37,897 bases of DNA from Eubacteriales bacterium (GTDB lineage: Bacteria; Bacillota; Clostridia; Oscillospirales; Acutalibacteraceae), in assembly GCA_029219885.1 (NCBI GenBank), contig JAQXUH010000049.1, positions 1-37,897 of the forward strand, read 5' to 3'. The translations under genes and the position numbers were made by a program. A model generated the notes under the pieces. It saw only the letters and a list, made by a program, of their open reading frames with translations, ran no database searches and was not told where the DNA came from. Below, piece by piece: positions 1 through 37,897 of the stretch. Each line of letters starts with the position of its first letter. Position 1 is the first letter of the stretch.

Positions 1-551
1 AGCTTCTCTGTTCCGAATGAAGCCTTGCCGATTGGGCAGTGAATAATGTTTGTTTTATCAAGACGGTACTCAATTTTACCTGCCTTAGCGTCCTGAACAG
101 CCTTAGCAACGTCCATTGTAACTGTACCTGCCTTTGGTGAAGGCATAAGACCTCTTGGACCGAGAACCTTACCAAGACGACCAACGAAGCCCATCATATC
201 AGGAGATGCGATAGCAACGTCGAAATCCATCCAGCCGCCCTGAATCTTCTCAACAAGGTCAGCGTCGCCTACGAAATCAGCGCCTGCTTCTGTAGCGGCT
301 TTAGCAAGATCGCCCTTTGCAAATACTGCAACCTTAACGTCCTTACCTGTACCGTTTGGAAGAATAACTGCGCCTCTAACCTGCTGGTCAGCGTGACGAG
401 AGTCAACACCAAGACGAATGTGAGCCTCGATAGTTTCATCGAACTTTGCTGTAGCAGTCTTTACTGAAAGCTCAAGAGCTTCAGCTGAATCGTATAAATT
501 TGAACGGTCAATAAGCTTTGCACCGTCTGTATATTTCTTTCCGTGTTTCAT
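1..551 (-). CDS. rplA: 50S ribosomal protein L1 (partial, C-terminus outside window)
   Basis: Read leftward from ATG at 551 this gives [20 protein letters not shown] followed by a recognisable L1 sequence, including [20 protein letters not shown], the conserved L1 signature. L1 binds 23S rRNA at the L1 stalk and, in characterised bacteria, represses its own operon by binding the rplK-rplA mRNA. The gene is the last visible member of rpmG-secE-nusG-rplK-rplA and starts 50 bp after rplK, behind a GGAGGT-type ribosome binding site. About 183 codons are present; the remaining C-terminal part (family about 230 residues) lies beyond position 1. Assignment is essentially certain. Confidence 0.97.
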
Positions 552-601
552 AATATATAATACCTCCAGTGGTTAATCGGATACTTCCTCCCACAAGGGA
601 A

Positions 602-1027
602 TTAGTCTTCTACTACTATACCCATGCTGCGTGCTGTGCCGGCAATCATTGACATTGCTGCTTCAAGTGATGCTGCATTAAGGTCAGGCATCTTTGTTTC
701 AGCAATCTTCTGAACGTCTGCCTTAGAAATTGTAGCAACCTTGTTCTTGTTAGGAACACCTGATGCCTTGTCAATTCCGCAAGCCTTCTTAATAAGAACT
801 GCTGCAGGCGGTGTCTTTGTTACGAATGTAAATGAACGGTCCTCATATACTGTGATAACAACAGGAATAATAAGACCTGCGTCATTCTTAGTTCTCTCGT
901 TGAACTCTTTTGTGAATGACATAATGTTTACGCCGTGCTGACCAAGAGCAGGACCAACCGGTGGTGCCGGAGTAGCTTTGCCGGCAGGAATCTGAAGTTT
1001 AATTAAACCTACTACCTTCTGTGCCAT
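602..1027 (-). CDS. rplK: 50S ribosomal protein L11
   Basis: The 141-residue protein has the usual L11 length and opening ([20 protein letters not shown]), with the proline-rich [15 protein letters not shown] segment of the N-terminal domain. The C-terminal rRNA-binding part includes the family end SMGIVVED. L11 forms the GTPase-associated centre with 23S rRNA and is needed for stringent-factor activation. It starts at ATG 1027 behind AGGAGG and follows a 120-bp gap after nusG that contains two hairpins (see the leader entry). It is co-oriented with rplA. Confidence 0.98.
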
Positions 1028-1147
1028 AATTAATTTCCTCCTAATATTGTGGTAAATGGCGAAGTTTTACACTTCTCCCACCATTATCCGCAGACAGGCA
1101 AAGTCTGCAAACAATGATAATAAGCAGATATACTGCGAATTACTTAA
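1028..1147 (-). promoter_or_regulatory. Candidate structured rplK-rplA leader
   Basis: The nusG-rplK gap can form two hairpins in the leftward transcript. One is GCAGAC/GTCTGC (1090-1108). The other (1049-1081) has an outer GTGG/CCAC and an inner GAAGT/ACTTC stem separated by an asymmetric internal loop. L1 is known to repress the L11-L1 operon by binding a helix-asymmetric loop-helix in the leader mRNA of other bacteria, so this is a plausible L1 target. The structure is seen; the binding is inference. Confidence 0.45.
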
Positions 1148-1675
1148 TTAATTTTCCTCGACCTTTTCAAGCTGGTCAAGCTCAAACTCGACAGTGTTTT
1201 CTCTGCCGAACATTGAAACAGTTACAGATACGCTGTTGTTTTCGATATCAATAGCATCAACAGTACCTGAGAAGCCCTCAAGAGGACCGTCGATAACGTT
1301 AACCATATCGCCAACCTCATAAGAAACGTGAACGCTTACACGCTCAAGGCTGTTGTTTCTGACCTCTTCATCTGTGAGAGGCTGAGGCTCACCCTCAGGA
1401 CCGACAAAACCTGTGCAACCTCTTGTGTTGCGGACTACATACCAGCTTTCGTCTGTCATAACCATTTTAATGAAAACGTAGCCTGGCATAAGCTTTCTCT
1501 GGTATTCCTTTTCGGTGCCGTCTGCTTTAAGCTCTTTAACTGTTTCGGTAGGAATAGCAACCTCTTGAATAAGGTCGTGGAGGTTACGATTCTCTACAAC
1601 TATCTGAATATCGCTTGCTACCTTGTTCTCATAACCTGAGAAGGTGTGAGCGACGTACCATTTTGCTTCTTCCAT
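1148..1675 (-). CDS. nusG: Transcription termination/antitermination factor NusG
   Basis: The 175-residue protein opens EEAKWYVAHTFSGYENKVAS, the NGN-domain signature. It contains MPGYVFIKM and VRNTRGCTGFVG and ends with a KOW domain (about residues 122-160, VGDMVNVIDGPLEGFSGTVD). NusG binds the RNA polymerase clamp and couples transcription to Rho or ribosomes. It lies 51 bp downstream of secE in the standard secE-nusG order. The length matches the family and nothing looks abnormal. Confidence 0.98.
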   Translation of the reverse strand: MEEAKWYVAHTFSGYENKVASDIQIVVENRNLHDLIQEVAIPTETVKELKADGTEKEYQRKLMPGYVFIKMVMTDESWYVVRNTRGCTGFVGPEGEPQPLTDEEVRNNSLERVSVHVSYEVGDMVNVIDGPLEGFSGTVDAIDIENNSVSVTVSMFGRENTVEFELDQLEKVEEN

Positions 1676-1726
1676 ACAAGCCTCCCGAATAATAGATTAG
1701 TTGAAAATTCTACTGTATACTAATAA

Positions 1727-2128
1727 TTATTCAGCAGCTTCTGTTGTTGCCTCTGTTTCAGCCTCGGTATCAGCCTCTGTTGCTTCCTCAAGAGCAGCGG
1801 CAGTAGTAGCCTCTCCCTGTTCGGATACAGATGTGGTGGCTTTAACATCTTCAGCAAGATTCTTAATACCCTTCATTCCGAGAGAAAGAAGTGTATCAAC
1901 GCCGTAAATGCAGATACCTACGATGAAAACTACAATGAGAACGATAACGGTGTTTCTTGCAACGTCTTTAGCGTTTGCCCAAACAACTTTCTTGCCCTCT
2001 GCTTTAACACTTTTGAAGAATGACGCAATGGATTTAAAAGGATTTTTCTTTGACTTCTTCTTAGCCTTGGACTTGTCGGCCTTAGCTTCCTTTTCAGGCT
2101 TAGATGAAGTTTTCTTCTCGTCAGCCAT
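1727..2128 (-). CDS. secE: Preprotein translocase subunit SecE with long acidic C-terminal tail
   Basis: SecE stabilises the SecYEG channel. The core is visible: KKVVWANAKDV (about 46-56) and one membrane helix (about 60-83). It is unusually long at 133 residues, against 60-75 for typical short Gram-positive SecE. Residues 1-30 are Lys-rich. After the helix there is a tail of about 40 residues (93-133) made almost only of Ala, Thr and Glu. With the normal N-in/C-out topology this acidic tail would face outside the membrane. Position directly before nusG supports the assignment. Confidence 0.93.
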   Translation of the reverse strand: MADEKKTSSKPEKEAKADKSKAKKKSKKNPFKSIASFFKSVKAEGKKVVWANAKDVARNTVIVLIVVFIVGICIYGVDTLLSLGMKGIKNLAEDVKATTSVSEQGEATTAAALEEATEADTEAETEATTEAAE

Positions 2129-2143
2129 TTGGTCTTCCTCCTG

Positions 2144-2293
2144 TTACTTCGTCTCTCTGTGGAGAGTATGCTTCTTGCAGAATGGACAATACTTGTTCAT
2201 TTCCAATCTGTCAGGTGTGTTCTTCTTGTTTTTCATTGTGTTGTAATTGCGCTGTTTGCATTCAGTGCAAGCTAAGGTAATCTTAACTCTCAT
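2144..2293 (-). CDS. rpmG: 50S ribosomal protein L33
   Basis: The 49-residue protein [20 protein letters not shown]... has two zinc-binding CxxC pairs (CTEC and CPFC), so this is the C+ form of L33. The start is set at 2293 rather than the upstream in-frame Met at 2389 because a perfect GGAGGT lies seven bases before 2293 and homologues begin here. It is the first gene of the leftward rpmG-secE-nusG-rplK-rplA operon; the secE start follows 15 bp after its stop. Confidence 0.97.
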
Positions 2294-2408
2294 AAATAGC
2301 ACCTCCATAAAAATTTCGATAATCAATCTCCCTCGTTGGCCACGCAAAGCGAAGCAGGCAAAAAAATAAAGCCATTCGGCAAAATTCAACCTACTACGAG
2401 GTAAAGAT

Positions 2409-2437
2409 AATATATCACATAGTCAAGGGATAGTCAA
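2409..2437 (-). promoter_or_regulatory. Promoter for the rpmG-secE-nusG-rplK-rplA operon
   Basis: On the minus strand there is TTGACT (-35, 2432-2437), a 17-bp spacer and TATATT (-10, 2409-2414), a good sigma-A match 115 bp upstream of rpmG. A second TTGACT lies within the spacer. Confidence 0.65.
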
Positions 2438-2455
2438 GTATTTTTTATAAAAAGT

Positions 2456-2484
2456 TTGCATTTAGAGCAGTTTTATATTATTAT
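2456..2484 (+). promoter_or_regulatory. Possible promoter for the flavoprotein-trmB operon
   Basis: TTGCAT, 17 bp, TATTAT on the plus strand, about 50 bp before the start of the first flavoprotein gene. It is back to back with the rpmG promoter. The match is moderate. Confidence 0.4.
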
Positions 2485-2533
2485 AGTGAAAGCGAATATA
2501 AAGCAACCGAATATATTGTGTAGGAATGATGAT

Positions 2534-3631
2534 ATGACCGCAATTATTATAGGTGCAGGAGCCTCAGGTCTCGCCTGTGCCGTAAGGCTAAAACAGAATA
2601 TGCCCGAATGTGAGGTTATTGTTCTGGAGAGAATGGACACTCCGGGCAAAAAAATTCTCGCCACAGGAAACGGCAGATGCAATTTTTCAAACCTCTGTGC
2701 AAAGCACAGCAATATAGTTGTAGATTTCTTTAACGGCTTGGGACTTAAGGAGCGTGCCGACGAGGAGGGCAGACTTTATCCATACTCAAATCAAGCCTCT
2801 ACTGTTCTTGACACGCTGATTGAAAGCTGTGAAAAATCAGGAGTTGAGATTATAACCGACTGTACTGTTACGGCAATTGACAGGGACCTTTGTGTTACAA
2901 CGGACTGCGGTATGTATATGGCAGACTGCATTGTAGTTGCCTGCGGCGGTACGGCACAGAAAAATCTCGGCTCAAACGGCAGCGGTTACGACCTTTTAAA
3001 ATCAATCGGTCACAAAATCACGCCAATCTGCCCTGCTCTTGTTCAGCTTACTTCTCCCAGCAAATATCCGAGAGCATTGAAAGGACAGCGAGTTAAATGC
3101 AATATGACCGTACTTCTTGACGGCGAAAGCGTTGAGAGCGAATACGGTGAGGTTTTGTTTGCGGACTACGGACTGTCGGGAATTGTGACAATGAACCTGT
3201 CCCATATCGTCAGCGAAAACTTCGCGTCTCCTGACCCTAAAAAATGCAGCGTGTCCCTTGACCTGATACCTGATATGAGTTTTGAGGAAGTTCTTGACTA
3301 CCTAAACCGTTTCGGAAATCTTAAAGGCATACTCGGCAGGAAAATGTCGGATATAATCATCAAGCGTACCGACGGCGATATTCAGTCAATGGCAAAGGTG
3401 GCAAAATCCTGGCAGCTTATTATAAACGGCACTAGGGGATATGATTTTGCTCAAATCACTGAAGGCGGTGCAGACCTTAATGATTTTGACGATTTTGAGT
3501 CTAAAAAGGTAAAGGGCGTTTATGCCTGCGGTGAAGTTCTCGACAGGCAGTTTCCCTGCGGCGGTTTCAATCTCAACTTCGCATTTTACAGCGGTATAGC
3601 CGTTGCGGATAAAATAGCAGGAAAGCAGTAA
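2534..3631 (+). CDS. FAD-dependent oxidoreductase, BaiN/HI0933 (YhiN) family
   Basis: The 366-residue flavoprotein starts MTAIIIGAGASGLACAVRLK, a Rossmann GxGxxG for the FAD ADP moiety. It continues with LERMDTPGKKILATGNGRCNFSN, typical of the HI0933/BaiN family, and ends with YACGEVLDRQFPCGGFNLNF, the second FAD-contact motif. The start at 2534 is preferred over in-frame Met 2456 because the Rossmann motif must begin at the N-terminus and AGGA lies eight bases upstream. The family includes proteins annotated as aminoacetone oxidases and the bile-acid enzyme BaiN, but the substrate cannot be read from sequence. It is somewhat shorter than the usual 400 residues. It forms an operon with the next flavoprotein and trmB. 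Confidence 0.88.
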   Translation: MTAIIIGAGASGLACAVRLKQNMPECEVIVLERMDTPGKKILATGNGRCNFSNLCAKHSNIVVDFFNGLGLKERADEEGRLYPYSNQASTVLDTLIESCEKSGVEIITDCTVTAIDRDLCVTTDCGMYMADCIVVACGGTAQKNLGSNGSGYDLLKSIGHKITPICPALVQLTSPSKYPRALKGQRVKCNMTVLLDGESVESEYGEVLFADYGLSGIVTMNLSHIVSENFASPDPKKCSVSLDLIPDMSFEEVLDYLNRFGNLKGILGRKMSDIIIKRTDGDIQSMAKVAKSWQLIINGTRGYDFAQITEGGADLNDFDDFESKKVKGVYACGEVLDRQFPCGGFNLNFAFYSGIAVADKIAGKQ

Positions 3632-3661
3632 ATATATATAATATGTATAGCAGGTAATTTT

Positions 3662-5257
3662 ATGGTAAGGATAAATGAAATAAGGCTTTCTCTTGACGAG
3701 GAAGAGGCTGTTCTCAAATCAAAGGCAGCAAAAATTCTCAAAATTAATGAGAAATATATAGAATCGTATACTATTTATAAAAAGAGCGTTGACGCAAGGA
3801 AAAAGGATGACGTGCACTTCACCTACTCCATTGACGCTGTAATTACTCTTGACGAAAATCAAATTGTGCAGAAATGCAAATCTAACAAGGTACAGATTGT
3901 AAAGCCATACAAATACGAAATGCCGGAAAATAAGAGAGTCAGCAAATTCAGACCTGTTATTGTAGGCTTCGGTCCGGCAGGTATGTTTGCAGGACTTATT
4001 CTTGCGGAGGCAGGTTTACAGCCGATTATTCTTGAAAGAGGCAAGGATGTTGACTCAAGGCAAAAGGATGTCAACAAATTCTGGCAGACCAAGGAGCTTA
4101 ACGAGGAATCAAATGTTCAGTTCGGTGAGGGCGGAGCAGGTACATTTTCCGACGGAAAGCTGACAACAGGAATTAAAAGTCCTTTTATCAGGAAAGTTCT
4201 TGACGAGCTTTACGAGGCAGGTGCACCTGAGGAAATTCTCTATTCCTCAAAGCCCCACATTGGCACTGACAGGCTTACCGTTGTAGTTAAAAATATACGA
4301 AAGAAAATTGAATCTCTCGGCGGTGAAGTCCGTCTTGAATGTAAGCTTGAAAGGATAATAAAGGCTAACGGCTTTGTTCACGGCATAACGTATTCTCATC
4401 ACGGCGAAATGACCGATATGGAATGTGACAGCGTAATTATGGCAATAGGTCACAGTGCAAGAGATACTGTTGAAATGATGTACAATCTCGGTGCTGAAAT
4501 TATGCAGAAGCCGTTTTCAGTCGGTGCAAGAATTGAGCATCCTCAAAAGCTTATCAACCAGGCACAGTACGGCAAATTTGCAGGTCATCCAAAGCTCGGT
4601 GCCGCCGATTACAAGCTTGCCTGTCACGGGCTTCACGAAAGAGGAGCATATACATTCTGTATGTGTCCCGGAGGTACGGTTGTTGCCGCCGCCAGTGAAA
4701 AAGAGGGCGTTATTGTAAACGGAATGAGCTCTCTTGCCCGTGACGGAGAAAACGCAAATTCAGCTCTCCTTGTGGGAATTGAGCCAAAAGATTTTCCGTC
4801 GGAGCATCCGCTGGCAGGTATATATTATCAGCGTGAAATCGAGCATAACGCCTATGTTCTTGCAGGCAGTAATTACAATGCACCTGCACAGCTTGTAGGC
4901 GATTTTCTCAAGGGAATTGAAAGCAAGGAGCTCGGAAACGTTCGGCCTACCTGCCCTACAGGCGTAACGCTGACTAATCTTGACGAATGTCTGCCTGCTA
5001 AAGTTTCGGCAACAATGAAATCAGCTATTGTGGAAATGGATAAAAAGCTTAACGGCTTTAATCTTTACGATGCAGTTTTAACTGCTCCCGAAACAAGGTC
5101 ATCAAGCTCAGTAAGAATTCTGCGTGACGAATTTATGCAGTGCAATATACGTGGTGTTTATCCTTGCGGTGAGGGTGCTGGATACGCAGGCGGTATAGTT
5201 TCTGCCGCAGTTGACGGAATAAAATGTGCTCACGCCGTTCTTGACGACGAGCATTAA
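3662..5257 (+). CDS. Uncharacterised FAD-dependent dehydrogenase (COG2509 type)
   Basis: The 531-residue protein has an N-terminal domain of about 95 residues rich in charged strands and helices, then the FAD Rossmann motif VIVGFGPAGMFAGLILAEAG (about 97-116). It also has QFGEGGAGTFSDGKLTTG and a C-terminal GVYPCGEGAGYAGGIVSAAVDG that closes the FAD site. This architecture is that of the widespread COG2509 flavoproteins common in Clostridia, whose reaction is unknown. It starts 30 bp after the BaiN-family gene and ends 12 bp before trmB, so the three are probably co-transcribed. The motifs appear intact. Confidence 0.85.
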   Translation: MVRINEIRLSLDEEEAVLKSKAAKILKINEKYIESYTIYKKSVDARKKDDVHFTYSIDAVITLDENQIVQKCKSNKVQIVKPYKYEMPENKRVSKFRPVIVGFGPAGMFAGLILAEAGLQPIILERGKDVDSRQKDVNKFWQTKELNEESNVQFGEGGAGTFSDGKLTTGIKSPFIRKVLDELYEAGAPEEILYSSKPHIGTDRLTVVVKNIRKKIESLGGEVRLECKLERIIKANGFVHGITYSHHGEMTDMECDSVIMAIGHSARDTVEMMYNLGAEIMQKPFSVGARIEHPQKLINQAQYGKFAGHPKLGAADYKLACHGLHERGAYTFCMCPGGTVVAAASEKEGVIVNGMSSLARDGENANSALLVGIEPKDFPSEHPLAGIYYQREIEHNAYVLAGSNYNAPAQLVGDFLKGIESKELGNVRPTCPTGVTLTNLDECLPAKVSATMKSAIVEMDKKLNGFNLYDAVLTAPETRSSSSVRILRDEFMQCNIRGVYPCGEGAGYAGGIVSAAVDGIKCAHAVLDDEH

Positions 5258-5269
5258 GAGGTAAATCAA

Positions 5270-5944
5270 ATGAGAATGAAAAGGAAGAAAAATCTTGACG
5301 AGAGAATTGCGGCCTCGTCAGATTATCTTATAGAAATGAAAAACCAGTCGCTGAATTACAACGACGCAGTTAACGAAAATCATATTATAAATTTCAGGGA
5401 AATATTCAAAAAAGACCAGCCTGTTTATCTTGAGGTAGGCAGCGGTAAAGGTCAGTTCGGCTGTACCTTTGCAAAGGAAAATCCCGATAAAAATATCCTC
5501 TGCGTTGAGAGAAATAAAAATGTATTGATTCTCGCCATTGATTCAGCAAGAGCTATGGGACTTGACAATATTATGTTTCTTTGCGGTACTGCGGAATATC
5601 TGCCCTCATATATTGAGAAACAGTCCGTTGAATCAATTTTTCTAAACTTCTCCTGCCCTTTCCCTAAAAGCAAGCACGTTGCTCACAGGCTGACAAATCC
5701 GAGATTTTTAAATATCTACAAGGAGATTTTAAAGCCTGAGGGCGTTATCTGTCAAAAGACGGACAATATGCACTTTTTCGAGTATTCAATCGAGCAGTTT
5801 TCAAGCTGCGGTTTTGTGCTGAGCAATATATCCCTTGACTTGCATAACAGCGATTTTGAGGGTAATATTGTTACAGAGTACGAGGAAAAATTCTCTTCTC
5901 AGGGATATCCTATCTACAGCCTTGAAGCTAGACTGAAAAATTAA
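5270..5944 (+). CDS. trmB: tRNA (guanine-N7)-methyltransferase with altered active-site motif
   Basis: TrmB uses SAM to make m7G46 in tRNA. The 224-residue protein has the SAM motif VYLEVGSGKGQFGCTFA (about 52-68) and the acidic CVERNKN motif, and it ends in the family signature TEYEEKFSSQGYPIYSLE. The usual S-D-P-W-P motif, whose Asp (Asp144 in E. coli) is reported to be essential, reads NFSCPFPKSKHVAHRLT here, with Cys129 in place of Asp and Phe131 for Trp. It may therefore be altered in activity or represent a divergent subfamily. It follows the COG2509 gene by 12 bp and is the last gene of its operon. Confidence 0.86.
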   Translation: MRMKRKKNLDERIAASSDYLIEMKNQSLNYNDAVNENHIINFREIFKKDQPVYLEVGSGKGQFGCTFAKENPDKNILCVERNKNVLILAIDSARAMGLDNIMFLCGTAEYLPSYIEKQSVESIFLNFSCPFPKSKHVAHRLTNPRFLNIYKEILKPEGVICQKTDNMHFFEYSIEQFSSCGFVLSNISLDLHNSDFEGNIVTEYEEKFSSQGYPIYSLEARLKN

Positions 5945-5950
5945 ATTATA

Positions 5951-6113
5951 GTTTAATGGAAGTGTGTATCTAACATTTCGTAGGGGTCGGCGTCCTCGAT
6001 GGTTCGTTTGCGACCGCTTCCGGTGGAAGATAAAGGGAGCAAAAAGAACTTAGTAGCGGTCAAAATTTGCCTGCGATATGAGCAGACAGCAAATTTTGGG
6101 AACCGCCCTGCGG
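5951..6113 (+). repeat. 162-bp intergenic repeat, copy A
   Basis: It aligns without gaps to copy C (37733-37894), and its 113-bp right part (6001-6113) aligns without gaps to the inverted copy B (19594-19706). The element begins 7 bp after the trmB stop. It contains half of the palindromic repeat (5980-6000) fused to the 113-bp module. That module includes a long hairpin: GCGGTC-AAAATTTGC pairs imperfectly with GCAAATTTT-GGGAACCGC. No coding potential is convincing. Confidence 0.8.
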
Positions 6114-6151
6114 AACCACTTGCGTTTTGAAAAGTCTGACTGAATTGATAA

Positions 6152-6180
6152 CGGGATGTCGAGGACGCCATCCCCTACAA
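6152..6180 (-). repeat. Palindromic repeat, AT-type stem
   Basis: Stem GGGATG/CATCCC around a 10-base loop, followed by CCTACA. It is one of eight complete copies in the window. It sits at the right edge of the repeat-A region. Confidence 0.85.
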
Positions 6181-6293
6181 ATTCTCAATAAAAATATTTT
6201 TGCGGCAACGATTTGTCGAGGATAAATTAGGCAAAATCTACAATTCTTCTCAATTGTCGACTATACTGTTTCAAGAGCAATCAAGTTGCTACG

Positions 6294-6314
6294 AAACAGT
6301 CCACCGGACTGTTT
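6294..6314. repeat. Covarying 9-bp hairpin, first copy
   Basis: AAACAGTCC-ACC-GGACTGTTT is a perfect 9-bp stem with a three-base loop, flanked by TGCTACG on the left and CTCCCAAA on the right. The same flanks surround the hairpin at 19548-19568, where the stem sequence differs but still pairs perfectly. Confidence 0.75.
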
Positions 6315-6537
6315 CTCCCAAATCGCAGATTTGGAGCAACGGTCTCTTTTGCTGACGCAAAATTCACTCCCCGAGGCGAAAAAGTCGAAGCACCAATTAC
6401 GGCGTGGGGTTCGATGCCCCCGCCATAATTCAAGTGTGCGGTCGTTGTAGCAATTTTATTTAATAAAAATTGCAATTACGAGTAAATTAGTTACCAGCAT
6501 TTTATTCGGTGCGGTTTTGTCAATTTAGACCGACAAA

Positions 6538-7902
6538 TTACTTTCCTACGCAGAATTTTGAGAAGATGTTGTTCACTACTTCCTCGGTGGCTTTTTTGCC
6601 GGTGAGGGAGAGCAGGTCGTCAACTGCACTGTCAATCATCACGTTGACGGCGTCAAAGGTTACGCCCATTTGAGCTCCTGTCAATGCCTGACAAATACTG
6701 TCATAAGCACGTTTCACGCAAAGCTTCTGTCGCTGATTTGCAAGAAGTGGCTGTGAGGAATCGAAAGTTTCCACGCCTAAAACACGCTTTACTGCCGACT
6801 CAAGCTCTGCCGTTCCCTGATGATTTTTAGCGGAAATGTAAACTATTTCGTCAAAAACTGCGGTGATTTTTTCAATATCAATTTCGCTTTCCAGGTCGGT
6901 TTTGTTCACAACTGCAACTGCCTTTTTGCCTTGACAGGCGGTAATCAGCGTTAAATCATCATTGTTCAGCTTTTGTGAGCTGTCGAAAACTGCAAGGACA
7001 AGAGTGGAATTTTCCACCTTATCCAGAGCCTTTTGTATGCCGATTGCCTCCACGATATCGTCGCTTTTACGCAGTCCTGCGGTATCGGAAAGGTGGAGCA
7101 CCATATTCCCAAGTCGGACAGAGTCCTCAACGATATCCCTTGTGGTGCCCTCGATATGAGTGACGATACTTTTTTCTCTGCCTGCAAGCATATTCATCAG
7201 CGTTGACTTGCCGGTATTCGGTCTGCCTGCGATAACTGTGTCAACGCCCTCGGTCATAATTATGCCGTTTTCGTAATTATCAAGAAGTGACTTCAGCTCA
7301 TTTTGTGCAAAAGTCAGCGTGTCAATCAAAGCGTCATCTGTAAACTCCGGAATTTCCTCGTCGGGATAATCAACCCACGCCGCCATAGACGAACTGCAAT
7401 CAATAAGCCTGTCAAGAACTGCTGTAATTTTGTTGCTCAAAGAACCCTGAAGAAGATTGAAAGAGGCTTTCGCCGCCTCCTGACCGCCTGCGGAAATTAA
7501 AGCAGCAACGCCCTCCGCCTGTGCCAAATCCATTTTGCCGTTAAGGAAAGCACGCTTGGTAAATTCTCCTGCCTCAGCAGGAACGGCACCTGCGTCAAAG
7601 ACAGTTTCCAGAGTTTTTTCAACAACAAACAGTCCGCCGTGAACGGACAGCTCAACTACATTTTCACCTGTGTAGCTTTTGGGAGCACGGAAAACAAGAG
7701 CGATTGCGTTGTCAAAGCTTTCGCCGTGGCTGACAACGTTGCCGAATTTTGCGGTATAGCCCTTGAGCTCGGTGAGGGGAGTGCCGTCGGCAGCCTGAAA
7801 TACACGCTGTGCAATTTCGATAGCGTCATCACCGCTTATTCTGATTACACCTATTCCCCCTGCACTGTTGCCTGTGGCAATGGCAGCTATGGTTTTGGAC
7901 AT
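6538..7902 (-). CDS. mnmE: tRNA uridine-5-carboxymethylaminomethyl modification GTPase MnmE
   Basis: MnmE, with MnmG, modifies the wobble uridine of several tRNAs. The 454-residue protein has the N-terminal tetrahydrofolate-binding domain (TIAAIATGNSAGGIGVIRIS). The G domain motifs are GRPNTGKST, DTAG, NKTD and SAK, with TTRD as switch I. The C-terminal Cys motif is FCVGK, a conservative form of CIGK. The start at 7902 is chosen over GTG 7911 because AGGAG lies eight bases upstream and homologues start MSKTI. MnmG and RsmG, the usual next genes, do not follow; the gene ends at a repeat block. Upstream, a terminator separates it from jag. Confidence 0.95.
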   Translation of the reverse strand: MSKTIAAIATGNSAGGIGVIRISGDDAIEIAQRVFQAADGTPLTELKGYTAKFGNVVSHGESFDNAIALVFRAPKSYTGENVVELSVHGGLFVVEKTLETVFDAGAVPAEAGEFTKRAFLNGKMDLAQAEGVAALISAGGQEAAKASFNLLQGSLSNKITAVLDRLIDCSSSMAAWVDYPDEEIPEFTDDALIDTLTFAQNELKSLLDNYENGIIMTEGVDTVIAGRPNTGKSTLMNMLAGREKSIVTHIEGTTRDIVEDSVRLGNMVLHLSDTAGLRKSDDIVEAIGIQKALDKVENSTLVLAVFDSSQKLNNDDLTLITACQGKKAVAVVNKTDLESEIDIEKITAVFDEIVYISAKNHQGTAELESAVKRVLGVETFDSSQPLLANQRQKLCVKRAYDSICQALTGAQMGVTFDAVNVMIDSAVDDLLSLTGKKATEEVVNNIFSKFCVGK

Positions 7903-7952
7903 ATATAGCACTCCTTTCTGTTATATAAATTATGATTTAACAAAATAAATTT

Positions 7953-7968
7953 GGGCGATTTATCGCCC
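7953..7968. repeat. Small hairpin upstream of mnmE
   Basis: GGGCGA-TTTA-TCGCCC, a perfect 6-bp stem in the 290-bp jag-mnmE gap. Its function is unclear; it lacks a proper U-run for termination. Confidence 0.5.
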
Positions 7969-8020
7969 CACAATATCAATAGCGTGGCGAAGCCGTGCAA
8001 ACCTTATTTAAAGGGGAATT

Positions 8021-8062
8021 CCAAAGGGGGCTTAAGCCTGCCTTAGCAGGCTCCCTCTTTGG
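8021..8062. repeat. Nested hairpin repeat in jag-mnmE gap
   Basis: Outer stem CCAAAG/CTTTGG and inner stem GCCTGC-CTTA-GCAGGC. It resembles the 'CTCCC...GGGAG' miniature elements at 14.5 and 16.5 kb in its GGGGG/CTCCC arms and internal hairpin, and may be a degenerate relative. The rest of the gap (7903-8192) shows no gene. Confidence 0.55.
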
Positions 8063-8159
8063 TCGTTTCTGGGTTACCGTCTTTGCGACACAAAGATGGT
8101 GACGACCTTGCGTCAGCAAAAAACGAAATTAAAACATTGTTAATAAATCAATAAAAACA

Positions 8160-8184
8160 AAAGGCGAACTTTCCGTCCGCCTTT
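8160..8184 (-). terminator. Intrinsic terminator after jag
   Basis: Read leftward, AAAGGCG pairs with CGCCTTT with two further pairs above a mismatch, followed by TTGTTTTTA. It lies 9 bp after the jag stop and ends the rpmH-rnpA-yidD-yidC-jag operon. Confidence 0.75.
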
Positions 8185-8192
8185 CCTCAATA

Positions 8193-9170
8193 TCAGTCTT
8201 TATTAACTTCAATCTTGCCGAATTTTGGGATATCGGCTCTGTCCACCTTTTTCTCTCTGTTAGGGTCAGCAGGAGCAGGCTTGTACTGAGAACGTCTTGA
8301 GCCGTTACCGCCTCTTGATGAACCGCCTCTTGAGCCTCTTGAATAATTCTTAACTCCGCCCTCAGGCTCGATAAGAACTTTTCTGTCCATTCCGCTGCCT
8401 ACTGAGCGGGAAACTGCACCCTCAACCTCCTGAACAGCAGTATGAATAATTTTTCTTTCATAAGGGTTCATAGGCTCGAAGATGAAACGTCTGCCTGAGC
8501 GAACAACGTAGTTAGCATTTTTAACAGCAAGGGCACGGAGAGTTTCCTCTCTCTTTGCTCTGTAATCGCCAACGTTGATAGTTACTCTGACATACTTATT
8601 TATAACATTTTTTATAGCAAGACCGGTGAGGTACTGAATAGCGTCGAGGGTTTCACCTCTTCTGCCGATAATGATGCCGTAGTCTTCACAGTCAACATCA
8701 ATAACAACAACGCCGTCCTCAACTCTTGCGGAAAGCTTGGCATCCTTAACCTTAAGTCCCTCAAGAATAGCCATAAGATATGCACAGGCACCGTCAAGGT
8801 CAACGTCCTTTTCGGTAATAGCGTCTGCTGTGTGCTGAGGCTTTGAGGTCTCGGCAGGAGCAGTTTTCTTTTCTGCCTGCTTCTTTTCAGGCTGCTTTCT
8901 TTCGGTCTGCTTCTTTTCAGGCTTTTTGTCGTTTGACTTGGCAGGAGCAGGAGCTTTTTTCTTTGCAGGCTTCTTTTCCTTTTTGCCGTCGTCAAAGCTT
9001 GCCTTAACCTTAGCGTCTGAGCCGCCGAAGAGACCGAAGAATTTCTTCTTCTCAGGCATCTGAACGACTTCAATCTTAACATCGGCAGTTGCCGGAGCGT
9101 TAAGACCTGCTTTAGCCGAAGCAGTAGCTTCCTCAATAGTTTTACCGGTACCGATAAATTCCTTTATCAT
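8193..9170 (-). CDS. jag: RNA-binding protein Jag/KhpB (EloR)
   Basis: The 325-residue protein has the Jag-N domain (MIKEFIGTGKTIEEATASAK, residues 1-50) and a Lys/Ala/Pro-rich linker (about 65-125). A KH domain with the GxxG-type loop IIIGRRGETLDAIQYL (about 177-192) is followed by an R3H domain (RRFIFEPMNPYERKIIHTAV). The tail is Gly/Ser/Arg-rich. KhpB binds RNA with KhpA and controls cell elongation in streptococci. It sits 21 bp after yidC, the standard position. The linker is translatable in another frame, but that is a shadow. Confidence 0.94.
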   Translation of the reverse strand: MIKEFIGTGKTIEEATASAKAGLNAPATADVKIEVVQMPEKKKFFGLFGGSDAKVKASFDDGKKEKKPAKKKAPAPAKSNDKKPEKKQTERKQPEKKQAEKKTAPAETSKPQHTADAITEKDVDLDGACAYLMAILEGLKVKDAKLSARVEDGVVVIDVDCEDYGIIIGRRGETLDAIQYLTGLAIKNVINKYVRVTINVGDYRAKREETLRALAVKNANYVVRSGRRFIFEPMNPYERKIIHTAVQEVEGAVSRSVGSGMDRKVLIEPEGGVKNYSRGSRGGSSRGGNGSRRSQYKPAPADPNREKKVDRADIPKFGKIEVNKD

Positions 9171-9191
9171 ATTATCCTCCGATAATGTTTG

Positions 9192-10199
9192 TTATTTAAT
9201 CTTTTTAATATTCTCCTCACGGGAACGACGCTCGATAGTATTTTCAATCATAAGCTTAGCCTGCGTCTTTCTCGGCGGATACTGATAAGCAATAAATACC
9301 TGCTGCAAAAGTGCAACGATATTTGAAATAATCCAGTAGAAACCTACTGCGGCTGTAACCTTAAAGGAAATGTAGAAGGAGAAGAAAGGCATCATTAACA
9401 TCATCAACATCATTGAGCCCATCTGCTGACTTGCCGCAGGATTGTTTTTCTTTTGAATTAAAGTAGAAACCAAGCTTGAACCGAGGGATGTTACAAGACA
9501 GAGGATAGGGATAATAACGATAATTCCGTCTTTCCAATGAGGAACGGCAGTCATATCAAGTCCGAAAAGATTCATACCCTCACGATAGGTAGAAATCTCT
9601 GCACACGTAGCCTCTGTAAACATATTCGGGAAGTTGGCAACAAGAGCATCCTTGTAAGCATCAAAATTCTCAAGAAGATTGAGCTGGAAATAAGTTATCT
9701 TTGCGTCAGGGTCTCCTGTAATCTGCTGATAAATAGGGAGAATAACGTCATAAATAGCCTGTGAGTTATCGTTAAAATCGCTTATTCCCAATACATAGGC
9801 AAAGGGATAATAAATGATACCGATAATACCCATAAGAAAGACCATCTGGAAAATCATAGTTCCGCAGCCCATATTCATAGGGTTATGTCCCTCACGGGCA
9901 TAAAGGTCCTGCATTTCCTGATTGAGCTTGTCTCTGTCTCTCGGGTCAGGATATTTCTTTTGAATTTTCTGAATTTTAGGCTGAAGCCTTGCAGTTTTCG
10001 CCGTAGTTTTCTGCTGTCTTACGTTAAAAGGAAGCAGAATAAGTCTTGTTACAACAGTAAAAATGATAATGGCGATGAAATACTGATTATTCAGAACGTC
10101 CAAAAGGAAGTTCATACAAACGCCGAACAGCCAATAAAGCGGTTTAAAAATACCGACTCCGTTTGACACGGCACTTGATGCAAGTAAAATAGTATTCAT
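9192..10199 (-). CDS. yidC: Membrane protein insertase YidC
   Basis: YidC inserts small and C-terminally anchored proteins into the cytoplasmic membrane. The 335-residue Gram-positive-type protein has an N-terminal hydrophobic segment. The first core helix is followed by [18 protein letters not shown], whose Arg lies in the hydrophilic groove. Then comes a cytoplasmic helical hairpin (about 70-105), several more helices and a basic tail. An insert of about 70 residues (about 145-215) between core helices makes it longer than Bacillus SpoIIIJ. There is no obvious lipobox Cys. The start overlaps the yidD stop by four bases. Confidence 0.94.
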
Positions 10200-10447
10200 T
10201 CTTTGTCCTCTTTAGTTTTCTTGGGGGGAACAGGGTCCCATCCACCCTTAAACAAAGGGTTGCACCTTAAAATTCTCAACGCCGCCAAAAGAGTGCCTTT
10301 AAAAATTCCGTGAATTTCTATAGCCTCAATAGCGTACTGCGAGCAGGTAGGAGTATATCGGCAGGCACCGTGAGATACCCTGGGACTTATCGTAAGCTGA
10401 TAAGTCCTGATTAAAAAAATCATAGCCTTTTTAATCAAAGCTCTCAA
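10196..10447 (-). CDS. yidD: Membrane protein insertion efficiency factor YidD
   Basis: The 83-residue protein has the invariant YidD motifs: [27 protein letters not shown], and [17 protein letters not shown]. It is an amphipathic membrane-associated helper of YidC. It overlaps rnpA upstream and yidC downstream by four bases each, indicating translational coupling. Confidence 0.96.
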
Positions 10448-10779
10448 TCTTTAATTACTCCCAACTCTTTAAAATGCGACTCCATTTGTGCCTTGACCGC
10501 CTGCATTTTGACGCAGGTAGTCCTTGTCCTTGCCACGAAGACGAAATCATACACACCGCAAATTCTCGGCTCAAGTTCAGTGAATGCCGCACGAATTACT
10601 CGCTTTGCTCTGTTTCTTTCAACAGCACCGCCGATTTTTTTGCTGGCGGTAATGCCGATACGTGATGTGCTCTGCCTGCTTTTCATTGCGTAGGTAACAA
10701 CGCAGGAGGAGGCACAGCTTTTTCCTCTGTGGTAAAGACGGCGGAAGTCTTTATTTTCTTTTAAGGCAATGCTTTTCAC
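10444..10779 (-). CDS. rnpA: Ribonuclease P protein component
   Basis: The 111-residue basic protein carries the RNR signature [17 protein letters not shown], flanked by [15 protein letters not shown] at the N-terminus. It is the protein cofactor that binds the 5' leader of pre-tRNA in RNase P. It lies 21 bp after rpmH in the usual order and overlaps the yidD start. Confidence 0.97.
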
Positions 10780-10800
10780 CTAATCACACCCAATCAGTAA

Positions 10801-10935
10801 TTAGTAAGAAAGCTTCTTTCTTCCTTTAGCACGGCGGCGAGCAAGCACCTTTCTGCCGTTCTTTGTTGACATTCTCTTCCTGAAGCCATGTACCTTCTGT
10901 GCATGTCTCTTCTTAGGTTGGAAAGTTCTCTTCAT
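10801..10935 (-). CDS. rpmH: 50S ribosomal protein L34
   Basis: The minus strand encodes [20 protein letters not shown] and continues to [18 protein letters not shown], the canonical 44-residue L34. It is the first gene of the rpmH-rnpA-yidD-yidC-jag operon. In Bacillus-type genomes rpmH is divergent from dnaA across oriC; here dnaA lies about 14 kb away and is transcribed in the same direction. Confidence 0.98.
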
Positions 10936-11049
10936 ATTCTTTTTCACTCCATTCCAAAGACTAAACTTGTCTTAATCTTCATATTCTCTGCACGGTATAG
11001 TGCAGGCACAAATTATTGCAGGGGATACAACTCCACAATATCGGTAAGT

Positions 11050-11079
11050 ATTATATATTAAAATTAACACACTTGTCAA
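11050..11079 (-). promoter_or_regulatory. Promoter of the rpmH operon
   Basis: Minus strand TTGACA (11074-11079), an 18-bp spacer and TATAAT (11050-11055), both perfect consensus hexamers. A leader of about 105 bases precedes rpmH. Confidence 0.8.
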
Positions 11080-11096
11080 CAAAAAATTTTATAATC

Positions 11097-11125
11097 TTGT
11101 AATTAGTTACATTATATATTATAAT
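11097..11125 (+). promoter_or_regulatory. Promoter of mtnN
   Basis: TTGTAA, 17 bp, TATAAT (11120-11125) on the plus strand, divergent from the rpmH promoter. The mtnN start is about 55 bp downstream. Confidence 0.65.
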
Positions 11126-11183
11126 AGCACTATATGTTGGGCAGTTCTTTTAATCTGCCACAAGTCAAACGGAGGTATTTTTG

Positions 11184-11891
11184 ATGATTGGTATTATCGG
11201 TGCAATGGATGTGGAAATAGATTCCATAAAAAGCAGAATTGAAAATAAGACGTCATCTGTTATTTCAGGCGTGGAATTTGTCTGCGGATTTATTGAGGGC
11301 GTAATGGTTTGTGCCGCAAAATGCTCTCCGGGAAAGGTCAATGCCGCCATTTGTGCTCAGGCTATGATTGATAATTTTGACATTGACAGAATGATAAATG
11401 TTGGAGTTGCCTGTTCGCTCAGCGAAGATGTGGTGATTAAAAATGTTGTTATCGCCTCTGACGTGTGCGAATACGATATTGACATTACTGCATTAGGAGA
11501 GCCCAGAGGCTTTATCAACGGACTGAATGTGATTAAAATCAAGACGGATGATGAGCTTTCCGAGCAGCTTGCACGTACTGCTATCAACTGCGGAGAGAAA
11601 ATTCACCGAGGCACTATTGCCAGCGGTGACACCTTTATAGCTGACGGCGGTCTTAAAGATATGATAAAAGGCGAGTTCGGTGCTATCTGCGGAGAAATGG
11701 AGGGCGGTGCAATCGGTCACGTTTGTGCCTGTGCAGGTGTGCCCTTTGGGATTTTGCGTTCAATAAGCGACGGCGGCGACGAAAATTCTCAGCTTGATTA
11801 TCCCACATTTAAAAAAATCGCTGCGGAAATCTCCACAGCGATAATTCTCGAATACATCAGAACTCAGCGTAATCAGTACTCACTCTTCTAA
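11184..11891 (+). CDS. mtnN: 5'-methylthioadenosine/S-adenosylhomocysteine nucleosidase
   Basis: The enzyme hydrolyses MTA and SAH to adenine and the thioribose sugar, recycling SAM by-products. The 235-residue protein begins MIGIIGAMDVEIDSI, where the Glu acts as a catalytic acid in the family. It has the nucleoside motif CGEMEGGAIGHVCACAGVPF and the catalytic Asp in RSISDGGDE. ATG 11184 is preferred to the overlapping TTG 11181 because GGAGG lies at a proper distance. It has its own promoter. The 3' end overlaps the convergent XRE regulator by 12 bp. Confidence 0.94.
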   Translation: MIGIIGAMDVEIDSIKSRIENKTSSVISGVEFVCGFIEGVMVCAAKCSPGKVNAAICAQAMIDNFDIDRMINVGVACSLSEDVVIKNVVIASDVCEYDIDITALGEPRGFINGLNVIKIKTDDELSEQLARTAINCGEKIHRGTIASGDTFIADGGLKDMIKGEFGAICGEMEGGAIGHVCACAGVPFGILRSISDGGDENSQLDYPTFKKIAAEISTAIILEYIRTQRNQYSLF

Positions 11892-12521
11892 AATAAAGGT
11901 ATTGAGGATATGCTCTTCCGCCTTTTCGATAATAGTATGAAGTGCGGTTTTCTCCGACAGGTCGGAGCCTGTACGTGATTTATCCTCGATAAATACGAAC
12001 TTTGCGTCCTCCATAGCAGTTGCGGCTGACGCCAATTCTCTGCCCAAGGTGAAGTCAAGCTTGAACATTTCCTTTGGAAGTATGCCTGCCTTGGCCATTG
12101 TGGTAGCACCTCTGTAAAGGCAGAGGGTGTAGTAGTTGTAGATGAAGTTTCTTGTTCTCTCGTCTGCACCTACCGGCAGAAGATTAAGAAGATTTTTAGT
12201 AGCCTGAAGAAGAAGAGATACTGTGCTTTCGCTTTCTTCTCCGTCAAGAGCAAATTCCGATGCGTCAAGGTCAAGACCGTTTCTGCTTTCGCTGACGCCT
12301 AAAAGATAGTCGGTTGTAACGCCGTAGTATTCACCGCAGCGGATGACGAAATCAAGACCGCACTCTCTGATACCCTTTTCGTAATGGCTGAGAAGTGCCT
12401 GAGAAACGCCCAAATCTGTGGCCGCTTTCTTCTGACTTATACCTCTTTCCTTGCGAAGCTGTGAAAGCTTTGCTGCAAATTTTGAAACCTTTTCGTTCTT
12501 TTCACCAGTTTGCTTACTCAT
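11880..12521 (-). CDS. XRE-family transcriptional regulator
   Basis: The 213-residue protein has an N-terminal helix-turn-helix domain (about 14-70: LSQLRKERGISQKKAATDLGVSQALLSHYEKG), followed by FVIRCGEYYGVTTDYLLGVSES, typical of Cro/CI-type regulators. The C-terminal 130 residues are helical and of unknown function, with no peptidase or metal motif visible. It is transcribed towards mtnN and overlaps its end. Its own promoter region contains TTAC-N5-GTAA palindromes that suggest autoregulation. The target genes are unknown; the divergent histidine phosphatase is a candidate. Confidence 0.85.
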   Translation of the reverse strand: MSKQTGEKNEKVSKFAAKLSQLRKERGISQKKAATDLGVSQALLSHYEKGIRECGLDFVIRCGEYYGVTTDYLLGVSESRNGLDLDASEFALDGEESESTVSLLLQATKNLLNLLPVGADERTRNFIYNYYTLCLYRGATTMAKAGILPKEMFKLDFTLGRELASAATAMEDAKFVFIEDKSRTGSDLSEKTALHTIIEKAEEHILNTFILEE

Positions 12522-12539
12522 TATAATTCCTCCGATTTA

Positions 12540-12609
12540 TTACAAAGAGTATTATACCACCATATTACTATTTGTAAAGTGGGAATTTTGTTTTGTTAAT
12601 TTTTTGTAA
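12540..12609 (-). promoter_or_regulatory. XRE gene promoter with candidate operators
   Basis: Minus strand TTTACA (12573-12578), 16 bp, TATAAT (12551-12556). A 13-bp palindrome TTAC-TATTT-GTAA (12565-12577) overlaps the -35. An imperfect copy TTAC-N5-GTAT (12540-12552) overlaps the -10, and a third TTTGTAA lies at 12603-12609, 32 bp from the second. The helical phasing suggests operator sites for the XRE protein (inference). Confidence 0.5.
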
Positions 12610-12636
12610 TATTTGGCTAAAAAAGGAGCTTTTTAT

Positions 12637-13269
12637 ATGAAAACCTACACCATTTATTTCTTCCGTCACGGAATTACCAAAGGAAACTTAAACGCACAGT
12701 ATATTGGGCACACCGACCTGCCACTAACTACAGATAGTATATCCGCCATAAAAAAGATTAAGGCAACGGAGCATTATCCAAAGGTTGACGCCGTATTTTC
12801 CTCACCGCTGAAAAGGTGCAAGGACTCTGCCTCTTTAATGTTCCCCGAAAACAATATTATGATTATTGATGATTTTATCGAGTATAATTTCGGCGAATTT
12901 GAGGGCTTGACCGCTGAGGATTTAAAGGATAATGAAGATTTCAAAACCTGGCTGAGAGGTGATATGCAGGCAAGAACACCTTACGGCGAAAGCAACGCAG
13001 AATTTATTCACCGTGTCTGTGCCGCTTTTGAAAAGGTGGTAGAGGGCTGTATTAAAACAGGCGTGCAGAATGTGGCAATTGTAGGTCACGCAGGTGTGCT
13101 GATGACACTTCTTTCCTGCTACGGACTGCCCGAGGCTCCTATGGCACATTGGCAGATGGACCCCGGCTACGGCTTTAAGCTGCGTATTACTCCGTCACTT
13201 TGGATGAGGGCAAATAAGCTTGAGGTTGTTGACACCGCACCAACTGCCATAAAAGATTTGAAAGAGTAA
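12637..13269 (+). CDS. Histidine phosphatase family protein (phosphoglycerate mutase-like)
   Basis: The 210-residue protein has the catalytic RHG motif in IYFFRHGITKGN (phospho-acceptor His), and SSPLKRCKDSA with the second Arg. The acid/base Glu region is FGEFEGLTAEDL, and the second His is in VAIVGHAGVLMTLL. This catalytic set matches branch-1 phosphatases such as alpha-ribazole phosphatase (CobC) and cofactor-dependent mutases; the substrate cannot be assigned. The start at 12637 follows AAGGAG by seven bases; the in-frame Met at 12613 has no such site. It precedes folB and folK across a repeat-bearing 107-bp gap. Confidence 0.86.
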   Translation: MKTYTIYFFRHGITKGNLNAQYIGHTDLPLTTDSISAIKKIKATEHYPKVDAVFSSPLKRCKDSASLMFPENNIMIIDDFIEYNFGEFEGLTAEDLKDNEDFKTWLRGDMQARTPYGESNAEFIHRVCAAFEKVVEGCIKTGVQNVAIVGHAGVLMTLLSCYGLPEAPMAHWQMDPGYGFKLRITPSLWMRANKLEVVDTAPTAIKDLKE

Positions 13270-13310
13270 TAGTGTCGGTTGATAAACTTACAAATGGTAA
13301 TAGATATTTT

Positions 13311-13338
13311 TGTAGGGGATGGCGTCCTCGACATCCCG
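13311..13338 (+). repeat. Palindromic repeat, AT-type stem
   Basis: A complete copy in the gap between the phosphatase gene and folB, with stem GGGATG/CATCCC, in the orientation opposite to the copy at 6152. Confidence 0.85.
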
Positions 13339-13376
13339 CACCGCAACAGCAATTTTAAGTAACAAAGGAACATATT

Positions 13377-13736
13377 ATGGACAAGATTTTGATTAAAGAT
13401 TTAAAGCTATTTGCATACCACGGAGTAAACGAGGAGGAAAAGCGTGACGGGCAGAATTTCGTTTTTGATATTGCCCTGAGCGTAAATATGACAAAAGCCT
13501 GTTACTCCGACGACGTAAATGATACAGTCAGTTATGCAAAGGTAATAAAAACTGTACGCCGAGTATTCACCGCAGAGAAATATGACCTGCTGGAAAAGGC
13601 GGCACAGGTAACGGCAGACGCCATACTCGAGGAATATCCCGACGTATTTTCCGTTGACATTACATTAAAAAAGCCTGAAGCTCCGATGAAAGCGGACTTC
13701 GGCTGGGTAGGCGTAGAAATTTCGAGAGAGAGATAG
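13377..13736 (+). CDS. folB: Dihydroneopterin aldolase
   Basis: FolB converts 7,8-dihydroneopterin to 6-hydroxymethyl-dihydropterin in folate synthesis. The 119-residue protein has the family opening ILIKDLKLFAYHGVNEEEKR with the active-site Glu, SYAKVIKTVRR, and KKPEAPMKADFGWVGVEI with the conserved Lys. The length is standard. folK begins four bases after its stop, so the two consecutive steps are coupled. folP and folE are not in the window. Confidence 0.94.
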   Translation: MDKILIKDLKLFAYHGVNEEEKRDGQNFVFDIALSVNMTKACYSDDVNDTVSYAKVIKTVRRVFTAEKYDLLEKAAQVTADAILEEYPDVFSVDITLKKPEAPMKADFGWVGVEISRER

Positions 13737-13740
13737 GAAT

Positions 13741-14211
13741 ATGGAATACATTATCAGCGTTGGCACCAACATGGGTGACAGAAAAGAAAATATCGACAGG
13801 GCAATTGAGTCAATCAATCTTCTGCCCTACACAGACGTTATCCGTCAATCGTCGGTTTACGAAACAGAGCCGGTGGGCTATGCAAGACAGCAGAATTTTT
13901 ACAATATCGCATTGGTGGTGGAGTCGGTTTTTGAGCCGGGCGAAATGCTCGGTGCCTGCCTTGGAATTGAGTCAGGCTTCGGCAGACTGCGTACTGTAAG
14001 AAACGGCCCGAGAATTATTGATTTGGATATAATTTTTGCAGAGGACGCAGAAATTAACAGCCGAAATCTCATTGTTCCGCACCCTCGATATCACGAAAGA
14101 CGTTTTGTTCTTGAGCCGCTTTTGGAGCTTTTCCCCGACGGCACGGCATATGGTATTGAGTTTAAGCACTATCTTGACGAAATCGACGGACAGGAGATTA
14201 TTAAACTATAA
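13741..14211 (+). CDS. folK: 2-amino-4-hydroxy-6-hydroxymethyldihydropteridine pyrophosphokinase
   Basis: HPPK transfers pyrophosphate from ATP to the pterin made by FolB. The 156-residue protein has the opening SVGTNMGDRKENIDRAIE and VYETEPVGYARQQNFYN. The signature GPRIIDLDIIFAED carries the two Mg-binding Asp residues, followed by VPHPRYHERRFVLEPL. It is translationally close to folB. The gene ends 30 bp before an independent promoter and small RNA candidate. Confidence 0.95.
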   Translation: MEYIISVGTNMGDRKENIDRAIESINLLPYTDVIRQSSVYETEPVGYARQQNFYNIALVVESVFEPGEMLGACLGIESGFGRLRTVRNGPRIIDLDIIFAEDAEINSRNLIVPHPRYHERRFVLEPLLELFPDGTAYGIEFKHYLDEIDGQEIIKL

Positions 14212-14241
14212 TAAGTAAACAAGCGTTATTTTTTGTTACTA

Positions 14242-14270
14242 TTGACAAAGATAAAAAAATACGCTAACAT
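14242..14270 (+). promoter_or_regulatory. Promoter of orphan small RNA
   Basis: TTGACA (14242-14247), exactly 17 bp, TAACAT (14265-14270). It directs transcription into a short non-coding stretch that ends in a strong terminator. Confidence 0.6.
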
Positions 14271-14276
14271 AAAAAC

Positions 14277-14370
14277 AGATAAGGAGCTTGCCTGATAGAC
14301 GGTTAGCCCTCACTGTTGATTAAAAAGAGATAATCCTCGAATGGAGTTGAGGCGATTATCTCTTTTTATT
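14277..14370 (+). ncRNA. Candidate orphan small RNA (about 95 nt)
   Basis: Between a good sigma-A promoter and a 14-bp terminator hairpin lies about 45 bases of unique sequence with no ORF that has a credible start. It does not belong to any repeat family seen in the window, and I do not recognise it as a known riboswitch or RNA family. Because folK ends only 30 bp before the promoter, it could also serve as the terminator region of folB-folK; the promoter argues for an independent transcript. Confidence 0.45.
14322..14367 (+). terminator. Strong intrinsic terminator, probably bidirectional
   Basis: A 14-bp perfect stem AAAAAGAGATAATC / GATTATCTCTTTTT with a small inner CTC/GAG stem, followed by TATTTTTAT. 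The A-run on the left side means it can also terminate leftward transcription. Confidence 0.85.
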
Positions 14371-14391
14371 TTTATAATACATTGTTATTTA

Positions 14392-14420
14392 CGGGATGTC
14401 GAGGACGCCATCCCCTACAA
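14392..14420 (-). repeat. Palindromic repeat, AT-type stem
   Basis: Complete copy 25 bp after the small-RNA terminator, with the same loop and CCTACA tail as the copy at 6152. Confidence 0.85.
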
Positions 14421-14451
14421 ATATCAACTGCTGATTGCATAAAATATACGT

Positions 14452-14594
14452 CTCCCCTGTGTAAGGGGAGATGTCAATCTTACGATTGACAGAGGGGTTG
14501 ATTGTAGTTCATTTTTACAATCTTATTGCAACAACCATCAATCCCTCTGTCTGCTCACAAGGTTCGCATCCAGCTCCCTTTGCACAAGGGAGCC
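14452..14594. repeat. Miniature inverted-repeat element, copy 1
   Basis: A 143-bp element bounded by CTCCCCTGTGTAAGGGGAG (14452-14470) and CTCCCTTTGCACAAGGGAG (14574-14592). Each end is a hairpin, and the two ends are inverted repeats of each other. The inside has stem GTCAATC-TTAC-GATTGAC and the shared block TTATTGCAACAAC. Copy 2 (16500-16634) has the same outline with different internal stems. There is no coding capacity, so this is a MITE-like element mobilised in trans or a structured repeat. Confidence 0.75.
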
Positions 14595-14647
14595 AAAAAT
14601 TTTACTCGCCGTTAGTATTCTAAATCATTATTCATTATTCATTAAAA

Positions 14648-14674
14648 AAATGCTCCCTGAAATAGGGAGCATTT
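14648..14674 (-). terminator. Intrinsic terminator of the LCP gene
   Basis: AAATGCTCCCT pairs with AGGGAGCATTT, an 11-bp stem, followed by a U-rich run in the leftward direction. It lies 7 bp after the LCP stop. Confidence 0.85.
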
Positions 14675-14680
14675 TGTTGT

Positions 14681-16444
14681 TTATCTACCGAGTGCGATAT
14701 AATCTGCACGGTTTTCATTAAGATTGATATTTGACTTGCCGTAGATACGCATCTGAAGTTCGTAAGCGTCCTTTGGAATATCTGCAAGCCATATCCAATT
14801 GCCGGGAGCGGCGGAGAAATTCTGACCGCCTTTGCAATTATCCGTAGAGGGAACGTTGCTTGTTTTAATCTCGTAGCTGAGCCAGCTGTCCTTGAGAGCG
14901 GTATTGCCTATCTCGATAAGCTCTTTTTTGTCATATCCTGTATAGACGTAATCAACAAGCTCGTTGACAGTTTTAACAATGTCAATTGCACCTGATGAGG
15001 TCATTTTCTTAAGGAGAGCGGAGAGAACAGTTTTCTGCCTGTTGGCTCTTGCTCCGTCGGAATCTATCTTCCTGATTCTGCAATATGCAAGTGCCTGCTC
15101 GCCGTTGAGCTTCATTTTACCCTCTGTGCCGTCGAAATTCTGAGTGATAGTCACGCCGCCGTAACGCTTAGGGTGATTGTTAATCTCATTGATTTCAGCT
15201 GAGGTGATATTGATAGTTACGCCGTCAAGAGCGTCAATAATCTTCGGGAAGCTTGCGAAATTAACTACTGCATAATTGTTGATTACCAGCTTGTAATATC
15301 TCTCAATAGTGTTGATATAAGTTTTCATTCCGCCCATTGACGCAGACTCGTTAATCTTGCCGTAATGTCCCTCGCCGTCTACCTCGTAGTAAACGTAAAG
15401 GTCACGGAGAATTGAGGTCAGGTGAATTTCCTGAGTGTCAATATTGATTGAGGCGATAATTGCAGAGTCGGCTCTTGAGGTGTCGGAAATCTCTTTCTCT
15501 CTTGTGTCCTCACCGATAAGAAGAATGTTCATAACGTGAGTTGAGCTTACAGGGTCGCCGTTCTGGTACCACTGCTTAAGATACTCCTTGTAGCTGTAAA
15601 GCTCACCTGCGGAAAGCTCGTCAATTGTAGGGAAGTCCTCCTGCAAAAAGTCCATACCGTCATAGTATGTTACCATCTGATAAGGGTCCTCTTCCTCGTT
15701 ATTTGTCACCTTGTCGAGAATGTTGTTTGCAAAAAGTATAGCAAAAATCGCTGCCGCAACAACCATAATTACAAGAATTATAATAACTGTTTTTGTAACC
15801 TTATTCTTCTTTTTCTGCTCTTTGCTTTCAGGCTTTGCCTCTTCCTTAATTATGTAGTCGTCATCTGCCGCCAGGGAAAGCAGGTCAACCATTCCGTTGC
15901 TGTCAGGCTCGGTAAGAAGCACCTTGTGCTCCTGCTGATTATCCTGAATTTCCTGATTGCCTTGATTGTCGGAAATAATATCGTCGCTTTCAAGCCTTTC
16001 CTCTGCCGTTTCGTCTGTTTCACTTGCAGGCTCAGGGCTTTCTTCAATATTTATTTCGTGGATATCATCATTTTCTTGTGGCTGAGAAACAGGAATTTCG
16101 ATTTTAACGTCCTTTGGCTCCTCTGCTTTTGGAGTTTTCGGCTCATCATCTGTTAAGGTGATAACCTCCGGCTCCTGCTCTTTTGGCTGCACTTCCTCTT
16201 TGATATAGAAAGTTTCTTCCTTTTCAGGCTCTTTGGCAGGCTTGTCCTCTTTTTCAAAGCTGATAGCCAGCTCCTCATCATCCTTTGGAGCTGTTTTCGG
16301 TGCTTCGCTTTCAAAAGGAGCAGACACTTTTTTCGCCTCAGGTGCCTTTTTGCTGTCCTGATTTTTCAGTGCCGCCTCGTTTTCCTCTCTTCTCTTTTTT
16401 ACCTCGGAAAGAATATCGTCAATACTGTATGATTCCTTCTCCAA
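14681..16444 (-). CDS. LytR-CpsA-Psr (LCP) family cell-wall glycopolymer transferase
   Basis: LCP proteins attach teichoic acids or other glycopolymers to peptidoglycan outside the membrane. The protein of about 587 residues has a cytoplasmic, highly acidic low-complexity region of about 215 residues. One membrane helix follows (about 218-240, TVIIILVIMVVAAAIFAILF), then the LCP domain with NILLIGEDTR, TSRADSAIIASINID, SILRDLYVYY and AYCRIRKIDSDGARANRQ; these Asp and Arg residues bind the polyprenyl pyrophosphate. TTG 16444 is preferred because AGGAG is eight bases upstream; GTG 16453 abuts that site. The N-terminal acidic domain, opening YSIDDILSEVKKRREE, is unusually long. Confidence 0.9.
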   Translation of the reverse strand: MEKESYSIDDILSEVKKRREENEAALKNQDSKKAPEAKKVSAPFESEAPKTAPKDDEELAISFEKEDKPAKEPEKEETFYIKEEVQPKEQEPEVITLTDDEPKTPKAEEPKDVKIEIPVSQPQENDDIHEINIEESPEPASETDETAEERLESDDIISDNQGNQEIQDNQQEHKVLLTEPDSNGMVDLLSLAADDDYIIKEEAKPESKEQKKKNKVTKTVIIILVIMVVAAAIFAILFANNILDKVTNNEEEDPYQMVTYYDGMDFLQEDFPTIDELSAGELYSYKEYLKQWYQNGDPVSSTHVMNILLIGEDTREKEISDTSRADSAIIASINIDTQEIHLTSILRDLYVYYEVDGEGHYGKINESASMGGMKTYINTIERYYKLVINNYAVVNFASFPKIIDALDGVTINITSAEINEINNHPKRYGGVTITQNFDGTEGKMKLNGEQALAYCRIRKIDSDGARANRQKTVLSALLKKMTSSGAIDIVKTVNELVDYVYTGYDKKELIEIGNTALKDSWLSYEIKTSNVPSTDNCKGGQNFSAAPGNWIWLADIPKDAYELQMRIYGKSNINLNENRADYIALGR

Positions 16445-16499
16445 CGGTATCACTCCTCTTTTGCCGGTAGATTGGTGGGTTGATTAAAAACTTCTTTGC

Positions 16500-16634
16500 C
16501 TCCCCTGTGTAAGGGGAGGTGGGTTGCCGTCAGGCAACTCGGAGGGGTTGATAGCCGTTAATTTCAGCATTTTTATTGCAACAACAATCAATCCCTCAGT
16601 CACTTCGTGACAGCTCCCTTTACACAAGGGAGCC
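16500..16634. repeat. Miniature inverted-repeat element, copy 2
   Basis: A 135-bp relative of the element at 14452, with the same hairpin ends. Its internal stems are GTTGCC-GTCA-GGCAAC and GTCAC-TTC-GTGAC, unlike copy 1 in sequence. It fills about half of the 311-bp gap between gyrA and the LCP gene. The rest of the gap is AT-rich with no visible gene; the promoter of the LCP gene should lie here but none is clear. Confidence 0.75.
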
Positions 16635-16755
16635 TAATACATTCTTTGTCAAAATATGCGTTATTATATATCAACCCATAGAAAAATGCTATAAATAAAA
16701 TGTAAAATCGAGTAAAATTGTGCGTTAATAGAATAATTTAGTATTAATTGTCTAA

Positions 16756-19266
16756 TTATTCCTCTGCATTTTCCTCTGTATTTTCTTCAATAGTGTCTTC
16801 TACTGCGTCGGTTTCAAGGCTTTCTTCTTCCTCAAATTTATCTACAACAGAGAGAGTTGCAACCTTTTCGCCCTCGTTGACACGCATTACCTTAACGCCC
16901 TTTGCCGTTCTGTTGAACAGTGAAATCTGGTCGGCAGGAGTACGGATAATAATGCCGTCGGAAGAAATCATAATTACGTCATTTTCCTCGCAGACAGGAG
17001 CAATCATAGCAACCTTGCCGAATTTAGCAGTAGGATAGTTGATAAGACCTTTACCTGCACGGGACTGAATACGATAGTCGGAGAAGTTACTTCTTCTGCC
17101 GTAGCCTGTTTCGGAAACGGTGAGAAGTGTATATCCCTCACGCTCAACGGCAAAGCCCACAACGTAGTCGCCCTCTGCAAGAGTAATTGCCTTAACACCT
17201 CTTGCCGTTCTGCCGATAAGACGAGCGTCGTCCTCTTTGAAGCAGATACTCATACCGTCGTGAGTAGCAACAATAAGATTTCTTTCGCCGTCGGTAATAT
17301 CAACCCAAGAAAGCTCGTCGCCCTCGTCAAGATTGATAGCGATAATACCGCTCTTTCTGATATGCTCGTACTGGTCAAGGGCAGTTCTCTTGATGATACC
17401 ATTTCGTGTAACCATACAGAGATATGTTCTGCTTTCTTCCTTTGGCACCTGTACCATAGCGGTAATCTGCTCGCCGTTTTCAAGGGGGAGAATATTAACA
17501 ACGTTCATTCCCTTACCGGTACGTGATGATTCAGGAATTTCGTAGCCTTTCATCTTGAATACCTTACCCTTGTTGGTAAAGAGCAGGATGAAATCGTGAG
17601 TTGAGCAGGCAAACATAGTTTTTGCCACGTCCTCTTCACGTCGGCTCATACCTGAAATACCACGGCCGCCTCTGTTCTGTGCCTTGTATGTATCAACAGT
17701 CTGGCGTTTCATATATCCCTTTTCGGTGAGAGTGAGAATACACTCCTCAACAGGAATAAGGTCCTCGTCCTCAACGTCACCGCTGAAGCCTGAAATTTCT
17801 GTTCTTCTCGGGTCGCCGAATTTTTCGCCGATAGCTCTTGCCTCAGTTTTAACGATTTCGTTGATTCTTTCCTCGTGAGCGAGAATGTCAAGATAGTCCT
17901 TAATTTTTTCGTGGAGCTCGTTTAACTCGTTCATTATTTTTTCAATTTCAAGACCTGCCAACTGACCGAGACGATAAGCCACAATTGCACTTGCCTGTGG
18001 GTCGTCAAAGCCGAACTTGTCCATAATAGCCTGTTTAGCCTCAGCCTGTCCGCCTTTGCAGGCACGGATAGTAGCGATAACCTCATCTACAATGTCAATT
18101 GCCTTTGCAAGTCCCTCTAAAATATGAGCTCTTTCCTGTGCTTTTTTAAGGTCAAATTTAGTTCTTCTTGTAACGATTTCCTTTTGGAAAGCGATATATT
18201 TTTCAAGAATTTCTTTAAGTGTGAGAATTTTCGGCACGCCGTCGTCAAGAGCAAGCAATATTGCACCGAAAGTAACCTGCATATCGGTCATTTTGTAAAG
18301 ATTGTTGAGAACAACCTGTGCGTTGGCGTCTCTCTTAACAGTAACCTCAATGTGCATACCGCGTCTGTCGGAATAGTCCTGAACATCGGCAACGCCCTCA
18401 AGACGCTTTTCCTTAACCAAATCTGCAATACGTGTAATAAGTCTTGCTTTGTTTACTCCGTAAGGAATTTCGGAAATAACGATTTTATAGCGGTCGCCTT
18501 TAGTTTCAACGATTTCCGCTTTGGCACGAACGTAAATTTTACCTCTGCCGGTAGCGTACGCCTCTTTAATTCCCTTGGCACCCATAATGATACCGCCTGT
18601 TGGGAAGTCAGGACCCTTGATATGCTCCATAAGGTCCTCAAGAGTTGCGTCGGGATTGTCAATAAGACAGCACATACCCTCAATAACTTCGTTCATATTA
18701 TGAGGCGGAATGTTTGTTGCCATACCTACGGCAATACCTGATGAGCCGTTTACAAGAAGATTAGGAAATCTTGCAGGTAAAACAGTAGGCTCCTTGCTTG
18801 TATCGTCAAAGTTAGGTGCAAAATCTACAGTATCTTTCTTGATATCCTCAAGCATTTTCATACTGATTTTGCTCATTCTCGACTCTGTGTAACGGTATGC
18901 AGCAGGCGGGTCGCCGTCGATTGAACCGAAGTTGCCGTGACCGTCAACAAGAGGATGTCTCATTGAAAATGACTGTGCAAGCCTTACCATTGCGTCATAA
19001 ACGGAAGCGTCGCCGTGAGGATGATAGTGACCAAGCACTTCACCGACAGTAGTGGCACACTTACGGTATGGGTTTGTTGGGTAAAGATTGTTGTCATACA
19101 TTGCGTAGAGAATTCTCCTGTGAACAGGCTTTAAGCCGTCACGGACATCAGGTAACGCACGTGAAACGATAACGCTCATTGAATAGTCAAGGAACGCCTT
19201 TCTAATCTCGTCGCTGATTTCTACATCAACAATTTTTTGATTGTCATAACGAATTTCTTCGTTCAT
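16756..19266 (-). CDS. gyrA: DNA gyrase subunit A
   Basis: The 836-residue breakage-reunion subunit has the family opening [19 protein letters not shown]-like segment (here [20 protein letters not shown]) and [20 protein letters not shown]. The catalytic Tyr is in [10 protein letters not shown]. The GyrA box reads QNRGGRG, in the C-terminal beta-pinwheel that wraps DNA. The last 25 residues are mostly Glu. It follows gyrB after a 472-bp repeat-filled gap, which is unusually long for this operon. Confidence 0.98.
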
Positions 19267-19345
19267 ATTTGTCTCTCCTTCTAAGGCTGATATTATTCAG
19301 CAGGGATGTTGCTTGTGTTATATATGATGATATTTTTTAAATTTT

Positions 19346-19373
19346 TGTAGGGGATGGCGTCCTCGACATCCCG
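19346..19373 (+). repeat. Palindromic repeat, AT-type stem
   Basis: Complete copy with stem GGGATG/CATCCC, 80 bp upstream of the gyrA start. Confidence 0.85.
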
Positions 19374-19401
19374 TTAATAAAAAGTATTGTTGAATAACTC
19401 A

Positions 19402-19430
19402 CGGGTCGTCGAGGACGCCGACCCCTACAA
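19402..19430 (-). repeat. Palindromic repeat, TC-type stem
   Basis: Same loop and flanks as the other copies, but the stem reads GGGTCG/CGACCC: two positions changed on each arm with pairing kept. It lies in inverted orientation 28 bp from the AT-type copy. Confidence 0.85.
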
Positions 19431-19547
19431 TATATCAATTACACATTGAAAACTTTTTTTAGATATCCAAATTCTGTACGAATTTAGCTTACGCAGTTGC
19501 TCCGGTGCAAATGAGTTTAATGATTTTACGACCATCCACTTGCTACG

Positions 19548-19568
19548 AAAAGGTCCACCGGACCTTTT
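19548..19568. repeat. Covarying 9-bp hairpin, second copy
   Basis: AAAAGGTCC-ACC-GGACCTTTT, a perfect 9-bp stem with the same loop and the same TGCTACG / CTCCCAAA flanks as 6294-6314. The stems differ at three base pairs, all compensated. Confidence 0.75.
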
Positions 19569-19593
19569 CTCCCAAAACCGGATAAAGCGGTTA

Positions 19594-19706
19594 CCGCAGG
19601 GCGGTTCCCAAAATTTGCTACCTGCTCGTATCGCAGGCAAATTTTGACCGCTACTAAGTTCTTTTTGCTCCCTTTATCTTCCACTGGAAGCGGTCGCAAA
19701 CGAACC
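19594..19706 (-). repeat. 113-bp repeat module, copy B
   Basis: Inverted relative to copies A and C; it aligns over 113 bp with no gap and only a few substitutions. The palindromic half-repeat that precedes the module in A and C is missing here, so the module is an independent unit. Confidence 0.8.
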
Positions 19707-19738
19707 CACGTGTTGAGCCAATCTTATAGATTATTTGT

Positions 19739-21697
<1,959 letters not shown>

Positions 21698-21767
21698 TTA
21701 TTTCTTTCTCCTTTATTTTTCATAAAGTTGTAAGATGATTGATTGTTGTTTAATAAATAATTATCAG

Positions 21768-21796
21768 CGGGATGTCGAGGACGCCATCCCCTACAA
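21768..21796 (-). repeat. Palindromic repeat, AT-type stem
   Basis: Complete copy in the 123-bp remB-gyrB gap. Confidence 0.85.
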
Positions 21797-21820
21797 AATA
21801 TCAACTGCTTGTTGAATAGC

Positions 21821-22057
21821 TCATCTGCACCTTTTAAGCACAGTTGCGGTATTGAGAGGGCAGATATAGACCTTATTATCTGTAGTGACGATAAAAGATT
21901 TTGGCAAATCAAAATTCACATAAACTGTCCGTTTCTCTTTTTCCGCCTTATTAAGATAATCTCGTGTAGCCTTATTGACAGTAGAGGTGTCCATATCAAA
22001 AACGCCTAAAATATCTTTAGTATTGACGACAGTATCGCCGCCTAAATGAATATACAC
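21821..22057 (-). CDS. remB: RemB-like regulator (DUF370)
   Basis: The 78-residue protein MYIHLGGDTVVNTKDILGVF... contains KSFIVTTDNKVYICPLNTATVLKR, the DUF370 pattern of Bacillus YaaB/RemB. It occupies the same slot between recF and gyrB. RemB is a small DNA-binding-type regulator linked to extracellular matrix genes in B. subtilis; its role here is unknown. It begins one base after the recF stop. Confidence 0.87.
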   Translation of the reverse strand: MYIHLGGDTVVNTKDILGVFDMDTSTVNKATRDYLNKAEKEKRTVYVNFDLPKSFIVTTDNKVYICPLNTATVLKRCR

Positions 22058-22058
22058 C

Positions 22059-23147
22059 CTAAATCAAACCTCCTGACTGCATATGAAAGGTTTTGCCTTT
22101 TTTTAGTCTGAGGATAGTATTTGCGTCACAGCAGGTAATAAAAACCTGCCAATCTTTAATATGATTTAAAATGTAGTCCTGCCGTGATTCGTCAAGCTCA
22201 CTCATAACATCATCAAGAAGTGCCAATGGCTCCTCGCCTGTCATTTCTTTAAGCAGGCTCGCCTCGGCAAGCTTAAGTGCCAGAACGCAGGAACGCTGCT
22301 GACCTTGAGAGCCAAAGCTCCTTGCACTATTGCCATTAATAAGAATTTCCAAATCGTCACGATGAGGACCGACAGTTGTAATTCTGTTTATCAAATCGTT
22401 ATTTCTGTTTCTTTCCAAAGCAAAAATAAGCTGTTTTTCTATATCCTCCAAAGAAAGCTTTTCATATTCAAAGGTGCCCTTTAAGCGTAAATCAATCTGC
22501 TCTCTGCCTTTGGAAAGACCGCTGAAAATATCCTGTGCGTACGGCAGCAGAGCGTCAATATATTTTTTACGCTGGAAGATAATTTTTGCACCGCTGACGG
22601 CTAAATTTTTGTCCCAAATGTAGAGCATATCTGCAAGAGACGAATTTTTTGCCGTATCTTTAAGCAGCATATTACGCTGAACAAGACAGCGGTTATATTC
22701 TTTGAGCACATTCCTGTAGCCTGACTTCAGCTGACAAAGAGCCGAGTCAACAAAACGCCGTCTTTCTGCAGGACCGTCTTTGACAAGTGAAAGGTGAACA
22801 GGGGAAAAAATAACTGCTTTTAGCTCGTCGCCTAACATTGACGCAGACTTCTTTTTAATTCCGTTGAGAGTTGCCTGGCGTCTGCCTTTAATCAAAAGCT
22901 CGGCAGTCTGCTGTCTTTCGTTATTTTCAAAATCAATTTTAAGCCGTGAAAATTCGCAGCCAAACCTTACAAGCTCCTTATCCTTAACGCCACGAAAGCT
23001 TTTTGCTCCCGTAAAAAGATAAACGGCCTCGATTAAATTTGTTTTGCCCTGTGCATTTTCGCCGTAAATTATATTTACATTATCAAAATCAAGTGACAGC
23101 TTTTCTATATTTCTGAAATTTTCAATTTGGGCAGAATTAATTTTCAT
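22059..23147 (-). CDS. recF: DNA replication and repair protein RecF
   Basis: The 362-residue SMC-like ATPase has Walker A IIYGENAQGKTNLIEAVYLF and the signature SFGSQGQQRSCVLALKLAE. Walker B and the D-loop read ALLDDVMSELDESRQDYIL. RecF loads RecA at gaps with RecO and RecR. It overlaps the S4 gene by 11 bases and precedes remB. Confidence 0.97.
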   Translation of the reverse strand: MKINSAQIENFRNIEKLSLDFDNVNIIYGENAQGKTNLIEAVYLFTGAKSFRGVKDKELVRFGCEFSRLKIDFENNERQQTAELLIKGRRQATLNGIKKKSASMLGDELKAVIFSPVHLSLVKDGPAERRRFVDSALCQLKSGYRNVLKEYNRCLVQRNMLLKDTAKNSSLADMLYIWDKNLAVSGAKIIFQRKKYIDALLPYAQDIFSGLSKGREQIDLRLKGTFEYEKLSLEDIEKQLIFALERNRNNDLINRITTVGPHRDDLEILINGNSARSFGSQGQQRSCVLALKLAEASLLKEMTGEEPLALLDDVMSELDESRQDYILNHIKDWQVFITCCDANTILRLKKGKTFHMQSGGLI

Positions 23148-23385
23148 TTTCTATTTTGTAATCTATTGAAAAAATTGAAACAGTATCGCCGGCGTGAAGC
23201 TTTTTACCTCTTGAGGTACATACCTCGCCGTTAACTTTAGTGATTCCGTCCTGAATAAATATTTTAGCCTGACCGCCTGTTTCGGCAATTCCTTTGAATT
23301 TAAGAAAAGCGTCAAGCCTGATAAAATCGGTGGAAATCTTAACTGTTTCACTTTGTCTTTTTGCCGCTGTTACCTTAATTTTCAT
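23137..23385 (-). CDS. yaaA: S4-domain RNA-binding protein, YaaA type
   Basis: The 82-residue protein has an S4 RNA-binding core: FIRLDAFLKFKGIAETGGQA, then FIQDGITKVNGEVCTSRGKKL and HAGDTV. It is the small protein encoded between dnaN and recF in most Firmicutes and overlaps both genes by 11 bases. Its cellular target is not established. Confidence 0.92.
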   Translation of the reverse strand: MKIKVTAAKRQSETVKISTDFIRLDAFLKFKGIAETGGQAKIFIQDGITKVNGEVCTSRGKKLHAGDTVSIFSIDYKIENEN

Positions 23386-24487
23386 TCTTTAACCTCATTG
23401 GAAGAACTAAGAATAAAAAGCTGTCGTCGTTGATAGGCATAACCTTAGTAGGACTTACAGGACCGTTAAGCTCAATTCTTACCTGGTCTGTATCGGCAGC
23501 GTGAAGTGCGTCAAGTACAAACTTTGAATTAAAGCCGATTTCAACTCTGTTACCGCTGACATTTGCGTGAGTGTAGTCTACTACTCGTCCTAAGCTTGAA
23601 ACTGTTGAAACTCTCATTTCGTCAGCGTCAAAAAGGCACCTGATAGGATTTTTCTTGTCATTTTCAATAACAGGAAGTGTTCTTTCAATGCATTTGATAG
23701 CGTCATCTGTGTTAATTAAAACAGTAGTTGAGCAGGTTTTCGGAACAGCTGCCTTGTAATCGAGAAAATCGCCGTCAAGAAGTCGGCTGATAATACTGTA
23801 ATTTTCAATATCAAAAACAATATGTCTTTTGCCGACGCTGATTGAAATATTCTTTTCTGTATCAGTATCAAAGAATTTAATAAGCTCTCTGATAGTTTTT
23901 TTCGGCACGATAAAGCTGATATCCTCGCCGTCATATTTAACAGTTTCAGTCCTGATAGCAAGACGATAGCCATCTACACCGATAAGCCTTAACTGATTTA
24001 AAGTAAGCTCAAATTTAAGTCCTGTGTGAACAGGCTTTGATGATTCATTATCAGCAACAGCAAAAAGTGTCTGGCTGACCATTCCCTGAAGAACAGACTG
24101 ATTTAAAAACAGCGGATAACCGCCTGAAACAGACGGAAGCTCCGGATAGTCCTCTGCGTCAATACCTGTAATGCTGTACTGTGACGCACCGCTGATAATA
24201 GAAACAGAAGTACCGCTGATATCAAAGGTTACCTTGCCGTCAGGAAGCTTTCTGATAATATCGCTGATAACCTTAGCATTAATTACAATTGCTCCCGGCT
24301 CAACAACGCTTGCCTGCAAAGTAGTGTTGATACCTACTTCAAAATCATAGCCTGTCAGACTCAGCGTATCTGAACCGCATTCCATAAGTACACCCTCAAT
24401 GGTAGGAATAGTAACCTTAGCACTGACTGCTCTTGTAACATTTGAGAGAGCGTCGCTTAACTGTTTGGTATTACAGGAAAATTTCAT
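23375..24487 (-). CDS. dnaN: DNA polymerase III sliding clamp (beta subunit)
   Basis: The 370-residue clamp opens MKFSCNTKQLSDALSNVTRA, has VDGYRLAIRTE in the second domain, and ends DDSFLFLVLPMRLKNEN, the usual PMRL-type C-terminus. The start is set at 24487 rather than 24520 because GGAGG lies nine bases upstream and homologues start MKF. It follows dnaA after the putative unwinding region. Confidence 0.97.
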   Translation of the reverse strand: MKFSCNTKQLSDALSNVTRAVSAKVTIPTIEGVLMECGSDTLSLTGYDFEVGINTTLQASVVEPGAIVINAKVISDIIRKLPDGKVTFDISGTSVSIISGASQYSITGIDAEDYPELPSVSGGYPLFLNQSVLQGMVSQTLFAVADNESSKPVHTGLKFELTLNQLRLIGVDGYRLAIRTETVKYDGEDISFIVPKKTIRELIKFFDTDTEKNISISVGKRHIVFDIENYSIISRLLDGDFLDYKAAVPKTCSTTVLINTDDAIKCIERTLPVIENDKKNPIRCLFDADEMRVSTVSSLGRVVDYTHANVSGNRVEIGFNSKFVLDALHAADTDQVRIELNGPVSPTKVMPINDDSFLFLVLPMRLKNEN

Positions 24488-24520
24488 TTTTTCATTCCTC
24501 CGTCTATCAAATATAATCAA

Positions 24521-24707
24521 CTTTTAGTAGTATTATTATAGGCTGTGGAAATTGCGGAAATCGTAAATTTTCGTTTATTCATCGGCAATTTGACAGTCAA
24601 GTTTTAAAAAATGAATTGTTTAAAAATTGTTTAGATTGTTAAAAAATATTTTTTTCAACAATGAATGTGGAAAATTTCTTGTGGAAAATGAAAAAAGCTG
24701 CGGAAAA
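24521..24707 (-). other. Candidate oriC unwinding region between dnaA and dnaN
   Basis: Five DnaA-box-like nonamers lie in one orientation (written on the plus strand): TGTGGAAAT 24544-24552, TGCGGAAAT 24553-24561, TGTGGAAAA 24666-24674, TGTGGAAAA 24680-24688 and TGCGGAAAA 24699-24707. Between them is about 100 bp of AT-rich DNA with T- and A-runs. Next to the first box come GGC and then TAG-TAG-TAT-TAT-TAT (24525-24539). In the dnaA-to-dnaN direction the order is box, GC cluster, trinucleotide repeat, as in the B. subtilis unwinding element with DnaA-trios. All boxes deviate from TGTGGATAA. Confidence 0.6.
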
Positions 24708-26063
24708 TTACTGACTGCTTTTTATGTTAGAAATGATGTCATTAACCTGCCTTGCAAGCTTTGAATTTTTTTCAATCTCATCCTCAATCTGGTTGATGTT
24801 ATACATAACAGTTGAGTGGTGCTTGTGAAATTCCTCGCCGATATCCTCATAGCTCATAGAGGTTACCTTGCGGACAATGTAGAAAGTCATTTTCCTTGCG
24901 TGGGAGATATTAGCCTTTTGCACCTTGCCGTAAATATCCTCGGCAGAAACTCCCGTTGTTCTGCTGACCTCGTCAACAATGTTCTGAATTGTAACAGGCA
25001 GCGGCTGAGTATCCTCCATAATAACCTTAACTACGCTTTGAGCCAAAGCAATTGTAGGTGTCTGACCGCTGATATCGCAAAGAGCGTAAAGCTTTTTAGT
25101 AACGCCCTCAAGCTGACGGATGTTAGATTTAATTTTATCCGCAATATAGCTGACGATAGGGTCCGGAATATCAAAGTTGAGAAGAGTTGCCTTTCTCTTG
25201 ATAATAGCACATCTTGTTTCGTACTCAGGCGGCTGAATGTCTGCAAGAAGACCGTCCTCAAATCTTGATTTAAGCCTGTCGGTCAAGGACTGAATATCCT
25301 TCGGCGGTCTGTCGGAAGTGAGAACAACCTGCTTACCGCTGTAAACAAGAGTGTCAAAGGTGTGGAAAAATTCCTCTTCAGTTGCGTCCTTACCTGCGAT
25401 AAACTGAATATCATCAATGAGAAGAACGTCAATCTCGTTCCTGAATTTAGCGTGAAATTCGTCGGTGGTTTTATTCTGCAACGCCTGAACAAACTCGTTT
25501 GCAAACTGCTCCGCACGAATGTACATAATGTTCATATCAGGAAAATTCTTGTGTACCTCGTGGCAGATTGCGTTAAGTATATGTGTTTTACCGAGACCTG
25601 AATTACCATAGATAAAAAGCGGGTTATAGTTTCTGAAATCTGAGCCGTTTGAAAGATTGGAGCCCGGGTCCGACGCTACTGCCTTTGCAGCGGCGTAAAC
25701 AAATTTGTTACTTGGACCTACTATGAAATTTTCAAAAGTAAACTGCTCGTTTTTATAATCTTCAAGGTGCTTCTGGTCCTGATAAGAAATGTTATATTTA
25801 GGATTTTCCTTTTCCTCATCCTTGCAGATGAAATTAACATTTACCTTAAAGCCCATAATATTTTCAAAGGCTTCCTCAAGAAGTGACTGATATTGAGGAA
25901 CTACAACCTCCATATACATCGGGCGTGGAAAGCACAGCGTAACGGTATTAACCTCAAAGCTCTTAAACTCAATAATTTTTATCCACAGGTTATATGCCGT
26001 CTCGGTAACTCTCTCTTTACAGTAGGCTAAAACCGCCTCCCATATGTCGTTAAAAGAGTCCAT
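24708..26063 (-). CDS. dnaA: Chromosomal replication initiator DnaA
   Basis: The 451-residue initiator has domain I (SFNDIWEAVLAYCKERV), a short linker, and AAA+ domain III with FIYGNSGLGKTHILNA (Walker A) and DVLLIDDIQFIAGKDATEEE (Walker B). The DNA-binding domain IV carries the DnaA signature EFHKHHSTVMYNINQIE. AAGGAGG precedes ATG by five bases. It heads the leftward dnaA-to-gyrA operon. The last box-like site of the oriC candidate abuts its stop codon. Confidence 0.98.
   Translation of the reverse strand: MDSFNDIWEAVLAYCKERVTETAYNLWIKIIEFKSFEVNTVTLCFPRPMYMEVVVPQYQSLLEEAFENIMGFKVNVNFICKDEEKENPKYNISYQDQKHLEDYKNEQFTFENFIVGPSNKFVYAAAKAVASDPGSNLSNGSDFRNYNPLFIYGNSGLGKTHILNAICHEVHKNFPDMNIMYIRAEQFANEFVQALQNKTTDEFHAKFRNEIDVLLIDDIQFIAGKDATEEEFFHTFDTLVYSGKQVVLTSDRPPKDIQSLTDRLKSRFEDGLLADIQPPEYETRCAIIKRKATLLNFDIPDPIVSYIADKIKSNIRQLEGVTKKLYALCDISGQTPTIALAQSVVKVIMEDTQPLPVTIQNIVDEVSRTTGVSAEDIYGKVQKANISHARKMTFYIVRKVTSMSYEDIGEEFHKHHSTVMYNINQIEDEIEKNSKLARQVNDIISNIKSSQ
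25979..25987 (+). promoter_or_regulatory. Perfect DnaA box inside the dnaA 5' region
   Basis: TTATCCACA, an exact consensus match, about 80 bp inside the dnaA coding start. It may be used for autoregulation or as part of a bipartite origin; as coding sequence it may also be coincidental. Confidence 0.4.
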
Positions 26064-26239
26064 TTAAACCTCCTTGGTTTTCTTTACTTTTTGTGTATAC
26101 TTCTTCACTATTTACATATATGTTTTATTATATCATTAAATATTTATTTAATCAATAGTTATTATATAATTTTATATTAATATATATTATATATAGATAG
26201 TATTATACATAGATATATAGGCGGATAGATGTTTTATTG
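26064..26239 (-). promoter_or_regulatory. dnaA: dnaA promoter in an extremely AT-rich upstream region
   Basis: Minus strand TTGATT (26150-26155), exactly 17 bp, TATAAT (26127-26132), about 65 bp upstream of dnaA. The rest, up to 26239, is almost only A and T with TATATA runs. It has no DnaA box that I can find, so the dnaA-dnaN gap is the better unwinding candidate. Confidence 0.7.
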
Positions 26240-26267
26240 CGGGATGTCGAGGACGCCATCCCCTACA
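26240..26267 (-). repeat. Palindromic repeat, AT-type stem
   Basis: Complete copy 37 bp before the ylbJ start. It is translatable in frame with ylbJ, but a ribosome binding site at the downstream ATG makes that extension unlikely. Confidence 0.85.
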
Positions 26268-26303
26268 AAATTAAAACTACTAACTGCAATAAAGGTGACA
26301 AAA

Positions 26304-27326
26304 ATGAAACGAAAACACAGCGACGCAATATCATTAATACTTTTACTAACGGCGGCGGGAATGCTTATCTGCTTTTCGGCAGAGGCGAAAGAGGGAGCGT
26401 ATAACGGCTATGTGCTGGCACAAAGCACAATAATTCCAAGCCTGACACCGCTTTTAATTATTTTCCTAATAGTAATGAAAACGGGTGCAAAAGACGTTTT
26501 AGCCAAAGCCTTGGGGTTTTTATCGCACTATGTGCTTAATCTGCCTTATGTGGTCTTTCCTGCCGTTTTTTTGGGTATGCTGGGAGGTTATCCCACAGGA
26601 GCAATGCTCACAGGTGAGCTTTCAGAGGGTGGTGACATTGATAAAAAGCAGGCAAGGAGAATGATGCGTTTTAATTTCTGCGGCGGAGCAGGCTTTATTA
26701 TTACCGCTGTAGGTACTGCCACCTTAAACAGCCGGCGTGCAGGTGTTATCCTCTTTCTGTCAAACGTAACGGCGTCAATGCTTTTAGGCTTTATCCTGTC
26801 CTTTACCGAAAAGCGAACAGAGGAAAAATTCTACTCCAACGGCGAACGATTAGGTTTTGCAGACGCTATGTGTCAGTCCGTCACCAGTGCAGTAGGCTCG
26901 GTGCTGAACATTACGGCGTACATAATTTTCTTTTCCGCCTTTTCGGGGATATTCAATATCGGCAAATATCTTATGCCACTTTTGGAAATAACCAACGGCG
27001 TCTGCGGTGAAAACCGCTTTTCTCTGCCACTTGTCAGCGGATATCTTGCTTTCGGCGGTCTGTGTATTCATTTACAGCTTTTGCCCTTTATCAGGCAGGC
27101 GGATATGAAGCTTTGGGACTTTTGCCTTTTCCGTGGGCTGTCGGCAGCTTTGTCCTATGGCGTGTGCAGAGTTCTGCTTTTGATTTTTCCCCTTGAGCAG
27201 GAAGTTTTTAATCAGAGTGCTCAGGCAGTACGGCTTTCAAGCGAAAATGCTCTTTTGTCCTTTCTGCTTATTCTCGGCTGTTTCGTTCTTGTCCTTGATA
27301 CAAGGAGTAAAAAATCGGTGGTGTGA
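26304..27326 (+). CDS. ylbJ: Sporulation-type integral membrane protein, YlbJ/SpoVV family
   Basis: The 340-residue protein is mostly hydrophobic, with about eight membrane segments. It carries the family motif MLGGYPTGAMLTGELSEGGD followed by FNFCGGAGFIITAVGT, and belongs to the nucleoside-recognition (Gate) domain group. In B. subtilis YlbJ (SpoVV) helps move dipicolinic acid across the mother-cell-derived membrane during spore formation. The start is set at 26304 behind AGGTG; the in-frame extension back to 26229 reads through a palindromic repeat. It is the last host-type gene before the phage-like cassette and is divergent from dnaA. Confidence 0.83.
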   Translation: MKRKHSDAISLILLLTAAGMLICFSAEAKEGAYNGYVLAQSTIIPSLTPLLIIFLIVMKTGAKDVLAKALGFLSHYVLNLPYVVFPAVFLGMLGGYPTGAMLTGELSEGGDIDKKQARRMMRFNFCGGAGFIITAVGTATLNSRRAGVILFLSNVTASMLLGFILSFTEKRTEEKFYSNGERLGFADAMCQSVTSAVGSVLNITAYIIFFSAFSGIFNIGKYLMPLLEITNGVCGENRFSLPLVSGYLAFGGLCIHLQLLPFIRQADMKLWDFCLFRGLSAALSYGVCRVLLLIFPLEQEVFNQSAQAVRLSSENALLSFLLILGCFVLVLDTRSKKSVV

Positions 27327-27349
27327 TGAATATTTGAAAATTAAATTCA

Positions 27350-27378
27350 CGGGTCGTCGGGGACGCCGACCCCTACAA
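27350..27378 (-). repeat. Palindromic repeat, TC-type stem
   Basis: Stem GGGTCG/CGACCC with one loop change (GGGG for GAGG). It marks the left border of the phage-like cassette region; a related half-copy marks the right border at 37762. Confidence 0.85.
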
Positions 27379-27420
27379 AATTACAATTAGCAAATGTATA
27401 AAAAATTTTTTATACCCCAA

Positions 27421-27437
27421 AGGTGAATAAATCACCT
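27421..27437. promoter_or_regulatory. 17-bp palindrome upstream of the cassette
   Basis: AGGTGA-ATAAA-TCACCT, a perfect 6-bp inverted repeat in the 239-bp gap before the terminase gene. It could be an operator for the cassette or a hairpin ending ylbJ; there is no U-run to its right. The gap otherwise holds a repeat and the hairpin at 27491. Confidence 0.4.
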
Positions 27438-27490
27438 GAAAAAAATTTATTTTGCTGAAAAAACAATAAAATATAGCCCTTTGACGCTAT

Positions 27491-27530
27491 AAAAACGCTT
27501 ATTTGCCCTATGGGTGAAGGGCGTTTTTTT
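27491..27530 (+). terminator. Terminator or attenuator hairpin before the cassette
   Basis: AAAAACGC (27491-27498) pairs with GCGTTTTT (27521-27528), enclosing an inner GCCCT/AGGGC, and is followed by a run of seven T. It ends 35 bp before the TTG start of the first cassette gene. GCCCTT at 27476-27481 can pair with the same AAGGGC arm, so an alternative anti-terminator fold exists on paper. Confidence 0.5.
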
Positions 27531-27565
27531 GATGCCCTGAAAAAAAGATAGGAGATGATGAACAG

Positions 27566-27904
27566 TTGTCACGAAGAAAAAAGATAACGCAAAAGGAGGT
27601 CAGCGAGGGCTTAAGGCGGTTAGCCTTTGGAGAAATAACAGACGCAGTATCTCTTCTTTACGAATCCGACGAGGATATTATCAAAATGCTTCCCGGACTT
27701 GATTTATTCAACGTCAGCGAAATAAAAAGACCTAAGGGGGGCGGTATGGAGATAAAATTCTTCGACAGGCTCAAGGCACTTGAAAAGCTCAGAGAAATTG
27801 CGGTAATGGAAGAGGGCAAGGAGCAGACGTCATTTTTTGACGCTCTTGAAAGTGCATCCTCATCAGTAAATCTTTACGGAGATGATGACGGTGAACAGCT
27901 TTAA
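27566..27904 (+). CDS. Phage terminase small subunit, shortened
   Basis: The 112-residue protein (TTG start behind GGAG) has a C-terminal segment MEIKFFDRLKALEKLREIA. This matches the oligomerisation/large-subunit-contact motif seen at the end of XtmA-like small terminases (KLYDKLKALELL-type). The N-terminal part is short and helical with KITQKEVSEGLRRLAFG; a full helix-turn-helix DNA-binding domain seen in typical 150-220-residue relatives is not evident. It directly precedes the large subunit and overlaps its start by 14 bases. The function rests on motif plus position. Confidence 0.7.
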   Translation: MSRRKKITQKEVSEGLRRLAFGEITDAVSLLYESDEDIIKMLPGLDLFNVSEIKRPKGGGMEIKFFDRLKALEKLREIAVMEEGKEQTSFFDALESASSSVNLYGDDDGEQL

Positions 27905-29150
27905 ACCATTTTCAAAAAAACAGCTTGCGGTTTTAACCTGGTGGTGCAAGGGCAGTAAGGTCAGCGATAAAAACGGAATAATCTGCGACGGAGCCGTCAG
28001 GTCGGGCAAAACACTTTGTATGAGCATTTCGTTTATATGCTGGGCGTTTTACTATTTCAGCGGTACGTCCTTTGCAATCTGCGGAAAGACTATCGCATCC
28101 CTGAGACGAAATGTAATAACACCCCTTTTGCCTGTTTTAAACGAGCTTGGCTTTTCCTACGACTACAAGATAAGCAGAAATGTAATTGAAATTTCAAAGG
28201 GAAATATCACAAACAGCTTTTACCTTTTCGGCGGTAGAGATGAATCTTCAGCGTCGCTGATTCAGGGTATGACCTTAGGCGGCGTAATGCTTGACGAGGT
28301 GGCTTTGATGCCAAGGAGCTTTGTGGAGCAGGCTCTGGCAAGATGCTCCCTTGAAAATTCAAAATACTTTTTTAACTGCAATCCGGAGCATCCCTATCAT
28401 TGGTTTTACACCGAGTGGATAAAAAAGCATAACGAGAAAAATGTTTTGTATCTCCACTTCACAATGCAGGATAACCCGTCGCTGTCAAAGGCTGTAATCG
28501 AAAGGTACAAAAGTCTTTATTCGGGAGCGTTTTATGAGCGTTTCGTTGAGGGCAAGTGGGTGTGTGCTCAAGGACTTGTATATCCTATGTTTGACTGCCA
28601 ACGGCACGTTAAGGAGTGCAGGGGTAAAATTACCCGATATTTCCTTTCCTGCGATTACGGCACTGTAAATCCCTTTTCCTTAGGTCTTTGGGGAGAGTGC
28701 GGCGGCAAGTGGTACAGGCTTGATGAATATTATCATTCAGGCAGAGATACAGGCATACAGCTAACAGACGAGGAATATTATCAGGAGCTTTGCACTCTGG
28801 CAAAAGGCAAAAATATTGAGGCTCTTGTAATTGACCCGTCGGCGGCGTCCTTTATTCAGACTGTTAAGCGTCACGGAAAATACAGAGTAATCAAGGCGGA
28901 TAACGATGTCCTTTCAGGTATCAACAAGGTTTGCCGAGCCTTAAAGGAAGAGGCCTTTTATATTTCCCCCGGCTGCCGAGACAGTATAAGAGAATTTTCC
29001 GTTTACCGATGGGATGACAGCATTAAAAAGGACGCCGTAAAAAAAGAAAATGACCACGCAATGGATGACATACGCTACTTTGTTGCAACTATTATGAAAA
29101 GCGACAGAGACGGCAGTTCGGTCTTTTCCGTTGCAATAGAAAGGAACTGA
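27891..29150 (+). CDS. Phage terminase large subunit (XtmB type)
   Basis: The ATPase-nuclease that packages DNA, about 419 residues. It has Walker A CDGAVRSGKT (about 32-41) and Walker B GGVMLDEVAL. An Asn-containing coupling segment FFNCNPEHPYHW follows. The RNase H-like nuclease carboxylates are in FLSCDYGTVNPF, ALVIDPSAAS and HAMDDIRYFV, so the catalytic set is complete. GTG 27891 is preferred over ATG 27882/27885 because GGAG ends nine bases upstream. An intact motor argues against simple decay. The portal TTG start follows five bases after its stop. Confidence 0.9.
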   Translation: MNSFKPFSKKQLAVLTWWCKGSKVSDKNGIICDGAVRSGKTLCMSISFICWAFYYFSGTSFAICGKTIASLRRNVITPLLPVLNELGFSYDYKISRNVIEISKGNITNSFYLFGGRDESSASLIQGMTLGGVMLDEVALMPRSFVEQALARCSLENSKYFFNCNPEHPYHWFYTEWIKKHNEKNVLYLHFTMQDNPSLSKAVIERYKSLYSGAFYERFVEGKWVCAQGLVYPMFDCQRHVKECRGKITRYFLSCDYGTVNPFSLGLWGECGGKWYRLDEYYHSGRDTGIQLTDEEYYQELCTLAKGKNIEALVIDPSAASFIQTVKRHGKYRVIKADNDVLSGINKVCRALKEEAFYISPGCRDSIREFSVYRWDDSIKKDAVKKENDHAMDDIRYFVATIMKSDRDGSSVFSVAIERN

Positions 29151-29154
29151 GATA

Positions 29155-30279
29155 TTGGGTTTATTTGAAAAAAGAAAAAAGAAAGCCCCAAGCACCTCGG
29201 CGGCCGCCGTTCAAACTGCGGTAAATTCTTCTCACCCTTACAGGTCTCTTGCGTCATATCAGCCCTTGTCGGCAGAAACTGCGGTATACGCCAAGCTTCG
29301 AGAGGCAGTACCTATTCTTGACGCGGCATTAAACAAGATAGTCAGGCTTACAGACGGCTTTTCCTTTGAAACAGGCAACGACAGCCTCAACGCTGAAATG
29401 AATACATATTTTGAAAATATCAACGTCGGCGGAAATCAAAAGGGCCTTTCGTCTTTTATTTCAAACTATCTTAATCAGCTTCTCACCTTTGGTACTGCCG
29501 TTGGCGAAATGGTGGTTGACGGCAGCGGACTTTACGCTCTTTACAACAGCAGTCTGTCAAATATTGAGCTTAAGAGAAACGAAAACGGAATTGATGTAGA
29601 TTTTTACAACTTCGGCGAAAAGCTGAAATATCCGAATCTTGTGCTTTATTCCGTATTAAACCCGCAGCCTGAACAGCTTTGCGGAACAAGTCTTTTAAGC
29701 GGTCTGCCTTTTCTCAGCGATATACTGATGAAAATTTACAACACCATAGGCGAGAATTGGGAGCACGCAGGAAACGTGAGATATGCAGTAATCTGCAAGC
29801 CGTCGGAAAATGCTGATTTAACAGACGCGTCTGTTCAGGCGGAAACTGTTGCACAGGCCTGGAAAAGTGCTATGGACTCTTCTTCCGTAAAAGATTTTGT
29901 GGCGGTAGGAGATGTGAGCATTAAGGTAATCGGCGGCGACAAGGAAATTCTTGACAGCGAAATACCTGTAAGACAGATTCTTGAACAGCTTGTGGCAAAA
30001 ACAGGCATACCGCCCTTTATGTTAGGACTTAGCTGGTCTTCAACAGAGAGAATGAGCACTCAGCAGGCAGATATTCTCACCACCGAGCTGGAGGCTTACA
30101 GGCGAATTTTAACGCCGGTTATAACTAAAATCGGCAATATGTATCTTGCCTTGTCAGGACGAAGCTGTGACCTTAAGGTAAATTGGGATGAAATCACACT
30201 TCAGGACGAAAAGGATTCGGCTCAAGCAGAGCTTTATCTTGCACAGGCAGAAAAAATTAAAAGGGAGGCCGAGATGTGA
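29155..30279 (+). CDS. Phage portal protein
   Basis: The 374-residue protein starts at TTG with AGGA nine bases upstream (MGLFEKRKKK). It has the portal-like order: variable N-terminus, an alpha/beta core with LLTFGTAVGEMVVDGSG, and a conserved central helix region with ILEQLVAKTGIPPFMLGLSW. The SSTERMSTQQADILTTELEAYRR segment follows. It forms the dodecameric DNA channel of the head. It is shorter than most portals (400-500 residues). Placement between terminase and protease is canonical, and its stop overlaps the protease start by four bases. Confidence 0.85.
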   Translation: MGLFEKRKKKAPSTSAAAVQTAVNSSHPYRSLASYQPLSAETAVYAKLREAVPILDAALNKIVRLTDGFSFETGNDSLNAEMNTYFENINVGGNQKGLSSFISNYLNQLLTFGTAVGEMVVDGSGLYALYNSSLSNIELKRNENGIDVDFYNFGEKLKYPNLVLYSVLNPQPEQLCGTSLLSGLPFLSDILMKIYNTIGENWEHAGNVRYAVICKPSENADLTDASVQAETVAQAWKSAMDSSSVKDFVAVGDVSIKVIGGDKEILDSEIPVRQILEQLVAKTGIPPFMLGLSWSSTERMSTQQADILTTELEAYRRILTPVITKIGNMYLALSGRSCDLKVNWDEITLQDEKDSAQAELYLAQAEKIKREAEM

Positions 30280-31253
30280 CAGAGAATTTTAAAGAGGGCT
30301 TTACGGTAAAAAGTGTTGAGCTGACAGATGATGAGCTTGAAAAGATAAACAGCTTCACACGCAGTCCCTTTACGGCGGACAGGCTTTACGCTTTTAACGT
30401 AACTCTCTGCAACAACGATATTGACAGAGACAACGAGAAGTTCGATTTGTCAGCACTTAACGCACTTGCACCGATGTTTATCGGCAGGACAGGTATCAAG
30501 GACCACTCAATGAAGTCCGATGACCAGACGGCACGAATTTACGATACGTGGGTAGAAAAGCAGGAGGGCAGAAAAACTGCCGACGGCGAAGATTACTACT
30601 GCCTTAAGGCTAAAGCGTATATGGTGAGAAGTGATGAAAACCAGCCCTTTATCACCGCACTTGAGGCAGGAATTAAAAAGGAGGTTTCCGTTTCCTGCTC
30701 AATGGGAAAGAGTATCTGCTCTGTTTGCGGTGAGGATAAAAGAGCTCACAGGTGCGAGCATATTCCGGGTAAGGTCTACAATGGCAAAAAGGCATTTGTC
30801 ATACTGACCGACCCACAGGTCGCCTACGAATTCAGCTTTGTAGCTGTACCGGCACAAAGAGAGGCAGGCGTTACTAAAAACTATAAAATTACAGAAAAGG
30901 AAGCTTTGGATATGGAAAGCATTATGAAAACACTCAAGAGCTGTACCGACAGCGTTGTGCTTACAAAGGCTCAGGCTGAAAGTGCAGTTGAATATATTGA
31001 AAGCCTTGAGGATAACGCAAAGCTCGGCTGCGAGTACAAAAAGAGCCTTACCGACGAGGTGGTAAGACTTTGTGCCGTTGTAATGCCTGATATGGATATT
31101 GAAACCTTTAAGGGTGTTGCACAGGTAATGACTGCCAAGGAGCTACAGTCATTCAAAAAGGCTTTCTCAAAAACAAATTACGAAAAGTCTGCCGCTCGAC
31201 AGATTAAAGACGGCAGCGGCGAAAACAAGCAGTTAAATCAGTTTAAGCTTTGA
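30276..31253 (+). CDS. Prohead protease/scaffold-like protein with Cys-His cluster
   Basis: The 325-residue protein (GTG start behind GGGAGG) has a candidate catalytic His77 in GIKDHSMKSD and Ser in EVSVSCSM (about 136-143), fitting herpesvirus-like prohead proteases. Inserted right after is C148-x2-C151 ... C160-x-H162 (ICSVCGEDKRAHRCEHIPG), a probable zinc knuckle seen in clostridial phage relatives. The C-terminal 115 residues are helical and charged, and may act as scaffold. It sits between portal and capsid, the usual place. The catalytic assignment is inference. Confidence 0.7.
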   Translation: MTENFKEGFTVKSVELTDDELEKINSFTRSPFTADRLYAFNVTLCNNDIDRDNEKFDLSALNALAPMFIGRTGIKDHSMKSDDQTARIYDTWVEKQEGRKTADGEDYYCLKAKAYMVRSDENQPFITALEAGIKKEVSVSCSMGKSICSVCGEDKRAHRCEHIPGKVYNGKKAFVILTDPQVAYEFSFVAVPAQREAGVTKNYKITEKEALDMESIMKTLKSCTDSVVLTKAQAESAVEYIESLEDNAKLGCEYKKSLTDEVVRLCAVVMPDMDIETFKGVAQVMTAKELQSFKKAFSKTNYEKSAARQIKDGSGENKQLNQFKL

Positions 31254-31285
31254 TTTAACAAATTAAATTTAGGAGGAATTTATTT

Positions 31286-32275
31286 ATGTCATACGACAGC
31301 ATTAAACTTGAAAGAGGCTTTTACAGCACAGAAAAATCATTCACTCAGACACTTGAGGACCTTGACCCGTCGGAAAACTACAAGGGAACAGCCCTTGAGG
31401 GACTTGACGCCTTTGAGCGTCAGCTTAAGAGATTTGACATTAAGGTAACAGGTCAGGACTCCGATACTGTATCAAAGTTTTTCAAAACCACAGACGCGGC
31501 AGTCCTTTTCCCCGAGTACCTTTCAAGAGCGGTAAACGCAGGTATTCTCGGCAACGACAAGGTTGAAAGCATTATTGCCACCACCACAAAGATTGACTCT
31601 CTGGACTACCGCTCAATCAAGCTTGACGAGAGCGTTGATAAGTTTTATCCGGAGGAGGTAGGCGAAGGCAACCCTATTCCTGAGCTTGCAATCACAGCCG
31701 ACAGCAGCCTTACAGAGCTTAAGAAGTTCGGCAAGATGATTTCTGCAAGCTATGAGGCTATCAAGTTCCAGAAGCTTGATATTTTCTCACTTACTCTCAG
31801 ACGAATCGGCGAGAGCATTTCAAACTGTATGTTCAACGAGGCAATCAGTGCAATTCCTTTTGAGAAGTGCGAAACTGTAACAGCCACAGGCACAGAGTTT
31901 ACATATGAGGACTTTGTAAAGCTTTGGCTTTCATTCGGTCAGTACGAGATGTCAACTATCATCTGCAACAAAAACGTGGCAAGACAGCTTCTTCTTATGC
32001 CTGAATTCCGTGACGCAAACGCAGGTCTTGACTTCCACGGAACAGGCAAGCTTATCACTCCTTTCGGAGCAGAAATCATTTGCTTTGAGGAGCTTGCAGA
32101 TAATGACGTTATCGGTCTTGACAAGCGTTACGCTATTGAAAGAGTAATTGCCAGCGATATTACAACCGACTATGACAAGGTTATCGACAAGCAGCTTGAA
32201 AGAGCAACAATTTCTACTATCGTAGGCTTTTCACCGATTTTAAACGGTGCAGTAAAGCATCTCCAGATAGCATAA
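31286..32275 (+). CDS. Phage major capsid protein
   Basis: The 329-residue protein with a strong AGGAGG is preceded by protease and followed by connectors. It opens SYDSIKLERGFYSTEKSFTQ and has ELKKFGKMISASYEAIKFQKLDIF (spine-helix-like) and IICNKNVARQLLLMPEFRDA. The C-terminus SPILNGAVKHLQIA is typical of HK97-fold shells of the XkdG group. The codons look strongly biased (CTT, AAG, GAC), like the host's highly expressed genes, suggesting long residence or expression. The family call rests on context and general pattern. Confidence 0.83.
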   Translation: MSYDSIKLERGFYSTEKSFTQTLEDLDPSENYKGTALEGLDAFERQLKRFDIKVTGQDSDTVSKFFKTTDAAVLFPEYLSRAVNAGILGNDKVESIIATTTKIDSLDYRSIKLDESVDKFYPEEVGEGNPIPELAITADSSLTELKKFGKMISASYEAIKFQKLDIFSLTLRRIGESISNCMFNEAISAIPFEKCETVTATGTEFTYEDFVKLWLSFGQYEMSTIICNKNVARQLLLMPEFRDANAGLDFHGTGKLITPFGAEIICFEELADNDVIGLDKRYAIERVIASDITTDYDKVIDKQLERATISTIVGFSPILNGAVKHLQIA

Positions 32276-32288
32276 GAGGTGAAGTAGG

Positions 32289-32654
32289 ATGACTGATTAT
32301 TCTGCGGTAACTGCCGAGCTGAAAATATTGTCTGCCTTAGATGATGAGGAGCTGGAGCAGTACAAAATTCTTGTTGAAAATATCTGCTCCTCTGTTTCCG
32401 CTCAGCTGAAAAGTGACAGCGTTGAAAATGACAGCCGTGTAATTCATCTTGCTGCCTGCAAAAGCTATTATCAGATTTTGCTTTTAAATCAGTCAGAAAA
32501 CCTTACATCCTTTAAGGCAGGGGACATCACATATTCTATGTCCTCTGCCACTGTAGACTGTGCAAAGGTGTTGTATGAGCAGGCTCTCGGCGACTGCCTG
32601 GAGCTTTTCAAGGAGGAGCCCAAAAGCGACGCCTTTGCTTTTAAGGCGGTGTAA
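32289..32654 (+). CDS. Head-tail connector protein (gp6/XkdH-like)
   Basis: The 121-residue, mostly helical acidic protein (LSALDDEELEQYKILVENIC ... IHLAACKSYYQILLL) lies immediately after the capsid gene, in the position of the first connector that binds the portal. The size and helical pattern agree. No catalytic motif is seen. The next gene starts two bases after its stop. Confidence 0.6.
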   Translation: MTDYSAVTAELKILSALDDEELEQYKILVENICSSVSAQLKSDSVENDSRVIHLAACKSYYQILLLNQSENLTSFKAGDITYSMSSATVDCAKVLYEQALGDCLELFKEEPKSDAFAFKAV

Positions 32655-32655
32655 T

Positions 32656-33012
32656 ATGGTAAACAAAAAACTGATTAAAAGACAGCTTGAAAGGATAGGC
32701 AACAGCGTTTATCTCAAGGACGGCAGCTGGAATTCCACACCATACAAGGCGTATATCTACCCTCTCTGGAGAAGAAAAAGCTCGGCATTTGAGCCGGCGT
32801 ACACCGAGGTGGGTACTAACAGCAGAGAATATTATCTCTATATCGGTCCTTATGACCACGATATTACCACGCTGTCCGATATGGGCAAAACTGTATTTGA
32901 CGGCAATGAATTTACATTTACAAGACGTGACTCTGTAAAAATTGACAACGAGATTATTTATTTTACAGGTATTCTTAAAAAGCTGAAGGAGAACGAGTAT
33001 GCTGAATATTAA
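32656..33012 (+). CDS. Minor capsid/head-closure protein (second connector)
   Basis: The 118-residue, beta-rich protein MVNKKLIKRQLERIGNSVYL contains YKAYIYPLWRRKSSAFEPAY and YYLYIGPYDHDITTLS. It sits in the second connector slot (XkdI-like in PBSX order). The start is set at 32656, directly after the preceding stop; an upstream in-frame extension to 32560 is only read-through of the previous gene. It overlaps the next ORF by 14 bases. Confidence 0.55.
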   Translation: MVNKKLIKRQLERIGNSVYLKDGSWNSTPYKAYIYPLWRRKSSAFEPAYTEVGTNSREYYLYIGPYDHDITTLSDMGKTVFDGNEFTFTRRDSVKIDNEIIYFTGILKKLKENEYAEY

Positions 33013-33412
33013 AACACTTTTGGATGATTTTGTTACTATGGTAAGGGAAAGCGGAGAGCTTGAGGGCGTAAAGCTTATAAGTGCCTATCCTTTTACTGCA
33101 AGACCTACAATGCTCAAGGAAAATCTTGTGGCGGTTGGCATTTCCGACATCAGCCTGAACGCTTGTCATATCGGTTTCAGGGAAAGTGCAGGAGACGTGA
33201 AGATTTTCGCCGATATTTTTGTTCCGTTAGAAGAGGACAGCAGACAGGCGTCGAAAATTTTTACCAAGCTTTGTATCGCATTGAAAAGTATGAATATTAC
33301 TGCCATAAGTGCCGAGAGAATTGTGGCGTCTAAAGAGGCAGGAGCATATGTGATGAAAACAGAGTTTACTTTCAGGGACGAGATTTTGTTTGGAGGTGAA
33401 GGCGGTGAATGA
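32999..33412 (+). CDS. Neck/tail-completion-like protein (third connector)
   Basis: The 137-residue protein MLNIKTLLDDFVTMVRESGE has a mixed alpha/beta pattern, with ISDISLNACHIGFRESAGDV and a C-terminal strand MKTEFTFRDEILFGGE. The position corresponds to XkdJ-type proteins that normally join the head to the tail sheath and tube. In PBSX-like phages the next gene would be the sheath; here a 28-codon ORF and then the LysM protein follow. Confidence 0.5.
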   Translation: MLNIKTLLDDFVTMVRESGELEGVKLISAYPFTARPTMLKENLVAVGISDISLNACHIGFRESAGDVKIFADIFVPLEEDSRQASKIFTKLCIALKSMNITAISAERIVASKEAGAYVMKTEFTFRDEILFGGEGGE

Positions 33413-33491
33413 CGAAATGGAATATGCAGAGGCTCTCAGCGAGCTTATCAGGCTTGACAGAAAGCGTTATGACGGCTCCGCCATGGAATAA
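33405..33491 (+). CDS. 28-residue ORF at the missing-tail junction
   Basis: GTG at 33405 overlaps the preceding stop (33410-33412), and its own TAA overlaps the ATG of the next gene by one base (33491). GGAGGTGAAGG lies just upstream. The peptide MNDEMEYAEALSELIRLDRK and its last eight residues form one charged helix. I do not recognise it. It may be a genuine small structural protein, or the fused remains of genes that once lay between neck and LysM protein. The exact start/stop overlaps argue that it is translated. Confidence 0.5.
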   Translation: MNDEMEYAEALSELIRLDRKRYDGSAME

Positions 33492-34027
33492 TGGCAGAAA
33501 ATAATAACATTAAGCTGAAGTTCGGCGGCTTTGAATTTCCCTCAAATCCCGATGAAATCAAAGCAGAGCTTTCATCAAGAGTAAGCCACAGCCCGCTTAT
33601 TAACGGCCTCAGCGTAACAGAAAAGACGGCAGAGGAGCCGTCGGTTATAAAAGGAAAAGGCGTGTTTTATGAAAGCGACGCAGAGGAATACTGCACAAGG
33701 CTTTCACACCTGATGAGGAAAAAGGCATCAAGCTGGCTTTTCTGCCCCGGAATTTACCCTATGAAGGCGTACCTTTCTGACTTTTCATACTGCCTTAAAA
33801 GTACAGGCGGTATCAGCTACAGCTTTACCTTTACAGAGGACTGCGGTGACACCTTGACTGAAAGGAGCTTTCTTTTTACAGAGGCTTTAGAGGGCGAAAA
33901 CGCCTTTGACGTTGCAGGCAGATGCGGTGTATCAGTAAATGACATAATGACGCTTAACGATATTGCAACGCCTTTTGATATTACACAGGGCAGGAGGATA
34001 AAAATACGTGAAAATAGTAATGACTGA
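33491..34027 (+). CDS. LysM-containing baseplate protein (XkdP/gp53-like)
   Basis: The 178-residue protein has an N-terminal domain of about 120 residues (KLKFGGFEFPSNPDEIKAEL ... YSFTFTED) and a C-terminal LysM module of about 45 residues (ENAFDVAGRCGVSVNDIMTL, then a segment ending RRIKIREN). Homologues in contractile phages follow the tape measure and join tube to baseplate. Here it follows the neck genes directly. Its N-terminal domain could in principle bridge head and hub, but that is speculation. The hub start overlaps its end by 20 bases. Confidence 0.75.
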   Translation: MAENNNIKLKFGGFEFPSNPDEIKAELSSRVSHSPLINGLSVTEKTAEEPSVIKGKGVFYESDAEEYCTRLSHLMRKKASSWLFCPGIYPMKAYLSDFSYCLKSTGGISYSFTFTEDCGDTLTERSFLFTEALEGENAFDVAGRCGVSVNDIMTLNDIATPFDITQGRRIKIRENSND

Positions 34028-34952
34028 CATTGACGGCAGTACCCTCTGCCCAAAAAATATTACTCACCTGACAATGACGGACACGGCAGACGCCGCCTGC
34101 TCGTCTGTGGCTCTTAAATTCAAGGACAAGGAAAGAATAGGCGAAATAAATTCAGTAAAGGTTTATGACGGCGACAAGGCAGTATTCTGCGGTTTTTGCG
34201 ACTGCCAGAGGGTAACGGCAGACGGCGACGGCTTTGAGTGCTATATATACGCACGCTCCTCTGCCTGCCTTTTGGTGGACAGTCAGGCAAAGCCCTTTAC
34301 CTTTAACTGTCCGTCGGCTCGTCAGCTTTGGTGCGAATATGCAAAGGCCTTGGGTTTTTCATACAGCCTGCCCGAATATTACTGCAAGGAGAAGTATGAA
34401 ATATCCTCAGGCACCTCCTGCTTCGGTGCAATCAACAATTTTGTTACGGCACTTTCAGGCAGTGAGATTTATATAAACGCCCAAAATGAGCTTTGCCTGC
34501 GTCAGGAAAGTCAGGATATTAAGAGCCTTTCAAAATACGATATAATTTCCGCCTCCTCGGTGATAAACAGAAGTGAGCCCATTTCAAAAATCAGCTTCAG
34601 GCGAGAGCAGGATAACGGCTACAACGCTCATATGGAGTCGGGCTTTGTGATTGATAAAGGTATCAGCCGTGAAAGGTTTGTAAACTTAAATTCCGTGGCG
34701 TCCTGGCAGCGAGACAATACTGTTTACCGCAGGCTTAAGGGCTATACTCAAAGCTATATGCTTTTAGAGGTGACAGTTGCAGGACATATAGACGAGGAGC
34801 TTTATCAGCGTTACAGCTTTCACGGCGACATAGGCGATTTTGACGATTACATTCTCACAGAGAAAAAGTACACCTTTGACGGCTCACGAGAACGCACAAG
34901 GCTCACCCTGAGAAAATCTATTGATATAGGAGATGTGATGTATGTGGATTAG
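34008..34952 (+). CDS. Baseplate hub protein (XkdQ/gpD-like)
   Basis: The 314-residue protein starts at GTG behind AGGAGG. It shows repeated beta-strand units typical of hub proteins: ITHLTMTDTADAACSSVALK, VKVYDGDKAVFCGFCDCQRV, then the insertion-like domain ARQLWCEYAKALGFSYSLPE and the late C-terminal GSRERTRLTLRKSIDIGDVM. In contractile tails this trimer caps the tube and holds the spike. It overlaps the LysM gene and the spike gene. Confidence 0.72.
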   Translation: MKIVMTDIDGSTLCPKNITHLTMTDTADAACSSVALKFKDKERIGEINSVKVYDGDKAVFCGFCDCQRVTADGDGFECYIYARSSACLLVDSQAKPFTFNCPSARQLWCEYAKALGFSYSLPEYYCKEKYEISSGTSCFGAINNFVTALSGSEIYINAQNELCLRQESQDIKSLSKYDIISASSVINRSEPISKISFRREQDNGYNAHMESGFVIDKGISRERFVNLNSVASWQRDNTVYRRLKGYTQSYMLLEVTVAGHIDEELYQRYSFHGDIGDFDDYILTEKKYTFDGSRERTRLTLRKSIDIGDVMYVD

Positions 34953-35292
34953 CAAGCAGACAGTAAACGGCGGCGACAAGGCTGCCGTTGAAAGCGGTAA
35001 GGTCACTCTCAACGATAACGGACACCTTGAGGCAGTTTCCACAGGAGCACAGAGAAGTGTTAAGGTTTATGCACCCTACGGCTACTCTTTTTCAGCTCCC
35101 AAGGGAAGTGAACTGCTGATGACGAGAAATGCAGGAGAACAGGTGTCCTTTGCCTGTGAAATGGAAAGTGCAGACACCAAAGAGGGCGAAATAAAAATAA
35201 CTGCCTCGTCAGGAGCGTATATACACCTGAAAAACGACGGCAGCGTAATAATCAACGGACTTAAAATCAACAGTAAAGGAGAAATAGTATGA
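34942..35292 (+). CDS. Baseplate spike protein (gpV-like)
   Basis: The 116-residue protein has an OB-like start, GSELLMTRNAGEQVSFACEM, and a C-terminal repetitive strand region GEIKITASSGAYIHLKNDGS, then VIINGLKINSKGEIV, the pattern of a small triple-stranded beta-helix spike. It is shorter than P2 gpV (about 210 residues) and lacks an obvious HxH iron tip. It is placed between hub and gp25-like protein as in PBSX (XkdR region). Confidence 0.65.
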   Translation: MWISKQTVNGGDKAAVESGKVTLNDNGHLEAVSTGAQRSVKVYAPYGYSFSAPKGSELLMTRNAGEQVSFACEMESADTKEGEIKITASSGAYIHLKNDGSVIINGLKINSKGEIV

Positions 35293-35609
35293 CAACGGAC
35301 AATGAAACTGCAAAGAGCAGTATTACCGCTGATGAATGTGATGAAATCAGCAAGCTCCTTTCCGACTGTCTTTATTCTCTGTACTGCCCCAGAGGAAAAT
35401 TTTATCCCAAAAAGGACTACGGCAGTTTAATCAGGCTTTGCCAAAGCGAAAACGAAATGTACCTTTTGGCTTATGCAAGACAGGCACTATCAGCCTTTGA
35501 CGGCGTGTATGTTAAAAGCGTGGCGGTGGAAAAGGGCAATTTTGTTTTTACACTTCTTATAAACGAACAGGAAAGGACGGTGACCCTCACTTATGAGGCT
35601 GACATATGA
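35289..35609 (+). CDS. gp25-like baseplate wedge protein (XkdS/DUF2634 type)
   Basis: The 106-residue protein contains CPRGKFYPKKDYGSLIRL, a conserved gp25/W signature (acidic-Tyr-Gly), and LLAYARQALSAFDGVYVKSV, where the polymerising helix and strand lie. In T4 gp25 nucleates the sheath, so its presence without a sheath gene is notable. It overlaps the J gene by 17 bases. Confidence 0.75.
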   Translation: MTTDNETAKSSITADECDEISKLLSDCLYSLYCPRGKFYPKKDYGSLIRLCQSENEMYLLAYARQALSAFDGVYVKSVAVEKGNFVFTLLINEQERTVTLTYEADI

Positions 35610-36672
35610 AGATATTGAAAGCAACATAAAAAGTGCTTATTTTGAGAAAAACGGCTCCAACGCCGACAAAAATTCCGTTGAGGAAAAGATTATGGAGGCT
35701 GTTTGTGCCGAGCTTTACGGCTTGTCCTGCTACGGCGACTACATAATGAAGCAGTCCTTTGTGCAGACCGCCACGGGAGAATATCTTGACCTTTTAGGTG
35801 AAATGAGAGACTGCAAAAGAAAAACTGCCTCCAAGGCCTACGGCACGTTGAGGTTTTATAATTCTCAGCCTGCCGAGGAGGATATACCGATTAAGGCAGG
35901 AACAATCTGCTGTATTGCGGACAAGCCATATATTCAGTTTGTAACTACTGAGGACGGCGTGATTTCGTCAGGCGAAAGCAGTACACAGATAAAAGCAGAG
36001 GCTCTTGACGTATCGGAAAAATACAACGCTTTAGCAGGAGAAATTACAGTTATGGTAAACGCTCCCGTCAAGGTTGAAAGCGTTACAAACGACGCAGATT
36101 TTTTGGGCGGAAATGATGAGGAGACCGATTACTCTTACCGAGAGAGAATTATACAAAACTACACCATTCCCGCAACAGGAACGGGAAAGAAAACTATCGA
36201 AAACAAAATTAATGCTCTTGATTATGTTGCCGACTGCAAAATTCTCAACACCTCTGCTCCCGGAACGGTCAAGGCGGTAGTTGCCGTAAATGACGACGAA
36301 GAAATCACCTCGGACAGAGGCTTTGAAATCAGGGACTGTTTCGGCTTTCTTGATATGGTGGGAGCAACTCTTGAAATTTCTCAGCCAAAGGTGGTAGGCC
36401 TTAATATCAGAATGAACCTGATTCTTTCAAACAAGCTTGACGGCGAGGAGATTGTTAAGCTTGCACAGGATGAGGCAAAGGCAGTTTTCAGCGGAAAGAA
36501 AATCGGCACCTCTGTTTCTGTTTCAAGGATAACAAAGGAGCTTTTGAAAAACGATTATATCAAGGACGTAAGCGTCTTTTGCAGCAACATAGTAAACGGA
36601 GTATTCGTCTGTCCCGATGACGCTTATCTGAAGCTTTTAGACATAAGGGTGGATTGCTATTATGAGTTATGA
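35593..36672 (+). CDS. Baseplate J family protein (XkdT-like)
   Basis: The 359-residue protein opens MRLTYEDIESNIKSAYFEKN and has the Baseplate_J core: VQTATGEYLDLLGEMRDCKR, PIKAGTICCIADKPYIQFVT, EALDVSEKYNALAGEITVMV and FLGGNDEETDYSYRERII (the 'GG.D.E.D..YR.R' signature). It ends with TSVSVSRITKELLKNDYIKD. It forms the wedge that surrounds the hub in contractile machines. It overlaps the next gene by 11 bases. Confidence 0.88.
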   Translation: MRLTYEDIESNIKSAYFEKNGSNADKNSVEEKIMEAVCAELYGLSCYGDYIMKQSFVQTATGEYLDLLGEMRDCKRKTASKAYGTLRFYNSQPAEEDIPIKAGTICCIADKPYIQFVTTEDGVISSGESSTQIKAEALDVSEKYNALAGEITVMVNAPVKVESVTNDADFLGGNDEETDYSYRERIIQNYTIPATGTGKKTIENKINALDYVADCKILNTSAPGTVKAVVAVNDDEEITSDRGFEIRDCFGFLDMVGATLEISQPKVVGLNIRMNLILSNKLDGEEIVKLAQDEAKAVFSGKKIGTSVSVSRITKELLKNDYIKDVSVFCSNIVNGVFVCPDDAYLKLLDIRVDCYYEL

Positions 36673-37219
36673 TATTTACAGCAGGCTTTTCGCTCTTATG
36701 AGCCAAGCTGTGCCTGATTTGGAAAACAGCAGTACAGACAGCCTGATTTATGCCTGCTCGTCAGGTATTCAGGCGGTGAAAGAGTATTTTGACGAAGTAA
36801 AAGCCGAGCAGTATCTTGACACAATGTCAGTTGATATGCTTGATAAATACTGCACTATATTGGATATTTATTACGACCTACCCGATAAAAAGAAAAAGGA
36901 AGAAATAAAAGAAAAGCTTTCCGCAGGATATACAGAGTTTGAGTGCGGTGATTTTGTAGATAAATATAAATCTATGGTCACAAGCGGTTATGTGGTGGCA
37001 GATAATTTTGAGCTCAAGCTTTATAATCTTAAAATGACAAATCTGGTTACCACAGCAGAGGTTATGAAAATGCTTGACTATTATCTTCCTCCTTTTGTTA
37101 TTCCAAAAGGCAACGGCAGCGGGCTGACCTTTGAGGAGCTTGACGGACTTGACAGAAACTTTCATATGCTTGACGAAATGGAAATGCCCTATTCGGTATT
37201 TGAAACTATAAAATTGTAA
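36662..37219 (+). CDS. Baseplate wedge/tail protein (XkdU/YmfQ, DUF2313-like)
   Basis: The 185-residue protein MSYDIYSRLFALMSQAVPDL has the helical segment YLDTMSVDMLDKYCTILDIY and a C-terminal LPPFVIPKGNGSGLTFEELD. The order after baseplate J and before the fibre is that of XkdU. It presumably anchors the fibre-like protein. The motif match is moderate; position carries much of the call. Confidence 0.65.
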   Translation: MSYDIYSRLFALMSQAVPDLENSSTDSLIYACSSGIQAVKEYFDEVKAEQYLDTMSVDMLDKYCTILDIYYDLPDKKKKEEIKEKLSAGYTEFECGDFVDKYKSMVTSGYVVADNFELKLYNLKMTNLVTTAEVMKMLDYYLPPFVIPKGNGSGLTFEELDGLDRNFHMLDEMEMPYSVFETIKL

Positions 37220-37230
37220 GGAGATTTTTT

Positions 37231-37713
37231 ATGAGCAGTACAGATAAAACAGCAAACCTCAGCCTCAATCAGTGGGTGGCATCTGACAGACCCAAGAGAG
37301 AGGACTTTAACTACGATAACGAGCTTATCGACAGAGCTTTTACAAATCACAACAATGACGAAGTACGCCATATTACCGCCGAGGAAAGAGAGGCCTGGAA
37401 CAACGGCGTGTACTTGGGTATGTATTTCGGCGACGACCAGACAGAAAGGCGAATTGAAACAGGCTGTCCCTTTGAGCCGGTTTTCGTTGTTGTGTTCGGT
37501 GCGTCACGTCCTTTGAGCTTTTGCGATTACAACAGTCAGAAAAAGTATAATTTCATCGGCTTGGCGTCACCGGTTTCTTCCACAATAAATATTGCCGTTG
37601 AAGATGGCGGTGCCACTCTTGTGGTAAATCAGGACCTGTGTACGTCTTACAAAGATGAATATACCTGCCTGAATCAGCTTGGCGTGGCGTATACGTATAT
37701 TATGTTTAGGTAA
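37231..37713 (+). CDS. Short tail-fibre-like protein
   Basis: The 160-residue protein is preceded by AAGGAG. The N-terminal part TANLSLNQWVASDRPKREDF and NNDEVRHITAEEREAWNNG is the common N-terminal/linker pattern of Firmicute phage fibres. The C-terminal 90 residues (YLGMYFGDDQTERRIETGCP ... AYTYIMFR) form a small beta-rich domain resembling fibre-tip domains. It is much shorter than normal fibres. Its TAA stop begins the 20 bases shared with the mnmE stop region. Confidence 0.7.
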   Translation: MSSTDKTANLSLNQWVASDRPKREDFNYDNELIDRAFTNHNNDEVRHITAEEREAWNNGVYLGMYFGDDQTERRIETGCPFEPVFVVVFGASRPLSFCDYNSQKKYNFIGLASPVSSTINIAVEDGGATLVVNQDLCTSYKDEYTCLNQLGVAYTYIMFR

Positions 37714-37732
37714 TTTGTCGGTCTAAATTGTT

Positions 37733-37894
37733 GTTTAGCAAAGGTGTGTAGCTGATATTTCGTAGGGGTCGGCGTCCTCGACGGTTCGTTTGCGACCACT
37801 TCCGGTGGAAGAAAAAGGGAGCAAAAAGAACTTAGTAGCGGTCAAAATTTGCCTGCGATATGAGCAGACAGCAAATTTTGGGAACCGCCCTGCG
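37733..37894 (+). repeat. 162-bp intergenic repeat, copy C (cut near window end)
   Basis: It aligns gap-free with copy A (5951-6112) across 162 bp and diverges at 37895. It includes the half palindrome (37762-37782) and the 113-bp hairpin module (37783-37894). It begins 20 bp after the last cassette gene. No gene is visible from 37714 to 37897. Confidence 0.8.
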
Positions 37895-37897
37895 AGA

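What the first reader, a model, noticed from the sequence alone, without database searches (positions are those of the whole stretch)
27566..37713. Intact head and baseplate genes without sheath, tube or tape measure, next to the origin
Seen: terminase, portal, protease, capsid, connectors, LysM, hub, spike, gp25-like, J, XkdU-like and fibre genes, all open and tightly packed. Known: in PBSX-like and other myophages, sheath, tube, chaperones and tape measure lie between the neck genes and the LysM protein. They are absent. Complete ATPase and nuclease motifs and overlapping reading frames suggest the set is maintained. Possible meanings: a gene-transfer-agent-like or domesticated particle, a satellite that borrows tails, a head bound directly to a baseplate, or a tidy deletion. 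No integrase, repressor or lysis genes are visible.
Basis: partly seen in the sequence, partly recalled or inferred. Interest (0 to 1): 0.88.

Follow-up and report, generated by a model that had tools for sequence, protein, structure and literature searches.

The report
Inherited phage particle losing its tail
This gut bacterium carries an inherited phage-derived gene set for a DNA-packing head that seems to join straight to a tail tip; many related bacteria carry such sets, and in them the tail has shrunk or vanished several times.

Summary
In detail: an intact head-and-baseplate operon without sheath, tube or normal tape measure. It is not a private deletion. A portal relative occurs once per matching genome in 176 of 300 genomes of the family and 70 of 394 of the order. 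Cassette and host trees agree (Mantel rho 0.67; 26 of 50 splits shared). Selection is purifying. The operon lies beside HflX in 10 genera. Of 55 loci, 16 keep sheath and tube, 30 keep the baseplate without a sheath, 9 lack the J baseplate. The third neck protein has the tail-terminator fold; its top match is the Rhodobacter GTA virion. The small terminase lacks the N-terminal DNA-recognition domain, as in RcGTA. Best reading: a vertically inherited, gene-transfer-agent-like viriform whose contractile tail was dismantled repeatedly. Random packaging, assembly and DNA delivery are inferred. FpGTA of Faecalibacterium (PMC12946183) is the nearest published system; homology to it could not be tested.

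The parts
27566..27904 (+). TerS, short form without the N-terminal HTH
   Evidence: PF03592 matches only profile 57-135 of 141; HTH profile negative
27882..29150 (+). TerL
   Evidence: PF03237 5e-18, phrog_2 3e-50
29155..30279 (+). portal
   Evidence: phrog_30703 1e-122
30276..31253 (+). conserved head protein with an invariant Cys/His cluster; 'protease' not confirmed
   Evidence: phrog_16951 9e-93, unknown function; alignment A6
31286..32275 (+). major capsid protein
   Evidence: phrog_3922 2e-79, PF25209
32289..32654 (+). neck protein 1
   Evidence: no family match; family and order conserved
32656..33012 (+). neck protein 2 (start chosen after the previous gene)
   Evidence: no family match; family and order conserved
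32999..33412 (+). neck protein 3, tail-terminator fold
33405..33491 (+). 28-codon gene in the tape-measure slot; overlaps both neighbours
   Evidence: pooled pN/pS 0.22 over 16 relatives, synonymous sites near saturation
33491..34027 (+). LysM baseplate/hub protein
   Evidence: PF01476 just over cut-off; family matches TPELB_ph1 and phiCD27 LysM proteins
34008..34952 (+). baseplate hub-like
   Evidence: phrog_177 5e-4; relative L245 matches PF22255 over cut-off
34942..35292 (+). spike-like (weak)
   Evidence: phrog_25991 unknown function; Mu Gp45 0.048, under cut-off
35289..35609 (+). gp25-like wedge / sheath-initiator relative (weak)
   Evidence: family matches phiCD27 wedge protein 3e-5; relatives match PF10934 and PF07409 under cut-off
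35593..36672 (+). baseplate J
   Evidence: PF04865 1e-35
36662..37219 (+). Mu gp48/XkdU-like
   Evidence: family matches TPELB_ph1 1.5e-20; relatives PF10076 under cut-off
37231..37713 (+). short fibre-like protein
   Evidence: weak PHROG tail matches

Best explanation
This is one lineage of an old, vertically inherited, phage-derived particle system of the gene-transfer-agent kind. Shown by computation: an operon that is single-copy wherever it was matched, co-inheritance with the host, purifying selection, and repeated loss of sheath, tube and baseplate genes in different lineages. In the window a terminator-fold protein is the last neck gene before the baseplate genes. Inferred: the cell makes a small capsid; TerL, with a TerS that has lost its site-recognition domain, fills it with largely random host DNA; the terminator ring joins directly to the LysM/hub/wedge baseplate, with the 28-residue remnant of the tape-measure gene at the hub; the particle then binds kin cells and delivers DNA like a short-tailed phage. 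Lysis and regulation come from genes elsewhere (not found).
For: Portal once per matching genome in 176 of 300 family genomes, 80 of 135 genera, and in 70 of 394 order genomes. Head genes in 21 of 21 first loci and baseplate genes in 20 of 21. GyrB tree against cassette tree, 53 genomes: Mantel 0.67, largest of 999 permutations 0.26, 26 of 50 splits shared. Median dN/dS per gene 0.04-0.16. HflX 44-236 bp downstream in 10 genera; g123 (with baseplate) and g98 (without) share the next downstream neighbour, so that loss was in place. Nearest flanking genes mostly cellular (90 of 146 scanned). Sheath changes on the host tree 5, shuffles 13.1, least 8. TerS without HTH, as in RcGTA (PMC6854486, passages read). 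Terminator fold nearest the RcGTA virion, tied with several phage terminators. A 'phage' record with the cassette is a chromosome piece with rpoA and secY.
Against: No particle, transcript or packaged-DNA data. Lysis genes not found. TerS keeps its HTH in 24 of 53 genomes, so random packaging may not be general. 124 of 300 family genomes have no portal match, so the operon is dispensable or often lost. 24 of 50 tree splits are not shared. One congener has a split TerL. The window's chromosomal place is not that of its congeners. That the 28-codon gene is a tape-measure remnant rests on place and on the length series; the motif is not seen in three phage tape measures.
Confidence: 0.75

Rival explanations
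1. A headed killer particle, PBSX-like in use: host DNA is packaged but not usefully delivered, and the particle harms competitors through its baseplate.
For: The baseplate and fibre are kept and evolve faster than the head (J identity 22-34% against portal 45-69%). The FpGTA authors leave this open for their particle (PMC12946183).
Against: Sheath and tube, the piercing parts, are the parts that are lost, while terminase and portal are the most constrained with the capsid.
Confidence: 0.12
2. A decaying prophage remnant.
For: Tail genes are missing; one congener has a broken TerL.
Against: Low dN/dS in each gene family measured, co-inheritance, one copy per matching genome across many genera.
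Confidence: 0.04
3. The tail is supplied in trans by resident prophages or by genes elsewhere, so that the head is borrowed or shared.
For: Congeners G149 and G293 carry long tape-measure genes elsewhere; 38 of 300 family genomes have some sheath.
Against: The own genome and G021, G231 and G071 have no PhageMin_Tail match, genus g1 has no sheath match (5 of 5 genomes), and the cassette keeps its own baseplate.
Confidence: 0.05
4. A satellite or PICI-like mobile element.
For: A partial set of phage genes.
Against: No integrase among the commonest flanking families (rarer ones are not listed); shared chromosomal slots and host-like tree.
Confidence: 0.03

Closest known systems
FpGTA of Faecalibacterium (Borodovich et al. 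2026, PMC12946183; abstract, sections 7, 9 and 26 and passages read)
   Same: Gut Clostridia; TerS without an obvious DNA-binding domain, TerL, portal, head genes; baseplate genes; about 40 nm particles without identifiable tails and with about 8.4-8.9 kb of host DNA.
   Different: FpGTA lies in two loci, about 125 kb apart in one strain, and is called podovirus-like; here head and baseplate are one operon, and relatives still hold sheath and tube, which points to a contractile ancestor. Sequence homology to FpGTA was not tested: no named Faecalibacterium sequence could be reached.
RcGTA of Rhodobacter capsulatus
   Same: Vertical inheritance (PMC9662315, passages read), TerS without HTH (PMC6854486, passages read), terminator fold.
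   Different: Keeps a 49 nm tail (PMC9662315); host is an alphaproteobacterium; no sequence match to it was seen, but it was not searched for by name.
Contractile phages TPELB_ph1 and phiCD27 (and PBSX, recalled)
   Same: Order of neck, sheath, tube, chaperone, tape measure, LysM, hub, gp25-like, J and gp48-like genes; J, gp48-like, LysM, gp25-like and sheath families match one or both.
   Different: They have tape measures of 594 and 1429 aa; the slot has at most 893 bp unassigned in 92 cassette loci. Their head, tube, hub and spike proteins do not match the cassette profiles.

Membership tests
Gene transfer agent (criteria of Kogay et al. 2022, PMC9662315, passages read) | caudoviricete-derived proteins | tested here: met
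   by similarity, no particle seen
Gene transfer agent (criteria of Kogay et al. 2022, PMC9662315, passages read) | mostly random host DNA packaged | not testable with these tools
   indirect only: TerS without HTH
Gene transfer agent (criteria of Kogay et al. 2022, PMC9662315, passages read) | fully endogenised in the host genome | tested here: met
   cellular neighbours and a shared slot in 10 genera
Gene transfer agent (criteria of Kogay et al. 2022, PMC9662315, passages read) | own genome cannot be fully packaged | not testable with these tools
   capsid capacity unknown; cassette about 10.1 kb
Gene transfer agent (criteria of Kogay et al. 2022, PMC9662315, passages read) | vertical inheritance, co-diversification | tested here: met
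   one host marker (GyrB), 53 genomes
Gene transfer agent (criteria of Kogay et al. 2022, PMC9662315, passages read) | packaged DNA delivered to other cells | not testable with these tools
   needs an experiment
FpGTA | sequence homology to FpGTA loci I and II | not tested
   a recalled 16S probe matched 0 of 15 and 0 of 394 genomes, which tells nothing
Contractile phage tail or tailocin | sheath, tube and tape measure present in the window cassette and genome | tested here: not met
   tube search had no positive control

The most novel reading that the evidence does not exclude
An order-wide family of domesticated contractile-tail particles in which host lineages have dismantled the tail in parallel, ending in a DNA-carrying head whose tail terminator sits directly on a baseplate, with the tape measure worn down to a 28-residue hub peptide, and in other lineages a head without any J-type baseplate. 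This would explain tail-less GTA particles of gut Clostridia as secondarily tail-less descendants of contractile phages.
Probability: 0.6. Interest if true: 0.88.

Novelty: new variant of a known kind. Interest (0 to 1): 0.82.

Why it matters
Very few GTA-like elements are known outside Alphaproteobacteria (PMC12946183). Here a single-copy, co-inherited particle operon occurs in many genera of gut Clostridia, with a natural series from contractile tail to no tail. It offers candidate genes for host-DNA packaging seen in gut viromes, where for some packaging MAGs such as Onthomonas no cluster was reported (PMC12946183, section 9). It makes two questions testable: how little tail a DNA-delivering particle needs, and how a tape-measure gene shrinks. 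It also shows that at least one record in a phage collection is a chromosome piece carrying such a cassette.

Tried and rejected
Private deletion: rejected, the same tail-less order occurs in the genus and beyond. Tail genes elsewhere in the own genome: no match; the tube search rang in none of its six genomes and so shows little alone. Satellite and decaying prophage: see the rivals. Protease label: no support. dnaA-ylbJ as a conserved site: not conserved. Tape-measure ending: the D-x-R/K-R-Y ending is not seen in the tape measures of TPELB_ph1, phiCD27 or Shimadzu. Link to FpGTA by name: failed. PDB sequence searches with portal, protein 4 and terminator profiles gave no convincing match; the terminator profile against two TPELB neck proteins gave none. 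Rfam and tRNA scans of the window: none. Papers: seven searches; among the titles and abstract starts listed, PMC12946183 is the one on GTAs of these bacteria. Only open-licence papers are held, so earlier reports may exist.

Limits of the counts. 'Tube absent' is by profile. Of the 18 sheath-less, baseplate-bearing loci without a tube match, L075 and L077 hold a tube-like stretch by eye, and L077, L258, L260, L261, L263 and L269 have about 400-800 bp unassigned. The pattern (64 of 92 loci) includes a few chance matches; the stricter one lists 40 loci. Slot lengths depend on the start codon chosen. The 92 loci include some genomes twice. dN/dS pairs were picked by hand as close pairs; none contains the window; ratios with saturated dS were left out; single values reach 0.43 (spike) and 0.70 (decoration protein, few synonymous changes). 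Loci cut by contig ends (L240, L242, L243, L255, L266) were left out of the 55; G208 and G125 were left out of the trees; G544 and G125 had no TerS call. HTH-negative calls include one probable miss (G537). The J search covered 20 genomes; ten of the fifteen without a match have unknown completeness. Flank families: 90 of the 146 nearest genes were scanned, and the tool listed 25 of 112 Pfam and 25 of 58 PHROG families; two members match a PHROG endolysin family and two a repressor family, which may be host peptidase and regulator genes.
Full report
Observation. The window is the whole of contig C49 of a 105-contig MAG, 86% complete. From 27566 to 37713 it carries fifteen packed + strand genes: TerS, TerL, portal, a conserved head protein, capsid, three neck proteins, LysM, hub, spike-like, gp25-like, J, gp48-like and a short fibre-like gene. 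Its GTG overlaps the end of the third neck gene by eight bases and its stop overlaps the LysM start by one. No sheath, tube or ordinary tape measure lies between neck and LysM.

Spread. One portal query found a relative in 176 of 300 genomes of the same family (150 of 229 of good quality; 80 of 135 genera), one per matching genome. The portal profile found 70 of 394 in the order (67 of 314 of good quality; 41 of 168 genera), again one each. Among 50,697 phage records six match, five of them unannotated faecal scaffolds; the one whose flanks I examined is a bacterial chromosome piece with rpoA, secY and transporters. Of 26 viral-contig relatives 25 are 4-14 kb and one is 30 kb.

Anatomy in relatives. 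In the first 21 loci the head genes TerS to neck 1 are present in 21 and LysM to gp48-like in 20. Over 55 loci from handled genomes, counted by hand: 16 hold sheath and tube; 12 hold a tube match but no sheath; 18 hold the baseplate with neither match; 9 lack the J baseplate (five of these keep a hub-like gene). The sheath identity is firm (L153: PF04984 2e-11, phrog_279 4e-46). In the family search 38 of 300 genomes have some sheath, 0 of 5 in the window's genus. In fifteen genomes with head-only loci the J profile finds nothing anywhere; the other five genomes in that search match.

The tape-measure slot. Directly before LysM, where TPELB_ph1 has a 594-aa and phiCD27 a 1429-aa tape measure, cassette loci have a short gene that usually ends in D-x-R/K-R-Y. 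By the longest start it has 156-215 codons in nine sheath-bearing loci (L105, L151, L153, L156, L160, L244-L247) and 54-120 in six others (L051, L070-L072, L249, L252); six sheath-bearing loci showed no motif. By the start that does not overlap the upstream gene it has roughly 26-60 codons in tube-only loci and 26-33 in most of the window genus. Unassigned gaps before LysM have a median of 493 bp with sheath and tube (n=22), 102 with tube only (n=19) and 91 with neither (n=51); the largest is 893 bp. That the small gene is what is left of the tape measure is inferred from place and from this series.

Inheritance and selection. For 53 genomes the GyrB tree and the TerL+portal+capsid tree share 26 of 50 splits, and their distances correlate at 0.67 against a permutation maximum of 0.26. 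Sheath presence needs 5 changes on the host tree (shuffles 13.1, least 8) and 7 on the cassette tree (13.2, least 9); if it is never regained, at least 6 or 8 losses; for the J baseplate at least 4 or 5 losses. HflX lies 44-236 bp downstream of the cassette in 10 genera (identity of the family). Genera g123 and g98 share the next downstream neighbour, a branching-enzyme-like gene by eye, though only g123 has a baseplate. Of 146 nearest flanking genes 90 were scanned: HflX 10, pantothenate kinase 4, D-Ala carboxypeptidase 3, no integrase among the 25 commonest families. Median dN/dS per gene family lies between 0.036 and 0.162 over up to 13 close pairs, three of them from the window's near kin.

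Packaging. The window TerS is a short form: its Pfam match starts at profile position 57 of 141. A profile of the N-terminal HTH, made from long relatives, is positive in 24 of 53 genomes, negative in the window and in the 18 window-like loci listed, with 6 changes on the host tree against 17.3 in shuffles. RcGTA TerS lacks the same domain, which its authors link to random packaging (PMC6854486, passages read). This supports, but does not show, random packaging here; by the same token lineages that keep the HTH may package differently.

Origin. The J, gp48-like, LysM, gp25-like and sheath families match the contractile phages TPELB_ph1 and/or phiCD27; the head, neck, tube, hub and spike families match neither, nor Shimadzu. 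The window TerL is at most about 50% identical to named phages among the 15 rows shown. A contractile phage ancestor of mixed make-up is an inference.

Comparison. FpGTA (PMC12946183; abstract, sections 7, 9, 26 and passages read) makes about 40 nm particles without identifiable tails that hold about 8.4-8.9 kb of Faecalibacterium DNA, from a head locus and a separate baseplate-and-lysis locus; its authors call it podovirus-like. My loci show a one-operon system with a clear contractile past. By the criteria of PMC9662315 (passages read) three GTA features are met here and three cannot be tested.

Verdict. A new variant of a known kind: a GTA-like viriform, vertically inherited across many genera, in which the tail has been shortened and lost repeatedly. 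The particle, its random packaging and its delivery of DNA remain predictions.

Noticed in passing
window 26251, 27361, 37762 and seven other sites: A short intergenic repeat (core GGACGCC-NN-CCCCTAC) occurs 10 times in the window against 0.01 expected; two copies bracket the cassette. It is absent from six loci of congeners and, in exact form, from all but the window genome's own among 335 loci. It may have helped move the cassette.
   Followed up: partly
window 24708-27326: The dnaA flank differs from that of four congeners, which carry other genes there: a rearrangement or a joint in the MAG.
   Followed up: partly
L060 and L099 (G293), terminase region: TerL is split over three frames in a congener: sequencing error or a recent break.
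   Followed up: no
L335 (MT835508): A GenBank 'Bacteriophage sp.' record is a bacterial chromosome fragment that carries the head part of such a cassette.
   Followed up: yes
L100:12106-12447 and others: A decoration-like protein (phrog_4588) sits between protein 4 and the capsid in many relatives; it is not found in the window and most of its near kin.
   Followed up: partly
window 27504-27523: A terminator-like stem with a T run lies just upstream of TerS.
   Followed up: no
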